Origin: an uncultured Burkholderiales bacterium
GTDB lineage: Bacteria; Pseudomonadota; Gammaproteobacteria; Burkholderiales; Burkholderiaceae_C
Length of the DNA stretch: 64,000 nt
Reading direction: 5' to 3'
Assembly: GCA_937873395.1 (NCBI GenBank)
Contig: CALMYH010000054.1
Location: forward strand, 29,379 to 93,378
Shown here: one piece after another, positions 1 through 64,000 of the stretch
How the letters are laid out: the number at the start of each line of letters is the position of its first letter
How positions within the stretch are numbered: position 1 is the stretch's first letter
Notes under the pieces: model-generated
Told to the model about the DNA's origin: nothing
The model's input: only the letters and a program-made list of their open reading frames with translations
Database searches by the model: none
Translations under genes and position numbers: made by a program

Positions 1-1103
1 ACGGGGTCACGCTGGTTCTGTCGGGCGACGTGCCACTGACCCGGGTCGAGACCCTGCAGGCACTGCTGGACCTGTGCGCGGGTGAGTACCTGGCCTTGCT
101 CACCCTGGAGATGACCGACCCCACCGGCTACGGGCGCATCGTGCGCAGTGCCGACGGTTCGGTGCAGGCCATCGTGGAGCAGAAGGACGCGAGCGAGGCG
201 CAGAAGGCCATCACCGAGATCTACAGCGGCATCATGGCGGTGCCCACGCGGCTGCTGCGCGGCTGGCTGGCGCGGCTGGACAACCGCAATGCACAGAACG
301 AGTACTACCTGACGGATGTCGTGAAGTCGGCCGTTGCTGACGGCCAGGGTGTCAAGGCCCACCGCATCCACGACGCGATTCAGGTGGCCGGCGTGAACAG
401 TCCGCTGCAGCTGGCCGAGCTGGAGCGTGCCCACCAGCGCCGCCAGGCGGAAAGCTTCATGGAGCAAGGGGTGCGCCTGGCCGATCCAGCCCGCTTCGAC
501 CTGCGCGGTGAACTGGTCTGCGGTCAGGATGTGGAGATCGACGTCAACTGTGTGTTCGAAGGCCGCGTGTTGCTGGGCCAGGGCGTGCGCATCGGGGCGA
601 ACTGTGTGATAGCCAACGCGCAGATCGACGACGGCGCGGTGATCCACCCTTTCACCCATATCGACGGCGAGAAGCTCGGGGTGCGCGTGGGCGCGGACGC
701 GCTGATCGGGCCGTTCGCCCGCCTGCGACCCGGCGCGCAGCTGGGACCTGAGGTCCACATCGGCAACTTCGTCGAAGTGAAGAACAGCACCCTGGCGGCC
801 GGCGCCAAGGCCAACCATCTGGCGTATCTGGGGGATGCCACCGTGGGCGAACGGGTGAACTACGGGGCCGGCAGCATCACCGCCAACTACGACGGCGCCA
901 ACAAGCACCGCACCGTCATCGAAGCCGACGTGCACGTGGGCAGCAACAGTGTGCTGGTCGCGCCTGTGACCATCGGCGCCGGCGGCACGGTCGGCGCCGG
1001 ATCGGTGATCACCAAGGACGCGCCGGCCGGTGCCCTGTCGGTCTCGCGCGGCAAGCCCTTCACCGTGCCGGACTGGAAACGCCCCGCCAAAAAGGCGGGT
1101 TGA
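1..1103 (+). CDS. glmU: Bifunctional UDP-GlcNAc pyrophosphorylase / GlcN-1-P acetyltransferase, 3' part
   Basis: GlmU makes UDP-N-acetylglucosamine for peptidoglycan and LPS: it acetylates glucosamine-1-phosphate and then attaches UMP. The reading frame is open from the window edge (first full codon at base 3) and begins just before the GDVPL segment, whose Asp binds Mg in the uridylyltransferase domain, so roughly 95 N-terminal residues are missing. The rest of the uridylyltransferase domain is present (for example NAQNEYYLTDVV), followed by a long left-handed beta-helix of hexapeptide repeats. The acetyltransferase active-site stretch NYGAGSITANYDGANKHRT is intact. The gene ends with a basic, Lys-rich tail. 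glmS, the preceding step of the pathway, lies 1.6 kb downstream. Confidence 0.97.
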   Translation, partial: GVTLVLSGDVPLTRVETLQALLDLCAGEYLALLTLEMTDPTGYGRIVRSADGSVQAIVEQKDASEAQKAITEIYSGIMAVPTRLLRGWLARLDNRNAQNEYYLTDVVKSAVADGQGVKAHRIHDAIQVAGVNSPLQLAELERAHQRRQAESFMEQGVRLADPARFDLRGELVCGQDVEIDVNCVFEGRVLLGQGVRIGANCVIANAQIDDGAVIHPFTHIDGEKLGVRVGADALIGPFARLRPGAQLGPEVHIGNFVEVKNSTLAAGAKANHLAYLGDATVGERVNYGAGSITANYDGANKHRTVIEADVHVGSNSVLVAPVTIGAGGTVGAGSVITKDAPAGALSVSRGKPFTVPDWKRPAKKAG

Positions 1104-1127
1104 ACCGGCCCACCGGGAGACCGGCTT

Positions 1128-1853
1128 TCAGTGGCGGGTTTCGCTGAACCCGCTGCGATCGAACCCGCCGCCGTCTGCGCCGGCCGGCGAGCCCAGGCCG
1201 GTCAACCGGCCCTTGCGCTCGAGCTCCATGAGGCCGCTCAGGCCCATGACTTCGGAGTCGCTGAACCCGGTCGCCGGATACAGGCGGTCGAAGTCCGACA
1301 TCTGGGATTCCAGTTGCTGACGCACGCTCTGGCGGTCTTCCCGCTCGCGCGGCTTGGGTCGGGGCAGTTCAGCCAGATTCAGCTGCTTGCGGAACTCGGC
1401 CGGCGAAGGCATGCGGTGGATGCCATTCTTGAGAAAGACGAAACGCACACCGGCCGACTTGAGGATGCGGTTCTTCATCTTGACCTGATGGGTCCTGGCC
1501 TTGGCGTTGCTCAGGTGGTATTGCTCGATGTCGAAGGCAAACATGGGTCGGCCATCTTCGCCACAGACGACAAAATCCACTTGCTGGCGCTGCAGCCGCT
1601 CTTCGGCCCGGCGGCGGTCACCCGCCTTGCGTATGGAGAGCATGTCCTTGAGCTTCATGTTGGGCAACACCACCTGGCCGGGAAACGTGTCCTGCAGGTA
1701 GTCGAGCATCTGGACCTGTTCGGTGCTCAGGATGCGCTCTGGTGTGTAGCGGTCATCGCGGCCGGACGGCACCCGGCGGTAGCGCTGGTACAGCCAGATG
1801 CCCGCAGCAGCCGCGACCAGGGCGGCAGTCAACGCAATCCACAGTGGCAGCAT
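1128..1853 (-). CDS. Membrane-anchored DUF2726 protein
   Basis: A 241-residue protein with one N-terminal membrane segment (about residues 4-22), a basic stretch, and then a DUF2726 domain (about 40-165) marked by FVVCGEDGRPMFAFDI and AGVRFVFLKNG. DUF2726 resembles restriction-endonuclease-like folds and is often joined to nucleic-acid enzymes; here it stands alone on a membrane anchor, facing the cytoplasm if the positive-inside rule holds. The C-terminal 80 residues are charged and of low complexity. It converges on glmU with only 24 bp between stop codons. Its function is unknown; the family call is fairly secure. Confidence 0.75.
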   Translation of the reverse strand: MLPLWIALTAALVAAAAGIWLYQRYRRVPSGRDDRYTPERILSTEQVQMLDYLQDTFPGQVVLPNMKLKDMLSIRKAGDRRRAEERLQRQQVDFVVCGEDGRPMFAFDIEQYHLSNAKARTHQVKMKNRILKSAGVRFVFLKNGIHRMPSPAEFRKQLNLAELPRPKPREREDRQSVRQQLESQMSDFDRLYPATGFSDSEVMGLSGLMELERKGRLTGLGSPAGADGGGFDRSGFSETRH

Positions 1854-1883
1854 GCAAGCTCCTTGGGGGTGTCAGGGTCCGGT

Positions 1884-2001
1884 ATCCGGACTTCTGTACG
1901 ACGGATGGACTCAGGGAGTTGTCGAAGAGGTCGCAAGAGTATCCAATTTTCTTCATCCAAGTCCATCCCCCGATCGTGTGATTTGTGACCCAAGTCCGGA
2001 T
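1884..2001. repeat. 10-bp inverted repeat in the intergenic region upstream of the DUF2726 gene
   Basis: ATCCGGACTT (1884-1893) and its exact reverse complement AAGTCCGGAT (1992-2001) flank about 98 bp that are less GC-rich than the surroundings. The region lies between the start of the DUF2726 gene and the stop of the lrp-type gene. It could be a pair of operator half-sites or a chance match; no protein is implied. Confidence 0.3.
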
Positions 2002-2061
2002 GACATGCCCTCCGATCGACCGACGGTGCAAAAAACCGGTTTCAGCGGTGGCGGGGGCTTG

Positions 2062-2547
2062 TCAGGCGGGCAGGGGCAGCCGCGGATCGAACTTGCTGCG
2101 TTTCAGGCTGAAGTAGGTCTTCACATTGCGCACGTTCAGGTCGGCGCTGAACAGCCGACGGGACAGGGCGAGGTAGGCCGGCATGTCGGTCGTGTGAACC
2201 ACCAGCACAAAGTCCGGCCCGGGGCTGACGCGGTAGCACTGCTGCACCGCCGGCTCGTCCAGCAGGCGCGACTCCAGGGCGTCCAGATGCTCGCTGCCCT
2301 GCCGATCGAGCGTCACCTCCACCAGCGCCGTCAGTCCGTGCCCGACGGCGGCGGCCATGCGGTCGGTGTGCAGGATGGCCACCTCGCGCTCGATCAAGCC
2401 GCGCTCCCTCAGCCGCCGCACACGGCGCAGGCAGGTGGCCGGCGACAGGTGGGCGGCCTCGGCAAGGGCCTGGTTGCTGCGGGATGCGTCGATCTGCAGC
2501 AGTTCCAGCAGTCGAAAATCGGCCTCGTCAAGTTGAAATTCGTTCAT
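2062..2547 (-). CDS. Lrp/AsnC family transcriptional regulator
   Basis: A 161-residue protein with the standard Lrp/AsnC plan: an N-terminal winged helix-turn-helix (about residues 5-55, with DASRSNQALAEAAHLSPATCLRRVRRL) and a C-terminal RAM/ligand-binding domain (about 65-150). Family members bind amino acids and act as dimers or octamers that wrap DNA. It is divergent from glmS, and the shared 160-bp spacer holds a 13-bp inverted repeat, so it probably represses itself and may control glmS. The exact effector cannot be read from sequence. Confidence 0.9.
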   Translation of the reverse strand: MNEFQLDEADFRLLELLQIDASRSNQALAEAAHLSPATCLRRVRRLRERGLIEREVAILHTDRMAAAVGHGLTALVEVTLDRQGSEHLDALESRLLDEPAVQQCYRVSPGPDFVLVVHTTDMPAYLALSRRLFSADLNVRNVKTYFSLKRSKFDPRLPLPA

Positions 2548-2559
2548 TGTTTTCTATTT

Positions 2560-2637
2560 GATGAAACAAAACACCAACATCCTACTTGAATGACGGAATA
2601 GTGCGCATCTCTATAAACAACGAAGTTTTATTTCATC
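2560..2637. promoter_or_regulatory. Paired inverted operator candidate between the lrp-type gene and glmS
   Basis: GATGAAACAAAAC (2560-2572) is matched by GTTTTATTTCATC (2625-2637), its reverse complement at 12 of 13 positions. The two centres are about 65 bp apart, six helical turns, in a notably AT-rich stretch. TATAAA at 2612-2617 is a plausible -10 for glmS, although no -35 with normal spacing is clear. Spaced, phased sites suit an Lrp-type octamer. Confidence 0.5.
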
Positions 2638-2707
2638 CGAGGTGGCCTAGCATTGGCGTGCGTCGCCCGGATGGGTCCGGTCGCGTGCCTGCCTGGAGGG
2701 CTTGATC

Positions 2708-4567
2708 ATGTGTGGCATCGTCGCCGGAGTGTCCGGTCGCAACATCGTTCCTGTGCTGGTGCAGGGTCTGCAACGTCTGGAATACCGGGGGTACGACTCC
2801 TGCGGGGTCGCGGTGCATGCCCACGGGGCGCTCACCCGCGCGCGCAGCACAGCCCGCGTGGCCGAGCTGGCCCAGCAGGTGCAGACCGACGGCATCGGCA
2901 GCGGCACCGGCATCGCCCACACCCGCTGGGCCACCCACGGCGCGCCGGCGGTGCACAACGCCCACCCCCATTTCAGCCACGGCCCGGGCACCGCGTCGGG
3001 CGCGCCCGGACGGGTGGCCCTGGTGCACAACGGCATCATCGAGAACCACGACGAACTGCGGGCCGAGCTGCAGGCCCGCGGCTACGTGTTCGAGAGCCAG
3101 ACCGACACCGAGGTCATCGCCCACCTGGTCGATGCCCATTATGACGGCGACATCTTTGCCGCCCTGCAGTCGGCGGTGGCGCGGCTGCACGGGGCCTACG
3201 CGCTGGCCGTGTTCCACAAGGACGAGCCGCTCCGCGTGGTCGGTGCCCGCGCCGGATCTCCCCTGGTGCTGGGGGTCGGCGAGGGCGGCGCGGAGCACTT
3301 CCTGGCCAGCGACGCCATGGCCCTGGCCGGTGTGACCGACCAGATCGTCTACCTCGAAGAAGGTGACCTGGTCGACCTGCAGCTGGGTCGCTACTGGATC
3401 ACCGACGCGCGTGGCCGAAGCCACGAACCGGACCAGCGACCGGTGCGCACGGTGCAGGCCCACAGCGGCGCGGCCGAACTGGGCCCCTACCGGCACTACA
3501 TGCAGAAGGAAATCTTCGAGCAGCCGCGCGCCATTGCCGACACGCTCGAAGGCATCGAAGGCATCACCCCCGAACTGTTCGGCGATGGCGCCTACCGCGT
3601 CTTCAAGGACATCGACCAGGTGCTGATCCTGGCCTGCGGCACCAGCTACTACAGCGGCTGCGCGGCCAAGTACTGGCTGGAGTCCGTGGCCCGCATCCCG
3701 ACGCAGGTCGAGGTGGCCAGCGAGTACCGCTACCGCACCAGCGTGCCCAACCCGCGCACCCTGGTGGTCACCATCAGCCAGAGCGGCGAGACGGCCGACA
3801 CCCTGGCCGCCCTGCGCCACGCCCAGGGCCTGGGCATGACCCAGACCCTGACCATCTGCAACGTGGCCACCAGCGCCATGGTCCGCGAATGCAAGCTGGC
3901 CTACATCACACGGGCCGGAGTGGAGATCGGGGTCGCTTCGACCAAGGCCTTCACCACCCAGCTGGCCGGCCTGTTCCTGCTCACGTTGGCGCTGGCGCAG
4001 GTGCGCGGGCACCTGTCCGACGAACAGGAGGCCAGGTACATCAGGGAAATGCGCCACCTGCCGGTGGCCCTGCAGGCGGTACTCGCACTCGAACCCCAGG
4101 TCATCAGCTGGGCCGAAGACTTCGCCCGCATGGAGAACGCCCTGTTCCTGGGGCGAGGCCTGCACTATCCGATCGCGCTGGAAGGCGCGCTCAAGCTCAA
4201 GGAAATCAGCTACATCCACGCCGAGGCCTACCCGGCCGGGGAGCTCAAGCACGGCCCGCTGGCCCTGGTGACCAGCGCCATGCCGGTGGTGACGGTGGCG
4301 CCCAACGACGCGCTGCTGGAAAAGCTCAAGAGCAACATGCAGGAGGTGCGCGCGCGCGGCGGCGTGCTCTACGTGCTGGCCGACGCCGACACCCGCATCG
4401 GCAGCAGCGAAGGCGTGAACGTCATCCGCATGCCCGAGCACTACGGCGCGCTCTCACCCATCCTGCACGTGGTGCCGCTGCAGCTGCTGGCCTACCACAC
4501 GGCCCTGGCCAAGGGCACCGATGTCGACAAGCCGCGCAACCTGGCCAAGAGCGTGACGGTGGAGTGA
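2708..4567 (+). CDS. glmS: Glutamine-fructose-6-phosphate aminotransferase (isomerizing)
   Basis: GlmS makes glucosamine-6-phosphate from fructose-6-phosphate and glutamine, the first step of the hexosamine pathway. The start is fixed by chemistry: Met-Cys-Gly-Ile must begin the protein so that, after Met removal, Cys becomes the N-terminal nucleophile. An in-frame TTG six bases upstream is therefore rejected. GGAGGG lies seven bases before the ATG. The protein has 619 residues: a class-II glutamine amidotransferase domain (1 to about 240, with HTRWATHG and HNGIIEN) and two SIS sugar-isomerase domains ([26 protein letters not shown]) ending in the conserved [10 protein letters not shown] GlmS ribozyme is not expected in this group, and none is apparent in the leader. 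Confidence 0.98.
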
Positions 4568-4607
4568 GGAGCCGTGGATCGGTTCACCAATCGTGGTTGT
4601 GACACCT

Positions 4608-6188
4608 TCAGCCCTTGAGCTGAAGCTCGCCGAATCCCGATGGCCTCGGGTGTCGGGGCAGGTGCACAAAGAATGTCGATCCTTCGCCCGGGCGGGACTC
4701 GGCCCAGATTTTTCCCCCATGGGCCTGCACGATGCGTCTGCACATGGCCAGCCCGATGCCGTCGCCCTGAATGCTGTTGTCCGCCACGGCCCGGGAGAAC
4801 ATGGCGAAGATGGCGTCCTGCTGGTGGCCTGCGAAGCCGCACCCGGTGTCGCGCAGGAACACGGTCCAGCCCTCCGGAGTCTCCTTCGCACCAAACTCCA
4901 GTTCGATCACGGGCCGCATCTGTGAGTACTTGAACGCGTTGTCCAGCAGGTTGCTCCACACGTCGCGGATCAGCACCGGATCGGCGTGCACCACCGGCAG
5001 GTCCGAAAGCCCGCAGGAGGTGAAAACACTTGAAGGAAACGATGACGCGGCTTCGCCGAGGCACTCCGAGACGAGCGAAGGCAGGTCTACGGACGACGGA
5101 TGGATGCCGTTTCTGCCCATCCGGCAAAAAGCCAGTATCCCCTCGATCAGGTGCTGAAGCCGGATGCCTGCGGCAATCACCTTGTCGGCATAGGCCATGG
5201 CCTGGTCAGCGTCGCCGCTGGCCATGAGTTGCCTGGTGATCTCGGCATAGCTGACCATATGGCGCACAGGTTTTTTCAGGTCGTGCGACAGGGCATGTGA
5301 GAAGGCCTCCAGCGACCGATTCGCTTCCTCAAGGTGTTGTGTACGCTCATGCACCATGGATTGCAGCCTCTCGTTGGTCTGCCGCTTCTGTTCGATCAGC
5401 TCCCGGTACACGGAGACGTCCTGCACCGTCCACGTCTCCGGCGGGCGGTAGCCTTGCTGCAGTGGTACAGGCAGCGCCCGGCAGCGTACCCATCGTCGCT
5501 TCCCTTTGGCCGTGATGATCGGTAGCTCGAGATCGATGGCTTTCCCGGACTGCAGGTGTTGCCGGGTCATCAGTGGCACATGCTGTCTCACCCCCCGATC
5601 GATGAATGTGGTCAGAAAGTCAATGGAGCCACGTACAACCGATCGTTCGATATCCAGGAGATCACACACTTCGACCGACCACTCCAGCTCGCCTTCCTTT
5701 TCCGTCTGGGCGATGCGCCCGAGCCTGGCCAGCGCCTGGGCCTCCTGAAGCTGATGCTGAAGTCGGCGGTTGGATTGCTCGAGGGCCCGCTTTTCCGTCA
5801 CGTCGCTCTGAATCGAGAAGTAGGCGACAGTCGCGCCCTGGTGGTCTCGAATGGGCTCGATGTTGAGCAGCGCTACGTAGGCTTCACCGCTCTTTCGGTA
5901 GTTGATGATCTCCACGCCAACCACCGATTGCCCTGCCCTGAGTTTCTCGCCCATGGCAGCAGCCACGCGCTTGTCCGTCAGTGGGCCGCTGAGCACCGCC
6001 CCTGCCTTCTGCCCGCGCACTTCGTCCAGGGTCCAACCCGTGACAGCCGTGTAGGTCCGGTTGACCCAGTTCACCCGCTGATCTCGGTCGGTGATCACCA
6101 CCATGTTGCCACTCTGCTCTACGATCCGCTCGAGGATCAGGAGCCATGAAGTCAGTTCATCGAAATCATCGTTTGCTGTCAGCACCAT
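4608..6188 (-). CDS. Cytoplasmic PAS-domain sensor histidine kinase
   Basis: A soluble kinase with no membrane segment. A PAS domain (about residues 12-125; VITDRDQRVNWVNRTYTAVTGW) is followed by a PAS-like domain (about 145-260), a short coiled coil, a HisKA dimerisation domain with phospho-acceptor His in SHDLKKPVR, and a HATPase domain with N-box DNLLDNAFKYS-like, G1 DTGCGF and G2 GDGIGLAMCRR motifs. I start at the internal ATG, which AAGGAG closely precedes; a longer frame from 6245 adds residues coded by rare AGG, ATA and CCA codons and has no ribosome site. The neighbouring divergent Crp/Fnr regulator and Aer-like receptor suggest a redox or oxygen signal, but no cognate response regulator is adjacent. 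Ligand unknown. Confidence 0.85.
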   Translation of the reverse strand: MVLTANDDFDELTSWLLILERIVEQSGNMVVITDRDQRVNWVNRTYTAVTGWTLDEVRGQKAGAVLSGPLTDKRVAAAMGEKLRAGQSVVGVEIINYRKSGEAYVALLNIEPIRDHQGATVAYFSIQSDVTEKRALEQSNRRLQHQLQEAQALARLGRIAQTEKEGELEWSVEVCDLLDIERSVVRGSIDFLTTFIDRGVRQHVPLMTRQHLQSGKAIDLELPIITAKGKRRWVRCRALPVPLQQGYRPPETWTVQDVSVYRELIEQKRQTNERLQSMVHERTQHLEEANRSLEAFSHALSHDLKKPVRHMVSYAEITRQLMASGDADQAMAYADKVIAAGIRLQHLIEGILAFCRMGRNGIHPSSVDLPSLVSECLGEAASSFPSSVFTSCGLSDLPVVHADPVLIRDVWSNLLDNAFKYSQMRPVIELEFGAKETPEGWTVFLRDTGCGFAGHQQDAIFAMFSRAVADNSIQGDGIGLAMCRRIVQAHGGKIWAESRPGEGSTFFVHLPRHPRPSGFGELQLKG

Positions 6189-6308
6189 CAACTCCTTGGC
6201 GGCCGGAAGTTGGCGTGCGGCGGGTGGTATCCTGCGCGGCGCCATAGCAGGGGGCTAACAACATCATCGGCGCTTGAAAGAGGAATCTGGCTGGAGAATC
6301 GCAGTCGA

Positions 6309-6324
6309 TGTGATCGGCCTCACA
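6309..6324. promoter_or_regulatory. Perfect CRP-type operator
   Basis: TGTGA-TCGGCC-TCACA matches the CRP consensus half-sites at 10 of 10 positions with the required six-base spacer. It sits between the PAS kinase gene and the Crp/Fnr regulator gene, about 140 bp before the latter. Either the neighbouring regulator or a global CRP could bind. Confidence 0.6.
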
Positions 6325-6361
6325 AAGCACGAGAGTGGCTGCAGGGTTTCATCGTTCAGGC

Positions 6362-6381
6362 TTGCATGAAAATGCATGCAA
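6362..6381. promoter_or_regulatory. Perfect 7-6-7 palindrome before the Crp/Fnr gene
   Basis: TTGCATG, a six-base spacer, then CATGCAA: perfect 7-bp arms, ending about 84 bp before the start codon. The N6 spacing is that of the Crp family, though the half-site is not the classical TGTGA. It could be an autoregulatory operator or the site of an unrelated dimeric regulator. Confidence 0.45.
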
Positions 6382-6464
6382 TTTTCTGTTCCGGTGGCCG
6401 AGGTGGCGAACGGAACATGACCCGACGCCTGCCTGTGTCGTTCTCCTCCTAGCGTGCACAAGAG

Positions 6465-7142
6465 ATGACCTCGCCACGTGATTTGAAACCTGACTGTGAT
6501 CGCTGCCTGAACAAGGGACATTGCCTGTTTCAGTCTCTGCCTCCTGCCGTTCTTTCGCACATCGTGGAACTTGCCCACAAGCCAGGGGATGAGCTGGAGG
6601 TACAAGGCGACTTCTGGAACACCTTGGGGGTCATCAAGGTCGGGCAGGTCAAGGGTTCGCGCGCCAATGCGCTGAACAAAAGCAAGGCGGTGGTTTTCCT
6701 GGGTCGTGGGCGCCCGGTGGGGCTGGGCAGCGCATTTGGTCACCGTTCCCAGCTGACGCTGGTGGCCATCACATCCGTGCGGGTCTGTTGCATGGATGCG
6801 AATCTGGTCCGGACGCTGGCCATGCCTGACGCGGAGTTCAGGAAAGCACTCCAGGACACCGCCGGCAGCTTCGTGAACTGTCTGACCGACTGGTCACGTG
6901 TCCTGCGCGAAGACGAGTTTGCACTCAAGCTCTACTATGCGCTGCACCTCATTGCGACCGAAGGTCGAAGCGCCTCGTTCACCATGCCAAGCCACGCCGA
7001 GCTGGCCGACTTGTTGGGGTCCCGGCGCGAAACCATCGGTCGTCATCTCACGGCCATGGTTGGAGAAGGCCGACTGGAGCGGAGGGACCGCCGGCATTTT
7101 GTGCTGGTCAGCGACGTGGCGATCCCGTCTTCCGCCGGGTGA
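6465..7142 (+). CDS. Crp/Fnr family regulator with FNR-type iron-sulfur cysteines
   Basis: A 225-residue regulator. Three N-terminal cysteines (C11, C14, C20) have exactly the C-x2-C-x5-C spacing of FNR C20/C23/C29, and C108/C109 fall in a TSVRVCC strand that lines up with FNR C122, so a [4Fe-4S] oxygen-sensing cluster is likely. The beta-roll spans about 30-125, the dimerisation helix about 125-160 and the winged helix about 165-215. The reading helix contains RRETIGR (188-193 region), which matches the CRP pattern RETVGR rather than the FNR pattern ETISR. Sites of CRP type lie on both sides of the gene. The ribosome site is weak. It probably controls the neighbouring receptor and kinase; the target set is inferred. 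Confidence 0.85.
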   Translation: MTSPRDLKPDCDRCLNKGHCLFQSLPPAVLSHIVELAHKPGDELEVQGDFWNTLGVIKVGQVKGSRANALNKSKAVVFLGRGRPVGLGSAFGHRSQLTLVAITSVRVCCMDANLVRTLAMPDAEFRKALQDTAGSFVNCLTDWSRVLREDEFALKLYYALHLIATEGRSASFTMPSHAELADLLGSRRETIGRHLTAMVGEGRLERRDRRHFVLVSDVAIPSSAG

Positions 7143-7149
7143 GGGCCAC

Positions 7150-7168
7150 GGGGTGTCGGCCACACCCC
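7150..7168 (+). terminator. Hairpin just after the Crp/Fnr gene
   Basis: GGGGTGT and ACACCCC form a perfect 7-bp stem with a five-base loop, starting eight bases after the stop codon. No T-run follows, so intrinsic termination is uncertain; it may only protect the 3' end of the message. Confidence 0.35.
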
Positions 7169-7174
7169 TCTGAA

Positions 7175-7190
7175 TGTGCGCTCGCTCACA
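7175..7190. promoter_or_regulatory. CRP-type operator before the Aer-like gene
   Basis: TGTGC-GCTCGC-TCACA matches CRP half-sites at 9 of 10 positions with a six-base spacer, about 130 bp before the chemoreceptor start. Together with the perfect site at 6309-6324 it brackets the Crp/Fnr gene. Confidence 0.5.
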
Positions 7191-7232
7191 TGGCGTGCAT
7201 TTGGCGGTGAATGCCCCGCTTTTCCTGCTTTT

Positions 7233-7251
7233 GCCGATTATCGGCATGCCG
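7233..7251. promoter_or_regulatory. Two overlapping palindromes in the receptor leader
   Basis: GCCGAT-T-ATCGGC (7233-7245) overlaps CGGCATGCCG (7242-7251). The first resembles the -10 of flagellar sigma-28 promoters (GCCGATAA), but no TAAA -35 occurs at the right distance. A dimeric-protein site or alternative RNA hairpins are possible. Confidence 0.3.
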
Positions 7252-7318
7252 AAGATGCCTGGCAGGCAGATCGGAAGTCGATCGCCGGAGACTCTTGATT
7301 TCAAGAAAAGGACGGCGC

Positions 7319-8857
7319 ATGCGAAACAACCAACCCGTGACCCAGCGCGAGTACCCCCTGGGTGATGACATGACTCTCATGTCCACCACAGACACTCGAA
7401 GCCATCTGACCTATGCCAATGCGGCCTTCATCGAAGTCAGTGGTTTCGAACAGAGCGAACTGATGGGGCAGCCGCACAATCTGGTCAGACACCCAGACAT
7501 GCCAACGCAGGCCTTTGCGGACATGTGGCAGACCTTGAAGGCGGGAAGGTCGTGGACTGCGCTGGTGAAAAATCGCCGCAAGAACGGGGATCATTACTGG
7601 GTCCGCGCAAATGCAACCCCCGTCAAGCGCCAGGGGGTCACGATCGGTTACATGTCGGTGCGGACGAAGCCGTCTTCGGAGGAAGTCGCGGCGGCAGAGA
7701 AGCTGTATGCCGAATTCCGCAGCGGGAGAGTGTCGGGCCTCGCTTTTCATCAAGGCCTCGTGGTTCGCACAGGCGCGCTCCGATGGATGTCGGCCCTGCA
7801 GCTTCTTCCCACGCCATGGCGTGTGCGGCTGGGCATCCTGGGCCTGGTGTCGGCCAGCGCCGCCGGATCGGCATGGCTGAGCGCAAGCCTGCTTGCTGTT
7901 CTTGCCGTGTCCGGGATCGCAGGGCTGCTGGCGTGCTGGTGGATCGAAAGCCAGGTCACTTCGCCTCTGAAGACCATCCTGCGCAACGCCGAGCTGATCG
8001 CGGCCGGCCAATCTGTGGTCATGGCACCGATGGACCGGGTGGACGATATCGGCATGCTCGCTCGGGCCATCAATCAGGCGGGGCTCAACCTCCGTTCCTT
8101 GCTGGACGATGTTTCCCAGCAAGTGACGGGCATACAGGTGGCCAGCACCGAGATCGCCCAGGGCAACACCGACCTGAGTGCTCGCACGGAGCAGTCGGCG
8201 GCCAGTCTGGAGCAAACGGCGGCCAGCATGGCTCAGATGAATGCTTCCGTGGCCAACAACGCCGAACGTACCCACGAAGCGGAAAGGCTGGCCCGACAAG
8301 CGAGCACCGCAGCCGAACATGGACGCCACGAGTTTTCGGATGTCGCAGAGACCATGTCCAGCATCCAGGAGAGCAGCAAAAGGATCTCGGAGATCACGTC
8401 GCTGATCGATGGTATCGCCTTCCAGACCAACATCCTGGCGCTGAATGCTGCGGTGGAAGCGGCACGTGCCGGTGAACAGGGTCGCGGGTTTGCGGTGGTG
8501 GCCGCCGAGGTGCGCAACCTGGCTCAGAGAAGTGCCGCGGCGGCCAAGGACATCAAGAGCCTGATAGACGACAGCGGCGAGAAAGTTCGACGCGGCAGTG
8601 CACTGATTGACAAGGTCGGTCAAACCATGACGCAGATCGTGGTTGGCGTACAGAGGGTTTCCGGACTGATCGACGAGGTATCCAGCGCGACCAGAGAGCA
8701 GGCCGACGGCATCTCGCAGGTCGATACGGCCATCACCCAGCTGGATCAGACCACCCAGCAAAATGCCGCGCTGGTCGAACAGTCGGCGGCCGCTGCAGGC
8801 AGTCTCAAGCAACAGGCGGTACGCCTTGGGGAGGCGGTGCGAGCCTTCAGGGCCTAG
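7319..8857 (+). CDS. Aer-like aerotaxis chemoreceptor (PAS-MCP)
   Basis: 512 residues, close to E. coli Aer (506). An N-terminal PAS domain (about 10-115; [16 protein letters not shown]-like, [29 protein letters not shown]) resembles the FAD-binding sensor of Aer and senses redox from the cytoplasm. A central hydrophobic hairpin (about 165-210) anchors it; a HAMP-like region and the cytoplasmic signalling domain follow, with the hairpin tip [31 protein letters not shown]-like. There is no C-terminal CheR-tethering pentapeptide, as in Aer. The ATG chosen has AAAAGGA six bases upstream; a longer frame lacks conservation. It follows an FNR-like regulator, supporting an oxygen/energy-taxis role. 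Confidence 0.88.
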
Positions 8858-9019
8858 TGGCCGGACCAGAAGCCGTTTCTCGCGCCGGGCAGTGGGGCCG
8901 GGTCAGTTGCCTCGTCCGGTCACGCTCACCGCAAGGGCTGCCGTCCGGGGCATTGGGCTGTCTGCCCTTCAGTGGCAGAATGGAACAGAACCCTTTGTTT
9001 TTTCCTCGGCCTGTCACCC

Positions 9020-10039
9020 ATGGCTTTTCCTGTCGGGTTGGAACGATGGTCACCGCGGTCAATCCGGCATCGCCTTGCGGGGCTGATGGTCATGGTGTGG
9101 CTGTCGTTGTTGACCGCATGCGCACCGCCACCCGCGGCGCCGCTGGTGCTGGGCCTGGGGCCGTGGATCGGCTACGACCCGTTCATTCTCGCGCGCGAAG
9201 AGAGGCTGGTTGACGGTCAGCGGCTGAAGCTGATCGAGTTGTCCTCCAGCACGGCAACGATGCGGCATTTCCGCAATGGCCTGCTCGATCTGGCTGCCAT
9301 GACACTCGACCAGGCCCTGCAACTGGCCGCCCAAGGCATGGATCTGCGCATCATCGCTGTTCTGAACGAATCCCGGGGTGCCGATGTCGTGATGGTTTCC
9401 CCCGCCATGGCCGGGCTGCACCAGCTCAAGGGCCAGGTGATCGTGGCCGAGTCGTCGACGGCCAGTGTCCTGATGCTGCGAAGCCTGCTCGACGTCGCCG
9501 GGCTGCAGGCTGGCGATGTCCAGATCCTTCCCATGGAGTCCAGCCAGCACCTCGGCGTGCTGCAGACCCGCCGGGCGGTTGCCGCCATCTCGTACGAGCC
9601 CATGGCCACCCGGCTGGCGGCCTCGGGTTATGTGCGCTCGCTGGACAGCCGCCAGCTTGATGCCCGGATCATGAGGGTGCTGGTGGTCAGGCACGAGGTG
9701 CTCCAGCAGCGGGCCGACGACGTGGACCAGGTGTTGCGGGTCTGGGCCGCCGGGTTGCGGCAGCTTGAGGCCGATCCGCAGGGCGCAGCCCTTGTGCTGG
9801 CGCCCTCCCTGGAAATGGCTTCGGAGGCCTATCTGGATGCCATGGAGGGCCTGCGCCAGATGACACCGGCGGATTCGCTGGCTTACCTGGCCGGTGTCCA
9901 GGCTCCGTTGCGGCAACGCGGCCAGACGTTGGCCGAGGCGCTGATGGCCATGGGTCAACTCACCCAGGCGCCTGACTGGAACCGTCTGGTCGACATCGGG
10001 CCCGCCGGGCGCACGCAGCAACCGGGGGAAAGGCCGTGA
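9020..10039 (+). CDS. Solute-binding lipoprotein, NMT1/TauA-like, coupled to a sensor kinase
   Basis: A periplasmic binding protein of the SsuA/TauA/NMT1 kind: GLGPWIGYDPFILAREE at the start of the fold and GLLDLAAMTLDQALQLAAQG, then the second lobe. A basic n-region, a hydrophobic stretch and LLTAC form a lipoprotein signal, so it should be anchored to a membrane in the periplasm. No permease or ATPase gene is nearby. Instead its stop overlaps the GTG start of a large histidine kinase by four bases, so its role is probably to present a ligand to that kinase. Starts at 8972 (GTG) or 9086 are possible; the chosen ATG gives a normal signal peptide. Ligand unknown (sulfonate-, nitrate- or pyrimidine-like compounds are typical). 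Confidence 0.75.
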   Translation: MAFPVGLERWSPRSIRHRLAGLMVMVWLSLLTACAPPPAAPLVLGLGPWIGYDPFILAREERLVDGQRLKLIELSSSTATMRHFRNGLLDLAAMTLDQALQLAAQGMDLRIIAVLNESRGADVVMVSPAMAGLHQLKGQVIVAESSTASVLMLRSLLDVAGLQAGDVQILPMESSQHLGVLQTRRAVAAISYEPMATRLAASGYVRSLDSRQLDARIMRVLVVRHEVLQQRADDVDQVLRVWAAGLRQLEADPQGAALVLAPSLEMASEAYLDAMEGLRQMTPADSLAYLAGVQAPLRQRGQTLAEALMAMGQLTQAPDWNRLVDIGPAGRTQQPGERP

Positions 10040-13000
10040 CCGGGCGTGGGCTGCTGTACCGCTGGCCGGCGCGCTGGGTGGCTCCGGCCCTTCTGGCCTT
10101 GTTCGGCGCGCTGGCAGCCCTCGGTCACCATGCTTTTCGGGCAGGCCAGGTGCTGGACAACTTCTGGGCGGAGCGCGAGCGACACCTGACCGAACGCCTG
10201 AGCATCGAACAGCAGCGGCTGGAGGTGCAGGCCGGGCTGGGCAACGAGGCACTGGTGCGCCGGCTGGTCACCGGGCTGGCCCTGCACGAAGGGCTTGACC
10301 ATGCCTATCTGGTCCGACCCGATGGGGTCGTGCTGGCGTCCCTGTCGCGCCTGGACAGGGGGCGCCCTCTGCCTGAGCTGCCGTCTGGGGTGGCACGCGA
10401 GCTGGCCGGGCGCAGTGTGACCCCCGGCCAGGCCATCACCGTATGGACCGACTGGGCGGCCGAACGGCTGATGGCCCAGGTTCCGCTGATCGATGGCCGC
10501 CTGCTGGCGGTTTCGGTCGATCTGCATCAGCCTCAGGCCAGCCTGTTGCATGGGGTGCGTCAGGACAGCCTGCTCGTGGGCGCCCTGATACTGGTCATGT
10601 CCGCGGTGCTGGCCTGGATGCTGCACGCGCTGTGGTTCCGACGGTCGGCCCGGCTGGTTGAACAGCTCGACCGCCTGGCCGACGGCGAAGGGGACTTCCG
10701 CTTAGGCATGCCGGGCCGCGACGAGATCGCCCAGATCGGGAGGGCGGTCGATGCCATGGTGCAGCGGCGCTCCGAGGCCGAGTCCCAGGTTCGGCACATG
10801 CTCGACATCGTGAACCGGTCTCCGGTGGTGCTGATCGAATGGCGCAACGCGGCGGGCTGGCCGGTGGTCTTCGTGAGTGACGTGGTGCGCCAATGGGGTT
10901 ATGGGCCACAAGACCTGCTGGAGGGTCGTCTGGTGTGGAATGACCTGATTCACCCGGACGATGTGGAGCGGGTGAACCATGAAATCGCTGCACACGTGGC
11001 CGAGGGCCGCAGCGAGTACCGTCAGCGCTACCGCCTGAAGTGTGCCGACGGTTCGTGGGCCCACGTCATCGACGACACCATGGTCACCCGCGACGAGGCC
11101 GGTGCGGTGACCGGTTTCAGCGGTCTCCTCACCGATGTGACCGAGCTGGAGCGGGTAGAGGCCGAGCTCAGGCGGCAGGCCGATCGGGTGGCCGGCTTCT
11201 ACGAGCTTCCGTTCACCGGCATGTCGATCACGGCGCCTTTGAGCCGGCGCTGGCTTCAGGTGAACGACCGTCTCTGCGAAATCCTGGGTTATTCGCGCGA
11301 ACACCTGCTGGCCATTCCCTGGACGGAGATCACCCATCCGGAGGACCTGCAGGACAACCTGACGCTGTTCGAGGAGCTGCTGGCGAACCAGCGGCAGCAT
11401 TACAGCCTGATCAAGCGCTTCATTCGGGGCGACGGCCGCATCGTCGTCACCGAGATCGATGTGCGTGCCCGGCGCCTGCCCGACGGCACGGTGGACGAGG
11501 TGTACACCACCACCCAGGACATCACCGAGCGGCTGCAGGCCGATGCCCAAATCCGGCGCCTCGGTGCCATGGCGGACAACGCCAGTGAGGCGCTGCTGCT
11601 CACGGTCGACGGGCGCATCGAGGACTGCAACCCGGCCGGCTGGCAATTGTTCGGCTACCCGGACCGCCACACCTTCGTGGGTTCTGCGCCGGTCGACCTG
11701 TCGCCCGAAAGGCAGCCCGACGGTACACCCAGCGAGCAGGCCGCCCGTGAGCGTCTGGCCGCCGCCATGGCAGGGCAGCCCCAGTCCTTCGATTGGCTGC
11801 ACCGGCGCTTCGACGGTTCGGTGTTCGAGGCCGAGGTCAGCCTGCGCCGCTTCCAGCTCGGCGATGGCCGCCACGCCGTCATTGGCGTGGTTCGGGATGT
11901 TTCCGGGCGCAAGCAGCAAGAGGCCCGTCTGCGTGAAAGCGAGACGCAATTGCGTGAGGCCCAGCGCATCGGACGCATGGGAAGCTGGGCCTTCGATCTG
12001 GAAACAGGCCGCGTGACCTGGTCCGACCAGACCTATCGCATCCAGGGCCTGGATCCGGCCACCGAGCAGGCCAGCTTCGACAGATTCCTGTCCCTGATCC
12101 ATCCGGAGGACCGGGCCCGTGTCGAGCGCGATTACCGGGAATCGGTCGAGCAGCACCAGCCCTACGAAACACGTTACCGCATCTGCCGGGCCGACGGAAG
12201 CATCCGTCATCTGCATGTGCGCGGCGAAACCGAGTACCGGGCCGGACACGCCGTGCGCAGCGTGGGCATGGTGGCGGATGAAACCGAGCTGGTCGAGGCC
12301 CAGGCCGAGCGCGACCGGCTGGTGGCGGTGGTCGAGGCCACCAGCGACATTGTCAGCATGGCCGACCCGCAGGGTCGGGTGTTCTATTTCAATCGGGCCG
12401 GCTACGAGCTGCTGGGACTGCCGCCGGACAAACCGCTGGATGCCGTCATACCCCAGGTGCATCCCCCCTGGGCGGCCCGCCGCGTGCTGGAGGAGGGCAT
12501 ACCGGCCGCCCTGCGCGACGGCCTGTGGCTGGGCGACTCGGCCGTCTACGACGCCCGGGGCGACGAGGTGCCGATGTCGCAGCTGATCGGCGTGCAGCGC
12601 GACGATCGGGGAGAAGTCCGTTTCCTGTGGACCATCCTGCGCGATGTGTCTCAGCTCAAGCGCGCGCAGGGGGCGTTGCAGCTCGAGCGCGAGCGCCTGA
12701 ACGAGGCACAGGCGGTGGCCCACATCGGCAGCTGGAGCGTCGATCTGCCCGAAGGGGCGACGTCATGGTCCGATGGCAACTTCCAGGTGCTGGGTCTGGA
12801 GCCGGGCCGGGTGGCGCCCAGTGTGGAGGCCTACCTGGCTGTGGTGCATCCGGAGGATCGGGAGCGGGTGCGCGACCATGTGATGCTGACCCAGCATTGG
12901 GACCCTGCCAGTGTGGACGAGGTGCGCCGGATCGAACTGCGCATCGTCACGCCCGCGGGGGTGCGCCATGTGGAGGAGCGGGCGCAGGTACAACGAGACG

Positions 13001-14196
13001 GGCAGGGCCGGATCGTGCGGCTGTTCGGCACCACCATGGACGTGACCGAGCGGGTCGAGGCCACGCGCGTGCTGGAAGAAACCAAGGCCATGCTGGAACA
13101 GGGTGAGGCGGTGGTGCGCATGGGCAGCTGGAGCTACGACAGCGACACCAGGGAACTGAACTGGTCGGACCAGATGTTTGCCAACATGGGCCTGCCCTGG
13201 TCTCCCAGGCCACCCAGCATCGACGAGTACTGTGCGCGCGTCCACCCGGACGACGTGTCCCGGGTCCGGGCCGTGATCGACCTGCTGGTGACCGCCCGGG
13301 ATGTGCCCGAGGTGCGCTTCCGTACCCATCCCGATCTGGGGCCGGTGCGCTGGCTGCGCCGGGTGATCCGCAAGATCGACCGGTCTGCCGAAGGCAAGGG
13401 CCCCAGCTACATCGGCACCCTGCTGGACATCACCGACGCCGTGCAGGCCGAGGAGAAGCTGCGTGCCATCAACGAGGAACTTGAGCGCCGGGTGGCCGAG
13501 CGCACCGAGCAGCTGCAGGAGGCCAATCGCGACCTGGAAGCCTTCACCTACACCGTGTCGCATGACCTGAAGGCGCCTCTGCGCGGCATCGACGGCTACA
13601 GCCAGCTGCTGGTGGACGACTACGGGCGCCAGCTGGGCGACGAAGGCCGGATGTTCGTCGAGCGCATCCGGCGCGGCGTGACCCAGATGGGAGAACTGAT
13701 CGCCGACCTGCTGGATTATTCGCGCATGGAACGCCGCGCCATGGAACCCCAGCCGCAGGCCATTGTTCCGCTGGTGGAGCAGGTGATCGAGGCTTACGAG
13801 GCCGACATCGGGCGCCAGCATGTGCAGGTCCGGCGCAGCCTGGAGCCGATGACGCTCAAGGTCGACCGGGAAGGCATGGCGGTCGTGCTGCGCAACCTGA
13901 TCGGCAACGCGATCAAGTTCAGCCGGGACTGCCCGACCCCGGTGGTGGAAGTCGGTACCCGGGTCGATACCGATCACTTTCTGCTCTGGGTGCGTGACAA
14001 TGGGGTGGGCTTCGACATGCAGTACCACGACCGCATCTTCGGTATTTTTCAGCGCCTGCACCGGGCCGAGGACTATCCCGGCACCGGCGTCGGGCTCGCG
14101 CTGGTGGCCAAGGCAGTGCAGCGCATGGGGGGTCGCGTCTGGGCCGAAAGCCGCCCGGGCGAAGGCGCCACCTTCTTTCTGGAGTTTCCCCGATGA
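10036..14196 (+). CDS. Membrane sensor histidine kinase with HAMP and seven PAS domains
   Basis: 1386 residues. Membrane segments at about 15-33 and 178-198 bracket a periplasmic sensor of about 145 residues; a HAMP domain follows (about 200-255). I count seven PAS/PAC units (near 258, 384, 510, 636, 761, 888 and 1018), several of the PAS_3 type (GSWSVDLPEG, GSWSYDSDTR). A coiled coil leads to a HisKA domain with His1176 in SHDLKAPLRG and a HATPase domain ending the protein (DNGVGF, GTGVGLALVAK). It has no receiver of its own; the next gene supplies one, overlapping by ATGA. GTG start. The binding lipoprotein upstream is translationally coupled and probably feeds the periplasmic domain. Confidence 0.88.
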   Translation: MTGRGLLYRWPARWVAPALLALFGALAALGHHAFRAGQVLDNFWAERERHLTERLSIEQQRLEVQAGLGNEALVRRLVTGLALHEGLDHAYLVRPDGVVLASLSRLDRGRPLPELPSGVARELAGRSVTPGQAITVWTDWAAERLMAQVPLIDGRLLAVSVDLHQPQASLLHGVRQDSLLVGALILVMSAVLAWMLHALWFRRSARLVEQLDRLADGEGDFRLGMPGRDEIAQIGRAVDAMVQRRSEAESQVRHMLDIVNRSPVVLIEWRNAAGWPVVFVSDVVRQWGYGPQDLLEGRLVWNDLIHPDDVERVNHEIAAHVAEGRSEYRQRYRLKCADGSWAHVIDDTMVTRDEAGAVTGFSGLLTDVTELERVEAELRRQADRVAGFYELPFTGMSITAPLSRRWLQVNDRLCEILGYSREHLLAIPWTEITHPEDLQDNLTLFEELLANQRQHYSLIKRFIRGDGRIVVTEIDVRARRLPDGTVDEVYTTTQDITERLQADAQIRRLGAMADNASEALLLTVDGRIEDCNPAGWQLFGYPDRHTFVGSAPVDLSPERQPDGTPSEQAARERLAAAMAGQPQSFDWLHRRFDGSVFEAEVSLRRFQLGDGRHAVIGVVRDVSGRKQQEARLRESETQLREAQRIGRMGSWAFDLETGRVTWSDQTYRIQGLDPATEQASFDRFLSLIHPEDRARVERDYRESVEQHQPYETRYRICRADGSIRHLHVRGETEYRAGHAVRSVGMVADETELVEAQAERDRLVAVVEATSDIVSMADPQGRVFYFNRAGYELLGLPPDKPLDAVIPQVHPPWAARRVLEEGIPAALRDGLWLGDSAVYDARGDEVPMSQLIGVQRDDRGEVRFLWTILRDVSQLKRAQGALQLERERLNEAQAVAHIGSWSVDLPEGATSWSDGNFQVLGLEPGRVAPSVEAYLAVVHPEDRERVRDHVMLTQHWDPASVDEVRRIELRIVTPAGVRHVEERAQVQRDGQGRIVRLFGTTMDVTERVEATRVLEETKAMLEQGEAVVRMGSWSYDSDTRELNWSDQMFANMGLPWSPRPPSIDEYCARVHPDDVSRVRAVIDLLVTARDVPEVRFRTHPDLGPVRWLRRVIRKIDRSAEGKGPSYIGTLLDITDAVQAEEKLRAINEELERRVAERTEQLQEANRDLEAFTYTVSHDLKAPLRGIDGYSQLLVDDYGRQLGDEGRMFVERIRRGVTQMGELIADLLDYSRMERRAMEPQPQAIVPLVEQVIEAYEADIGRQHVQVRRSLEPMTLKVDREGMAVVLRNLIGNAIKFSRDCPTPVVEVGTRVDTDHFLLWVRDNGVGFDMQYHDRIFGIFQRLHRAEDYPGTGVGLALVAKAVQRMGGRVWAESRPGEGATFFLEFPR

Positions 14197-14624
14197 GCAC
14201 CGTCAACAGCGTCCCGCCCATCCTGCTGGTTGAGGACAACCCGATGGACCTGGACCTGACCTTGCGGGCGTTTGCGCGCAAGAAATTCGCCAACGAGGTG
14301 CAGATCGCTCGCGACGGCGAAGAGGCGCTGGCCTGGCTGCCGCGCTGGGATGAAGGCGCGGCGCAGCCGGCGGTCATCCTGCTGGACATCAACCTGCCCA
14401 AGGTCAACGGGCTGGAGGTGCTGCAGCAGCTCAAGGCTCACGAGCGCTACCGGCGCATTCCGGTCGTGGTGCTGACCTCGTCGCGCGAAGACCGGGACCT
14501 GCGGACCGCTTACGATCTGGGGGTGAACTCGTACATCGAAAAGCCGGTCAGCTTCAGCAAGTTCATCGAGGTGGCCGAGCACATCGAACTGTACTGGTGT
14601 GTGTTCAACGAGCGGCCTTACTGA
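14193..14624 (+). CDS. Single-domain response regulator (Rcp1-like receiver)
   Basis: 143 residues forming only a receiver domain: acidic pocket VEDN, phospho-acceptor Asp in LLDINLPKVNG, the conserved Thr/Ser in VLTSS and Lys in EKPVSF. The layout and the long beta4-alpha4 region match Rcp1-type receivers that pair with phytochrome-class kinases having a HisKA of the SHDLKAPLR kind, which is what precedes it (ATGA overlap). With no output domain, it either hands phosphate on or binds a partner. Confidence 0.9.
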   Translation: MSTVNSVPPILLVEDNPMDLDLTLRAFARKKFANEVQIARDGEEALAWLPRWDEGAAQPAVILLDINLPKVNGLEVLQQLKAHERYRRIPVVVLTSSREDRDLRTAYDLGVNSYIEKPVSFSKFIEVAEHIELYWCVFNERPY

Positions 14625-14656
14625 ACAGCGGTGCCGTTTCATTCAAGAGAGTGTTC

Positions 14657-15103
14657 ATGCTGAAGTTGCTGATTCCCGTCGATGGCTCCCCGTCTGCCCT
14701 GCTGGCCGTGCACCATGCACTGGAGCTGGTCGGTCATGGCCTGAGGGCTCGCTTTGTGGTGGCCAATGTGCAGGAGCCGGCCAATCTGTACGAAGTGGTG
14801 GTGGCGCACGATCCGGTGGTGTTGCAGCAGGTCAGCGAAGCCGCCGCCCGCGACCTGATGCAGCCGGCCATCGAGCTGCTGCAGGCGGCCGGTCAGCAGG
14901 TCGAGGTGGCGCCCGCCAGCGGCGATGTGGTGCCTGCCCTGGTGGAGGTGATCGAGACCCACGGCTGCCACGGCGTCATCATGGGCTCGCACGGTGCAGG
15001 CGGATTCAAGGCCGCAGTGCTCGGTTCGGTGTCCGGTGAAATGGCCAGGAGTTCCCCCGTGCCGGTGACCCTGGTCAAGCCGGTCGAGGTCGAGGAGGCC
15101 TGA
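14657..15103 (+). CDS. Universal stress protein, UspA family
   Basis: 148 residues with the UspA fold: IPVDGSPSAL at the N-terminus and the nucleotide-binding motif G-x2-G-x9-GS seen as MGSHGAGGFKAAVLGSVS, so it belongs to the ATP-binding subgroup. I use the ATG that gives MLKLLIPVDG; the frame is open further upstream but that part runs into the preceding gene. It lies 32 bp after the receiver gene and may be the last member of that operon. Confidence 0.9.
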   Translation: MLKLLIPVDGSPSALLAVHHALELVGHGLRARFVVANVQEPANLYEVVVAHDPVVLQQVSEAAARDLMQPAIELLQAAGQQVEVAPASGDVVPALVEVIETHGCHGVIMGSHGAGGFKAAVLGSVSGEMARSSPVPVTLVKPVEVEEA

Positions 15104-15149
15104 ACGCCGGCGGGGCGTCCTCTCGGCATCCGCGCTTCGCTGGCGGCTT

Positions 15150-15169
15150 CTGCCTTCTCCGAAAGGCAG
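15150..15169 (+). terminator. Hairpin between the uspA-type gene and ychF
   Basis: CTGCCTT and AAGGCAG form a perfect 7-bp stem with a six-base loop, about 46 bp after the uspA stop. No T-run follows, so it is only a possible terminator. Confidence 0.3.
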
Positions 15170-15194
15170 GGCTGCACCCCGGACCTCTTAGAAT

Positions 15195-15211
15195 GGAAGG
15201 TTGTTCCTTCC
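15195..15211 (+). promoter_or_regulatory. Hairpin in the ychF leader
   Basis: GGAAGG-TTGTT-CCTTCC forms a perfect 6-bp stem ending 16 bases before the ychF ATG, close enough to affect ribosome loading. No Shine-Dalgarno sequence is obvious outside the stem, whose 5' arm contains GGAAGG. Confidence 0.35.
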
Positions 15212-15227
15212 ACCAGCAACTGCTCCC

Positions 15228-16322
15228 ATGAGTCTGAAGTGCGGCATCGTCGGCCTGCCCAATGTCGGCAAATCCACCCTGTTCAATGCCCTGACCAAGG
15301 CCGGCATCGCGGCCGAGAACTATCCGTTCTGCACCATCGAACCCAATGTGGGCGTGGTCGAGGTGCCTGACCTGCGCCTGCAGCAGCTGGCCGAGATCGT
15401 CAAGCCCGAGCGCATCGTGCCCGCCATCGTCGAGTTCGTGGACATCGCCGGTCTGGTCGCGGGCGCCTCCAAGGGTGAAGGCCTGGGCAACCAGTTCCTG
15501 GCCCATATCCGTGAGACCGATGCCATCGTGAACGTGGTGCGCTGTTTTGAGGACCCCAACGTCATCCATGTGGCCAACAAGGTCGACCCGATCGCCGACA
15601 TCGAGGTCATCCAGACCGAGCTGTGCCTGGCCGACATGGGCACGGTCGAGAAGGCCCTGCAGCGCTACACCAAGGCCGCCAAGAGCGGCAACGACAAGGA
15701 AGCGGCTGCGCTGGTGGCCCTGCTGACCAAGGTGCAGGCGGTGCTGGACGAGGGCAAGCCGGTGCGCGCCCTGAGCCTGAGCGACCAGGAGCAGGCGCTG
15801 CTCAAGCCCTTGTGCCTGATCACCGCCAAACCCGCCATGTTCGTCGGCAACGTGGCCGAGGACGGCTTCGAGAACAACCCCTTCCTCGACCGCCTGAAGG
15901 AATACGCCGCCGCCCAGAACGCGCCGGTGGTGGCCATCTGCGCCAAGATCGAGGCCGAGCTGGCCGAGATGGACGACGCCGACCGGCTGGAGTTCCTCAA
16001 GGAACTGGGCCAGGACGAGCCGGGCCTGAACCGCCTGATCCGTGCCGGCTTCAAGCTGCTGGGCCTGCAGACCTATTTCACCGCCGGCGTGAAAGAGGTG
16101 CGCGCCTGGACCATCCACATCGGCGACACCGCGCCGCAGGCGGCCGGTGTCATCCACGGCGACTTCGAGCGTGGTTTCATCCGCGCCCAGACCATCGGTT
16201 TCGACGACTACATCGCCTACAAGGGCGAACAGGGCGCCAAGGACGCGGGCAAGATGCGGGCCGAAGGCAAGGAGTATGTCGTCAAGGATGGTGACGTGAT
16301 GAACTTCCTTTTCAACGTCTGA
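15228..16322 (+). CDS. ychF: Redox-regulated ATPase YchF (Obg-family)
   Basis: 364 residues, the usual length (363 in E. coli). A P-loop [14 protein letters not shown] begins at about residue 8; G3 [25 protein letters not shown] follows, and the G4 position does not read NKxD, which explains the ATP rather than GTP preference of the family. A helical coiled insert and a C-terminal TGS domain ([39 protein letters not shown]) complete it. YchF binds the 70S ribosome and is linked to oxidative-stress response. The ATG is chosen because all family members begin MSLKCGIVG. Confidence 0.97.
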
Positions 16323-16324
16323 GC

Positions 16325-17098
16325 ATGAACACGGCGGCCGCAGGCGAGCCGCAGCGCCTGGCCAAGCGCGTGGCCGCGCTCATGGGGTGCTCTCGCAGCG
16401 AGGCCGAGCGTTTCATCACCGGTGGCTGGGTGCGGGTCGACGGGCAGGTGGTCGAGGTGCCCGAAACCCGGGTGTCGGATCACCAGGCCGTGACGGTCGA
16501 TGCGCAGGCGAGCCCCGAGACCTTGGCGCCCATGACCGTGCTCTGGCACAAGCCGGCGGGCCTGCCTCTGCCCGAGGCCCTGCACCTGACCGATCACCTG
16601 GTGCGGCGCTGGTTCAGCCCGGACAGCCGGTCGCCGTCCGACCGATCCCGCATCCGCCCGGTGCGGGCTCATTTCCACCGGCTGCAACCCTTGTGTCCGC
16701 TGGCCACCGACGAGTCGGGCCTGATGGTGTTCACCCAGAGCACCCCCATTGCCCGTCGGTTCCTCCAGCAAGGCCTGGAGGTCGAACACGAATGGTTGAT
16801 CGATCTGGCCGAGGGTCTGGGGCCTGGCGAAGCGGACTGGCGCGCCGGTGTGCTGCGTTCGCTGCAGCAGCCCACGAGCTGGCAGGGGCGCCATCAGCCA
16901 CCGGCCCGGGCCAGCTGGCAAAGCGACCGGCGCATCCGCCTGGTGGTCAAAGGGTGTCCGCCCGGACACCTGCACCGCCTCATTGAGCGGGCGACCCTGT
17001 CGGTGGGTCTGGTCCGCCGCCAGCGCATCGGCCGTGTCGCGCTGACCGGGCTGGAGTCCGGGCAGTGGCGCTACCTGCTGCCCGCCGAGCGTTTCTGA
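16325..17098 (+). CDS. RsuA-type pseudouridine synthase homologue lacking the catalytic Asp
   Basis: 257 residues, starting two bases after the ychF stop. An S4 RNA-binding domain (about 11-57; AKRVAALMGCSRSEAERFITGGWVRVDG) is followed by an RsuA/RluB-like domain. The family motif GRLDxDSxGLLLLT is represented by CPLATDESGLMVFT, so the catalytic Asp of GRLD is Ala127, and Gly-Arg are lost too. The region between is also diverged. It should bind rRNA or structured RNA but is unlikely to isomerise uridine. I recall similar degenerate homologues in other Burkholderiales. Annotated elsewhere simply as a pseudouridine synthase, it needs caution. Its 3' end overlaps the convergent MFS gene by 28 bp. 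Confidence 0.75.
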   Translation: MNTAAAGEPQRLAKRVAALMGCSRSEAERFITGGWVRVDGQVVEVPETRVSDHQAVTVDAQASPETLAPMTVLWHKPAGLPLPEALHLTDHLVRRWFSPDSRSPSDRSRIRPVRAHFHRLQPLCPLATDESGLMVFTQSTPIARRFLQQGLEVEHEWLIDLAEGLGPGEADWRAGVLRSLQQPTSWQGRHQPPARASWQSDRRIRLVVKGCPPGHLHRLIERATLSVGLVRRQRIGRVALTGLESGQWRYLLPAERF

Positions 17099-18249
17099 AG
17101 GCGGGACGCCCAGACACTGGCCGCCATGGCCAGCAGCATCAGGCCCAGGCCCCAGGCGTGCAGCTGGTCCATCTTGCCCTGGGCAATCAGCACACCACCG
17201 GTGGCCGCGCCCAGGGCCTGACCGCCATAGATGGCCGAGGTGTTCAGGGCCACGGTGGCCGGGGCCAGAACCGGTGACATGTGCACCAGCCTCGCCTGCT
17301 GGGCCGAGTTGGCCGAGAAACAGCCCAGGGCCCAGGGCACCATCACCGCCGCCTGCACCCACAGCGCCCAGGTGCCCAGCGGCCAGATCAGCAGGCTCAG
17401 CGCCATGCCACCCAGGGTGATCAGGACCGCTCGCGGCGCGCCCAGGCGGTCGATGCGGCGCGAGACCAGCACATTGCCCAGCAGGCCGAAGGCGCCGAAC
17501 CACAGAAACATCAGCGCCATCATCTGCGGCCCGACACCGTTGACCTGCTGCAGGTAGGGGGCAAAGTAGGAGAACAGGATGAACTGGCCAAAGGCCGACA
17601 GCAGGGTCACGGTCACCGCCAGCATCAGCGGGGCCGATCCCAGGGTCTCGCCCCAGGCCTGGCGCGACAGGGCCGCCGGTTTGATGCCGTCGGGCATTTC
17701 GCGCCAGAGCCAGGCGGCCACCAGCACCGCCAGCACCGCCACCAGCCCAAAGGCCCAGCGCCAGCCGAGCACACCGCCGATCCAGGCCGACAAGGGCATG
17801 CCCAACACCGATGCCACCGACCAGCCGAGGAACACGAACGTGATGGCCCGTCCCCCTTGGCCGGCGGGCACCAGTTGTCCCACGCAGGCAGCCGCCTGGG
17901 GCGTGAAAATGGCCGGCGGAATCACCGCCAGCACGCGCAGCAACAACAGGCTGCCGTAGGTCGGGGCCAGTGCACTGGCTCCCATGAACACCGCGTACCA
18001 GAGCAGGGACAGCACCAGCAGGCGCCGCCGGTCCCAACCCGCCACCACGGTGGCGAACAGGGGCGCACCGATGCCCATGACGATGGCGGCCGCCGTGATC
18101 AGCTGGCCGGCCTGGGGAATCGTGACACCCAGCGAGGCGCTGATGTCAGGGAGTGTGCCCGGCACGACCATCACGCCGGTGCCGATGACAAAATTGCCCA
18201 GCATCAGCGCCCAGAGGGCGCGCGGCAGGGGTTGTGACGTGGTGGGCAT
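17071..18249 (-). CDS. MFS exporter, DHA1 family
   Basis: 392 residues with about 12 predicted membrane segments and the major-facilitator signature between TM2 and TM3 (VVAGWDRRRLLVLSLL). GYxxGP-like motif C is replaced by a VLGMPLSAWIGGVLGWRWAF segment characteristic of the AraJ/arabinose-efflux-like and other 12-TM drug/metabolite exporters. It should sit in the inner membrane and use the proton gradient. Substrate is unknown. It ends inside the convergent S4-domain gene and lies 33 bp downstream of the yqaA-type gene on the same strand, so the two may share a transcript. Confidence 0.85.
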   Translation of the reverse strand: MPTTSQPLPRALWALMLGNFVIGTGVMVVPGTLPDISASLGVTIPQAGQLITAAAIVMGIGAPLFATVVAGWDRRRLLVLSLLWYAVFMGASALAPTYGSLLLLRVLAVIPPAIFTPQAAACVGQLVPAGQGGRAITFVFLGWSVASVLGMPLSAWIGGVLGWRWAFGLVAVLAVLVAAWLWREMPDGIKPAALSRQAWGETLGSAPLMLAVTVTLLSAFGQFILFSYFAPYLQQVNGVGPQMMALMFLWFGAFGLLGNVLVSRRIDRLGAPRAVLITLGGMALSLLIWPLGTWALWVQAAVMVPWALGCFSANSAQQARLVHMSPVLAPATVALNTSAIYGGQALGAATGGVLIAQGKMDQLHAWGLGLMLLAMAASVWASRLQKRSAGSR

Positions 18250-18282
18250 CCGCCAAGTATGGAGGCGAAGCCGCGTGTCTGC

Positions 18283-18768
18283 TCAGAGCGGCAGTCCCCC
18301 AGGGAACACCCAGAGCAACGCTGCCGTCATGGTCACGTAACGCAGGAACTTGCCGATCGCCATGTAGGCCACGCAGGGCCAGAAGGGAAACCGAAGCCAG
18401 CCCGCTGCCGCGCAAAGCGGGTCTCCCACGATCGGCAGCCACGACAGCAGGCAGGCCTTGGGACCGAAGCGCTCCAGCCAGCGCAGCGCCCGCAGCTCGG
18501 TCGGGGTGCCGTGGCGCAGCTTGTCGACCGCCTTGTGGGTGCCCAGCCCCATGAGCCAGGTCACGGCGCCGCCCAGGGTGTTGCCCGCAGTTGCCACCAG
18601 GATGGCGGGCCAGAACAGCTCGGGGTTGAGCTTGATCAGGCCGAACACCGCCGGCTCGGACCCCATAGGCAGGAGCGTGGCCGAAACGAAGGCGACCACG
18701 AACACGGTGCTCAGTCCCACCTCCGGGAGGGACAGCCATTGCATCAGGTTGAGCATCCAGGAAGGCAT
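18283..18768 (-). CDS. YqaA family membrane protein (DedA/SNARE-associated-like)
   Basis: 161 residues with four or five hydrophobic segments and the conserved YqaA pattern: FVSATLLPMGSEPAV, then VATAGNTLGGAVTWLMG, then RFGPKACLLSWLPIVGDPLCAAAGWLR and a C-terminal FLRYV. YqaA proteins are short relatives of the DedA/VTT family of phospholipid scramblases or flippases. The conserved small-residue and Pro-rich re-entrant loops are visible. Its precise role is not established. It is divergent from dusB across 125 bp and is followed by the MFS exporter gene. Confidence 0.85.
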   Translation of the reverse strand: MPSWMLNLMQWLSLPEVGLSTVFVVAFVSATLLPMGSEPAVFGLIKLNPELFWPAILVATAGNTLGGAVTWLMGLGTHKAVDKLRHGTPTELRALRWLERFGPKACLLSWLPIVGDPLCAAAGWLRFPFWPCVAYMAIGKFLRYVTMTAALLWVFPGGLPL

Positions 18769-18893
18769 GGGGATTCGGATCGACAGACGGTGGGCGGGTT
18801 CCGTCTGCTGAAAAAACAGGCAGCTACAATGCCCATCCCTGCCAGCGCCGCCGTGTCAGGGACCTTGCCAAAGCCGCCGATTCTCCCACCACC

Positions 18894-19940
18894 ATGCACA
18901 TCGGGCCGTACCGCCTGCCGAACACCCTGTTGGTTGCGCCCATGGCCGGCGTGACCGACCGGCCCTTTCGCAAGCTGTGCAAACGCCTGGGTGCCGGCTA
19001 CGCGGTCAGCGAAATGGTCACCAGCCGACCCGACCTGCAGGCCAGCCTCAAGACCTCGCGCCGGGCCGACCACAGCGGTGAGCCGGGACCGATCGCGGTG
19101 CAGATCGCTGGCACCGATGCGCAGATGATGGCCGACGCGGCCCGCTACAACATCGACCGCGGAGCCCAGATCATCGACATCAACATGGGCTGCCCGGCCA
19201 AGAAGGTGTGCAACAAATGGGCCGGCTCGGCCCTGATGCAGGACGAGGCGCTGGCCATCGGCATTGTCGAGGCCGTGGTGGCGGCCTGCGAACCCCGTGG
19301 AGTGCCGGTCACGCTCAAGATGCGCACCGGCTGGTGCGCCGATGTCCGCAACGCGCCGACCCTGGCCCTGGCGGCCGAGCAGGCCGGCGTGCAGATGCTC
19401 ACCGTGCACGGGCGCACTCGTGAACAGGGCTACAGCGGCCAGGCCGAACACGACACCGTGGCCCTGATCAAGAGCCGGGTGACCGTTCCCGTGGTCGCCA
19501 ATGGCGACATCGACTGTCCGCAGAAGGCAGCCGCCGTGTTGCGCCGGACCGGCGCCGATGCGGTCATGATCGGACGTGCGGCCCAGGGGCGCCCCTGGAT
19601 CTTCCGCGAAATCGCCCACTTCCTGGCCACCGGCGAGTTCTTGCCGGCGCCCGATTGGGGCGAGGTCAGGGGCTGGCTGGTGGAGCACCTGCATGACCAC
19701 TACGATCTGTACGGCGAGCACACCGGGGTGCGCAGTGCCCGCAAGCACCTGGGCTGGTATGTGCATGCGCTCGGTCTGCCGGCGCATGAGATCGCCTTGT
19801 TCCGTTCCCGCATCAACACACTGACCCGGTGTGAGGACCAACTGCAGGCCGTGACCGAGAGTTTCGATGCCTGGATGTCCCGTCCTCCGACCGCCGACGC
19901 CCCGCCGGACGGGGTCACCGACTGGAAGCTTGCCGCATGA
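18894..19940 (+). CDS. dusB: tRNA dihydrouridine synthase B
   Basis: 348 residues. DusB is an FMN enzyme that reduces uridine 17 of tRNA with NADPH. The N-terminal TIM barrel shows LVAPMAGVTDRPFR, the catalytic Cys in NMGCPAKKVCNKWAGSAL, the FMN-phosphate motif VANGDIDC and GRAAQGRPWIF; a helical tRNA-binding domain follows. It is the first gene of the conserved dusB-fis operon, whose second gene overlaps by ATGA. TACAAT at 18825-18830 is a reasonable -10, but its -35 is weak. Confidence 0.97.
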   Translation: MHIGPYRLPNTLLVAPMAGVTDRPFRKLCKRLGAGYAVSEMVTSRPDLQASLKTSRRADHSGEPGPIAVQIAGTDAQMMADAARYNIDRGAQIIDINMGCPAKKVCNKWAGSALMQDEALAIGIVEAVVAACEPRGVPVTLKMRTGWCADVRNAPTLALAAEQAGVQMLTVHGRTREQGYSGQAEHDTVALIKSRVTVPVVANGDIDCPQKAAAVLRRTGADAVMIGRAAQGRPWIFREIAHFLATGEFLPAPDWGEVRGWLVEHLHDHYDLYGEHTGVRSARKHLGWYVHALGLPAHEIALFRSRINTLTRCEDQLQAVTESFDAWMSRPPTADAPPDGVTDWKLAA

Positions 19941-20173
19941 GCCAGAGCCCTTTGCACGAATGTGTGCGCGCCAGCCTTGAAAGCTATTTTCGCGACCTCG
20001 ACGGCACCGAACCTGCAGGCCTGCACGACATGCTGGTGAAGGCGGTGGAGAAGCCCTTGCTGGAGGTGGTGATGGAGCAGGCGCAGCACAACCAGTCGCG
20101 CGCAGCCCAATGGCTGGGCCTGAACCGCAACACGCTGCGCAAGAAGCTGCTGGAACACAAGCTGATCGACTGA
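19937..20173 (+). CDS. fis: Fis family DNA-binding protein
   Basis: 78 residues: an N-terminal region with [21 protein letters not shown] and a C-terminal helix-turn-helix [25 protein letters not shown]. Fis bends DNA, organises the nucleoid and activates rRNA and tRNA promoters in fast growth. Betaproteobacterial Fis is shorter than the 98-residue E. coli protein, lacking much of the N-terminal beta-hairpin that contacts invertases. Translationally coupled to dusB by a four-base overlap, as is usual. Confidence 0.95.
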
Positions 20174-20214
20174 CCGCGTTTCCTCCCGTTCTTCAAACCT
20201 CCCGAACCCAATCC

Positions 20215-21840
20215 ATGCGCGCACTTCTCTCCGTTTCCGACAAGACCGGCATCGTCGAATTCGCCCAGGCCCTGCACGGCCTGGGCGTCAAGCTCCTGTC
20301 CACCGGCGGTACCGCCAAATTGCTGGCCGATCGGGGCCTGCCGGTGACCGAGGTGGCCGAGGTCACGCACTTCCCCGAGATGCTCGACGGCCGCGTCAAG
20401 ACCCTGCACCCCAAGGTGCACGGCGGCCTGCTGGCGCGCCGCGAACTGCCCGAACACATGGCCGCACTCAAGGAACACGGCATCGAGACCATCGACCTGC
20501 TGGTGGTCAACCTGTATCCGTTCGAAGCCACCGTGGCCAAGCCCGGCTGCACCCTGGCCGACGCGATCGAGAACATCGACATTGGTGGCCCCGCCATGGT
20601 GCGCAGTGCCGCCAAGAACTGGAAGGACGTGGGCGTGGTCACCGACGCCGGCCAGTACGAGGCCGTGATCGCCGAACTCAAGGCCGCCGGCAAGCTCTCC
20701 GACAAGCTGCGCTTCGCGCTGTCGGTCGCCGCCTTCAACCGCATCGCCCAGTACGACGGCGCCATCAGCGACTACTTGTCGTCGGTGACGTTTGAAGAAG
20801 CGAAGCTGAGCGAGAGCTACGTGCCTTCGCGCAACCTGTTCCCCGGCCAGTCCAACGGCCAGTTCATCAAGGTGCAGGACTTGCGCTACGGCGAGAACAG
20901 CCACCAGCAGGCCGCGCTGTACCGTGACCTTTACCCGGCCCCGGGCTCGCTGGTCACCGGTGTGCAGCTGCAGGGCAAGGAGCTGTCCTACAACAACATC
21001 GCCGACGCCGACGCGGCCTGGGAATGCGTCAAGAGCTTCGAAGCGCCGGCCTGCGTGATCGTCAAGCACGCCAACCCCTGCGGTGTGGCCGTGGGCAAGG
21101 ACGCACACGAGGCCTATGCCAAGGCCTTCCAGACCGATCCGACCAGCGCCTTCGGCGGCATCATCGCCTTCAACCGCACGGTGGACAAGGCGGCGGCCGA
21201 GGCCGTGGTCAGGCAGTTTGTCGAGGTGCTGATGGCGCCCGACTTCACCGCCGAAGCGCTGGAAGTCTTCAAGCCCAAAGTCAATGTGCGCCTGATGAAG
21301 ATCGCGCTGCCGAATGTCAGCAGCGCCGACGTCGCGGCGCGTGGCGGCGCCAGCGCCTGGGACCAGGGCCGCAACGCCATGGACGCCAAGCGCGTGGGTT
21401 CGGGCCTGCTGCTGCAGACCGCCGACAACCACGAACTGGCCCTGGCCGACCTGAAGGTCGTCACCGCCCGGCAGCCCACGCCGGAAGAACTGCAGGACCT
21501 GCTGTTCGCCTGGAAGGTGGCCAAGTACGTCAAGTCCAACGCCATCGTGTTCTGCAAGAACGGCATGACCATGGGTGTGGGCGCCGGCCAGATGAGCCGC
21601 CTCGATTCGGCGCGCATCGCCAGCATCAAGGCCGAGGCCGCCAAGCTGTCGCTGCAAGGCACCGTGGTGGCCAGCGACGCCTTCTTCCCGTTCCGCGACG
21701 GCCTGGATGTGGTGGTCGACGCGGGCGCGACCTGCGTGGCGCAGCCGGGTGGCTCGATGCGCGATCAGGAGGTGATTGACGCTGCGAACGAACATGGCGT
21801 GGCCATGGTCTTCACCGGCGTGCGCCACTTCCGCCACTGA
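20215..21840 (+). CDS. purH: Bifunctional AICAR formyltransferase / IMP cyclohydrolase
   Basis: 541 residues. PurH carries out the last two steps of IMP synthesis. The N-terminal cyclohydrolase (about 1-200) starts [17 protein letters not shown] and contains STGGTAKLL and [18 protein letters not shown]; the C-terminal transformylase has the Lys-His pair in [13 protein letters not shown] and ends with [24 protein letters not shown]. Start chosen at the conserved [10 protein letters not shown]; an open frame upstream overlaps fis and is not conserved. The fis-purH gap is only 41 bp, so read-through from dusB-fis is likely. Confidence 0.98.
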
Positions 21841-21883
21841 GCCGGCCCCTTCGGCCTTCTTTCCTTCCAGGAGGAGCGAGTCC

Positions 21884-22228
21884 ATGGAACCCTACGTTGA
21901 CGATGAACGCACGCGGTCGGCCAAGACCCTCACCACCATCATCTATGCCCTGTACGCGGCCTCGTTTCTGGTCGGCATCACCGCCCTCGTGGCCATCGTG
22001 ATGAACTACGTCAAGCGCGAGGACATGCAGGGCACCTTGTTCGAGAGCCACTTCCGCTGGCAGATCCGCACCTTCTGGTTCGGGCTGCTCTGGGGGGTGC
22101 TGGGGGCGCTGTCTCTGGTGATCCTGGTGGGCTTTGCCGTGCTGCTGGCCAACGCGGTCTGGATCATCTACCGCATCGTCAAGGGCTGGCTCAACCTCAA
22201 CGACAACAAGCCCATGTACACCGTCTGA
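21884..22228 (+). CDS. DUF4870 (Tic20-like) membrane protein
   Basis: 114 residues with three membrane segments (about 17-40, 62-83 and 84-100). FESHFRWQIRTFWF between TM1 and TM2 is the hallmark of the DUF4870 family. AGGAGG lies eight bases before the ATG. Function unknown; related proteins are small inner-membrane proteins. It follows purH by 43 bp and may be cotranscribed with it. Confidence 0.85.
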   Translation: MEPYVDDERTRSAKTLTTIIYALYAASFLVGITALVAIVMNYVKREDMQGTLFESHFRWQIRTFWFGLLWGVLGALSLVILVGFAVLLANAVWIIYRIVKGWLNLNDNKPMYTV

Positions 22229-22267
22229 GACAGCGCAAGCGCCCGGGCGCGCAGGGCGCCACGGTGC

Positions 22268-23578
22268 TCAGGCCAGCTGCTTGAACACCTCACGCGCCGC
22301 CGCCACGGTGGCCGCAATGTCTTCGTCGGTGTGTGCCGCGCTCACGAATCCGGCCTCGTACAGCGCCGGTGCGATGTACACACCGCGGTCCAGCAGGCCG
22401 TGGAACAGGGTGTTGAACTTCGCGCCCTCGGTCTTCATCACGGCAGCGTAGTTCTGCGGCAGTTCGGGCATCAGGAAGAAACCGAACATGCCACCCTGAC
22501 AGTCCACGCTGAACGGTACACCCTCGGCGTCGGCCGAGGCCTTCAGGCCGTCCACCAGGGAGCGGGTGGTGGCCGACAGGGCCTCGAAGAAGCCGGGCTT
22601 CTGGATTTCTTTCAGGGTGGCCAGGCCACACGCGGTGGCCACCGGGTTGCCCGACAGCGTGCCGGCCTGGTAGACGCCACCCAGCGGCGCCAGGTGTTCC
22701 ATCACCGCGCGCTTGCCACCGAAGGCGGCCAGTGGCATGCCCCCGCCGATCACCTTGCCCATCACCGTCATGTCGGGCTCGAAACCCGGGATCAGCGAGG
22801 CGTAGTGGCCCTGTGCGCTGCCCAGGCCGACGCGGAAACCGGTCATCACCTCGTCGAACACGAACAGTGCCCGGTGCTGCGTGCACAGCTCGCGGATGCG
22901 CTTGATGAACGGCGCGCTGGCACGCACGAAGTTCATGTTGCCCGCGATCGGCTCGATCATCACGCAGGCGATGTCGGCACCGTGTTCGGTGAACGCGGCT
23001 TCGATCTGCGCGACGTTGTTGTATTCCAGGACCAGGGTGTGCTGCACCACCTCGGGCGGCACACCCGCGCTGGTCGGGTTGCCGAACGTGGCCAGTCCCG
23101 AGCCGGCCTTGACCAGCAGGGCGTCGGCATGGCCGTGGTAGCAACCCTCGAACTTGATGATGGTCTTGCGGCCGGTGGCGCCACGCGCCAGGCGGATCGC
23201 GCTCATGCCGGCTTCGGTGCCCGAGCTGACCAGCCGGACCATCTCCAGGCTGGGCACCAGTCTGACGATTTCTTCGGCCAGCTCGATCTCGCGCTCGGTC
23301 GGTGCACCGAACGAGAAGCCGTCCATGGCGGCTTTTTGCACCGCCTCCAGCACCGCCGGGTGGCCATGCCCCAGGATCATCGGGCCCCAGGAGCCGATGT
23401 AGTCGATGTAGCGCCGGCCATTGGCGTCCCAGAAGTGGGCGCCCTGGGCACGCCGGACAAAGCGTGGCGTGCCCCCGACAGCGCGAAAGGCCCGCACGGG
23501 TGAGTTGACGCCGCCGGGAATCAGGGTCTTGGCTCGATCGAAAAGGTCAAGGTTGCGGTCGGTCATGGGGGCGGTCAA
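22268..23578 (-). CDS. hemL: Glutamate-1-semialdehyde 2,1-aminomutase
   Basis: 436 residues. HemL moves the amino group of glutamate-1-semialdehyde to give 5-aminolevulinate, the precursor of haem. It is a class-III PLP aminotransferase: [16 protein letters not shown] at the N-terminus, [24 protein letters not shown] with the PLP-ring Asp-like contact, and the Schiff-base Lys in [16 protein letters not shown]. Its start overlaps the thiD stop by four bases (ATGA), so the two are coupled; thiD-hemL is a known arrangement in Burkholderiales. Confidence 0.98.
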
Positions 23579-24516
23579 TGCTTGGTGGTGTCCAGAGGAA
23601 AATCGTTTGCGTCCAGGGTGCTGTCGGACGGCAGGTCGGCCGGTTCGGCGCTGGACTCTTCGACCACTTCGTCGTCATGTGCCCAGAACAGCCTGTCGGG
23701 CGTCGCGTGCCCCATGCCCGGCTGGAATCCGGCGTCCAGGCATTGGTCCAGATAGTTCAGGGCTTCGGCGCAGGCCGTCTGCAGGTCGGCGCCGCCCGCG
23801 ATCAGGGCGCACAGGGCGGCCGACAGCGTGTCGCCAGCCCCGTTGAACGTGGCTTCAAAGCGCTCGTAGCGGGCGCCAGCGAGCACCGCTTCCGGGGAGG
23901 CCAGGTGGCTCTCGAGCATCTGGTCGGCGGCATTGAAGCCCGTCACCAGGGTGTAGGGCACCCCGTGCACGGCCGCCGCGCGGGCGATCTCGCGCGCGTT
24001 GGGGGCACGGTCCCCTTCCCAGTCGGGCAGCAGCCAGCGGCACAGGGTGTTGTGGTTGCCCACCAGGACCGTGGTCTGGGGCAGCAGCAACTCGACGCAG
24101 GCGTCCAGGTAGGTTTCGATGGCCAGTTCATCCCACCATGACAGGTCGGGCATGTAGGCCACCACCGGGACCTCGGGGTAATCGGTGGTCACGCTGGCAA
24201 TCGCGCTGAGGTTCTCAGGACTGCCGACAAATCCGACCTTGAAGGCCTGCACCGGCATGTCCTCGAGTGCACAGCGCGCCTGGTCCGTCAGCACGTCCTC
24301 GTCGAAGGCGACGTGGTCGTGCACTTCCGACGTGTCACGGATGTAGGTGCCGGCAACCACCGGCAGCACATGCACCGAGGCGCTGGCCATGGCGGTCAGG
24401 TCGGCGGCCAGGCCACCGGCCCCGCTGGGGTCGTTGGTGTTGAACACCATGACACAGGGCAGCGATGTCTGACCGGGTTCAATGCCGGATGGGGAGGAAT
24501 CTTGCTTGTCGCTCAT
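23575..24516 (-). CDS. thiD: Hydroxymethylpyrimidine / phosphomethylpyrimidine kinase
   Basis: 313 residues of the ribokinase fold. The N-terminal [16 protein letters not shown] segment corresponds to the ThiD substrate and phosphate site (DPSGGAGIQADLK), and the anion-hole motif [17 protein letters not shown] is intact with its catalytic Asp. It phosphorylates the HMP moiety of thiamine. I start at MSDKQ; the longer frame enters the divergent promoter region. The acidic C-terminal tail (about 25 residues) is an extension. No other thiamine gene is near; coupling with hemL and the adjacent rubredoxin are conserved in related genomes as I recall. Confidence 0.85.
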
Positions 24517-24667
24517 GGGCCAGTCGATGGCAGATACCGTCCGGAGGCCAAATGAAACCGTCCGCGAACTGCGGGAAATCCAGCGTGACGCGTACCACAC
24601 AGGCGGCTTTCCAGCGCTGCCCCGGTCGATACAATCGTTGCATTCTATGTCAATGACCCCTATAAAG

Positions 24668-24841
24668 ATGAGCGACCCCAAGACTTGGATGTGCCTGATT
24701 TGCGGCTGGATCTACGACGAGGCGGCCGGTGCTCCCGACCACGGCATCGCCCCCGGCACGGCATGGGCCGATGTCCCCATGAACTGGACCTGTCCAGAAT
24801 GCGGGGCCCGCAAGGAAGACTTCGAAATGGTGCAGATCTGA
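24668..24841 (+). CDS. Rubredoxin
   Basis: 57 residues. Two CxxCG knuckles, MCLICGWIYDEAAGAPDHGI and TCPECGARKEDFEMV, hold one iron in a Fe(Cys)4 site; the aromatic residues of the core (Trp, Tyr, Trp, Phe) are present. Rubredoxin is a small cytoplasmic electron carrier. The frame is open upstream (alternative ATGs 9 and 21 bases before), but MSDPKTWMC gives the standard length. It is divergent from thiD and lies 59 bp before pilG. The partner reductase or hydroxylase is not in the window. Confidence 0.95.
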   Translation: MSDPKTWMCLICGWIYDEAAGAPDHGIAPGTAWADVPMNWTCPECGARKEDFEMVQI

Positions 24842-24900
24842 CGGCCCGACCGTCCTGCCTGCCCACCCATCACTGACGCCTTTTCCGGAGCAAGCCCAAC

Positions 24901-25296
24901 GTGAGCACGAACGCATCGCTGAAGGTCCTGGTGGTGGACGACAGCAACACCATCCGGCGCAGTGCCGAAATCTTTCTCAAGCAGGGCGGTCACGAGGTGC
25001 TGCTGGCCGAGGACGGTTTCGACGCGCTGGCCAAGATCAACGACTACCAGCCGGATCTGGTGTTCTGCGACATCCTGATGCCTCGCCTGGACGGCTACCA
25101 GACCTGCGCCATCATCAAGCGCAACGCGCGTTTTGCCGGGCTTCCGGTGGTCATGCTCTCGTCCAAGGACGGTGTGTTCGACAAGGCGCGCGGACGCATG
25201 GTGGGATCGCAGGAGTACCTGACCAAACCCTTCACCAAAGACCAGTTGCTGCAAGCGGTGCAGCAGTTCGGTGCCAACCCCAACGGAGCTGCGTGA
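24901..25296 (+). CDS. pilG: Twitching-motility response regulator PilG
   Basis: 131 residues, a CheY-like receiver: VVDDSN, phospho-acceptor Asp in FCDILMPRLDGYQT, Ser in MLSSKD and Lys in TKPFTKD. PilG stimulates pilus extension downstream of the ChpA kinase. GTG start, with no ATG close by. First gene of the pilG-pilH-pilI-pilJ-pilL cluster. Confidence 0.92.
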   Translation: MSTNASLKVLVVDDSNTIRRSAEIFLKQGGHEVLLAEDGFDALAKINDYQPDLVFCDILMPRLDGYQTCAIIKRNARFAGLPVVMLSSKDGVFDKARGRMVGSQEYLTKPFTKDQLLQAVQQFGANPNGAA

Positions 25297-25661
25297 TGCC
25301 CATCCAGAAAGTGCTCGTCGTCGACGATTCCAAGACCGAACTCATGGTCCTGTCGGACTTGTTGGGTAAAAACGGCTACACCGTGCGGACCGCCGAGAAT
25401 GCCGATGAAGCCTTTCGTCGGCTAGGCGAAGAAAAGCCCGACCTGATCCTGATGGACGTGGTGATGCCCGGTCAGAATGGTTTCCAGTTGACCCGCGCCA
25501 TCACGCGGGATCCCCAGTTTTCGAACATCCCGATCATCATGTGCACCAGCAAGAACCAGGAGACCGATCGCGTGTGGGGCATGCGGCAGGGTGCACGCGA
25601 TTACGTGACCAAACCGGTCAATGGCGAGGAGCTGATCTCCAAGATCCGGGCGCTGGGTTGA
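25296..25661 (+). CDS. pilH: Twitching-motility response regulator PilH
   Basis: 121 residues, a second receiver: VVDDSKTE, Asp in LMDVVMPGQNGFQ, Thr-Ser in MCTSKNQETDRVWGMRQGARDYVTKPVNG. The WGMRQGA segment is typical of PilH, which acts as a phosphate sink or retraction control against PilG. The ATG shares one base with the pilG stop (TGATG); an adjacent GTG one codon upstream is also possible. Confidence 0.92.
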   Translation: MPIQKVLVVDDSKTELMVLSDLLGKNGYTVRTAENADEAFRRLGEEKPDLILMDVVMPGQNGFQLTRAITRDPQFSNIPIIMCTSKNQETDRVWGMRQGARDYVTKPVNGEELISKIRALG

Positions 25662-25691
25662 CCCGTCCTGTCTGATCGACGCGAACACAGC

Positions 25692-26225
25692 ATGGCCAAC
25701 CGTCAGTCACTCAAGGAGCTTCAGGAACGCCTGGCGCAGCGCCTCACCGCTGCTCGGACCGAGGCGGCCACCGCCTCCTGGTTGGCCGTCGAGGCGGGTG
25801 GGCAGGCGTTTCTGTTTCCCCTGGTTCAGGCGGGAGAGATTTTTCCCTGTGGGGGCATCAGGTCCGTCCCCTACACCAAACCCTGGTACCTCGGTGTTGC
25901 CGCCCTCCGGGGTGGGTTGCAGGGGGTGGTCGACCTGGTGACACTGATGCCCGGAGGCTCGCGTGATGCCGTGGTGACCGACCGGGTCACGTCCGAATCG
26001 CGGCTGGTGAGCCTGCACGGCGCGCTCGGTGTCAATGCCGTTTTGCTCATTGACCGCCTGCTCGGCTTGCGCCAGTCATCGGGTTTCACCGCGGCCGGAG
26101 ATCCGCCTCCGGGGTCTCCGGCCTATGTGACGCGAGTGCTCACCGACGGAGAAGGTCGTTCCTGGTTGGAAGTCGACTTGCAGGCGCTGGCCGGTGATCC
26201 GGAGTTTCTCTCGATTGCAGCCTGA
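25692..26225 (+). CDS. pilI: CheW-like adaptor PilI
   Basis: 177 residues with a CheW domain (about 28-165): EAGGQAFLFPLVQAGEIFPCGGIRSVPYTKPWYLGVAALRGGLQGVVDL, then SLHGALGVNAVLLIDRLLGLR. It couples the chemoreceptor PilJ to the kinase PilL/ChpA. Position between pilH and pilJ is the canonical order. Confidence 0.9.
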   Translation: MANRQSLKELQERLAQRLTAARTEAATASWLAVEAGGQAFLFPLVQAGEIFPCGGIRSVPYTKPWYLGVAALRGGLQGVVDLVTLMPGGSRDAVVTDRVTSESRLVSLHGALGVNAVLLIDRLLGLRQSSGFTAAGDPPPGSPAYVTRVLTDGEGRSWLEVDLQALAGDPEFLSIAA

Positions 26226-26284
26226 TGCTGCACAGCCCGGTCGGGCGCTGTCTGTCGTAGCGTTTTTTTGTTGGAAGGTTTCGT

Positions 26285-28531
26285 ATGGCCCTGCTTGATC
26301 GTTTTCCAGGTCTGATGAAGAAAAAGACCGGCGATGAACCCGAGGCTCCTGGCGGGGTCGATCAGGCCGTTGCAGAGTTGGCCGCCGCCAGTCTGGCTGC
26401 GACGCCTGAGGACTTTGCAGAAAGCCGGCTGGCATCGGACGACGAGCCGCAGCCTTTCATCGGTGGGGTGGTCACGCTGCCCCTGCTGGGACAGAGACCG
26501 CCGGAGAAGCACCAGAGAACCCTCTCGATCCTGCTGGCCGTCGCGCTGGTGGTGCTGGGTGCGGCGACGGTGTATGCGCTCAACCAGGCCGAGAAGACCG
26601 GTCAGCAGGTGGCCGCCAGCGGTCAGGCCCTGATGCAGTCACAGCGACTGGCCAAGAGCGTGTCCCAGGCCCTGGTGGGATCGCCGGAAGCCTTCGTGGA
26701 GGTCCGGGACAGCGCCCAGGTGCTGGCCAGCAACTCGCGGGGCCTTCGCGACGGCAATCCGCAGCTGTCGCTGGCTCCGCTTGACCAGAGCTTTGCGCCT
26801 GCGCTGACGGACATCCTGACGCGGGTCGATGAAGCCGAGCGCAATTCGGCCGCCATCCTGGCGCAGCAGCAGGTGTTGACGCAGGTGGGTGCCGCCTTGC
26901 GGACCATCAACCGACAGTCGTCCGACCTGCTGGAGATTGCAGAGACCGTGTCCTCGCTCAAGCTGCAGCAGAATGCGCCAGCTGCCGAGATCGCGGCCGC
27001 CGGCCAGCTGGTGATGTTGACCCAACGCATCGGCAAGTCGGCCAACGAATTCCTCACCCTGGAGGGTGTCAGCCCCGAGGCGGTGTTCCTGCTCGGCAAG
27101 GACTTGAACACGTTCAAGGAAATCGGTGAAGGCCTGCTGGGGGGCAGCCAGGAACTGCGCCTGAGTGCTGCCCGCGACCCGCAGGTGCGCGAGAATCTCG
27201 AGGCCTTGCTGGCCTTGTACGAGCAGACGAGAACCGAGGCCGGAGCCATCCTCGGCAACCTGCAGGGTCTGGTCTCGGCACGTGAGGCCCAGGCGGCCAT
27301 CGTGACCGACAGCGAACCCCTGCGCATCGCGCTGGAGAAGATGCAGTCCGATCTCTCCTCGCGTTCGGGGCTGGGTGCGGGTCAGGTGGCGCTGCTGGTG
27401 GCCACCGCCCTGTTTGCGCTGCTGTGCGCGGTCGGTCTGGCCTATGTGCAACTGCTCGACAGCCGCCAGCGCCAGCTGGTGGCCGAGAGCCAGCGCCGCG
27501 CGGCCGAGGGTCTGGAGCAGGAGGCCAAGCGCGTCAACGATGCCAACCAGGCCGCCATTCTGAGGCTCATGAATGAACTGCAGACGGTGGCCGAAGGCGA
27601 CCTGACCCAGGAAGCGACCGTGACCGAGGACATCACCGGCGCCATCGCCGACTCGGTGAACTACACGGTGGAAGAGCTGCGCTCGCTGGTGGGCAACGTG
27701 CAGGCCACGGCCACCCGGGTGGCCCAGACGACGTCGGCGGTGGAAAGCACCTCGACCGAACTGCTGGCCGCCTCGACCGAGCAGCTGCGCGAAATCCGCG
27801 AAACCGGCCAGTCGGTGCTGGACATGGCGCAGCGCATCAACCAGGTGTCCGGTCAGGCCCAGGAGTCGGCCCAGGTGGCCCGGGCTTCGCTGCAGGCCGC
27901 TGAGTCCGGCTTGCAGGCGGTGCAGGACGCCATCGGCGGTATGAATGCCATCCGTGACCAGATCCAGGAAACCTCCAAGCGCATCAAGCGGCTGGGCGAA
28001 TCGTCGCAGGAGATCGGTGAAATCACCGAGCTGATCTCGGACATCACCGAACAGACGAACGTGCTGGCCCTGAACGCCGCCATCCAGGCAGCGTCGGCCG
28101 GTGAAGCCGGTCGAGGCTTCTCGGTGGTGGCGGAAGAGGTGCAGCGTCTGGCCGAGCGCTCGGCGGATGCCACGCGCCAGATTGCGGCGCTGGTGAAAGC
28201 CATTCAGACCGACACACAGGATGCCGTGGCCGCCATGGAGCGTTCCACCCAGGGTGTGGTCGAAGGGGCCAAGCTCTCGGACAACGCGGGAACCGCCCTG
28301 TCCGAGATTGACCGCGTGTCGCGCCGACTGGCCGAACTGATTGAACAGATTTCCAACTCGGCACTGCGTGAAGCCGAATCGGCCAACGAAGTGGCCGGCA
28401 ACATCCAGCACATTTTTGCAGTGACCGAGCAGACCGGTGAAGGTACCCGCTCCACCGCCCAGCAGGTCCGGGAACTGTCGGCGATGGCCGAGGAATTGCG
28501 CCAGTCGGTATCCCGGTTCAAGATCGCCTGA
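26285..28531 (+). CDS. pilJ: Twitching-motility chemoreceptor PilJ
   Basis: 748 residues. A basic cytoplasmic start is followed by a membrane segment (about 78-98), a large periplasmic domain containing two PilJ-type helical modules ([37 protein letters not shown]), a second membrane segment (about 362-390), HAMP and an MCP signalling domain with [38 protein letters not shown]. PilJ reports type IV pilus or surface contact and pilin status to the kinase. No CheR pentapeptide is seen at the C-terminus. The 59-bp gap before it has a GC-rich imperfect hairpin and a T7 run that may partly attenuate transcription. Confidence 0.93.
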
Positions 28532-28543
28532 CCCCCGAAGACC

Positions 28544-31500
28544 ATGTTGTCCGACACCACCCGAGACGCCCTGTCCGGCGAAGCCTCCGCCACCGATCTG
28601 GGGCCGCTGGCCTGGGTGTTCGACGAGCTGCGCAAGTCGCTCGATGGCGCCAACAAGGCGATCAAGCGTTTTGTGCGAGAGACCGAGCAGGCGCGCGTGA
28701 GCGACCTCGAGGCGGTGGATCCGGCCTCGCTGCGCATCGCCCGCCAGCAGCTGCACCAGGCGGTCGGTGCGCTGGAGATGGTGGGCCTGGCGGCGCCGGC
28801 CCAGGTGGTGCGTGCCATGGAGTCCGCGGTGCAGCGCTTCGTCCAGAAGCCGCTGACTTGCACTCCCGAGTCGGCCGAAAAGGTCGAGCGCGCCGGGTTT
28901 GCGCTGGTCGAGTACCTGGAATCCGTGCTCAATGGGCGTTCCGTTCCCCCGGTGGCACTGTTTCCTCAATACCGCGATGTGCAGGAGATCGCGGTGGCCG
29001 AGCGCATCCACCCGGCCGACCTGTGGTCCCACGAGCACCGTGGCCTGCAGGCCGGTCCCGCCCAGGGGGTGACGCCGCTGCAATGCGAGCCGGCGCTGCG
29101 CTCCCTCTTCGATCGTCTGGTCTTGCTGGTGGTCAAGACCCAGAGCGCCGCTGCGGCTCAGCAATTGTCCAAGCTCTCGGCCGGTTTGTCGGCCGGCGCA
29201 TCCGATTCCCGGGTGCAGTCGTTCTGGCGTGTCACGGCCGCCTATTTCGAGGCACTGGCGCAAGGCCTGCTGCCGATGGACGTGTATGTGAAGCGGGCCG
29301 CTTCGCGCGTGCTGCTGCAGTTCGCCACCTTGTCCCAGGGGCAGCGCCAGATCTCCGAAACCCTGATGCACGACCTGCTGTTCATGTGTGCACAGGCAAC
29401 GGGGCTGGCCCCGGAGAAATCGGCCCATCTGGCGGTGGTCCGTTCTGCGTTCGGACTCGACCGGGAAACCGCTGTCGATTACCAGAAAACCACGCTGGGC
29501 CGCTACGATCCGGCCATTCTGGCGCAGGCCCGCAAGCGAATCCAGTCGGCCAAGGAGTCCTGGTCGCTGTTCTCGGGCGGCGATGCCAGCCGGGCGCGTC
29601 AGGTGATCGACCATTTCGGTCTGCTCGGGGATTCCCTGCTCAAGCTGCACCCGGCCAGCACCGTCCTGGCACAGGCCTTGGTCAGGGCGTCCGACCAGGC
29701 TGCGCGCGACGCCCGCGGCGTGCGTCCTGAGCTGGCCATGGAAGTGGCCACCACCACCCTGTTCCTGGAGGCGGCCTTCGAGGATTTTGATCCGCAGGCG
29801 CCTGAGATGACCGAGCGCACCCAGGCACTGGCAACCAGGCTGGATGCGGTGCTGGCGGGCGAGGCGGCGCAGCCGCTGGAACCCTGGATGGAGCAGTTGT
29901 ACCGCCGTGTCAGTGACCGCCAGACCATGGGCAGCGTGGTCGGGGAACTCAAGGCGTCGCTGACCGAGGCCGAGAAGTCGCTCGACCAGTTTTTCCGCAA
30001 TCCGGTTGAGAAGGGTGGCCTCCCGCTGGCGGTGAGTCAGTTGGCCCAGATGCGTGGGGTGCTGTCCGTGCTCGGTCTCGACCAGGCCGTTCAGGCGGTC
30101 AGCCGGATGCGCACCAGCGTCGAGCAGATTCTGGATACCGAGGTGGACGAGGACAAGGCTCGCACCGCAGGGACTTTCCAGCAGCTGGGCAACAACCTGA
30201 GCGCGCTGAGCTTCATGGTGGACATGCTGAACTACCAGCCTGCGCTGGCCAAGAAGCTGTTCGTGTTCGACGACGAGCTGGGCGAGCTGGTCCCGATGAT
30301 GGGGCGAAGCCCGGCAGCGGCGCAGCCTGTCCATCCTTCGCACGAAGCGGCGCAGGAAATCGGCGCGGGTGTGCAGCGGGTGGTCGAGGGGGTCGAGGCC
30401 GGCGTCGATCTGGCCGACCTGAGCCAGCGGCTGGGCGACCTGGCATCCCAGGCTTCGCTGGCCGAACAGCCGTCGGTGGCCAAGGCCGCGCAGGACGCTG
30501 CCGAGGCCGTCATCCGGGCCGATGCGCAGGCCGGGGCACAGGCGCTGGCCGAGCTGGCCCAGTCGCAGTTTGCCCCCCTTTCCGCCGATCCGGGACGGCC
30601 CGATCCGAGCCTGGCGACCGACGACGGGGACGAGGACGACTTGCAGGGCATCTTCCTCGAAGAGGCCCGCGAAGTGGTCGGTCAGGGACTGGAGGCGATC
30701 GCACAGCTGCTGGTGGAGCCAGGGGAGCTGGAGCACCTGACCGCGCTGCGGCGGGCCTTTCATACCCTCAAGGGCAGTTCGCGCATGGTGGCGCTCAACG
30801 AGTTTGGCGAAGCGGCGTGGGCCATGGAGCAGATGCTCAACGCCGCGCTGGCCGAACAGAAGCCGGCTGCCAGCGACATGCTGCGCGTGGCCGGGGAGGC
30901 CATGCGCGCTTTTGGCCACTGGGTGGAAGACATTGCAGCTTCAGGCGCGCAGCACTGGAGCGCGCAGCCTTTCCGTCACAGCGCCGAAAGCTGGCGCCAG
31001 GATGGGCGCTACCTGCCGCTGGCGGCAGGCGCCGAGACGGCCAGCCCCGACCACGCTGTCGCGGCCCATGCCACACCCACGGTCGATGCCGATGCGCCTG
31101 TTGCCCTCTCCATCCCGGCGTCGGATGCGACGGTCGATACGGGCGAACCGCCCATCCCCGGCGAGCCGATCGATGTCGTTGAACTGAGTTTCCCGTCCGG
31201 GACCGAGATCGCGCCCGAGCCCGGCGGGACCGAACCGGGAGACATGGCGGGACAGGCGGATTTCGTCGATACCTCTCCCTATGGCGACGAGCTGAATGTC
31301 GGTCACCTGTTCGTCGACGTACCGGGTGCGGTGCAGGACTTGCCGGTGATCGAGGACATCGATTTCTCGGCCCTGCAGTCGCTGTCGGGCGCCTCGGCGG
31401 GGCATCCGCCCCCCGCGCCGGTCGCCGCCGAGGAAGAGGTTCTGCCACCGCTGGACGAAACGGCGCTGCCTATCCCCGCACCGGAGGGTGACGAAGCCGC

Positions 31501-34500
31501 TGCCGATGCACGCTTTACCGGCGAGGCGGTGTGGACGGCGGAGCCTTCGCCGGCTCCGGGGGTGGCGCCGGTCGCCGCCGAAGGGCTGGTCGAAAATGAC
31601 GATGAGGGTTCGGCGCTGGCAGACGAGCAGGTCCGGATCATCGGTCCCTTGCAGATCGGCATCCGGCTGTACAACGTCTATCTGAACGAGGCCGACGAGT
31701 GGTCGCGCCGGCTGGGTGTCTGTCTGTCCGAATGGGCATTGGAGCGCCACGAGCCCCTGCCTTCGGATGCCGAGGCGCTGGCCCACTCGCTGGCGGGCAG
31801 CTCGGCCACGGTCGGGTTCGAGGCCTTGTCCGGGATCGCGCGTGCGTTGGAGCACGCCCTCGCTGCCCTGTCACAGCATCAGCACGACGGTGTGGCCGCG
31901 ACCGAGGCACAGGCCAGCCTGTTTGTCGATGCCTCGGAGGAAATCCGCCGACTGCTGCATCAGTTTGCCGCCGGTTTCCTCAAGGAACCCAGTCCCGAAC
32001 TTCTGCAGGCCTTGCACCGGGTCGTGCACGACATGCCTGCAGCAGCGCTGGATGCCGATTCCGTTGACGCGGGGCCAGACATCGAGATCACCTCCCGCTG
32101 GGGCCAGCCCGAGCCGGTGCAGGACATGGAAGTGTCTCTGGCCGACGCGGATGGCATGGCGGAGCCGCCGGCCGTCCACGACGAGACCGTCTTTGCCGCG
32201 CTGCCGGGAGTGCCGGCATCGGTTGGGGACGGTCCGGTCCAGGACATCGACGACGACATCGACGTGCTCGACACCATCGATGCCGACCTGTTCCCGGTGT
32301 TTGCCGACGAAGCTGCCGAACTGTTGCCGCAACTCGGCAGCGCCCTGCGCCAGTGGGTGGCACGCCCCGACAACGGCAGTGCCCGTGCGGAGGTGCTGCG
32401 CAATCTCCACACCCTCAAGGGCAGTGCCCGCCTGGCTGGAGCGCTGCGCCTGGGCGAAATGGTGCACCGGATGGAAACCCAGGCCGAACGCCTGGGCAGC
32501 GAGGTGCGGCGCAGCGAAGACGTCGAGCCACTTCAGCATGACTTCGACGCCATCAGCGCGCGCTTCGAGATGCTGCGCCAGACGGACCTGTCCTCCCAGG
32601 ATGTGGTGCGCACGGCTGCCGAACTCCGGCCATCTGCCGACCCCGCCGGGGCGATGCTTGCGCCGTCCGGGGCGACGGACGGCGGGCCGGACGCTTCCAT
32701 ACCCGCGCTTGCATCGCCGGCGGTATTGCCCGTGCTGGGCGCGCCCACTCCCATGGCAGCGCGCACCGGCGCGGCGGTACGCGTCCGTCCCGAACTGCTG
32801 GACCGCCTGATGAACCAGGCGGGTGAGGTCATGATTTCTCGTTCCCGGATGGAGAACGAGCTGGTGACCCTGCGCGGATCCCTCAAGGACCTGACAGGCA
32901 ACCTGGAGCGCCTGCGCCTGCAGTTGCGTGACATCGAGCTGCAGGCCGAAACGCAGATGCAGTCCCGGTTGGCACAGGCCAAGGACGCGAACCAGTCCTT
33001 CGATCCCCTGGAGTTCGACCGCTTCACCCGGGTGCAGGAACTCACCCGCATGATGGCCGAGTCGGTCAACGACGTGGCGACCGTTCAGCGCAACCTGCAG
33101 CGCGCCGTGGAATCCACCGAAGACAGCCTGGTGGCCCAGGCCCGCCAGACGCGCGAACTTCAGCGCGACCTGCTGCGCACCCGCATGGTGGAGTTCGAGG
33201 GCATCTCCGAGCGCCTCTACCGTGTGGTGCGCCAGGCGTCCAAGGAAACCGGCAAGCAGGTGCGCCTGGACATTGTGGGCGGCAACATCGAAATGGACCG
33301 CGGGGTCCTGGACCGCATGACGGGCGCTTTCGAGCACCTGCTGCGCAACTGTGTGGTGCACGGCATCGAGCCGCCCGAGCAACGCTTGGCGGCCGGCAAG
33401 CCGGCCGAAGGTCAGATCGAGATTCGTCTGACCCAGGAGCTCAACGATGTGGCCGTGGTGTTCCGCGATGACGGCGCCGGTCTGGATCTGCAGCGTCTGC
33501 TGGTCCGTGCCCAGGAGCAGGGCTTTGTGGCGCCCGGGGCCGCGCTGTCGGACGACGAGGTCGCCCAGCTCGTCTTCACTGCCGGACTGAGCACCGCCAG
33601 CGAGGTGTCCGCACTGGCCGGACGGGGCGTTGGCATGGATGTGGTGCGCAGCGACGTGGTGGCCCTGGGTGGACGCATCGTGACCCACACGCAACGTGGG
33701 CAGGGCACGAGCTTCGAGCTCATGCTGCCCTTGACCACCGCGGTCACCCAGGTGGTGATGCTGCGGGCGGGCGAGCTGACCTGGGGTGTGCCTTCGAATC
33801 TGGTGCAGATCGTCCGCCGCGTCGGTGCGACCGACCTGGCGCGGGCCTATGCGACCGGGACGCTGCAGGAAGGTGGCGAGGACGTGCCGTTCTACTGGGC
33901 GGGTGCGCTCATGCAGTCGTCCACCCAATCGCAGGAGATGCAGCATCGCACCCTGCCCGTGGTGATTTTCCGCAGTGCGGCCCAGCGGGTGGCGATGCAC
34001 GTCGACGAAGTGCTGGGCAACCAGGAAGTCGTGGTCAAGAACCTGGGTCCGCAGCTCTCGCGCCTGCCGGGTCTGGCCGGTATCTCGATGCTGGCCTCGG
34101 GGGCCGTGGCCCTGATCTACAACCCGGTGGCCCTGTCGACGGTCTATGGCGCCCAGGTGGCCGATTGGGCCGCTACCCAGCAGGCGGCGCCGGCCAAGGC
34201 CACGTCGGGCGATGCCGATGCCCTGTTGGCGGCGCAGGCGGTGTCCGCCGTGCCCCTGGTGCTGGTGGTGGACGACTCGATCACCGTGCGCCGCGTCACG
34301 CAGCGACTGCTGCAGCGAGAAGGCTATCGTGTCTCGCTGGCGGCCGACGGCCTGCAGGCGCTGGAACGCCTGCAGCAGGAGCGCCCCACCGTGGTGCTGT
34401 CGGACATCGAAATGCCCCGCATGGACGGCTTCGACCTGGTTCGCAACATTCGGGCCGATGCCCGTCTGGCCGACCTGCCGGTGATCATGATCACCTCGCG

Positions 34501-34627
34501 CATCGCCGAGAAACACCGCGAACATGCGCGCGAGCTGGGCGTGAACCACTACCTGGGCAAGCCCTATTCGGAAGACGAACTGCTCGCCCTCATCGCGCAT
34601 CACGCGCAGGTGGCGGCCGAGGCCTGA
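28544..34627 (+). CDS. pilL: Chemosensory hybrid kinase PilL/ChpA
   Basis: 2027 residues. The N-terminal 600 residues hold helical, degenerate Hpt-like (FimL-like) segments without an evident phospho-His. Three Hpt sites follow: His740 (HTLKGSSRM), His1081 (HSLAGSSATVG) and His1289 (HTLKGSARLAG), the last being the canonical CheA P1. Acidic Ala/Pro-rich linkers separate them (about 790-1010). Then come the P3 dimerisation helices, HATPase (NCVVHGIEPPEQR, DDGAGLD, GRGVGMDVV), a CheW-like domain and a C-terminal receiver with Asp in VLSDIEMPRMDGFDL. The cluster ends here: no pilK (CheR) or chpB (CheB) follows. P. aeruginosa ChpA is longer (about 2470) with more Hpt/Tpt/Spt sites. Confidence 0.93.
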   Translation: MLSDTTRDALSGEASATDLGPLAWVFDELRKSLDGANKAIKRFVRETEQARVSDLEAVDPASLRIARQQLHQAVGALEMVGLAAPAQVVRAMESAVQRFVQKPLTCTPESAEKVERAGFALVEYLESVLNGRSVPPVALFPQYRDVQEIAVAERIHPADLWSHEHRGLQAGPAQGVTPLQCEPALRSLFDRLVLLVVKTQSAAAAQQLSKLSAGLSAGASDSRVQSFWRVTAAYFEALAQGLLPMDVYVKRAASRVLLQFATLSQGQRQISETLMHDLLFMCAQATGLAPEKSAHLAVVRSAFGLDRETAVDYQKTTLGRYDPAILAQARKRIQSAKESWSLFSGGDASRARQVIDHFGLLGDSLLKLHPASTVLAQALVRASDQAARDARGVRPELAMEVATTTLFLEAAFEDFDPQAPEMTERTQALATRLDAVLAGEAAQPLEPWMEQLYRRVSDRQTMGSVVGELKASLTEAEKSLDQFFRNPVEKGGLPLAVSQLAQMRGVLSVLGLDQAVQAVSRMRTSVEQILDTEVDEDKARTAGTFQQLGNNLSALSFMVDMLNYQPALAKKLFVFDDELGELVPMMGRSPAAAQPVHPSHEAAQEIGAGVQRVVEGVEAGVDLADLSQRLGDLASQASLAEQPSVAKAAQDAAEAVIRADAQAGAQALAELAQSQFAPLSADPGRPDPSLATDDGDEDDLQGIFLEEAREVVGQGLEAIAQLLVEPGELEHLTALRRAFHTLKGSSRMVALNEFGEAAWAMEQMLNAALAEQKPAASDMLRVAGEAMRAFGHWVEDIAASGAQHWSAQPFRHSAESWRQDGRYLPLAAGAETASPDHAVAAHATPTVDADAPVALSIPASDATVDTGEPPIPGEPIDVVELSFPSGTEIAPEPGGTEPGDMAGQADFVDTSPYGDELNVGHLFVDVPGAVQDLPVIEDIDFSALQSLSGASAGHPPPAPVAAEEEVLPPLDETALPIPAPEGDEAAADARFTGEAVWTAEPSPAPGVAPVAAEGLVENDDEGSALADEQVRIIGPLQIGIRLYNVYLNEADEWSRRLGVCLSEWALERHEPLPSDAEALAHSLAGSSATVGFEALSGIARALEHALAALSQHQHDGVAATEAQASLFVDASEEIRRLLHQFAAGFLKEPSPELLQALHRVVHDMPAAALDADSVDAGPDIEITSRWGQPEPVQDMEVSLADADGMAEPPAVHDETVFAALPGVPASVGDGPVQDIDDDIDVLDTIDADLFPVFADEAAELLPQLGSALRQWVARPDNGSARAEVLRNLHTLKGSARLAGALRLGEMVHRMETQAERLGSEVRRSEDVEPLQHDFDAISARFEMLRQTDLSSQDVVRTAAELRPSADPAGAMLAPSGATDGGPDASIPALASPAVLPVLGAPTPMAARTGAAVRVRPELLDRLMNQAGEVMISRSRMENELVTLRGSLKDLTGNLERLRLQLRDIELQAETQMQSRLAQAKDANQSFDPLEFDRFTRVQELTRMMAESVNDVATVQRNLQRAVESTEDSLVAQARQTRELQRDLLRTRMVEFEGISERLYRVVRQASKETGKQVRLDIVGGNIEMDRGVLDRMTGAFEHLLRNCVVHGIEPPEQRLAAGKPAEGQIEIRLTQELNDVAVVFRDDGAGLDLQRLLVRAQEQGFVAPGAALSDDEVAQLVFTAGLSTASEVSALAGRGVGMDVVRSDVVALGGRIVTHTQRGQGTSFELMLPLTTAVTQVVMLRAGELTWGVPSNLVQIVRRVGATDLARAYATGTLQEGGEDVPFYWAGALMQSSTQSQEMQHRTLPVVIFRSAAQRVAMHVDEVLGNQEVVVKNLGPQLSRLPGLAGISMLASGAVALIYNPVALSTVYGAQVADWAATQQAAPAKATSGDADALLAAQAVSAVPLVLVVDDSITVRRVTQRLLQREGYRVSLAADGLQALERLQQERPTVVLSDIEMPRMDGFDLVRNIRADARLADLPVIMITSRIAEKHREHARELGVNHYLGKPYSEDELLALIAHHAQVAAEA

Positions 34628-34646
34628 TTCCTGCGGTCGGTGGCGT

Positions 34647-36164
34647 TCAGGCCCGGCCGGACAGGTTGGCCGGCTTCTTCACCACCGCGTAGCGTGCCAG
34701 CGTCTGCTCGCGAGCGACGGCGTGATCCACCAGCGGCTTCGGATAGTCCAGGCCGAGTTGCACGCCGGCGGCTTGTCGTTCCATCTCCCGTGCCAGCCAC
34801 GGCGCGTGGATGGCACCGTCGGGCAGGCCGGCCAGCGCGGGCAGGTAACGCCGGATGAAGCGTCCCTGCGGATCGAATTTTTCGCTCTGGGTGACCGGGT
34901 TGAAGATGCGGAACCAGGGTTGTGCGTCGCAACCGGTGGAGGCTGCCCATTGCCAGCCGCCGTTGTTCGATGCCAGATCGTAGTCGATCAGGTGGTCGGC
35001 AAAGTAGGCCTCGCCCCAGCGCCAGTCTACGCCCAGGTCCTTGACCAGAAAGCTGGCGGTCACCATGCGCAGGCGGTTGTGCATGTACCCGGTCTGGTTG
35101 ATCTGGGCCATGGCCGCATCCACCAGCGGGTAGCCGGTGCGACCTTCGCACCAGGCCTCGAACAGCAGCTTGCCGTGCCGGCTGTGGTCGAACCGGACCT
35201 GGTCGTACTCCGGTTTGAAACTCTTGCCGACGACGTGGGGAAAGTTGGCCAGGATCTGGTGGTAGAAATCCCGCCAGATCAGCTCGGACAGCCAGGTGCT
35301 GGCGCCCTGCATGCCCTGCAGGTGCATCCGGTAGGCCACCGAGGCCACCGACCGGATCGAGAGGGTGCCGAAGCGCAGGTGCACGCTCAGGTAGCTCGGC
35401 CCCTTGATGGCGGGGTAGTCGCGCGTCTCGTGGTAGCGGTCGATGCGCTCGATGAAGTCCTCGAACAGGCGGCGGGCGCCCCGGCTGCCGGTGGGCAGGG
35501 CCAGGGAGGACAGGTTGCTGGCCTCGAAGTCGATGTCGGACAGGCGCGGCACCGGGTTGTTCCACTCGCCACCCGGCAAGCCCGGCAAAGGCGCCAGCGC
35601 TCCGGCCAGCGGCTCGATCGGATGGGGAGCGAGGTCGTCGTCGGTCAGCCGCCGAAGCCAGGCGTTCTTGTAAGGAGTGAACACGCCGAAGGCGCCGCCT
35701 GACTGGGTCAGCAGCTCGCGCCGCTCGAACACCACCTGGTCCTTGAAGCCGTGGAACATGATGCCGGCGTGGGCCAGGGCGCCGAGCACCTGGGCATCAC
35801 GTGCCTTGGCCGCCGGATCGTCGTCGTGGTTGGCGAACACCGCCTGCACACCCAGCCGAGAGGCCAGCGAGACCACCTCGTCGCGGGCTCGGGCGTGTCG
35901 AACGATCAGGCCGGTTTCCGGAATGCCGTGTGCCTGGCCCAGGGTGCGCAGCTGTTGGTCGAGGTCGACCAGCGACTCGCGGATGAACTCGACCCGGCGA
36001 TCTGCCGTCAGACCGCGGTCCTGCAAAGGGTCCAGGATCTCGGTGTCGAAGACAAACACGCACCAGACCTGGCGGCAGGTGCGCAGCGCCTGGTGCAGCG
36101 CGGTGTTGTCGCTGGCGCGCAAATCGCGCCGGAACCACATCAGGCCCTTGTCGTAGCTGTTCAT
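34647..36164 (-). CDS. phrB: Deoxyribodipyrimidine photolyase
   Basis: 505 residues. It repairs cyclobutane pyrimidine dimers with blue light. N-terminal antenna-binding domain begins GLMWFRRDLRASDNTAL; the C-terminal FAD domain has TGYPLVDAAMAQINQTGYMHNRLRM, FLVKDLGVDWRWGEAYFADHLIDYDLASNNGGWQW and WFRIFNPVTQSEKFDP, all typical of class-I CPD photolyases. The ATG at MNSYDKG is preferred to a TTG 15 bases upstream. It is divergent from yqgE and convergent with pilL (19 bp between stops). Confidence 0.96.
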   Translation of the reverse strand: MNSYDKGLMWFRRDLRASDNTALHQALRTCRQVWCVFVFDTEILDPLQDRGLTADRRVEFIRESLVDLDQQLRTLGQAHGIPETGLIVRHARARDEVVSLASRLGVQAVFANHDDDPAAKARDAQVLGALAHAGIMFHGFKDQVVFERRELLTQSGGAFGVFTPYKNAWLRRLTDDDLAPHPIEPLAGALAPLPGLPGGEWNNPVPRLSDIDFEASNLSSLALPTGSRGARRLFEDFIERIDRYHETRDYPAIKGPSYLSVHLRFGTLSIRSVASVAYRMHLQGMQGASTWLSELIWRDFYHQILANFPHVVGKSFKPEYDQVRFDHSRHGKLLFEAWCEGRTGYPLVDAAMAQINQTGYMHNRLRMVTASFLVKDLGVDWRWGEAYFADHLIDYDLASNNGGWQWAASTGCDAQPWFRIFNPVTQSEKFDPQGRFIRRYLPALAGLPDGAIHAPWLAREMERQAAGVQLGLDYPKPLVDHAVAREQTLARYAVVKKPANLSGRA

Positions 36165-36228
36165 GAATGCCTGCCGCAATGGACGGAGTAGGGTGATCGG
36201 ACGGCCCGGTGCCTGCCGGTGCGCCCCT

Positions 36229-36234
36229 TAAAAT
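36229..36234 (+). promoter_or_regulatory. Candidate -10 box placing transcription start at the yqgE ATG
   Basis: TAAAAT ends six bases before the yqgE ATG. A start at the usual distance would be at or within a base of the A of ATG, giving a leaderless message. There is no Shine-Dalgarno sequence before this ATG, which fits; the -35 region is poor. Confidence 0.4.
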
Positions 36235-36240
36235 GCCTGC

Positions 36241-36831
36241 ATGTCTGCGGATTCTGCCCCCATCAACCTGACCGATCATTTTCTGATTGCGATGCCCGGG
36301 CTCAGCGACGAGCTTTTTGGCCGCAGTGTCGTCTACATGTGCGAGCACAGCGAGCAAGGCGCCCTGGGGCTGGTCATCAACAAGCCCGGCGACATCAGCC
36401 TTGCCCAGCTGTTCGACAAGGTGGAGCTGTCCCTGGGGCGGGAGGAACTGGCCCGGCAGCCGGTGTTCATGGGCGGGCCGGTGCAGACCGAACGGGGGTT
36501 TGTGCTGCACGAAGCGGTCGACGGTGGTGAAGGCGAGAGCGTGTATGCCTCGACCATGACCATCCCGGGAGGGCTCGAGATGACGACCTCGCGCGACGTG
36601 CTGGAGGCCATGGCCTCCGGTGGCGGGCCGCGCAAGGTGTTCGTGACCCTGGGTTATGCATCCTGGGGCCAGGGACAGCTGGAATCGGAAATCACCGAGA
36701 ACAGCTGGTTGACCGTCGCCGCCGACCACAGTCTGATCTTCGATGCCCCGGTGAACGAACGCTACGACCGGGCCATGGCCCTGCTGGGGCTGCAGTCGTG
36801 GATGCTCTCACCCGATGCGGGGCATGCCTGA
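36241..36831 (+). CDS. YqgE/AlgH family protein
   Basis: 196 residues with the full family pattern: LTDHFLIAMPGLSDELFGRSVVYMCEHSEQGALGLVINKP near the start, PVFMGGPVQTERGFVLH in the middle, and GYASWGQGQLESEITENSWL near the end. YqgE/AlgH is a widespread cytoplasmic protein of unsettled function, linked in Pseudomonas to alginate regulation. It opens the algH-ruvX-pyrR-pyrB-pyrC' cluster, the same order as in P. aeruginosa. The start codon lacks a ribosome-binding site. Confidence 0.93.
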   Translation: MSADSAPINLTDHFLIAMPGLSDELFGRSVVYMCEHSEQGALGLVINKPGDISLAQLFDKVELSLGREELARQPVFMGGPVQTERGFVLHEAVDGGEGESVYASTMTIPGGLEMTTSRDVLEAMASGGGPRKVFVTLGYASWGQGQLESEITENSWLTVAADHSLIFDAPVNERYDRAMALLGLQSWMLSPDAGHA

Positions 36832-36984
36832 GCCCATGAAGCATCCCCCGCGCCGCTTTGCGTCACCCCCTTTCCTCGCCTGTGGCGGGAGTGGGCCCGT
36901 GCCTGCGGCCCGTCCTGAGCCTGTTGAAGGGCGGTTCTGCGACGGGTGTTTGCCGGTCAACTCTTTGGCCCTGGTGGATGGCTG
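36832..36984. repeat. Intergenic stretch with a REP-like element
   Basis: The 153 bp between yqgE and ruvX hold CGTCCTGAGCCTGTTGAAGG (36911-36930), one base different from the CCTGAGCCTGTCGAAGG element that recurs between genes in many proteobacteria. The preceding C-rich segment (36841-36880) resembles another repeat I recall from comamonad intergenic regions. Assignment rests on memory of the motif, not on a second copy in this window. Confidence 0.5.
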
Positions 36985-37389
36985 ATGTTCACCGACCTGC
37001 CTGAGTCCTGCCAGACCTTTCTGGCTTTCGACTATGGCCGCAAGCGCACCGGCGTGGCCAGTGGCAACCGTTTGACCCGGACTGCCACGCCCCGAGGGAC
37101 GATTGCAGCCGGAGGCGATGCGCGCTTTGCCCAGATCGCCGAACGCCTGCGTGAATGGGAACCCGATGCCCTGGTGGTCGGCGTGCCGTTCCACCCGGAC
37201 GGGGCCGAGCACGAGAACACCCGTCTGGCGCGCAAGTTCGCGCGTCAGCTGCGCGGCCGCTTCGGTCTGCCGGTGCTCGAGGTCGACGAGCGCTACAGCA
37301 CCACCGAAGCTCACAGCCTGGGCGCGCAGGATGCCGACGCGGCCTCGGCCGCGATCATTCTCGAACAGTTTTTGAGGAGTCTGGATTGA
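36985..37389 (+). CDS. ruvX: Holliday junction resolvase-like RuvX/YqgF
   Basis: 134 residues with an RNase-H-like fold: the first catalytic Asp in FLAFDYGRKRTGVASGN, LVVGVPFHPDGAEHENTRLARKFA, and the acidic cluster in VDERYSTTEAHS ... QDADAASAAIILEQFL. YqgF is implicated in 16S rRNA 5'-end processing. ATG chosen to give MFTDLPESC; a GTG 39 bases upstream is possible. Its stop overlaps the pyrR TTG start. Confidence 0.92.
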   Translation: MFTDLPESCQTFLAFDYGRKRTGVASGNRLTRTATPRGTIAAGGDARFAQIAERLREWEPDALVVGVPFHPDGAEHENTRLARKFARQLRGRFGLPVLEVDERYSTTEAHSLGAQDADAASAAIILEQFLRSLD

Positions 37390-37901
37390 GCCAACTGTCA
37401 TTGGATGCCGAGCAGCTGTACGGCCAGCTGCTGCGCGGGGTGCGCGGCCTGCTGGCCACGCTGAACGGGCCGGTGTGCCTGGCGGGTGTGCCCTCGGGCG
37501 GCGCCTGGCTGGCCGAGCGCCTGCAGCGCGACCTGGGGCTGGACGGTGCGCCGGGTGTGGTGTCCTCGTCCATGCACCGCGACGACTTCGGCCGCCGCGG
37601 CCTGTCACTGTCGGCGCAGACCCAACTGCCGTTCGATGTGGACGGTGCCACCGTGCTGCTGGTGGACGACGTGCTCTACACCGGCCGCACGCTGCGCGCC
37701 GTCATCAACGAGCTGTTCGACTACGGCCGCCCGGCCTGCATCAAGCTGGCGGTGCTGGTGGACCGCGGCGGGCGGGAGCTGCCGATCCAGGCCGACGTCT
37801 GCGCCGCCACCGTGTCCCTGCCCGAACAGCAGACGCTGGAACTGGCGCGCGCCGACGACGGCCGCCTGAGCTTTGTGGTCGAGAACAAGAAGGAGGCCTG
37901 A
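37386..37901 (+). CDS. pyrR: Bifunctional PyrR protein (uracil phosphoribosyltransferase type)
   Basis: 171 residues. The PRPP-binding loop [18 protein letters not shown] is clear, and the N-terminal [17 protein letters not shown] and [13 protein letters not shown] match PyrR. In Gram-positives PyrR binds mRNA to attenuate pyr genes and has weak UPRTase activity; in Pseudomonas-type clusters its regulatory role is less clear. It starts with TTG, overlapping the ruvX stop by four bases; no ATG or GTG is available before conserved sequence. No antiterminator structure is evident in front of pyrB. Confidence 0.9.
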
Positions 37902-37905
37902 GCCC

Positions 37906-38862
37906 ATGGCCCGCAACCCGCAACTGAACCAGAACGGCGAGCTGATCCACCTGCTCTCCACCGAAGGCCTGTCGCGCGACATCCTCACCCACATCCTGGA
38001 CACCGCGTCCAGCTTCGTGAGTGTGAGCGACCGCGAGGTCAAGAAGGTGCCGTTGCTGCGCGGCAAGAGCGTGTTCAACCTGTTCTTCGAGAACAGCACC
38101 CGCACCCGCACCACCTTCGACATCGCGGCCACGCGGCTGTCGGCCGATGTCTACACGCTGGACATCGCGCGCAGCTCCACCGCCAAGGGCGAGTCGCTGC
38201 TGGACACCATCGCCAACCTCTCGGCCATGGCGGCCGACATTTTCGTGGTCCGGCACAGCGAGTCGGGCGCGCCCTACCTGATCTCGCAGCACGTGGCGCC
38301 CCATGTGCACGTGATCAACGCCGGTGACGGGCGCCACGCGCATCCGACGCAGGGTCTGCTGGACATGTACACCATCCGGCACTACAAGAAGGACTTCACC
38401 AACCTGTCGGTGGCCATCGTCGGCGACGTGCTGCACTCGCGGGTGGCGCGCTCGGACATCCATGCCCTGACCACGCTGGGGTGCCCTGACCTGCGGGTGG
38501 TCGGGCCGCGCACCCTGGTGCCGTCCGACCTGTCCCACATGGGCGTGCGGGTCTGCCACACACTGGAGGAGGGCATCAAGGGCTGCGACGTGGTCATCAC
38601 CCTGCGCTTGCAGAACGAGCGCATGAGCGGTGCCCTGCTGCCGTCCAGCCAGGAGTACTTCAAGAGCTTCGGCCTGACGCCGGAGCGCCTGCGCTGGGCC
38701 AAATCCGATGCCATCGTCATGCACCCGGGCCCGATCAACCGCGGTGTGGAGATCGATTCGGCGGTGGTCGACGGGCCGCAGAGCGTGATCCTGCCGCAGG
38801 TGACCTTCGGCATCGCCGTGCGCATGGCGGTGATGGGGATCGTGGCTGGAAACGAGGCATGA
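37906..38862 (+). CDS. pyrB: Aspartate carbamoyltransferase catalytic chain
   Basis: 318 residues. It makes carbamoyl-aspartate in pyrimidine synthesis. Carbamoyl-phosphate site [22 protein letters not shown], the 80s-loop residues [37 protein letters not shown] and the 240s loop RLQNERM are all present. AGGAGG lies nine bases before the ATG. No pyrI is nearby; the adjacent inactive PyrC' suggests the dodecameric class-A enzyme known from Pseudomonas, in which PyrC' is needed for assembly. Confidence 0.97.
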
Positions 38863-38967
38863 ACGTGGCCCCCACGCTCCACCGCTGCGCGGATCGCTGC
38901 CCCCCGAGGGGGTGCGTTTCGCCTTGGGGCGGCCCGGCGGCGAAACCACGATTTTCGAGGTAAGGCT
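38863..38967. repeat. Comamonad-type intergenic repeat between pyrB and pyrC'
   Basis: GCTGCCCCCCGAGGGGG followed by GCCTTGGGGCGGCCCGGCGG is a motif I recall recurring between genes in Comamonadaceae. Its core CCCCC-GA-GGGGG (38901-38912) is palindromic, and a second GC-rich hairpin can form with CCTTGGGGCGGCCCGG. It separates two genes that are otherwise expected to be cotranscribed. GAGGTAAGG at its end serves as the pyrC' ribosome site. Confidence 0.55.
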
Positions 38968-40308
38968 ATGAAGATATTGATCCAGAACGGCCGTGTGATG
39001 GACCCGGCCACAGGCCGTGACGAGATGGCCGACGTGGCCGTGGCGGCGGGGCGCATCATCGCCATCGGCCAGGTCGGCAGCGACTTCCACCCCAACCGGG
39101 TCATCGACGCCGCCGGTTGCGTGGTGGCGCCGGGGCTGGTGGACCTGGCGGTGCGCCTGCGCGAGCCGGGGCAGGAGCATGCCGGCATGCTTGAAAGCGA
39201 AATGAGTGCGGCGGTGGCCGGTGGTGTGACCTCGCTGGTGTGCCCACCCGACACCGACCCGGTGCTGGACGAACCGGGGCTGGTGGACATGCTCAAGTTC
39301 CGCGCCGAGAAGCTGCACCTGGCCCGGGTGTTCCCCCTGGGCGCGCTCACGCGCGGCCTCAAGGGCGAGGTGCTGACCGAGATGGCCGAACTCACCGAAT
39401 CGGGCTGCATCGGCTTCGGTCAGGCCGAGGTGCCCATCGTCAACACCCAGGTGCTGCAGCGCGCGCTGCAGTACGCCGCCACCTTCGGCTACACCGTCTG
39501 GCTGCGGCCGCAGGACCACTGGCTCGGTCAGGGTGTGGCCGCCAGCGGACCGCTGGCCACACGCCTGGGTCTGTCGGGTGTGCCGGCGGCGGCCGAGACT
39601 ATCGCCCTGCACACCCTGTTCGAACTCATGCGCGCGGTTTCCTCCAAAGGCAGCCGGGCGCGAGTGCACCTGTGCCGCATCAGCAGCGCGGCCGGCCTGG
39701 AGCTGGTGCGCCAGGCCAAGGCCGAAGGGCTGCCGGTGAGCTGTGACGTGAGTGTGCACAACCTGCTGCTGACCGACGTCGACATCGGCTACTACGACAG
39801 CCGCCTGCGCCTGCAGCCGCCGGTGCGCCAGCAGCGCGACCGCGAGGCGCTGCGGGCCGGGTTGGTCGACGGCACCATCGACGCCCTGGTGTCCGACCAC
39901 AACCCGGTTGCCGCGGACGCCAAGATCCTGCCCTTTGCCGAGGCCGAACCGGGCGCGACGGCGGTCGAGCTGCTGCTCGGTCTGGCCCTTCGTTGGGCAC
40001 AGCAGGACGGGCTGGGGTTGATGCAGGCGCTGACGGTGCTCACCAGCGGCCCGCAGTCGGTCCTCGGTGGCAGCCTGGGGACGCTGCAGGCCAGCGTCGG
40101 GCGCCTGGCCGTGGGGGGCGTGGCCGACATCTGCGTGTTCCACCCGGACAGCCCCTGGGTGGTCACGCAGCAGGCCTTGCGCAGCCAGGGCAAGCACACG
40201 CCCTTCGGCGACCAGGAGCTGCCTTCGCAGGTGCGCGCCACCCTGGTGGGAGGTCAGCTGGCGCACCTGGCCGATGGTGTGGCGACCCAGCCGGCCGCCC
40301 ACGCGTGA
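38968..40308 (+). CDS. Dihydroorotase-like PyrC' lacking the metal-binding HxH
   Basis: 446 residues, amidohydrolase fold. In active enzymes the first strand ends GLVDxHVHLREPG; here it reads GLVDLAVRLREPG, so both zinc-ligand histidines are replaced (Ala61, Arg63). The late Asp is kept (SDHNPVA) but the usual His after it is not. It should therefore be catalytically dead. Pseudomonas has the same situation: an inactive PyrC' that assembles with PyrB into a dodecamer. An active dihydroorotase must exist elsewhere in the genome. The stop overlaps the plsC GTG by three bases (GTGA). Confidence 0.88.
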   Translation: MKILIQNGRVMDPATGRDEMADVAVAAGRIIAIGQVGSDFHPNRVIDAAGCVVAPGLVDLAVRLREPGQEHAGMLESEMSAAVAGGVTSLVCPPDTDPVLDEPGLVDMLKFRAEKLHLARVFPLGALTRGLKGEVLTEMAELTESGCIGFGQAEVPIVNTQVLQRALQYAATFGYTVWLRPQDHWLGQGVAASGPLATRLGLSGVPAAAETIALHTLFELMRAVSSKGSRARVHLCRISSAAGLELVRQAKAEGLPVSCDVSVHNLLLTDVDIGYYDSRLRLQPPVRQQRDREALRAGLVDGTIDALVSDHNPVAADAKILPFAEAEPGATAVELLLGLALRWAQQDGLGLMQALTVLTSGPQSVLGGSLGTLQASVGRLAVGGVADICVFHPDSPWVVTQQALRSQGKHTPFGDQELPSQVRATLVGGQLAHLADGVATQPAAHA

Positions 40309-41045
40309 AGAAGCTGCGTGCGACCTGGCGCGCCTGGCGCGCCATCGTGCACGTGCTGCGCGGGCTGTGGATCATCCGCCGCGAGTTCGGTCGCATGAAC
40401 GACGCGCAAAAGCGCCTGCTGGTGCGCGAGTGGTCCCGGCGGATGCTGGCCATCCTGGGGGTGTCGCTGGAGGTGCGGGGCAGGGTTCACGGCAGCGGAC
40501 CGCTGCTGGTGGTGGCCAACCACATTTCCTGGCTGGACATCATCGTCATGAACGCCTGCCAGCCGGCCCGTTTTGTGTCCAAAGCCGATGCCGGTCACTG
40601 GCCTGTGCTGGGTGCCCTGATCCGGGGTGCCGGCACCCTGTTCATCGAGCGGGAAAACCGGCGCGACGCCATGCGGGTGGTGCACCTGATGGCCGAGCGA
40701 CTGGTGGACCGGGACATCGTGGCGGTGTTCCCCGAAGGCACCACCGGTGACGGTCGCCAGGTGCTGCCCTTCCACGCCAACCTGCTGCAGGCGGCCATTT
40801 CCACCGGTGCGCCGGTGCTGCCGGTGGCTCTGGGCTACCGGGATCCGGTCGATCGGACGATCAGTGACGCTCCGCTGTTTATCGGCGATACCACGCTGCT
40901 CTCGTCCATCTGGAGCACCCTGTGCGCCGATGGTGTGCTGGCTGTGGTGCACCAGGGTGAGCCTGAAGAGGCCCATGGCCGGGATCGCCGCGCGTGGGCG
41001 CGGGACCTGCAGGACATGGTCGGCCGGTTGGCGGCCGAGATCTGA
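40305..41045 (+). CDS. plsC: 1-acylglycerol-3-phosphate acyltransferase (PlsC family)
   Basis: 246 residues. The acyltransferase motif NHISWLD (Hx4D), the FIERENRRDAM segment and VFPEGTTGDG are intact. It transfers an acyl chain to lysophosphatidate or a related acceptor at the inner membrane; the N-terminal helix (about 10-30) is amphipathic rather than clearly transmembrane. GTG start, coupled to the pyrC' stop. Only seven bases separate its stop from that of the convergent fusion gene. Several PlsC paralogues are common, so the exact substrate is uncertain. Confidence 0.88.
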   Translation: MKKLRATWRAWRAIVHVLRGLWIIRREFGRMNDAQKRLLVREWSRRMLAILGVSLEVRGRVHGSGPLLVVANHISWLDIIVMNACQPARFVSKADAGHWPVLGALIRGAGTLFIERENRRDAMRVVHLMAERLVDRDIVAVFPEGTTGDGRQVLPFHANLLQAAISTGAPVLPVALGYRDPVDRTISDAPLFIGDTTLLSSIWSTLCADGVLAVVHQGEPEEAHGRDRRAWARDLQDMVGRLAAEI

Positions 41046-41052
41046 CAGGTCT

Positions 41053-43467
41053 TCAGCCCAGCCGGTAGGCCTGGCGGTCAGGCCGCTGCACGGCCTTCAC
41101 GTACTCGGCGGTGAAGCCGGGAAACAGGGCCACGATCTTGCCGCCGTCCATGCGGTACCAGCTGCGGCACTGGGCCCAGACCGAACCGCCCAGGCGCTGC
41201 TGCAGCGACCGGTTGTATTCGGCCATCACTTCGGTCCGTACCTCGATCCAGCGCTGGCCTTCGCGTCCGACCCGCTGCATGCAGGCAATGGCGTGGCGCA
41301 CTTCGGGCTCGATATAGAGCAGGGTCGAGGTGTGGCCGGTGGCAGTGTTGGGGCCCAGCATCAGGAACAGGTTGGGAAAACCCGCCACGCTGATGCCGTG
41401 GTAGGCCTGTGGCCCGTCGGCCCAGGCCTGGCGCAGCGTATGGCCGTTCAGGCCGGTGACCTTGACCGAGGAGAGCAGCTGCACCGTCTCGAAGCCGGTG
41501 GCACACACCAGCACGTCCACCGGCCGTTCGCGGCCGTCGGTGGTGACGATGCCACGCGGCGTGATGCGCTCGATCCCGGTGGTCACCAGTTCCACGTGGG
41601 TCCGCGTGAGGGCCGGGTAGAAATCGTTCGAGTAGATGATGCGTTTGCAGCCCAGCGGGTAGGGCGGGGTCAGTGCCTCGCGCAGCGCCGGGTCGGACAC
41701 CTGTCGGGCGCGATGGGCGGCAGCCGTCTTGAGCATGCCGCGGCGTGCCAGCGTGCCCTCGTCGAAGCCACGACGGCCCCACTCCAGGATCTGTGTCCAG
41801 GCCCAGCGCGTGAAGGCGGCGTACGGCGGCAGGCGGGCCAGCAGGCGGTCGAGCCGGCCATAGCGCCGGTCCAGCCGTGGCAACACCCAGTTGGCGGTGC
41901 GCTGGAAGACATGCAGGCGCGCCGCCTGCTGCGCGATGGGGGGCACCAGCTGCGAGGCGGTGGAGCCAGTGCCGATCACGGCCACGCGGCGCCCGGCCAC
42001 CGGAATGGTGGGGTCCCAGCGGGCCGAATGCAGGCGATCGCCGGCGAAGCTGTCCAGACCGGGTATGTCGGGCCAGCGTGGCTGGTTCAGCGGCCCGGTG
42101 CTGCAGACAAGGAAGCGTGCGCGCAGCGTGTCACCGCGCGCGGTGCGCAAATGCCAGTGGCCGGTGGTCTCGTCAAAGCGCGCTTCGGTCAACTCGCTGC
42201 CCAGGCGCGTTCGGGCACCCAGGTGGTGCCGGTCGGAGAGGCCTTGCACATAGCGCTGGATCTCGGGCGCCGACGCAAAGCGCCGCGTCCACCGCGGGTT
42301 GGGTGCGAACGAAAAGGCATACACCGGCGAGGGCACGTCCACATGGGCGCCCGGATAGGTGTTGTCCCACCAGGTGCCGCCCACGCCGGGCTGCTTCTCC
42401 AGAATCACCCAGTCTTTGATGCCGGCCCGGTTCAGCCCGAGGCCCATGCAGACCCCGGACATGCCGGCGCCCATGATCACCACCTCGTGTTCACTGTGGC
42501 GGGGCTCGGCCACCGCGTCCAGGCGCTGGCGGGCAAAGCGGGTCAGACGGGCAATGGCTTCGTCGGCGCTGCGCAGCGCACCGCCGTGCAGCTGGAACAC
42601 ATGCCAGCGGCGCTCGGTGATGTCGCAGCGGCTGTCCACACCGGCCGACCGCAGCGCCTCATGCAGGGCCAGCGCCTGGCCGTGCAGCATCTCGTCGGTG
42701 CCAGCCTGAATCAGCACCGGCGGCAGACCGCGCAGGTCGGCTTTCAGGGGCGAGGTCATCCAGGCCCGGGCGTCGGGTGTTGGCCCCAGGTAGTGGGCCG
42801 CACAGGCCTGTGCCCAGGCGGCGCTGAGCATGGCCTCGCCCGGTGGTTCCTCGGGCACGGTGTCTGGTGCCATGTCGGCCCAGGGCGACAGCAGGAGCAG
42901 GCCGGCCGGTGGCGCCTCGCCGGCCTCGCGCAGTGCGAGCGCCAGCGACAGGGCCAGCCCGCCACCGGCAGAGTCGCCCGCCACCACCACCGGCCCCTGC
43001 AGGCGCAGCGCGCGGTAGGCCGCCAGCGCATCCTCCAGCGCGGCCGGAAAGCGGTGCTCGGGTGCCAGCCGGTAGTCGGCCACGAACACCGGCACGCCCG
43101 TGCCCTGGGCCAGCCGCGCCGTGAGGGCGCGGTGCGTGGCCGGACTGCCGACACAGTAGGCACCCCCGTGCAGGTAGAGCAGGGTGCCGGCGCGCACCGG
43201 CGGTGCATCGCCATGCCGCAGCCACTCGCCGGGCATCCCTCCGACCGTGTCGGGTGTGATGCGCACCGAGCGCGGGACCAGGGTGGTGCGAGAGAGCAGG
43301 CGCAGCCAGCGGCGCTGCAAGCCGATGGACCAGCGCGGCGAGAAGACCGGTTTGAGCAGGGCGCGCAGGGTGCTGCGCAGCACCCCTGCCAGCAAGGCCT
43401 CGAACAGACCCTCGGGCCGGTGGAGGTCCACGCCCTCGGTCACCTGGGGATGGTGGTCGCGCACCAC
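41053..43467 (-). CDS. Alpha/beta-hydrolase fused to a Baeyer-Villiger-type flavin monooxygenase
   Basis: 804 residues in one frame. Residues about 60-315 form a hormone-sensitive-lipase-type esterase: oxyanion HGG (100-102), nucleophile Ser166 in GDSAGGG, Asp258 in AGTDEML and His289 in RWHVFQL. Residues about 325-800 form a class-B flavin monooxygenase: FAD Rossmann motif GAGMSG (333-338), GGTWWDNTYPGAHVDVPS, the BVMO fingerprint FAGDRLHSARW (474-484) and the NADPH Rossmann GTGSTAS (499-505), then CATGFE. The monooxygenase would turn a ketone into an ester or lactone and the hydrolase would open it. The substrate is unknown. The GST gene lies 16 bp upstream on the same strand. Confidence 0.88.
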   Translation of the reverse strand: MVRDHHPQVTEGVDLHRPEGLFEALLAGVLRSTLRALLKPVFSPRWSIGLQRRWLRLLSRTTLVPRSVRITPDTVGGMPGEWLRHGDAPPVRAGTLLYLHGGAYCVGSPATHRALTARLAQGTGVPVFVADYRLAPEHRFPAALEDALAAYRALRLQGPVVVAGDSAGGGLALSLALALREAGEAPPAGLLLLSPWADMAPDTVPEEPPGEAMLSAAWAQACAAHYLGPTPDARAWMTSPLKADLRGLPPVLIQAGTDEMLHGQALALHEALRSAGVDSRCDITERRWHVFQLHGGALRSADEAIARLTRFARQRLDAVAEPRHSEHEVVIMGAGMSGVCMGLGLNRAGIKDWVILEKQPGVGGTWWDNTYPGAHVDVPSPVYAFSFAPNPRWTRRFASAPEIQRYVQGLSDRHHLGARTRLGSELTEARFDETTGHWHLRTARGDTLRARFLVCSTGPLNQPRWPDIPGLDSFAGDRLHSARWDPTIPVAGRRVAVIGTGSTASQLVPPIAQQAARLHVFQRTANWVLPRLDRRYGRLDRLLARLPPYAAFTRWAWTQILEWGRRGFDEGTLARRGMLKTAAAHRARQVSDPALREALTPPYPLGCKRIIYSNDFYPALTRTHVELVTTGIERITPRGIVTTDGRERPVDVLVCATGFETVQLLSSVKVTGLNGHTLRQAWADGPQAYHGISVAGFPNLFLMLGPNTATGHTSTLLYIEPEVRHAIACMQRVGREGQRWIEVRTEVMAEYNRSLQQRLGGSVWAQCRSWYRMDGGKIVALFPGFTAEYVKAVQRPDRQAYRLG

Positions 43468-43483
43468 AGCCGGTCCGGCCGCT

Positions 43484-44137
43484 TCAGCCCTTGGCCGCGC
43501 GGGCGCGCTGCATCATCAGCTCGGTGTTGGTCTTTCGGTCGGCATTGACCTTCACCACACTCGGGCGTTCTCCGACCTTCTTCAGATAGTCGCGCACCGG
43601 CAGCTCGGCCAGGAAGTCGCGGCCGTAGACGACTTTGGTGGCGCCGGAGACCAGCGGCAGGTGCACGATGGCCGCGCAGTCGGCCAGGGTGAAACTGTCG
43701 CCGGCGATGAAGGGCGAGAACTTCACCAGCTTCGCGAAGGCGGCGATGTTCTTCTCCAGCTGCTGGCCGGTCTTCTCCTTGGCCGCGTCGCTGACCTTGC
43801 CACCGAAGAAGGCCTCGGGGTAGAGGTTGCGCGCCACCAGCTCCAGGTGCAGCTCCAGGTAGCGCAGCAGCTCGCGCACCTTGGCCGCGGCAAACGGGTC
43901 GGCCGGCAGCAGGGCCGGCTGCGGGTACTTCGCCTCGATGTACTCGAGCATGACGGTGGACTCGCACAGCGTGCCTTCGTCGGTCTTGAGGTAGGGCACC
44001 TTGCCCAGCGGGCTGGCGGCCAGGTCGGTCTCGCCGACCCAGGCCAGCTCTTCGTCGAAAGGCAGGCCTTTTTCGAGCAGGGCGAGCTTGACCTTGTTGT
44101 AGTAGTTGCTGGCCGAAAAGCCGCAGAGGGTGAGCAT
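43484..44137 (-). CDS. Glutathione S-transferase
   Basis: 217 residues. Thioredoxin-fold N-terminal domain (LCGFSASNYYNKVKLALLEKGLPF; GKVPYLKTDEGTLCESTVMLEYIE, with the glutathione-binding cis-Pro and ES pair) and an all-helical C-terminal domain (FIAGDSFTLADCAAIVHL). A longer open frame upstream is not conserved; MLTLCGF is the natural start and has GGAGACCACC nearby. It conjugates or reduces electrophiles with glutathione. Being directly upstream of the hydrolase-monooxygenase gene, it may be cotranscribed and serve the same substrate, but that is inference. Confidence 0.92.
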   Translation of the reverse strand: MLTLCGFSASNYYNKVKLALLEKGLPFDEELAWVGETDLAASPLGKVPYLKTDEGTLCESTVMLEYIEAKYPQPALLPADPFAAAKVRELLRYLELHLELVARNLYPEAFFGGKVSDAAKEKTGQQLEKNIAAFAKLVKFSPFIAGDSFTLADCAAIVHLPLVSGATKVVYGRDFLAELPVRDYLKKVGERPSVVKVNADRKTNTELMMQRARAAKG

Positions 44138-44221
44138 GGTGGTCTCCGTTGGGGGAAGGGGAAACTGGATGTTAGGCCGAGCGCGGCACTTTGTCGCGTC
44201 ACACGGATGACGTCGGCCTGC

Positions 44222-44227
44222 TAAACT
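44222..44227 (+). promoter_or_regulatory. Candidate -10 box close to the first copper-island gene
   Basis: TAAACT ends six bases before the ATG of the first DUF2946 gene, the same geometry as at yqgE. No ribosome-binding site precedes the ATG. The message may be leaderless. The -35 is not clear. Confidence 0.35.
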
Positions 44228-44233
44228 GTCGCC

Positions 44234-44614
44234 ATGGACGCGATCCGTCTGCACCGCCGTTTTGCCGCCTGGCTGGCCATCTGGGCCCTGCTGGTGGCTG
44301 CGCTGTGGCCCGCCCTGGTGCAGGCGGCCGTCGCGGGCACGGACAAGTCCGGGTGGATCGAGGTCTGCAGCGCCTCCGGCATGGTCTGGGTCAAGGCCGA
44401 CGGTTCGTCCGAGTCGCAGGACCACCTGGCCAAGGACGCTGCCTCGCACTGCAACTGGTGCCAGCTGCACAGTGGCGGTGGACTGCCACCACACCACACA
44501 GACGCTGTGGGCCTGATGGCTGGCACCCACGACGTTCCCGCTTTCTTCACCGCAGCACCGCGACCGGCCCAGCCGCTGGCCACCCGATCACGCGCTCCCC
44601 CGCTGGCCGCCTGA
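44234..44614 (+). CDS. DUF2946 protein, copy 1 (copper island)
   Basis: 126 residues. An N-terminal hydrophobic signal or anchor (about 11-32) is followed by GWIEVCSASGMVWVKAD and then HCNWCQLH, the Cys/His-rich core of DUF2946. DUF2946 proteins are exported, usually sit beside copper genes and may bind copper, though no biochemical role is settled. The C-terminus is Pro/Ala/His-rich. First gene of an island with SCO1, PCuAC and MbnP/MbnH. Confidence 0.8.
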   Translation: MDAIRLHRRFAAWLAIWALLVAALWPALVQAAVAGTDKSGWIEVCSASGMVWVKADGSSESQDHLAKDAASHCNWCQLHSGGGLPPHHTDAVGLMAGTHDVPAFFTAAPRPAQPLATRSRAPPLAA

Positions 44615-44675
44615 CATCCCGACGCCCACGTCCACACGGCGGACGTGTTCCTGGTTCCGATGTTCAGGAGGCGCC

Positions 44676-45320
44676 ATGCCTCACGCCCCGTTCAAGCAAC
44701 TTGCTGTGTCTGCCGGCCGGCGCCGTGCGCTGTCCTGGCTGTTGTTGCCCGCTTTGACTGCGCTGGCTGCTTGTGACCGCTTGCCTGGTTCGTCGGGTTC
44801 GCCGGGATTCGAAGGCGTCGACATCACCGGTGCGCCCTATGGCCATGGTTTCGCGCTGACCGATTTCAGCGGGCAGCCGCGCACCCTGGCCGACTTCCAG
44901 GGCAAAGTGGTGATGCTGTATTTCGGCTTTGTCCAGTGCCCGGACGTCTGCCCCACGGCGCTGTCTCGTGCGGCCGCCGTGATGGAGCAACTGGGCCCGC
45001 AGGCCGCCGAGGTCCAGCTGCTGTTCGTCACGGTGGACCCCGAGCGCGACACGCCCGAGCTGCTGCGCGCGTACATGGCGGCCTTTGACCCGTCCTTCAT
45101 GGCCCTGACCGGCGCCGACGAGGACATCAAGGCAGCTGCCGAAGCGTTCCGGGTTTACTACAAGAGGGTCCCAACCGGCAGCAGCTACACCATGGACCAC
45201 ACGGCCCTGACCTATCTGATCGACCGCCAGGGGCGTCTGCGCGTGGCCCTGAGGCATGAGCAGGGCGCCGACGACTACGCCGCCGACATCCGGACTTTGC
45301 TGGCCGAAGACGCCGGCTGA
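44676..45320 (+). CDS. SCO1/SenC copper chaperone lipoprotein
   Basis: 214 residues. A signal with lipobox LAAC (Cys33) predicts membrane anchoring. The thioredoxin-like fold carries the copper-binding CPDVC (Cys88, Cys92) and His175 (MDHTALTY), the complete SCO ligand set. SCO proteins deliver copper to the CuA site of cytochrome oxidase or act as thiol-disulfide exchangers. Placed directly before a PCuAC gene, its usual partner. Confidence 0.95.
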   Translation: MPHAPFKQLAVSAGRRRALSWLLLPALTALAACDRLPGSSGSPGFEGVDITGAPYGHGFALTDFSGQPRTLADFQGKVVMLYFGFVQCPDVCPTALSRAAAVMEQLGPQAAEVQLLFVTVDPERDTPELLRAYMAAFDPSFMALTGADEDIKAAAEAFRVYYKRVPTGSSYTMDHTALTYLIDRQGRLRVALRHEQGADDYAADIRTLLAEDAG

Positions 45321-45362
45321 ACCAATTGTTTTTTTCCCACCCATCGACCAGGAGTCATCCCC

Positions 45363-45833
45363 ATGAAAAAACTCATCATCACCGGCCTGCTGGCCATCAC
45401 CACCGCTGCCTGGGCCCAGACCGTGGTCAAGGTGGAAGACGCCTGGGTGCGCGGCACCGTGGCCACGCAGAAGGCCACCGGCGCCTTCATGCGCCTGACG
45501 CCGTCCGCTAACGCACGCCTGGTCGCGGCCGAGTCGCCCGTGGCCGGCGTGGTGGAAATCCACGAAATGGCCATGGAGAAGGACGTCATGAGAATGCGCC
45601 AGATCCCGGGACTGGACCTGGCCGCCGGTCGCACCACGGAACTCAAGCCGGGTGGCTACCACGTGATGCTGATGGACCTCAAGCAGCCCTTGCAGGCCGG
45701 ACAGAACGTGCCCATCACCCTGGTGTTTGAAGACGCCGCCCGGCAGCGCTTCACGCAGCAGATTGCGGCGCCCGTCCAGGCGCTGGGCGCCGGCCACGGT
45801 CACAACAAATCCCACGGGGGCCACAAACACTGA
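45363..45833 (+). CDS. PCuAC periplasmic copper chaperone, copy 1
   Basis: 156 residues. Signal peptide ending AWA-Q. The PCuAC motif H-x10-M-x21-H-x-M is exact: His67, Met78, His100, Met102. It binds Cu(I) and passes it to SCO or to the oxidase. A His-rich tail (GHGHNKSHGGHKH) adds possible Cu(II) sites. AGGAG precedes the ATG. Confidence 0.95.
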   Translation: MKKLIITGLLAITTAAWAQTVVKVEDAWVRGTVATQKATGAFMRLTPSANARLVAAESPVAGVVEIHEMAMEKDVMRMRQIPGLDLAAGRTTELKPGGYHVMLMDLKQPLQAGQNVPITLVFEDAARQRFTQQIAAPVQALGAGHGHNKSHGGHKH

Positions 45834-45859
45834 GTCCCGCCAGACCTGCGCGCCTGACC

Positions 45860-46237
45860 ATGTCCCGGTCGCTCCTGCATGCCCTCACCCGCTGCCTGCT
45901 GGCCGCGATGGTGCTGGCCGTGCTGGCACCGTCGGTGTCGCGCGTGCTGGCCGCCGAGCGCACGGCGGGCGAATGGGTGCAGATCTGCACCGCGCAGGGA
46001 ATGGAATGGGTGCAGCTGGGTGACCGGCAAGACCCGCAAGACGCCAACGATCCGCTGGCCGTGCACGACCTGTGCGGCCATTGTGTCCTGGCCGCCGATC
46101 GCTTTGCACCGCTGTTGCCGACGCTGCCTGGCTGGCTGCCACCCGAGGGCGAGCGGGTTCCCCGCGACCAGCTGGTCCTGCCGCACCTGGCTTCGTCGGC
46201 GATGCCGCCGCTGGCCCGGGGGCCACCGAACACCTGA
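45860..46237 (+). CDS. DUF2946 protein, copy 2
   Basis: 125 residues with an N-terminal hydrophobic export signal (about 10-31), then EWVQICTAQGMEWVQLGD and DLCGHCVLAAD. The paired core (VCSASGM/ICTAQGM and CxxC) matches copy 1 at the same spacing, so the two are paralogues. Probably periplasmic and metal-related; function unproven. Confidence 0.8.
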   Translation: MSRSLLHALTRCLLAAMVLAVLAPSVSRVLAAERTAGEWVQICTAQGMEWVQLGDRQDPQDANDPLAVHDLCGHCVLAADRFAPLLPTLPGWLPPEGERVPRDQLVLPHLASSAMPPLARGPPNT

Positions 46238-46346
46238 TCTGAACGCCGGTGCACCTGCCCCAACGCGGGCTCGTGCGCCGATGAGTTCCTGGCCGATCGC
46301 CGCGTGTGATCGCCTGCCAGGGTGACGTTCCAGTCAGGAGTTCCAC

Positions 46347-46979
46347 ATGTCCCAGACTTCCGACCTGCCGCTGCAGGTCTTTGCCGGCCAGAGCCGGATC
46401 TTCAAATCGGGCGAATACGGTCCCCTGTGGCGGGTGACCGAGGGCGCCGTTCGGCTGGACCGCGAAAGCGGTCCCCAGCGCCTGCCGGTGCAACTGGCCC
46501 TGCCCGGTGACCTGGTGGGCCTTGAATCCCTGTGCGATCTGCCCTACCAGTTCACCGCCACGGCGTTCCAGGAGTGCCGGCTGGAAAGGGTCCCGGTGGC
46601 CGACCCGGCACACCGCCAGGCCCTGTTGCGCCAGGCCTTGCTGCAGCAGCAGGAGCGCAGCCACGACATGGCCACCTTGCGCACCGGCAGCGTGGTGCAG
46701 CGCGTGGTCCACCTGCTGCAGTTGCTGGGCCTGCCCTGGCAGAACCTGACGGCCCTGGCCGGTGCGCAGGCCGATGCTGTGCGGGCCCGGTTGCCGGCCC
46801 TGCGTGAGCTGGCACTGATGATCGACGCCAAGCACGAAACCGTCTGTCGTGCCCTGGCCCAGCTGCTGCCGCCGCGCAGCCGCAAGGGCGGACCGCCACG
46901 AACGTCGGTGCCCGTGGGTGCTGGTTCCGTGCCCTGGGCGGCAGGACCTTGGCAAGCCTTCCCGGCGGTGGCGGCATGA
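46347..46979 (+). CDS. Crp-like transcriptional regulator in the copper island
   Basis: 210 residues. An N-terminal cyclic-nucleotide-binding-like beta-roll (GPLWRVTEGAVRLDRES, LALPGDLVGLESLCDLPYQFTATAF) and a C-terminal helix-turn-helix (LRELALMIDAKHETVCRALAQL). The phosphate-binding cassette of true CRP is not evident, and there is no FNR-type N-terminal cysteine cluster; the effector is unknown. The 30-residue C-terminal tail is Pro/Gly-rich. It is coupled to the next gene, PCuAC copy 2, by an ATGA overlap, so it probably regulates this island. Confidence 0.8.
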   Translation: MSQTSDLPLQVFAGQSRIFKSGEYGPLWRVTEGAVRLDRESGPQRLPVQLALPGDLVGLESLCDLPYQFTATAFQECRLERVPVADPAHRQALLRQALLQQQERSHDMATLRTGSVVQRVVHLLQLLGLPWQNLTALAGAQADAVRARLPALRELALMIDAKHETVCRALAQLLPPRSRKGGPPRTSVPVGAGSVPWAAGPWQAFPAVAA

Positions 46980-47476
46980 GGCGCGTGCCAGTGAAGCGAC
47001 GGACCGCCCTTCGGGTGGGGCTTGCGCTGGTCATCGTGCCTGCCGCCGTGATGGCCCACGACTTCAGGGTCGGCGACCTGCGCATCGACCATCCCTATGC
47101 CACGCCGTCCCTGCCGGGGTCCGGCACCGGTGCGGTCTATTTCCGTTCCATCAGGAACCGGGGGCGCGAGCCCGACCGCCTGCTCTCGGCATCGACACCG
47201 GCGGCCGCGCGGGTCGAGATCCACCGCATGCGGATGGATGGCGACGTCATGCGCATGCGGGCGGTGGCCGATCTTCCCTTGCCCGCCCGATCCGACGTGC
47301 GGCTGCGGCATGGCATGACCGACGGTCATCACCTGATGCTGCTGGACCTGAAAGCGCCACTGAAGGACGGCGACCGCTTCCCCATCACCCTGCGCTTCGA
47401 ACGCGCCGGCGAACACACGGTGCAGGTCTGGGTACAGACGCCGCGCCGCGCAGGCAGCAGCCACGGACATCACTGA
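46976..47476 (+). CDS. PCuAC-type copper chaperone, copy 2, with a three-residue insertion
   Basis: 166 residues; basic N-terminus, hydrophobic signal ending VMA-H. The copper motif is recognisable but altered: His83-x10-Met94-x24-His119-x-Met121 in place of x21, and the insert region carries extra His and Met (RHGMTDGHH). It ends SSHGHH. The ATG overlaps the stop of the regulator gene (ATGA); a GTG-less longer frame is ignored. Likely a periplasmic Cu(I) chaperone with changed geometry. Confidence 0.85.
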   Translation: MRRVPVKRRTALRVGLALVIVPAAVMAHDFRVGDLRIDHPYATPSLPGSGTGAVYFRSIRNRGREPDRLLSASTPAAARVEIHRMRMDGDVMRMRAVADLPLPARSDVRLRHGMTDGHHLMLLDLKAPLKDGDRFPITLRFERAGEHTVQVWVQTPRRAGSSHGHH

Positions 47477-47651
47477 TGCGCTGCTCGCCGATCGTGCGCA
47501 TGGCAGCGGCCATCTGTGGGGACGGGTCTGATTACCCCGGTCGCTTTCGGTCTGACGATCGATCCACCGGGGACTGCTCGATGGCCGGCCGTTGGGCCGG
47601 CGCGAACGTTGACCGTCCGATGATTCCGGTGTTTCGCCAGCAAGGTTTCTG

Positions 47652-48077
47652 ATGTCGGTTCATCGATCCGGCCTGTTGTCGCTGCCAGCCGCCCGTGTGC
47701 GTGGCTGGCTGCGGCTGCTGTTGCTGTGTTCGCTGTTCTCGGCGCTGCACGCACCGCTGGGCGGCTGGGTGCTTGCCACATTCAGCCAGCAGGTGGTGGT
47801 TCAGGTCTGCACCCCGCAGGGCATGCAGTGGGTGGCTCTGGACGACGTGGATGCGGGTCGACCCGAAGGTGAACATTCAGAACCCACGGTCACCCTGCAG
47901 CCCTGTGCGTGGGCCGCTTCGCAATCGGCATTGCCCGGGCCCGCCCTGACGGATGGGGTGATCGCTGGGATCTTCGGTCGTCCTGTGGGCTGCGTCTTGC
48001 CCGACCCCCCGCCCAGCGATCACGTCAGTCGCGTGCTCCTCATGTCCCCCATGCGGGCGCCGCCCCAGGTGGCCTGA
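47652..48077 (+). CDS. DUF2946-like protein, copy 3, lacking the CxxC
   Basis: 141 residues; hydrophobic N-terminal segment (about 20-42), then VVQVCTPQGMQWVALDD, the same core as copies 1 and 2. The second core element is reduced to QPCAWA: the HCxxC or CGHC motif has lost its second Cys. It is probably exported, but its metal site must differ. It is separated from the preceding gene by 175 bp in which I see no gene. Confidence 0.7.
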   Translation: MSVHRSGLLSLPAARVRGWLRLLLLCSLFSALHAPLGGWVLATFSQQVVVQVCTPQGMQWVALDDVDAGRPEGEHSEPTVTLQPCAWAASQSALPGPALTDGVIAGIFGRPVGCVLPDPPPSDHVSRVLLMSPMRAPPQVA

Positions 48078-48197
48078 TGGTCTCCATCTCCTCTCTTGTT
48101 GCCGGTCATCGCCCGCCAGGGCCGCCGTCCGGACGGTGAGCCCGTGCGTGGCTCGGCAATCCTGTTCCCTGTCTTGTTTCTATTTTGAGATCCAACC

Positions 48198-49226
48198 ATG
48201 AAAAACACGTACACCCTTCTCGCGGCATCCCTGATGACCGCCGGACTCCTGGTCGCATGCGGTGGCGGCAGCGAAGATGCCACTCAGGATCCGCCCGCAC
48301 CCCGCCAGGTGACGATCGATTTCGGTCTGGTGGCCGGTGAGACGGCGGTCAGTTGTGCCACCGAATCCATTCCCGGACTGGGCACGACCGACGCCACCGG
48401 GCGCCTGCGCGATGCGCGCTTCTACGTCAGCAACGTCGCCATGATCAGCGCCGATGGGGTGGAAGTGCCGTTGACGCTGCCAGTCAACGACAACTGGAAC
48501 GTGACCGTGGGCGACAACCGCGTGACACTCATTGACCTGGAGGACCGCAGTGGTGCGTGTTCGGTGGGCACCACCGACATGAACCCCAGCCTCACCGGAA
48601 CGGTGCCAGCTGGCGAATATGTCGGCGTGGTGATGACCTTGGGGGTCCCTTTGGCACTCAACCACACCGACCAGGCCGCTGGCCTGGAGGTCACGCCGGC
48701 GGTGATCAACAACGCCGCTCACCCCGGCATGGCCTGGGCCTGGGCCGGCGGACGCAAGTTCGCCAAGGTCGAGCTGACCGACGTGCTGGCGGCCGAACCG
48801 GCGGGTACGTCTGGCAAGTGGGCGGCCCCGGTCTTCAACGTGCACCTGGGGTCGACGAACTGCACCGGCGACAACCCGGCCGCCGGACAGGTGAGCGCTT
48901 GTGCCCAGCCCAACCGGGCAACGATTCGTTTCTCCGCCTTTGATCCCGCCACACAGAAGATCAACCTCGATGTGCGGGCACTGATGGCGGGCAACGATGT
49001 CACCGTCAACCGGTCGGGCCCCACGGGCTGCATGTCAGGGCTGAGCGACTTCGAGTGCACCGGTGTGTTCACGGCCTTGCAGATTGGCTTTGATGGCGCC
49101 GCGGCTGCCGGAGCGACCTTCAATGGCGAGCCGCTGGTCATCGGCAAGGTGGGTGACGCGGCAAACTTCGGTCTGCCGATCAACGGCGGCGCTGCACAGA
49201 CCGTGTTCATGGTGGCGGCGAAATGA
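48198..49226 (+). CDS. mbnP: MbnP family copper-binding lipoprotein
   Basis: 342 residues. A lipobox VAC (Cys21) is followed by the MbnP ('metallo-mystery pair, four-Cys motif') domain. Mature cysteines at 53, 121, 222, 235, 278 and 287 give the disulfide pattern; HPGMAWAWAGGRKF (175-189) is the family's conserved segment with Trp180 and Trp182. In the methanotroph protein a Trp is oxidised to kynurenine by MbnH, creating a high-affinity copper site; His157, His175 and His216 are candidate ligands. Coupled to mbnH by ATGA. No methanobactin biosynthesis gene (mbnB/C) is in the window. Confidence 0.9.
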   Translation: MKNTYTLLAASLMTAGLLVACGGGSEDATQDPPAPRQVTIDFGLVAGETAVSCATESIPGLGTTDATGRLRDARFYVSNVAMISADGVEVPLTLPVNDNWNVTVGDNRVTLIDLEDRSGACSVGTTDMNPSLTGTVPAGEYVGVVMTLGVPLALNHTDQAAGLEVTPAVINNAAHPGMAWAWAGGRKFAKVELTDVLAAEPAGTSGKWAAPVFNVHLGSTNCTGDNPAAGQVSACAQPNRATIRFSAFDPATQKINLDVRALMAGNDVTVNRSGPTGCMSGLSDFECTGVFTALQIGFDGAAAAGATFNGEPLVIGKVGDAANFGLPINGGAAQTVFMVAAK

Positions 49227-50410
49227 GCCCGGGGCAACGTCTGATGCAGGCGTTGCTCGGCTTGGCCGGTGTGTCCGCCTTGGCGGGCACACTGGCCCTG
49301 TCGGGTTGCGGTGGTGGGGGCGTGTCGGTGACCGATACCGCACAAGGCGCCTTTCCGTGGAATCTGCCGCCTGGTTTCCCGGTGCCGCGGGTGCCCGACA
49401 GCAACCCGTTGACCGAGGCCAAGGCCGAACTGGGGCGCTTCCTGTTCTATGACCGGCGCCTGTCGGGCAACGGAACCCAGTCCTGCGCCAGCTGCCACCA
49501 CCAGGACAAGGCCTTCACCGATGGACGCGCGCTGGCGATCGGCTCGTCGGGTGAGGTGCATCCGCGCAACGCCCAGGGCCTGGCCAATGTGGTTTATCAC
49601 CCCACCCTGACCTGGGCCAACCCGTCGCTGCTGAGCCTGGAAGCGCAGATGCAGGTGCCGCTGTTTGGCGACAGCCCGGTGGAAATGGGCATCAACGATG
49701 GCAACAAGGACGAGGTTCTGGGTCGCATCCAGAGCGATCCCCGCTATGCCGAGCTGTTTGCCCAGGCGTTTCCGCAAGTGGAGACGCCCATCACCTGGGG
49801 CAACATCACGCGCGCGGTGTCGAGCTTTCAGCGCACGCTGATTTCGGGCAACAGCCGGTTCGACCGCAGCCAGCGTGGACAGGAAACGCTGTCACCCGCC
49901 GAGCAGCGCGGGCAGACCCTGTTCTTCGGGGAAAAGGCCGAGTGCTTCCACTGCCATGCCGGATTCAATTTGAACGATCAGGTGGTGCATGCGTCCACGC
50001 TGGTGCTGGACACCCCGTTTCACAACACGGGTCTGTACAACATCGGTAACACCGGCAACTTCCCGGAACACAACCAGGGCCTTTTCGAATTCACCAACCG
50101 GCTCACGGATCGGGGTCTGTTCAGGGCCCCCAGTTTGCGCAATGTGGAGGTGACGGCGCCCTACATGCACGACGGGAGCATCGCCACGCTCGAAGAGGTG
50201 CTGGATTTCTACGCCGCAGGCGGACGCAACATCACTTCCGGCCCCCATGCCGGGGATGGCCGTCTGCATCCCAACAAGAGTGACCTCATCGCGCGCATCG
50301 ACCTCAACCAGCAGGAGAAAGCCGACATCGTCGCTTTCCTCAGGACCCTGACCGACCATGATTTCCTCACCAACCCCAAGTTCTCCAACCCGTTTGCGGA
50401 AGGGCGCTGA
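49223..50410 (+). CDS. mbnH: MbnH family dihaem cytochrome c peroxidase-like protein
   Basis: 395 residues. Signal with LSGC (Cys29), so it is probably a lipoprotein. Two haem-c sites: Cys88-x2-Cys91-His92 (CASCH) and Cys241-x2-Cys244-His245 (CFHCH). The bacterial CCP/MauG fold shows FDRSQRG, LTDRGLFRAPSLRNVEVTAPYMHDGS and ATLEEVLDFYAAGG. MbnH is known to form a bis-Fe(IV) state and oxidise a Trp of MbnP. The four-base overlap with mbnP supports a stoichiometric pair. Confidence 0.92.
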   Translation: MSPGQRLMQALLGLAGVSALAGTLALSGCGGGGVSVTDTAQGAFPWNLPPGFPVPRVPDSNPLTEAKAELGRFLFYDRRLSGNGTQSCASCHHQDKAFTDGRALAIGSSGEVHPRNAQGLANVVYHPTLTWANPSLLSLEAQMQVPLFGDSPVEMGINDGNKDEVLGRIQSDPRYAELFAQAFPQVETPITWGNITRAVSSFQRTLISGNSRFDRSQRGQETLSPAEQRGQTLFFGEKAECFHCHAGFNLNDQVVHASTLVLDTPFHNTGLYNIGNTGNFPEHNQGLFEFTNRLTDRGLFRAPSLRNVEVTAPYMHDGSIATLEEVLDFYAAGGRNITSGPHAGDGRLHPNKSDLIARIDLNQQEKADIVAFLRTLTDHDFLTNPKFSNPFAEGR

Positions 50411-51629
50411 GCGCCACCTCGCCCAGGCCCTGATCGTGGTCGGCGGGGTTCTGTTCGCCACCCATGCGCAGGCCCACGGCGAGGTGGATGACGCCTTGCC
50501 GCCGGAGCCTGGCATCCGGTGGGATGCCGCTGCTGCGCTGCGTTCGCTCAAGGCCGACAACACCTTGCCGTCCACCCGACTGGACGGTTATCTGCTTCAG
50601 GGCGATGCCGGCATGAACCCGGATGGCACCCAGCTGGAGCATGGCGCCATCGGACTCGCGGCGCGGCTGAACAACACCTGGGGTGCCCGGCTGCTCATCG
50701 GAAAACACGGTGGCGAGAGCGCTGAAGTGGAGGAGGCCTGGGTACAGGCCCGCCGCGACGCCGACAACGGTGATGTCTGGCGCATGAGCGCTGGACGTCA
50801 GCGACCCGCCATGGGCGCAACTCTGGCGGGTGCCGGCCATTTCGATCGCTTCGGACTCATGCCTTTGGCGCAGCGCGCCGCGCTCGACCACCACTGGGTG
50901 GACGATGGCCTTCAGTTGAGCTGGCGCCGGTATCGGGCCTCGACGTGGTCGGTGGATATGGGGCTGTGGCGGGGAAAAGGGTTTCCCGGCTCGGCAGAAG
51001 GCCCTTGGGTACCCAGCCTGCACCTCGGCTGGGGCCGTGGTCCCTGGCAGGCCGATGTCCTGTGGGCGGGCTTCAGACCCGGTGGTCGGGGTGCCTCGGT
51101 GTCCAGTTCCGAAGATCACAGCCACGGGGCGCCGGTGTGCGATGCCCGTTTCACCGAGGTCATCTGCTTTGCCGGTGACAGCCAGCTTCTGGCCGCAAGC
51201 CTGTCCTGGTCGGGACTTGCCTCGGACGCCGCACTGCCACTGACCCTGACAGCCGCCGGCTGGTGGCGCAACGAGGACGGCACCTTGACATCGGCCAACG
51301 GACTGGCGGATTACCGCGGGAGCAGCCGCGGAGGCTGGCTGGAGGCGATCTGGCACATGGCCCCTGGCTGGGAGCTTGGTTGGCGTGGCGAGCGCCTGAG
51401 CGCATCGCACCGGTTGCACGGACCGGGTGCCTCCCTGCTGATGCGGGAAGCGCGTTTCGACCGCTACCAGCCGGTGACACGCCACGCGCTCATGGTCGGC
51501 TCGCGGCTGGCACCCTGGGCGCGCTGGACGGCGGAGGTGGGACGAGAATCGGTCCCTGGTTCGTCCCATCCCTACGCGGCCGTGCGCCTGTTGCTGCAAG
51601 CAAACGGAGGCCACGAGGCGCGACCCTAG
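50358..51629 (+). CDS. Predicted outer-membrane barrel protein next to MbnPH
   Basis: 423 residues. A signal peptide ends THAQA-HG; the mature protein is rich in alternating Trp/Arg/aromatic beta-strands (WGARLLIGKHGG, GLQLSWRRYRASTWSVDMGLWRG, WELGWRGERLSAS, YAAVRLLLQ), typical of a barrel in the outer membrane. An exposed loop HSHGAPVCDARFTEVICF has His and two Cys and could touch metal. It shares 53 bases with the end of mbnH in another frame; an in-frame TTG at 50394 would reduce the overlap to 17. I do not recognise a named family. It may be the outer-membrane port or partner of the copper system. Confidence 0.75.
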   Translation: MISSPTPSSPTRLRKGAERHLAQALIVVGGVLFATHAQAHGEVDDALPPEPGIRWDAAAALRSLKADNTLPSTRLDGYLLQGDAGMNPDGTQLEHGAIGLAARLNNTWGARLLIGKHGGESAEVEEAWVQARRDADNGDVWRMSAGRQRPAMGATLAGAGHFDRFGLMPLAQRAALDHHWVDDGLQLSWRRYRASTWSVDMGLWRGKGFPGSAEGPWVPSLHLGWGRGPWQADVLWAGFRPGGRGASVSSSEDHSHGAPVCDARFTEVICFAGDSQLLAASLSWSGLASDAALPLTLTAAGWWRNEDGTLTSANGLADYRGSSRGGWLEAIWHMAPGWELGWRGERLSASHRLHGPGASLLMREARFDRYQPVTRHALMVGSRLAPWARWTAEVGRESVPGSSHPYAAVRLLLQANGGHEARP

Positions 51630-51665
51630 GGGGCTGCGAGGCAGAAGGCATCGAAGCGAAACGAA

Positions 51666-51683
51666 TGAAAGCCTTGGCTTTCA
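51666..51683. terminator. Bidirectional hairpin between the copper island and fbpC
   Basis: TGAAAGCC-TT-GGCTTTCA is an 8-bp perfect inverted repeat between two converging genes; it includes the fbpC stop codon. Flanking T-runs are short, so it is a plausible rather than certain terminator. Confidence 0.4.
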
Positions 51684-52790
51684 GACCGAGCGGCTGACCG
51701 CCGGTGCCGGCGGCGACCCCGCCGCGCCGCCGCGCTCGAAGGTCACCACGTGGTCGACCTCGGCGCGGATGCCGATCCACTCCCCCACCGCGTGGTTGTG
51801 GTGCGAGGGCACGTGGGTCATGAGGGTCTCGCCGCTGGCCAGGCGCAGGGTGTAGAGAAACTCCGAGCCCCGGAAGGCCTTGCGCACGATCTGGGCTTTC
51901 ACCGGCGCGTCGTCGTCGTGCACGATGTCATCGGCGCGCAGCAGCACGTCGCACAGACCGGCCTCGTAGGCGCTGGGCAACGGGCACTCTTCCATGTCCT
52001 GCAGGGCACCCAGCGGGGTCTGCACCGTCACTTCGCCGCCGTCGAGGCGGATCTGGGCAGGCGCGAACACGCCGTGACCGATGAACTCGGCCACGAAGCG
52101 GGTGGCCGGCCGGTGGTAGAGGGCATAGGCGTCGTCCCACTGGTGCAGGTGCCCTTCGTGCATCACACCGATGCGGTCGCCGATGGCGAAGGCCTCCAGC
52201 TGGTCGTGGGTGACGAACAGGGCGGTGGCCCGGGCGGCTTTCAGGATGCCGCGCACCTCATGGGCCAGGCGCTCGCGCAGGTCCACGTCCAGGTTGGAGA
52301 AGGGTTCGTCCAGCAGCAACAGGCGCGGCTGCGGCGCCAAGGCCCGGGCCAGCGCCACGCGCTGCTGCTGGCCACCCGAGAGCTCGTGGGGGTAGCGCGA
52401 CTGCATCCCGTCCAGACCGACCAGGCCCAGCACCTCGGCCACCCGCCGCTGGCGCTCGGCCCGCGGCAGCCGGGCAATGCCGAAACCGACATTGCGTTCG
52501 ACGTCGAGGTGCGGGAACAGCGCGTAGTCCTGGAACACCATGCCGATGCGCCGCTGTTCAGGGGGCAGGTGCCGGCTGCCGTCGCTGACGGTCTCGCCAC
52601 CGAGCACGATGCTGCCCCGGCTGGCCCGCTCCAGGCCGGCCACCGCCCGCAGCAGGGTGGTCTTGCCACAACCGGAAGGGCCGATCAGCACACCGATGTC
52701 GCCGGCGGCCAGCTCCAGGGACACACCCGCCACGGCCGGGCGGGCCGCTGCGGGGTACTGGACATCGAGTTGCCGAACCGATAGGAACAT
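51681..52790 (-). CDS. fbpC: Ferric-type ABC transporter ATP-binding protein
   Basis: 369 residues. Walker A GPSGCGKTT, Q-loop VFQDYALFPH, signature LSGGQQQRVALARAL, Walker B LLLLDEPFSNLD and H-loop VTHDQ are all canonical; the C-terminal regulatory TOBE domain is of the FbpC/PotA type. It should energise the permease encoded on the opposite strand. AGGAG lies before the ATG, directly beside a palindrome and a Fur-like box. No periplasmic binding protein (fbpA) is in the window. Confidence 0.9.
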   Translation of the reverse strand: MFLSVRQLDVQYPAAARPAVAGVSLELAAGDIGVLIGPSGCGKTTLLRAVAGLERASRGSIVLGGETVSDGSRHLPPEQRRIGMVFQDYALFPHLDVERNVGFGIARLPRAERQRRVAEVLGLVGLDGMQSRYPHELSGGQQQRVALARALAPQPRLLLLDEPFSNLDVDLRERLAHEVRGILKAARATALFVTHDQLEAFAIGDRIGVMHEGHLHQWDDAYALYHRPATRFVAEFIGHGVFAPAQIRLDGGEVTVQTPLGALQDMEECPLPSAYEAGLCDVLLRADDIVHDDDAPVKAQIVRKAFRGSEFLYTLRLASGETLMTHVPSHHNHAVGEWIGIRAEVDHVVTFERGGAAGSPPAPAVSRSV

Positions 52791-52797
52791 GGCTCCT

Positions 52798-52823
52798 ATT
52801 GTAGATAACTACAATTCTCATTT
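52798..52823. promoter_or_regulatory. Palindrome and Fur-like box in the fbpC/fbpB divergent promoter
   Basis: ATTGTAG-ATAA-CTACAAT (52798-52815) is a perfect 7-4-7 inverted repeat giving TACAAT -10-like boxes on both strands. The overlapping ATAACTACAATTCTCATTT (52805-52823) reads AAATGAGAATTGTAGTTAT on the other strand, close to Fur boxes of iron genes. It abuts the fbpC ribosome site and precedes fbpB by about 100 bp. Confidence 0.55.
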
Positions 52824-52921
52824 GTGTTGATCTGCCTCAATCCACTCGGAAAAGGGGTGCCTGGCCAGGCTGGCATGATGGCGGCTGTGCCGCTGTCTTC
52901 TGGCCCGACCCCATCCTGTTC

Positions 52922-54529
52922 ATGCCACGCTGGTTTCTCCTGGTCTTGCTCCTGCTGGTTGCCCTGGCGCTGACTCTGCCCGTGCTGGCCTTGCTGGGTT
53001 CCTGGGCCCAGCTCGATGCGGCGGCGCGCGACGTGTTGCACCAGATGGCGCAGACCGTGTTGCCAGACTACCTGTGGACCACGGTGTGGCTCTGCCTGAG
53101 TGTGGCCCTAGGTGTGGGGGTGGTGGGCATGGCAACGGCCAGCGCCGTGACCCTGTTCGACTTTCCTGGGCGACGGGTCTTCGAATGGGCCTTGCTGCTG
53201 CCACTGGCCATGCCGGCCTATGTGGTCGCCTACGCTTACACCGACTTCCTGCAATTCAGCGGCCCTTTGCAGGTGTGGTTGCGCGAAACCTTCGGTCTGA
53301 GCGGTCGGGTGTTCCCCGAGATACGCAACACCCCAGGGGCAGTCTGGGTGTTCACCTTCACCCTCTACCCTTACGTCTACCTGCTGGCGCGCACGGCGCT
53401 GACCGAACGGGCCTCGCAATTGATGGAGGCGGCCCGGCTGCTGGGGGCTCCGCTCATCCGGCGCATCCGCGAGGTGGCCTTGCCACTGGCCCGGCCGGCC
53501 GTGGCGGCGGGCGTGGCCCTGGCGTTGATGGAGACCCTGGCCGACTTCGGGGTCGCCAGCTATTTTGGGATCCAGACCTTCACCGCCGGCATCTACAAGG
53601 CCTGGCTGGCCATGGACATGCCATTGGCGGCGGCCCAGCTGTCCACCATGCTGCTGGCGCTGGTCGCGCTGCTGCTGTGGCTGGAACACCGGGCCCAGCG
53701 CCGCATGCGCTTTGCCAGCCTGCGTGGCCAGCGTGCCGGCAGCGACGAGGCCCAGCCGACGCGCCTGAGGGGGGCACGTGCGCTGCTGGCCTGGGTCTTG
53801 TGTGCCCTGCCGGTGCTGTTCGGCTTTGTGCTGCCGGTGCTGTTCATGCTGCGCCCGCTCATCGGTGGCTGGGACGAGCTGCCCTGGAACATGTTCCTGC
53901 AATGGTCGCGCAACAGCCTCTGGTTGGCCGGCATCAGTGCCGTGCTGGCCACCGCGCTGGCGCTGCTCCTGGCTTTTGCCGCGCGGGTGCGACCGGGCGC
54001 GTTGACCCGCGGTGTGTCCCAGCTCGCCAGTCTCGGATACGCGGTGCCCGGTGCGGTGATTGTGGTGGGCATTCTGCTGCCGGTCGGGTGGGTGCAGTCG
54101 GTCCGGCCGGACACCTCGGTCGGATACTGGATCACCGCCACCGCGCTGGGCATCGTCTGGGCCTACCTGGTGCGTTTCACGGCGGTCGCCCTGCAATCGG
54201 TGCAAAGCGGCTACAGCCGGGTGCCGGCCAGCCTGGACGACTCCGCCCGGATGCTGGGCACCACCGGCTTCGGGCTGGCCTGGCGGGTGCATGGGCCGCT
54301 GTTGTGGCGCTCGACCCTGGCGGCCACGCTGCTGGTGTTTGTGGATGTCATGAAGGAGCTGCCGGCCACCCTGGTGCTGAGGCCCTTCAACAGCGACACC
54401 CTGGCGGTGGTCACCTACCAGCTGGCGCGGGACGAGCGCCTGGGCGAGGCGGCGCTGCCGGCGCTCACGCTGGTGCTGGTGGGCCTGCTGCCGGTCATCC
54501 TTCTCAGCCGCACGCTGCGCCAGCGCTGA
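52922..54529 (+). CDS. fbpB: Ferric-type ABC transporter permease (FbpB-like)
   Basis: 535 residues with about 12 membrane segments in two homologous halves, each carrying an EAA loop for the ATPase: EAARLLGAPLIRRIREVALPLARPA (first half) and DSARMLGTTGFGLAWRVHGPLLWRS (second). This two-in-one layout is that of FbpB/SfuB ferric permeases. It imports Fe(III) with the ATPase encoded divergently. Substrate specificity (ferric ion or another cation) is inferred from family and from the Fur-like site. Confidence 0.88.
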   Translation: MPRWFLLVLLLLVALALTLPVLALLGSWAQLDAAARDVLHQMAQTVLPDYLWTTVWLCLSVALGVGVVGMATASAVTLFDFPGRRVFEWALLLPLAMPAYVVAYAYTDFLQFSGPLQVWLRETFGLSGRVFPEIRNTPGAVWVFTFTLYPYVYLLARTALTERASQLMEAARLLGAPLIRRIREVALPLARPAVAAGVALALMETLADFGVASYFGIQTFTAGIYKAWLAMDMPLAAAQLSTMLLALVALLLWLEHRAQRRMRFASLRGQRAGSDEAQPTRLRGARALLAWVLCALPVLFGFVLPVLFMLRPLIGGWDELPWNMFLQWSRNSLWLAGISAVLATALALLLAFAARVRPGALTRGVSQLASLGYAVPGAVIVVGILLPVGWVQSVRPDTSVGYWITATALGIVWAYLVRFTAVALQSVQSGYSRVPASLDDSARMLGTTGFGLAWRVHGPLLWRSTLAATLLVFVDVMKELPATLVLRPFNSDTLAVVTYQLARDERLGEAALPALTLVLVGLLPVILLSRTLRQR

Positions 54530-54553
54530 ACCGGCGCCACGGGCCGCTCCGCA

Positions 54554-55093
54554 TCAACGGATCTGCTCGATCGAAAAGCGCTTTTCCGTCACCACCGGCG
54601 TGACCAGCGCATAGCCCCGGTTCTGCCAATGCACCAGCTCGGTGATGGCCGAGGGGGTGACCTCGATGAAGTCCTGCAGGTCGGCACGCGTGTAGCCATA
54701 GTCCTGCAGGGCCAGACCGCAGATCTTGAACTTCACGCCCTGATCGGCGTAGTAGCGCATGCGCTGCACCACCTCCTCGTAGCGCGTCTCGTTCTTCTTG
54801 GCCACGGTCACGATCTCGGTGCCGTGCAGCACCACGATCACACTCATGTCTTCGGCGAACAGGCTGTAGGGCGCCTCGACCAGCGGGTTCATGAACGAGC
54901 GGATCCAGTACAGGGCCGTGCCCATCTTGGCCGGATCGTCGAGAAAAAAGTCGAACAGGACCCTGGGGTTCTCGTAGGGGGTCTGGACGAAGCGGGCCTC
55001 TGCCCTGGCCGCAGGCTGGGAGACGGCCAGCAAGGCCAGCAACAGGGCGGCGCTGACCGCCAACAGGGACTGCCGAACGGGATGCGATGGCAT
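54554..55093 (-). CDS. Periplasmic DsrE-family protein
   Basis: 179 residues. A signal peptide (to about residue 31, ARA-E) precedes a DsrE/DsrF-like domain: VIVVLHGTEIVTVAKKN, RYEEVVQRMRYYADQGVKFKICGLALQDYGYTRADL, EVTPSAITELVHWQNRGYALV. The single Cys (ICG) matches the position of the catalytic Cys of the sulfur carrier family. Exported DsrE proteins are common in betaproteobacteria; their partner is unknown. The start at MPSHPV is preferred to an upstream in-frame ATG. Confidence 0.8.
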   Translation of the reverse strand: MPSHPVRQSLLAVSAALLLALLAVSQPAARAEARFVQTPYENPRVLFDFFLDDPAKMGTALYWIRSFMNPLVEAPYSLFAEDMSVIVVLHGTEIVTVAKKNETRYEEVVQRMRYYADQGVKFKICGLALQDYGYTRADLQDFIEVTPSAITELVHWQNRGYALVTPVVTEKRFSIEQIR

Positions 55094-55124
55094 GCGGGCC
55101 TCCTGGAATCCTGGGTCCGACATG

Positions 55125-55199
55125 TGGTACCACCAGCAGGAATCGAACCTGCATCTAGCGCTTAGGAGGCGCTCGTTCTATCCATTGAACTATGGCGGC
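55125..55199 (-). tRNA. tRNA-Arg (anticodon CCU)
   Basis: A 75-nt cloverleaf on the minus strand. Acceptor stem GCCGCCA pairs with TGGTGGT (two G-U pairs); D-loop contains AATGG; anticodon arm GAGCGCCTCCTAAGCGCT-like with loop CTCCTAA, so the anticodon is CCT reading AGG; T-arm contains GGTTCGATTCC; the 3' CCA is encoded. Located between the dsrE-type gene and tamB. Confidence 0.95.
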
Positions 55200-55256
55200 A
55201 CGCCGGAACGGCATCGCATTGTATCGGGCGCATCGTCGGCAGGCCCTTGGCCGGTT

Positions 55257-58200
55257 TCAATCGAATTCCCGCGTGAACAGCAGGTCGAGGGCGTTTTCTT
55301 CGCCGGCCCGGCCCCGCAGGGTCAGCCAGCGCGAGGCCTCATACAGCACCGAGACGGTTCCCAGCGTGCTGACAAGGCCGTATTCGTAGCTCACGTAGAG
55401 CCGGTTCGAGAAGCGCTTGCCCACGCTGATGGCGTCACCGGCTTCGCCGCGATCGACCACGCCGAGCTGGTCGAGCCCCAGAAAGCCGGCCAATTGGCCA
55501 CCGGCCCCTTCACCTTCCCCGGCGAGCAGGGCCAGGGCCGCCTGCTGCAGGATGGCGGTCTCGGCACCGGCGCCGGTGGCCGGTCGGCCCAGCACCAGCC
55601 AGGCCAGTTTTTCGCTGTCGGGCAGGTCGGGCTCGGAGAACAGGCGCACTTGCGGGCGCTGGGCTGTGCCCAGGATCTGCACGCCCACGCGCTGGTCGCG
55701 CAGGTTGGGCCGCACGGCGACGATGTCCAGTCCGGGATCATCGTACGGCCCGGCAAACCGCAGCACTCCGGTCTCGATGTTCAGTTGTTGGCCGTAAGCC
55801 CGGTAGGTGCCGCTCTGGGTCCGGACTTCGCCCAGCACTCGAAGGCTGGGCAGCGCGGGCGTGGCGCGAACGGACAGCTGTCCCCCGAGCTGCGTCGCCA
55901 TGCCTTGTCCACGCACCTCGAACCGGCGCCCGAGGTCGATGTCGACCTCGACCTGGGTCTGCACGCGTGTGCCGTTGGGCGGAGGTGGTGAGCCCCGGCC
56001 GCGCACCACCACGTCCTGGCCGAGGCTGGGCGTGAATTCGTCCGGCAGCAGGAACAAGGCATGGTCCGCGGCCAGCCGACCGCGGATATCGAGCAGGCTG
56101 CCCTCCAGCCGGGTTTGCAACCGGCCCGAAAGCGTCAGCCGCCGGTCCGGCCGGTTGGACACCCGCAGCTGGCGTGCGCTGGCTTGCAGCTCGATCAGCG
56201 GCTCACGCCGCCGTTGACCCTCGCGGACCACGGACCGCCAATGCGCGCTGCCGCTGGCTTCGAGTTCACCCCCTTCACCCGCTGCCCCCGGACCCTGCAA
56301 GGTCAGCTGGTCGACACGAAGGCGGTCGCCATCCAGGCTGGCACGCAGGCTGCCGCGGGAAAAGGCAAAGCCCTCCACCACGGACCGTACCGCCAGGTCG
56401 TCGGCGCGCAGCTGGCCGACCCACCTCGGCTCCTGTCGGGTGCCGGACAACTCGGCTTCGGCCTCCAGCGTGCCCTGGATGCGCCAGCCGGGCGGAGCCA
56501 GGGCCGACCAGACGCCCACCTCGGGCAGTCGGGCCCGCAGCTGACCGGCAAGCGGAGCCTGCGGCGCCCAGTGCCAGGCCCCGTGTGTGCTGTCGGGTGG
56601 TGCCAGCTCCGTGCCCGTTCGCGCATCGATCTGGCCCAGGCGATCGCTGTCCCACAGCAGCCGGGCCTGCACCGCGCGCCCCTGGTTGGCCACCTCCAGG
56701 CGCGCTGTGCGCACACCCGCCGTGATCACCGCGGAGGTCCCGTTCGGACCGCCAGCCGGCTGGCCATCGGTGCGCAGGGTCAGATCGCCGCGCTGTCGCT
56801 CCACCTGCAATTGCACCTGGGGCAGCGCCTGGGCACCCGCCGGTAGCTGCAGATCCCAGCGCCCTTGCAGCAACAGGTCCGATCGGATGCCCGCCTGGGC
56901 CAACATGCCGAGGGTGGGGTCCTGCGGGGCGCTGAGCAGGTCCAGCCAGGCCAGCGGCACACCCTCCAGTGAGCCGCGTGTCGACAGCGCACCCTGGTCC
57001 CAGTCCAGACGCTCCCACCCGATGCGCACCGGTTCCCCGACCGACCGGTCCTGGGGCAGGGGCCTGAGCTGTACTTGTCCCGGTCCGATGCTCCATTGCC
57101 AGCCCTGGCCACGGCGTTTCCAGGTGGTGCCGACCGGTGCCGTGTCGGTCAGGTGCCAGCCCAGTGGCGCCTGTGTCGGCAGGTGGGCCCGGATGTCGAG
57201 CCGCTCGACCTGCCAGCGCCCCGCTTCCGGGGTGGCACTGATGGTGCGCGCCGATGCGGGCCAGACCGGCTCGATCCGCCACCGGGTGTCCAAGCTCAAG
57301 TGCACGGGTTCGCCGCTGACCTTCGCCTTCAGCTCCACATCCAGGGCCTGCGGCGGACCCGCCAGCCGCAGCTGGCCGGCTTCCAGTTGCCAGGCCGGGT
57401 CCTGCGGGCCGCGCTTGAACGCCAGTCGAGGCAGCTGCAGATCCGCGCTCAGCTTCAGCGGTTGTGCGGGGGTGCTGGCGCTGGCGGGGCCCGCGGGGTA
57501 ACCCAGGGTGGCCAGTCCGCCCTCCCAGGCCATGGCCAGGGTGCCCTGGCCTTGCAAGTCGATCCCGTCCAGAGCGGCCAGGCCCGGCCCGATCTGCGAA
57601 CCGATCCAGGGCGCGGTCCGCAGCGCGCGCAACCATTGCAGGGCGCTGGCCCCGTCCGCCAGGTCGAGTTTCAGTTCGCCCTGGCCACGGGTGGCACCGG
57701 CGTCACCGGTCCAGCGGGCCGAAAGGCCCGGGACGCGCAACTGCAACCGGCCTTCCAACTGGTGGCTGGACAGGTCCAACCGGGTCTGACCGTCCAGATG
57801 AAGTCCCAGGGCCCGAAGCGCCAGGGAGTCCAGTTGCAGCCGACCGCGTTCGGGAGCGTCGACCGGGGCTTGCCAGCGGCCCCGGAGTGTCAGCTCGTCC
57901 AGTGGCAAGGCATCGGGCGCCTGTCGCTGGGCTGCGGGTGTGGTGTTGTTCAGTCGGCCGCTGAACTCGGTGGAGAAGCTGCCGGTTTCGGCCGCGATCG
58001 ATTCGGCCTTGACTTCGCCGTCGGCGCGGCCAGCGGCCAGCCGGCTCCAGATCCGGGCCGGATCGAGGCGCTCGATCTGGACCAGACCGTTCCAGGCACC
58101 CAGCCAGAGGGCGTGGTCACCGGCAGTGACCCGCGCCTGACCCCGCAACCGGCCGTCGCCCAGGCGGGCTTCGAACAAGGGCAACGCCCAGTGGGTGGGA

Positions 58201-59312
58201 GTGCGGTCCAGTTCCAGTCGCAGTTGTTCCAGGGGCAATCCCCGCCGGTCCAATGGCCCCGGCAATGTGTTGTTCAGGTGAATCCGGGCTTGCCAGCCGG
58301 CCTCCTGGGGCGTAAGGCGGGCCTCGCCCGACAAGGCGGTACGGGGCGCATCGGGCCAGAGTCCGGCCAGGTCGAGGCGGTGTACCTGCACGTCCAGCTG
58401 CTCCAATACCTGATGTTCATGCCAGGGACGGACCCGCGCCCGGGCATCCAGGGCGGGGGGCTGGCCTTCAGGAGCGTTGGCCGGGTGCAGCTGCAGTTGC
58501 AGGTCCAGGGCAGCCGCGGCACCGGCCAGTGAGCCGGAGGCCTGCAGCTGGGCGAGCAGATCCTGGGCCAGTCCGTCGGGCACGTCGACCCGGACTTCGC
58601 CGCCCGCCTGCAGCCGCAGGGGCATGGGCGACTGCGCGCCCAGCAGCAACTCGCCGCGGTACTGGCCATCGGCCCAGTGCAGCTGCTCCACACGCAGCTG
58701 GTGGGCCTGGGGCGTACCCAGGCCCTCGGGTGCCTGGCCGTAGCGGTACAGGCCCTGCAAAGCCAGCAGGTGAATGTCGCCTTCCGCGGGGAGATCGAGC
58801 CGGTCGATGGACCAGGGCAGGTAAAGCGTCAGCGGGAGTTCGAGATCCTTCGGAGGGGCAGTTCCGTCGGGCGTTTCTCCCGGGGACCGGTTTTCTTCGC
58901 GGACGGCCAGGCGGTCGATGTGCAGCCGACCGACGTCCAGGTGCCGGCGCGTGAGCGCGGTGATCATCCAGTCGTCGGGCAGCTCCAGTTGCACGCCTTC
59001 GGCTTGCACGGACAGGCCTTCCTGCTCCCAGCGCAGCAGGGCCAGCCGGCCACCTCGGCGCAGACTGCCTTCGGCACCTTCCACCTCCAGCCGGCCGGCG
59101 GCGCCGGGCCGATCCTCCAGCCAGACCTGTGTCCAGTGCAGCGCCTGCCCGAGCGAAGATGCGCTGCCGGCCCAGATCCAGACCGCCAGAACCGCCGACA
59201 GCGCCACCGCCAACGCCGCCGCCGGCAACCACAGCAGCAGCCACCAGAGCAGCCGGGGCGAACGGCCCACCGGCGCGGTGGCAGGAGATTGGGCAGGGGG
59301 TGCAGGATTCAT
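55257..59312 (-). CDS. tamB: Translocation and assembly module inner-membrane component TamB
   Basis: 1351 residues. One N-terminal membrane anchor (about 20-48) is followed by a long beta-rich AsmA-like region and the C-terminal DUF490/TamB domain (PNLRDQRVGVQILGTAQRPQVRLFSEPDLPDSEKLAWLVLGRPA ... LTREFD). TamB forms a hydrophobic groove across the periplasm used in phospholipid transport and autotransporter assembly. ATG chosen four bases after the tamA stop; a TTG 15 bases upstream would overlap it. tamA-tamB coupling is standard. Confidence 0.93.
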   Translation of the reverse strand: MNPAPPAQSPATAPVGRSPRLLWWLLLWLPAAALAVALSAVLAVWIWAGSASSLGQALHWTQVWLEDRPGAAGRLEVEGAEGSLRRGGRLALLRWEQEGLSVQAEGVQLELPDDWMITALTRRHLDVGRLHIDRLAVREENRSPGETPDGTAPPKDLELPLTLYLPWSIDRLDLPAEGDIHLLALQGLYRYGQAPEGLGTPQAHQLRVEQLHWADGQYRGELLLGAQSPMPLRLQAGGEVRVDVPDGLAQDLLAQLQASGSLAGAAAALDLQLQLHPANAPEGQPPALDARARVRPWHEHQVLEQLDVQVHRLDLAGLWPDAPRTALSGEARLTPQEAGWQARIHLNNTLPGPLDRRGLPLEQLRLELDRTPTHWALPLFEARLGDGRLRGQARVTAGDHALWLGAWNGLVQIERLDPARIWSRLAAGRADGEVKAESIAAETGSFSTEFSGRLNNTTPAAQRQAPDALPLDELTLRGRWQAPVDAPERGRLQLDSLALRALGLHLDGQTRLDLSSHQLEGRLQLRVPGLSARWTGDAGATRGQGELKLDLADGASALQWLRALRTAPWIGSQIGPGLAALDGIDLQGQGTLAMAWEGGLATLGYPAGPASASTPAQPLKLSADLQLPRLAFKRGPQDPAWQLEAGQLRLAGPPQALDVELKAKVSGEPVHLSLDTRWRIEPVWPASARTISATPEAGRWQVERLDIRAHLPTQAPLGWHLTDTAPVGTTWKRRGQGWQWSIGPGQVQLRPLPQDRSVGEPVRIGWERLDWDQGALSTRGSLEGVPLAWLDLLSAPQDPTLGMLAQAGIRSDLLLQGRWDLQLPAGAQALPQVQLQVERQRGDLTLRTDGQPAGGPNGTSAVITAGVRTARLEVANQGRAVQARLLWDSDRLGQIDARTGTELAPPDSTHGAWHWAPQAPLAGQLRARLPEVGVWSALAPPGWRIQGTLEAEAELSGTRQEPRWVGQLRADDLAVRSVVEGFAFSRGSLRASLDGDRLRVDQLTLQGPGAAGEGGELEASGSAHWRSVVREGQRRREPLIELQASARQLRVSNRPDRRLTLSGRLQTRLEGSLLDIRGRLAADHALFLLPDEFTPSLGQDVVVRGRGSPPPPNGTRVQTQVEVDIDLGRRFEVRGQGMATQLGGQLSVRATPALPSLRVLGEVRTQSGTYRAYGQQLNIETGVLRFAGPYDDPGLDIVAVRPNLRDQRVGVQILGTAQRPQVRLFSEPDLPDSEKLAWLVLGRPATGAGAETAILQQAALALLAGEGEGAGGQLAGFLGLDQLGVVDRGEAGDAISVGKRFSNRLYVSYEYGLVSTLGTVSVLYEASRWLTLRGRAGEENALDLLFTREFD

Positions 59313-59316
59313 GCGG

Positions 59317-61320
59317 TCAGAACGCAAAACCGACCCGCAGATGCAGGCGCCATTCCCGTGGCTTCAATCCGTAGGCCAGATCCATCTGCAGCGGGCCCAC
59401 CGGGCTGTTGTAGCGGATGCCGCTGCCCACGCCCCATCGGGCCCGCAGATCCTGGGGCTGGTTGGCGACGGCACCGCCGTCGATGAACAGCACGTGTTCC
59501 CACGGGCCGGGCTGGCCGTGGCGGCCGATGGGTCGCTGCCATTCGAGACTGGCCACGGCCAGGTAGCGGCCGGGATCTGTTGTTCCGGTGGTGGAGGTGA
59601 TGCCGATCTCGCGCAGGCCGTAGCCCCGCACGGTGGCATCGCCGCCGGTCAGGAACAGCAGGGTGTCCGGCAGCACCGCTTGCTGCCGGGCCAGGATCGC
59701 GCCGCCCTCCAGCCGCAGGGCCAGCCGGCCCAGACTGCCCCGGGCTTGTACCCGTTCCGGTTCCCGGGCCTGGCCCGCCTGCGGCGGCGGCTCGGGCAGC
59801 GCAGCCCCGATCGGCCAGTAGGTCAGCCAGCGTGCGTTCAGCCGTGCGAACGGCTGCACCGGGCTCTCCAGAGTGGCACCGAGCCCGACTTCCACGGCCA
59901 GTCCCTGACCCCGTTCCGGGAAGATCAGGTCGTCGAAACGGCGCCAGGTCCAGCCCTGGTTAAGGCTCAGCGATGAGCGACTCCTCTCGCGAACCGTCAT
60001 GCGCAAGACGGAGTTGACCGTTCGGGCACGCTCGAACTGCAGAAACTGACTCTGGTCCAGGCGGGCTTCCTCGCGCGACCGGCCCCAGCGCAATCGCTGG
60101 CTGGTGGTGGTGCTGAGCCCATCGGTCTGCTCACCCCAGCGGACACTGGTGATCCGTCGCCAGGCCTTTTCGTCCACCGGTGAGGTCCACACCGTCTGGG
60201 CCAGCCGATCCTGGCGCTCGACCTGGAGGCGGTTGTCGACCTGCCAGCCCATGCCCGGCACGTCCCGGTGCCGGTATTCGACCGAAAGCCGGGGGCCGTT
60301 GTCGGTGCTGGCACCCAGGCCGAGCTGCAGCCGTTGGCGTCGGCGCTCGCGCAGCTGGATCAGCACCGGAAGATCGGTTTCGTCGCCGGCGGGCTCGACC
60401 GTGACCAGGGCGGTTTCGTACAGGTCGCTGCCGGCCAGCCGGGTCTGGGCCGCCTGCAGCACGCCCAGGCTGTAATCCATGCCGGGCTCGATGCCGGCCA
60501 GGCGGGCCAGCCGCCGGGCCCGGTCGGCGTCGTAGCGGTTGGCGCCGAGCACCTGGATCTGGCCCAGTCGCCGGGCCGGACCCGAGTCGAGCTCGATGTA
60601 GAGATGCGCCTCGCGGGTGTCGGCGTCGATGTCGGCCAGGCTGTTGAGCAGGCGCCCGTTGGGGTAGCGTTCGCCGGTCAGGCGGCGCAGAGCCTGGGTC
60701 TTGGCCTGTTCCCAGTCCGCCTGGGTGAACACCTCCCCCACCGGGCGCAGGACATCCTGTTCGATCGCCTCGCGCTGGCCGGCGGCAGCCGGGCTGGTGG
60801 CGATGTCTCCCCGGAAAAAGACCCGTGCTGAGGCCACGCGGGTGGCCGGTCCGGGTTCGACGTCGATCCGCACGAGACCCAGCGGGGTGGTGCCGTTGCC
60901 TTCACGGACGATGCCGATGCGGGGCGAGAAGTAACCCAGCGTGCCGAGCAGCCCTCCCAGGTCGCCCGGGGCACGCGCCAGCAGCCGGTCCAGTTCGGCC
61001 GAATCCAGGTCTTCGAGCCGGCGAAAACGCTGCAGGTCCATGTGACGCAGCAGGAAGGGCCTGACCGCTTCCGGGGCCTGCAGGTCGATGTCGAAGCGGG
61101 GCGCCAGGGCAACGTCCGGATCGGCCGGGGCCTGTGCCGGGCGCGTGACGCTCGCCGGCTCGGCCAGGACGCCGGCCTCGGGAGGCAGGTCGCCCACGCC
61201 GCCGGCGAAAGCCCGTGGCGCAGCGCTCAGTGCCAGGCAGGCCAGAGCGAGCACGGAGCAGGCGGTGATGATCGGCATGGACCGGCCCCCGGAGGCCGGC
61301 CCCGGGCGGGTCGGATGCAT
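59317..61320 (-). CDS. tamA: Translocation and assembly module outer-membrane component TamA
   Basis: 667 residues of the Omp85/BamA family. A signal (APRAFA-G) precedes three POTRA domains (about 75-330) and a 16-strand barrel ending in GFAF with C-terminal Phe. The GGDATVRGYGLREIG segment is the surface/lid L6 (VRGY) motif of Omp85 proteins. It works with TamB in outer-membrane protein and lipid delivery. The start is five bases after the VWA gene stop; a second ATG at 61278 gives a cleaner signal peptide. Neither start has a good ribosome site. Confidence 0.9.
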   Translation of the reverse strand: MHPTRPGPASGGRSMPIITACSVLALACLALSAAPRAFAGGVGDLPPEAGVLAEPASVTRPAQAPADPDVALAPRFDIDLQAPEAVRPFLLRHMDLQRFRRLEDLDSAELDRLLARAPGDLGGLLGTLGYFSPRIGIVREGNGTTPLGLVRIDVEPGPATRVASARVFFRGDIATSPAAAGQREAIEQDVLRPVGEVFTQADWEQAKTQALRRLTGERYPNGRLLNSLADIDADTREAHLYIELDSGPARRLGQIQVLGANRYDADRARRLARLAGIEPGMDYSLGVLQAAQTRLAGSDLYETALVTVEPAGDETDLPVLIQLRERRRQRLQLGLGASTDNGPRLSVEYRHRDVPGMGWQVDNRLQVERQDRLAQTVWTSPVDEKAWRRITSVRWGEQTDGLSTTTSQRLRWGRSREEARLDQSQFLQFERARTVNSVLRMTVRERSRSSLSLNQGWTWRRFDDLIFPERGQGLAVEVGLGATLESPVQPFARLNARWLTYWPIGAALPEPPPQAGQAREPERVQARGSLGRLALRLEGGAILARQQAVLPDTLLFLTGGDATVRGYGLREIGITSTTGTTDPGRYLAVASLEWQRPIGRHGQPGPWEHVLFIDGGAVANQPQDLRARWGVGSGIRYNSPVGPLQMDLAYGLKPREWRLHLRVGFAF

Positions 61321-61325
61321 GGTTT

Positions 61326-62513
61326 CTATTTCGACAGCATGCGCATGGCGTCTTCCAGGCCCTTGAGCGTGAGCGGGAACATGCGCTGGCCCATGAGCTG
61401 CTGGATGATGCTGATGCTTTGTCGATACTGCCACACCCCTTGGGGTTCCGGGTTGATCCAGGCAAATTTCGGGTAGGCGTGTGTCAGGCGCTGCAGCCAC
61501 TCGGCGCCGGCTTCCTCGTTGTTGTACTCGACGCTGCCGCCGGGCTGCAGGATTTCGTAGGGACTCATGGTGGCATCGCCCACGAACACCAGCTTGTAGT
61601 CCTTGTTGTACTTGCGAATGATGTCCCAGGTCGGGAACTTCTCGGCGAAGCGGCGGCGGTTGTTCTTCCACACGAAGTCGTAGACGCAGTTGTGGAAGTA
61701 ATAGAACTCCAGGTGCTTGAACTCGCTCTTGACGGCGGAGAACAGCTCCTCCACGCGGGCGATGTGTTCGTCCATGGTGCCACCCACGTCCATCAGCAGC
61801 AGCACCTTCACGTTGTTGTGCCGCTCCGGAATCATCTTGATGTCCAGCCAGCCGGCGTTGGCCGCCGTGGCGCGGATGGTGTCGGGCAGGTCCAGCTCCA
61901 GCTCGTGGCCCTCGCGCGCAAACTTGCGCAGGCGCCGCAGCGCGACCTTGATGTTGCGGGTGCCCAGTTCCAGGTTGTCGTCGTAGTCGCGGTAGGCCCG
62001 CTGGTCCCAGACCTTGACGGCCGATTTGTTGCCGCCCTTGCCGCCGATGCGGATGCCCTGGGGGTTCTGGCCGCCATGCCCGAAGGGCGAGGTGCCGCCG
62101 GTGCCGATCCACTTGCTGCCGCCCTCGTGCCGTTCCTTCTGCTCCTCCAGGCGCTTTTTCAGCGTCTCCATCAACTCGTCCCAGTCCATCTTGGGCGCGT
62201 TGGCTTTCTGCTCATCGGAGAGGATGCGCTCCATCTCCTGGCGCAGCCAGTCGGCCGGGATCGGCTTGGTGAAATCGGCCAGCATCTCTACGCCCTTGAA
62301 ATAGGCGGCGAAGGCACGGTCGAACTTGTCGAAATGGCGCTCGTCCTTGACCAGCGCGGTGCGCGCCAGGTAGTAGAAGTCGTCCATGCTGCAGGCGTCC
62401 GGGTTGGCCGGGCCCACCACATCGGCCTTCAGGGCCTCCAGCAGCGTGAGGTATTCCTTGACAGAGACCGGCAGCTTGGCTGCCCGCAGGGTGTAGAAGA
62501 AGTCGATCAGCAT
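61326..62513 (-). CDS. CoxE-like VWA protein (MoxR partner)
   Basis: 395 residues. An N-terminal helical region (MLIDFFYTLRAAKLPVSVKEYLTLLEAL) and a charged linker lead to a C-terminal von Willebrand A domain. The MIDAS motif DxSxS appears as DVGGTMD, with Gly and Thr in place of the two serines. FHNCVYDFVWKNN and FVGDATMSPYEIL continue the fold. CoxE/VWA proteins act with MoxR AAA+ ATPases to insert metals or assemble complexes. A MoxR gene lies upstream with a GNAT gene between them. Confidence 0.88.
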   Translation of the reverse strand: MLIDFFYTLRAAKLPVSVKEYLTLLEALKADVVGPANPDACSMDDFYYLARTALVKDERHFDKFDRAFAAYFKGVEMLADFTKPIPADWLRQEMERILSDEQKANAPKMDWDELMETLKKRLEEQKERHEGGSKWIGTGGTSPFGHGGQNPQGIRIGGKGGNKSAVKVWDQRAYRDYDDNLELGTRNIKVALRRLRKFAREGHELELDLPDTIRATAANAGWLDIKMIPERHNNVKVLLLMDVGGTMDEHIARVEELFSAVKSEFKHLEFYYFHNCVYDFVWKNNRRRFAEKFPTWDIIRKYNKDYKLVFVGDATMSPYEILQPGGSVEYNNEEAGAEWLQRLTHAYPKFAWINPEPQGVWQYRQSISIIQQLMGQRMFPLTLKGLEDAMRMLSK

Positions 62514-62528
62514 GGGCGTGCCTCCTGC

Positions 62529-63167
62529 TCAGGCCGTCCGTGGACGGGCCAGCTGGTGCCGAAGGTGTGCCTTCACCATCGGCCATTCGTGCGCCAGGAT
62601 GCTGTAGACGCAGGTGTCCCGCAGCGAGCCCTCGGCATCCGGGTGGCGCACGATCTGGTGGCTGCGCAGAATGCCGTCCAATCGGGCCCCCAGGCGTTCG
62701 ATGCCGCGCCGGCTCTGGTGGTTCATGAAGTGGGTCCGGAACTCCACCGCGATGCAGTCCAGCGACTCGAAGGCGTGCGTCAGCAGGGACAGCTTGCATT
62801 CGGTGTTCAGCGCCGTCCTCTGCACCGTCTTGCGATACCAGGTCGAGCCGATCTCGACCCGGCGGTTGGCCGGGTCGACGTTCATGTAGGTGGTCATGCC
62901 GACGGCCTTGCCAGCGGCATCCAGGATCGCGAACGGCAGCATGCTGCCCTGGGCGTGAAGGTCCAGCCGGCGTGCGATCTCGGCCTGCATGCCCTCTGGC
63001 GACGGGATGGCCGTGTACCAGAGCTTCCAGAGTTCGCCGTCCCGGGTGGCCTCGCACAGATCGTCGTGGTGGGACGGCGCCAGCGGGACCAGGCTGCCAT
63101 GCACGCCTGGCAGGCTCACCCGGGGCAGGGGCGATGGCAGTGGGTTCATCGCCACCGGGCCGGACAT
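62529..63167 (-). CDS. GNAT N-acetyltransferase (RimJ/RimL-like)
   Basis: 212 residues. The acetyl-CoA fold shows LPFAILDAAGKAVGMTTYMNVDPANRRVEIGSTWYRKTVQRTALNTECKLSLLTHAFESLDCIAVEFRTHFMNHQSRRGIERLGARLDG, with the R/Q-x-x-G-x-G/A equivalent diverged, typical of RimL-like proteins acting on protein N-termini or small amines. The ATG shares one base with the moxR stop. It is inserted between moxR and its VWA partner. Confidence 0.88.
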   Translation of the reverse strand: MSGPVAMNPLPSPLPRVSLPGVHGSLVPLAPSHHDDLCEATRDGELWKLWYTAIPSPEGMQAEIARRLDLHAQGSMLPFAILDAAGKAVGMTTYMNVDPANRRVEIGSTWYRKTVQRTALNTECKLSLLTHAFESLDCIAVEFRTHFMNHQSRRGIERLGARLDGILRSHQIVRHPDAEGSLRDTCVYSILAHEWPMVKAHLRHQLARPRTA

Positions 63168-64000
63168 CACCGGTTCCTCTGGTTCATGAACACCAGCTTC
63201 TCGAACAGCGTCGTGTCCTGCTCGTTCTTGAGCAGGGCCCCCACCAGTGGAGGGATCGACACCTTGTTGTCGGCGTTCTGCAGGGCCTCCAGCGGAATGT
63301 CCTCGGCCATCAGCAGCTTGAGCCAGTCGATCAGTTCGGATGTCGAGGGCTTCTTCTTCAGGCCGGGCAGGTTGCGCACGTCGTAGAAAGTCTTCATGGC
63401 GACCGTCAGCAGCTCGTCTTTCAGGCCGGGGAAGTGCACATTCACGATCTGCTTCATCGTGTCCGCATCGGGGAACTTGATGTAGTGGAAGAAGCAGCGG
63501 CGCAGGAAGGCGTCCGGAAGCTCCTTCTCGTTGTTCGAGGTGATGAACACCAGCGGACGGTGTTTGGCCCGGATGAGCTCGCGCGTCTCGTAGCAGTAGA
63601 ACTCCATGCGGTCGAGTTCGCGCAGCAGATCGTTGGGAAACTCGATGTCGGCCTTGTCGATCTCGTCGATCAGCAGGGCCACCGGGCGGTCGGCGGTGAA
63701 GGCCTGCCAGAGCACGCCCTGCACGATGTAGTTGCGGATGTCCTTGACGCGCTCGGCGCTGTCGCTGGTGTTGAGCTGGCTGTCGCGCAGGCGGCTGACC
63801 GCGTCATACTCGTACAGGCCTTGCTGGGCCTTGGTGGTGGACTTGATGTGCCATTGCAGCAGCGGCATGTCCAGGGCCTGCGCCACCTCTTCGGCCAGCA
63901 TGGTCTTGCCGGTGCCGGGTTCGCCCTTGACCAGCAGCGGGCGCTTGAGCGTGATGGCGGCGTTGACGGCCAGCATCAGGTCCTGGGTGGCGACGTAGTT
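63167..64000 (-). CDS. MoxR family AAA+ ATPase, 3' part
   Basis: The frame runs to the window edge; 277 residues are visible and the N-terminus is missing (perhaps only a few residues, since the Walker A comes early in the family). Walker A GEPGTGKT, Walker B ALLIDEIDKAD, sensor 1 ITSNNEKELPDAFLRRC and arginine fingers FLRRC are present, with a C-terminal lid domain. MoxR ATPases are chaperones that work with VWA proteins, here the CoxE-like gene two places downstream. Confidence 0.95.
   Translation of the reverse strand, partial: NYVATQDLMLAVNAAITLKRPLLVKGEPGTGKTMLAEEVAQALDMPLLQWHIKSTTKAQQGLYEYDAVSRLRDSQLNTSDSAERVKDIRNYIVQGVLWQAFTADRPVALLIDEIDKADIEFPNDLLRELDRMEFYCYETRELIRAKHRPLVFITSNNEKELPDAFLRRCFFHYIKFPDADTMKQIVNVHFPGLKDELLTVAMKTFYDVRNLPGLKKKPSTSELIDWLKLLMAEDIPLEALQNADNKVSIPPLVGALLKNEQDTTLFEKLVFMNQRNR

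Follow-up and report, generated by a model that had tools for sequence, protein, structure and literature searches.

Gene content and layout of the copper island

Ten open reading frames lie on the plus strand between positions 44234 and 51629 of the window (the whole 64,000-nt stretch of DNA analysed here), in an island to which the initial annotation had assigned eight to nine genes; every gene was recovered at its position, but the count is ten. By family and order, these genes can be divided into three cassettes, with a CruR-type leader gene at the front of each. The first comprises cruR1 (44234–44614; DUF2946, Pfam PF11162, 7.3e-15), a SCO1/SenC copper chaperone (44676–45320; PF02630, 1.7e-48) and a PCuAC periplasmic copper chaperone (45363–45833; PF04314, 4e-39). 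The second consists of cruR2 (45860–46237; DUF2946, PF11162, 4.1e-12), a Crp/Fnr-like regulator (46347–46979; cNMP_binding, PF00027, 2.9e-7), which NCBIfam CRP/FNR models match only far below cut-off, and a second PCuAC chaperone (46949–47476; PF04314, 2e-33). In the third, cruR3 (47652–48077), placed in the family by profile, heads MbnP (48198–49226; TIGR04052, 3.3e-66, 223 bits against a cut-off of 140), the di-haem enzyme MbnH (49223–50410; TIGR04039, 9.7e-153, 508 bits against a cut-off of 363) and a porin-like outer-membrane barrel (50358–51629), recognised by predicted structure and Foldseek.

Among the gene pairs of the island, only mbnP and mbnH share a four-base overlap; the other overlaps, as called, span 31 bases (Crp/PCuAC) and 53 bases (MbnH/barrel), at odds with the earlier description of several four-base couplings. 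A promoter and terminator scan of the island returned nothing above shuffled sequences and no promoter-like site. The 3.7 Mb genome contains two DUF2946 matches above the Pfam cut-off, both inside the island, and two weak matches elsewhere (E = 0.03 and 0.06). Because the only above-cut-off pair of the genome sits here, with the third DUF2946 protein, cruR3, adjoining it, the grouping exceeds chance. A search of the whole genome (99.5% complete) gave no match to MbnB (TIGR04159), which bears out the proposed location of MbnP/MbnH outside a methanobactin cluster as far as this marker goes, and the genome likewise has no match to the OprC receptor. The role first suggested for the island, copper acquisition or oxidase maturation, fits its gene content.

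CruR-type leaders and predicted pairing at their stop codons

DUF2946 has been published as the CruR family of regulatory leader proteins, in which the ribosome arrests at a C-terminal RAPP or RGPP motif and is released when copper occupies a CxxC motif (PMC9426467); the reported synteny of the family includes MbnPH, Sco and PCuAC. Both cruR1 and cruR2 match the Pfam DUF2946 profile (56.2 and 47.3 bits; cut-off 23.7) and carry the motif pair, CNWC/RAPP and CGHC/RGPP, respectively, ~45 residues apart. Across a survey of 105 CruR-like ORFs, 95 had a C-terminal RAPP/RGPP and 87 had, by our motif rule, a CxxC located 41–48 residues ahead of the arrest motif. Judged by family, motif and position, the three DUF2946 proteins are CruR-type regulatory leaders (PMC9426467; PMC12992588) rather than the uptake/delivery machinery they had been taken for, and the Crp-like protein is therefore probably not the sole regulator. 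A hydrophobic N-terminal segment (seen by eye) together with the Cys pair might suggest periplasmic copper carriers whose position is incidental. This is very improbable given how widespread the arrest motif is, the location ahead of copper genes, and the behaviour of B. pertussis CruR, for which arrest was demonstrated in vitro (PMC12992588) and premature stops led to loss of downstream expression.

Family, motif, spacing and position suggest that the leaders of this island would work as in B. pertussis: at low copper, the ribosome would arrest at the RAPP/RGPP end and the genes behind would stay on, and copper binding to the CxxC would release the arrest and turn them off. In cassettes 1 and 2, a predicted RNA structure may add to this. 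At the cruR1–SCO1 junction, a plus-strand stem spanning 44610–44671 is predicted to pair the stop region (44610–44618) with the SCO1 Shine-Dalgarno region (44659–44671); the probability that the Shine-Dalgarno sequence pairs with the cruR end is 0.66 as compared to 0.26 in shuffled sequences, with a fold z-score of only −0.43 over the whole region. At the cruR2–Crp junction (46228–46343, plus strand), stop region 46228–46245 is predicted to pair with the Shine-Dalgarno region of the Crp gene (46326–46343) with a probability of 0.83 (0.25 shuffled), in a fold of −62.3 kcal/mol minimum free energy (z = −3.48; one of 200 shuffles equally low).

The pairing extends to related loci. Over the SCO1-class junctions, it was 6.0 kcal/mol better than in shuffles (n = 16; none of 200 shuffle sets as low), with +0.3 for 61 control junctions not starting from a CruR; further SCO1 junctions gave −8.05 (n = 13), 11 of the 13 at or below 0.05. 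Predictions showed no such pairing at the cruR3–mbnP junction, nor between CruRs and PCuAC_1 (0/8 and 0/13 junctions). Specificity for the own partner was limited, this partner being the best among all partners in only 2/16 SCO1 and 1/15 Crp loci; comparison with swapped partners was weak for Crp (220/5000; 15/200 shuffle sets) and null for the mbnP and PCuAC_1 junctions. Pairing between stop region and Shine-Dalgarno sequence is predicted for SCO1 cassettes and, less firmly, for Crp cassettes.

Given this predicted pairing, a ribosome arrested in cassettes 1 and 2 should help uncover the Shine-Dalgarno sequence that follows, similarly to the CutF leader but with the sign of CruR; the pairing itself is computed, and we infer what it does to regulation and with which sign. 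When the model placed a ribosome footprint over the arrest site, Shine-Dalgarno access rose only from 0.10 to 0.26 in the SCO1 class and from 0.25 to 0.33 in the Crp class, with gains of at least 0.2 in 5/16 SCO1 and 3/15 Crp loci and a fall in some loci. The footprint modelling is compatible with either sign, and the stem resembles that of CutF–CutO, so the leaders could follow the CutF sign, with copper strengthening arrest and switching the downstream genes on. We regard this as unlikely, as the leaders belong to DUF2946/CruR with CxxC and RAPP/RGPP, CruR and CutF form separate clusters, the cargo (SCO1, PCuAC, MbnPH, TonB receptors) points to acquisition and assembly, and a CruR-headed oxidase-biogenesis operon cited by Roy et al. 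is induced by copper starvation. As for Rho-dependent termination, C>G bubbles were discarded as evidence: leader ends scored 32.1 (cruR1), 24.4 (cruR3) and 12.8 (cruR2) points, and the control ends of SCO1, PCuAC_1 and MbnH (26.9, 24.4 and 25.6) score like cruR3, with cruR2 low.

We found no earlier description in the CruR literature of pairing between a CruR stop region and the ribosome-binding site of the next gene. If it acts as proposed, CruR would control translation of that gene directly, besides transcription, and one family would unite the published models of CruR and CutF, the two worked-out leader proteins reading copper during translation in the literature we found.

A leader that has lost its second sensor cysteine

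cruR3 has no match to Pfam DUF2946 at E 0.01; an iterated CruR profile came to include it, and a profile built from the cruR3 type picks up cruR2 from the same genome as well (1.8e-6). The second Cys of its CxxC is replaced (CAWA), and the C-terminal arrest motif is kept (MRAPPQVA). It belongs to a clade of ten CruRs (support 100/99) with the form CxW[ASV], all lacking the second Cys and retaining RAPP, and on the tree the loss looks like one event. These ten are part of the 18 surveyed ORFs without CxxC by the motif rule; the others are three with HGPP ends, two from Nitrospirillum, one from Oleiphilus, the second CruR of L097, without a readable arrest motif, and one from L193, a rule artefact that has CPWC. 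In an additional sample of CruRs with R[AG]PP ends, chosen by Pfam score, CxxC was kept in 51/51. Purifying selection is indicated for the cruR3 clade by dN/dS values of 0.26–0.48 in nine of the ten genus pairs, the tenth being saturated; these values are like those of cruR1 and cruR2; hence, cruR3 is not simply decaying. Nine of the ten CxW[ASV] CruRs lie behind another same-strand CruR (the exception is L214). A series arrangement, in which the last gate loses its sensor since upstream gates sense, was rejected, as many second CruRs keep CxxC, including those cruR2 rows whose motif could be read, as well as mbnP-heading leaders such as those of L071, L075 and L076.

Lacking both the second sensor Cys and the pairing, the cruR3 gate would respond little to copper or would read another signal. 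It is possible, if rather doubtful, that CruR3 has remained a sensor of copper or of some other ligand, with Cys85 and Cys53, or the Met-x-x-Met by the RAPP, replacing CxxC, such that all three cassettes are gated. In favour of this, Cys53, Cys85 and Trp87 are kept across the clade, RVLLM[AS][AP]MRAPP is found in 9/10 members, and selection resembles that on the other two leaders. Against it, B. pertussis CruR could do without a semi-conserved upstream Cys, and exchange of both CxxC cysteines impaired regulation while leaving expression intact; no single-Cys CxxC variant was found in the accessible portion of the published account of that protein. We found no earlier description in the CruR literature of second-Cys loss with RAPP kept under purifying selection. 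A natural CruR of this type offers a ready test of the sensing part versus the arresting part.

MbnP, MbnH, the barrel and relation to known systems

MbnP (solved relative, 7l6g) has a WxW at 180–182, H156, H216, six conserved Cys and a lipobox-like Cys21. Over 111 sequences, W180 is conserved in 110, W182 in 111, and H156 and H216 in 109 each; we take these four residues to be copper ligands. MbnH (solved relative, 6e1c) contains two CxxCH haem motifs, their C/C/H columns invariant over 13 sequences. Lipoprotein anchoring of both proteins was dismissed, since a lipobox-like Cys is present in only 60/111 MbnP and 77/134 MbnH sequences. To describe the pair as known from methanotrophs was too narrow: the accessible text of a 2013 paper reports it far beyond methanobactin producers and outside methanobactin operons (PMC3621798), and in 2022 it was reported behind CruR (PMC9426467). 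Conservation of the wider gene set held in part. A CruR lies upstream of MbnP/MbnH in 18 of 19 readable family pairs, but SCO1 is present in only 6/19 and Crp in 5/19 of these loci.

The barrel (50358–51629) has no Pfam or NCBIfam match. Its structure model (pLDDT 80) aligned with porins in Foldseek at TM ~0.5, by which the protein is predicted to be porin-like. His40 directly follows the AxA signal site, and the protein also has H117 and H254xH256; across 33 barrel rows, the predicted signal peptide is usually followed at once by a His, and an HxH loop is likewise usual. TonB receptors occupy the same slot in seven loci. Our literature search found no N-terminal-His copper porin and no earlier description of a porin-like partner with these features. 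If the model holds, such a partner would give MbnP/MbnH outside methanotrophs an outer-membrane route.

Taken together, the island is probably a low-copper acquisition and delivery set in three CruR-gated cassettes. Extrapolating from the families, copper would cross the outer membrane through the porin here and through a TonB receptor in other loci; MbnP, its Trp oxidised by MbnH, would bind the incoming copper; and PCuAC/SCO1 would hand it to oxidases. If there is one shared transcript, mbnP–mbnH–porin would follow the two upstream gates. A full gate cascade is a tentative extension that we hold with little confidence: the leader of MbnP/MbnH/porin would be a copper-blind or re-tuned arrest peptide, the SCO1 and Crp leaders would couple an arrest that copper releases to a stem over the ribosome-binding site, anchored at their own stop codon, and the porin would be a dedicated copper channel via its mature N-terminal His and HxH loop.

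With CruR of Bordetella pertussis (Bp2923, the upstream ORF of the bfrG operon), the leaders share family, CxxC, RAPP/RGPP, spacing and position before copper genes. In contrast to that system, three occur in one island here, cruR3 is without the second Cys, and a stem is predicted for cruR1 and cruR2, whereas the main text of the B. pertussis paper does not contain the words 'Shine' or 'ribosome binding'. The CutF leader of Rhodobacter capsulatus cutFOG likewise carries an arrest-like motif at its C-terminus, and a stem behind it hides the next Shine-Dalgarno sequence; stems of this type are predicted at the cruR1 and cruR2 junctions and not at that of cruR3. However, CutF has CxxxC, is switched on by copper and governs a multicopper oxidase; the island leaders have CxxC, belong to CruR and precede acquisition and assembly cargo, and their gaps of 61 nt (cruR1–SCO1) and 109 nt (cruR2–Crp) are unlike CutF. 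The MbnP/MbnH pair (TIGR04052/TIGR04039; analogues MopE/CorA) shares the WxW, the two His, the Cys pattern and the di-haem partner with the known system, but stands in a genome without MbnB, behind a CruR and before a porin-like barrel instead of an MbnT receptor. Finally, the barrel has its fold in common with general porins (OmpF, BpsOmp38, V. cholerae OmpT) by structure search, yet it belongs to no Pfam family, is only 9–13% identical to them, and is set apart by its conserved post-signal His and HxH loop.

Three copper cassettes headed by probable leader genes

All ten genes of the copper island were recovered by ORF checking on the + strand (44234-51629), and profile matches bore out the family names of the initial annotation, with the third DUF2946 gene, too divergent for Pfam, being placed via profiles. 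The four-base overlaps described there between several genes come down to one pair, MbnP/MbnH, the remaining two overlaps measuring 31 and 53 bases as called. In the genome carrying the window (3.7 Mb, 99.49% complete), mbnB, the methanobactin gene covered by the search, had no match, in agreement with its reported absence, and a profile search with the model for OprC-type copper receptors likewise found nothing. Adjoining the island at 51681-54529 lie iron uptake genes, one on the - strand for an FbpC-like ABC ATPase and one on the + strand for an FbpB-like permease, both named by eye.

The DUF2946 proteins had been proposed as parts of an uptake/delivery system. This family was linked to copper through gene neighbourhood in 2018 (noted in PMC8456105). 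Roy et al. (2022, PMC9426467) describe the DUF2946 protein CruR as an upstream ORF in which an RAPP motif near the C-terminal end is required for expression and a CxxC, there termed invariant, for the copper response; copper leads to Rho-dependent termination, and the genes after CruR include Sco, PCuAC and MbnPH-like genes. Arrest of CruR, the P and A sites being occupied by the two Pro codons, was demonstrated in a purified system, both RAPP and RGPP supporting it in several contexts (2025, PMC12992588). In the related leader CutF, of opposite sign, a stem hides the next Shine-Dalgarno sequence (PMC9973294). Given the published role of CruR (PMC9426467, PMC12992588), the three DUF2946 genes are therefore most likely regulators, and the island comprises three cassettes: cruR1-SCO1-PCuAC_1, cruR2-Crp-PCuAC_2 and cruR3-mbnP-mbnH-barrel. 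The observation on the island holds, and its interpretation needs to take in this regulator reading.

Leader conservation and the CxW[ASV] variant

Counting the own genome each time, 21 of 200 genomes of the family have an MbnP above the cut-off, and 18 of 300 genomes of the order an MbnH above its cut-off. Among 20 family relatives fetched, the mbnP-mbnH pair was readable in 19 (L086 is cut off), and comparison of these neighbourhoods, as the initial annotation had proposed, showed that 18 have a same-strand CruR no more than 6.5 kb upstream; the sole exception, L078, begins inside the gene preceding mbnP. The rest of the set was less regular upstream of the pair (PCuAC 13/19, SCO1 6/19, Crp 5/19). 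The CruR link fades with taxonomic distance, to 7 of the 14 order pairs that could be read (from 17 loci, one belonging to the family) and to 7 of the 65 readable ones in a set of 79 named loci (the best 79 of at least 586 confirmed matches, a few duplicating genomes counted already). Within the genus, CruR leaders are common and mbnPH patchy (DUF2946 in 57/67 genomes; MbnH at 1e-60 in 8/60, own included). In L084 and three relatives of the genus (L220, L221, L222) the ten genes stand in the same order; a second CruR was not detected in L077 and L213, and that of L097 (Hydrogenophaga MAG) has no readable arrest motif, with wider spacing and a barrel gene split across two frames.

Among 105 distinct CruR-like ORFs from the collected loci, 87 carry CxxC by our motif rule, 41-48 residues ahead of the arrest motif, and ten, including the window's cruR3, carry CxW[ASV], forming a single clade (support 100/99). 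Nine of the ten precede mbnP and one (L180/L214) a TonB-dependent receptor; nine share the tail RVLLM[AS][AP]MRAPP. The nearest tree rows (L056, L071, L185, L081) are CxxC CruRs likewise ahead of mbnP, joined by unstarred forks in a tree of few columns whose bootstrap had not settled. dN/dS between genus members was 0.26-0.48 for cruR3 (9/10 pairs; one saturated) versus 0.36-0.83 for cruR1 and 0.19-0.57 for cruR2; cruR3 is therefore constrained. Two later samples took the best matches from 250 genomes of the order and 67 of the genus, chosen by Pfam score and so biased to typical members. There CxxC was present in all 62 CruR ORFs assessed, those with an R[AG]PP end (61 proteins, 10 from the first set and 51 new); nine further ORFs of this class lack R[AG]PP. 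The second Cys is missing in two more lineages, HGPP-type L195/L197/L203 and Nitrospirillum L163, apparently by independent loss. The HGPP-type leaders (L195 1516-1932, L197 1018-1875, L203 397-1899) form a separate CruR-like clade with a KHGPP end for RAPP/RGPP and CVLT or CALS. Back-to-back divergent CruR pairs of an RGPP lineage occur in L056 (593-1515) and L071 (6939-7819).

Predicted stems between leader ends and Shine-Dalgarno sequences

Fold prediction of the leader gaps paired the end of cruR2 with the Crp gene's Shine-Dalgarno region (-62.3 kcal/mol at a z of -3.5) and that of cruR1 with the SCO1 region (whole-region z just -0.4); no pairing was predicted between the cruR3 end and the mbnP region. 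For 62 of the 105 CruRs both the next gene and its Shine-Dalgarno sequence were recognised, and 61 of these were scored, with start codons set by a rule favouring AGGAGG-like sites (some gaps >200 nt may reflect wrong starts). Pairing probability exceeded that of shuffled leader ends for SCO1 (0.75 vs 0.33; n=16, 8 at ≤0.05), Crp (0.63 vs 0.30; n=15, 5) and PCuAC_2 (0.73 vs 0.40; n=5, 2), and was seen at two single junctions of other gene kinds; values were 0.19 vs 0.08 for mbnP behind CxW[ASV] CruRs (n=5, 1), 0.27 vs 0.27 behind other CruRs (n=10, 0) and 0.19 vs 0.24 for PCuAC_1 (n=8, 0). Arm-to-arm energies relative to shuffles were -6.0 for SCO1, -3.2 for Crp, -8.05 for PCuAC_2, 0.0 for mbnP, +0.8 for PCuAC_1 and +0.3 for 61 junctions not starting from CruR. 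Own partners paired better than swapped ones for SCO1 (1/5000 permutations as low; 0/200 shuffle sets matching the difference; own partner best of all in just 2/16 loci), for the small PCuAC_2 set (38/5000) and weakly for Crp (220/5000; 15/200 shuffle sets), with no advantage for mbnP (855/5000) or PCuAC_1 (3231/5000). New junctions gave -8.05 for SCO1 (n=13, 11 at ≤0.05; not independent, since all are from the window's genus), -7.7 for Crp (n=3, 2), -3.5 for other genes (n=13, 5), -1.9 for PCuAC_2 (n=1, 0) and +0.65 for PCuAC_1 (n=13, 0).

From the length of a ribosome footprint, the leading edge of the arrested ribosome would lie at about the stop codon, reaching into the 5′ arm of the stem. 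Modelled as 16 covered bases, it raised Shine-Dalgarno access modestly for SCO1 (0.10 to 0.26) and Crp (0.25 to 0.33), in the opposite direction in some loci, with no gain at mbnP (0.44 to 0.43) or PCuAC_1 (0.36 to 0.37). A ribosome terminating at the stop codon would mask even more of the stem. Because of family and cargo, we favour the CruR sign for these leaders, in which copper would release arrest and turn the downstream genes off, over the CutF sign; base composition of the leader ends gave no support for a Rho step.

MbnP, MbnH and the porin-like barrel

In MbnP, where kynurenine is reportedly formed, W180 (110/111 sequences), W182 (111/111), H156 and H216 (109/111 each) are conserved, as are six Cys (each in 105-108/111); solved relatives are 7l6g (MbnP) and 6e1c (MbnH). 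An in-frame TAG interrupts MbnP in a Comamonadaceae MAG (L080/L099, 7979-8890). L091 (2763-3878, G000:C77) carries, elsewhere in the genome, a second, remoter MbnH-like di-haem protein below the family cut-off.

Among pairs with sufficient sequence, the barrel gene follows mbnH in 10/19 of the family, 5/13 of the order, 4/6 of the genus and 10/58 of the named loci (the best 79 of at least 586 matches), reaching as far as Sulfurovum. Its model (pLDDT 80, 11 sequences) has 16 long strands by our count and matches porins at a TM of about 0.5. Across 33 rows from 32 loci, a His follows the signal site, placed by the AxA rule, in 31, with Ala before it in 28; H254 (33/33), H256 (32/33) and H117 (31/33) are also conserved. 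No site geometry is claimed, because the stretches with His40 and H254/H256 are of low confidence in the model. Seven barrel-less loci (L083, L087, L089, L072, L162, L070, L102) have a TonB-dependent receptor in this place downstream of mbnH (five by Pfam, two by NCBIfam); most are similar to haemin/copper receptor models at scores under the cut-off, and none of the seven reaches the copper-receptor cut-off. The remaining barrel-less loci have varied genes in the slot. What is new here, relative to the open-access literature searched, is a variant of the known leader switches, together with a porin-like partner that belongs to no Pfam family.
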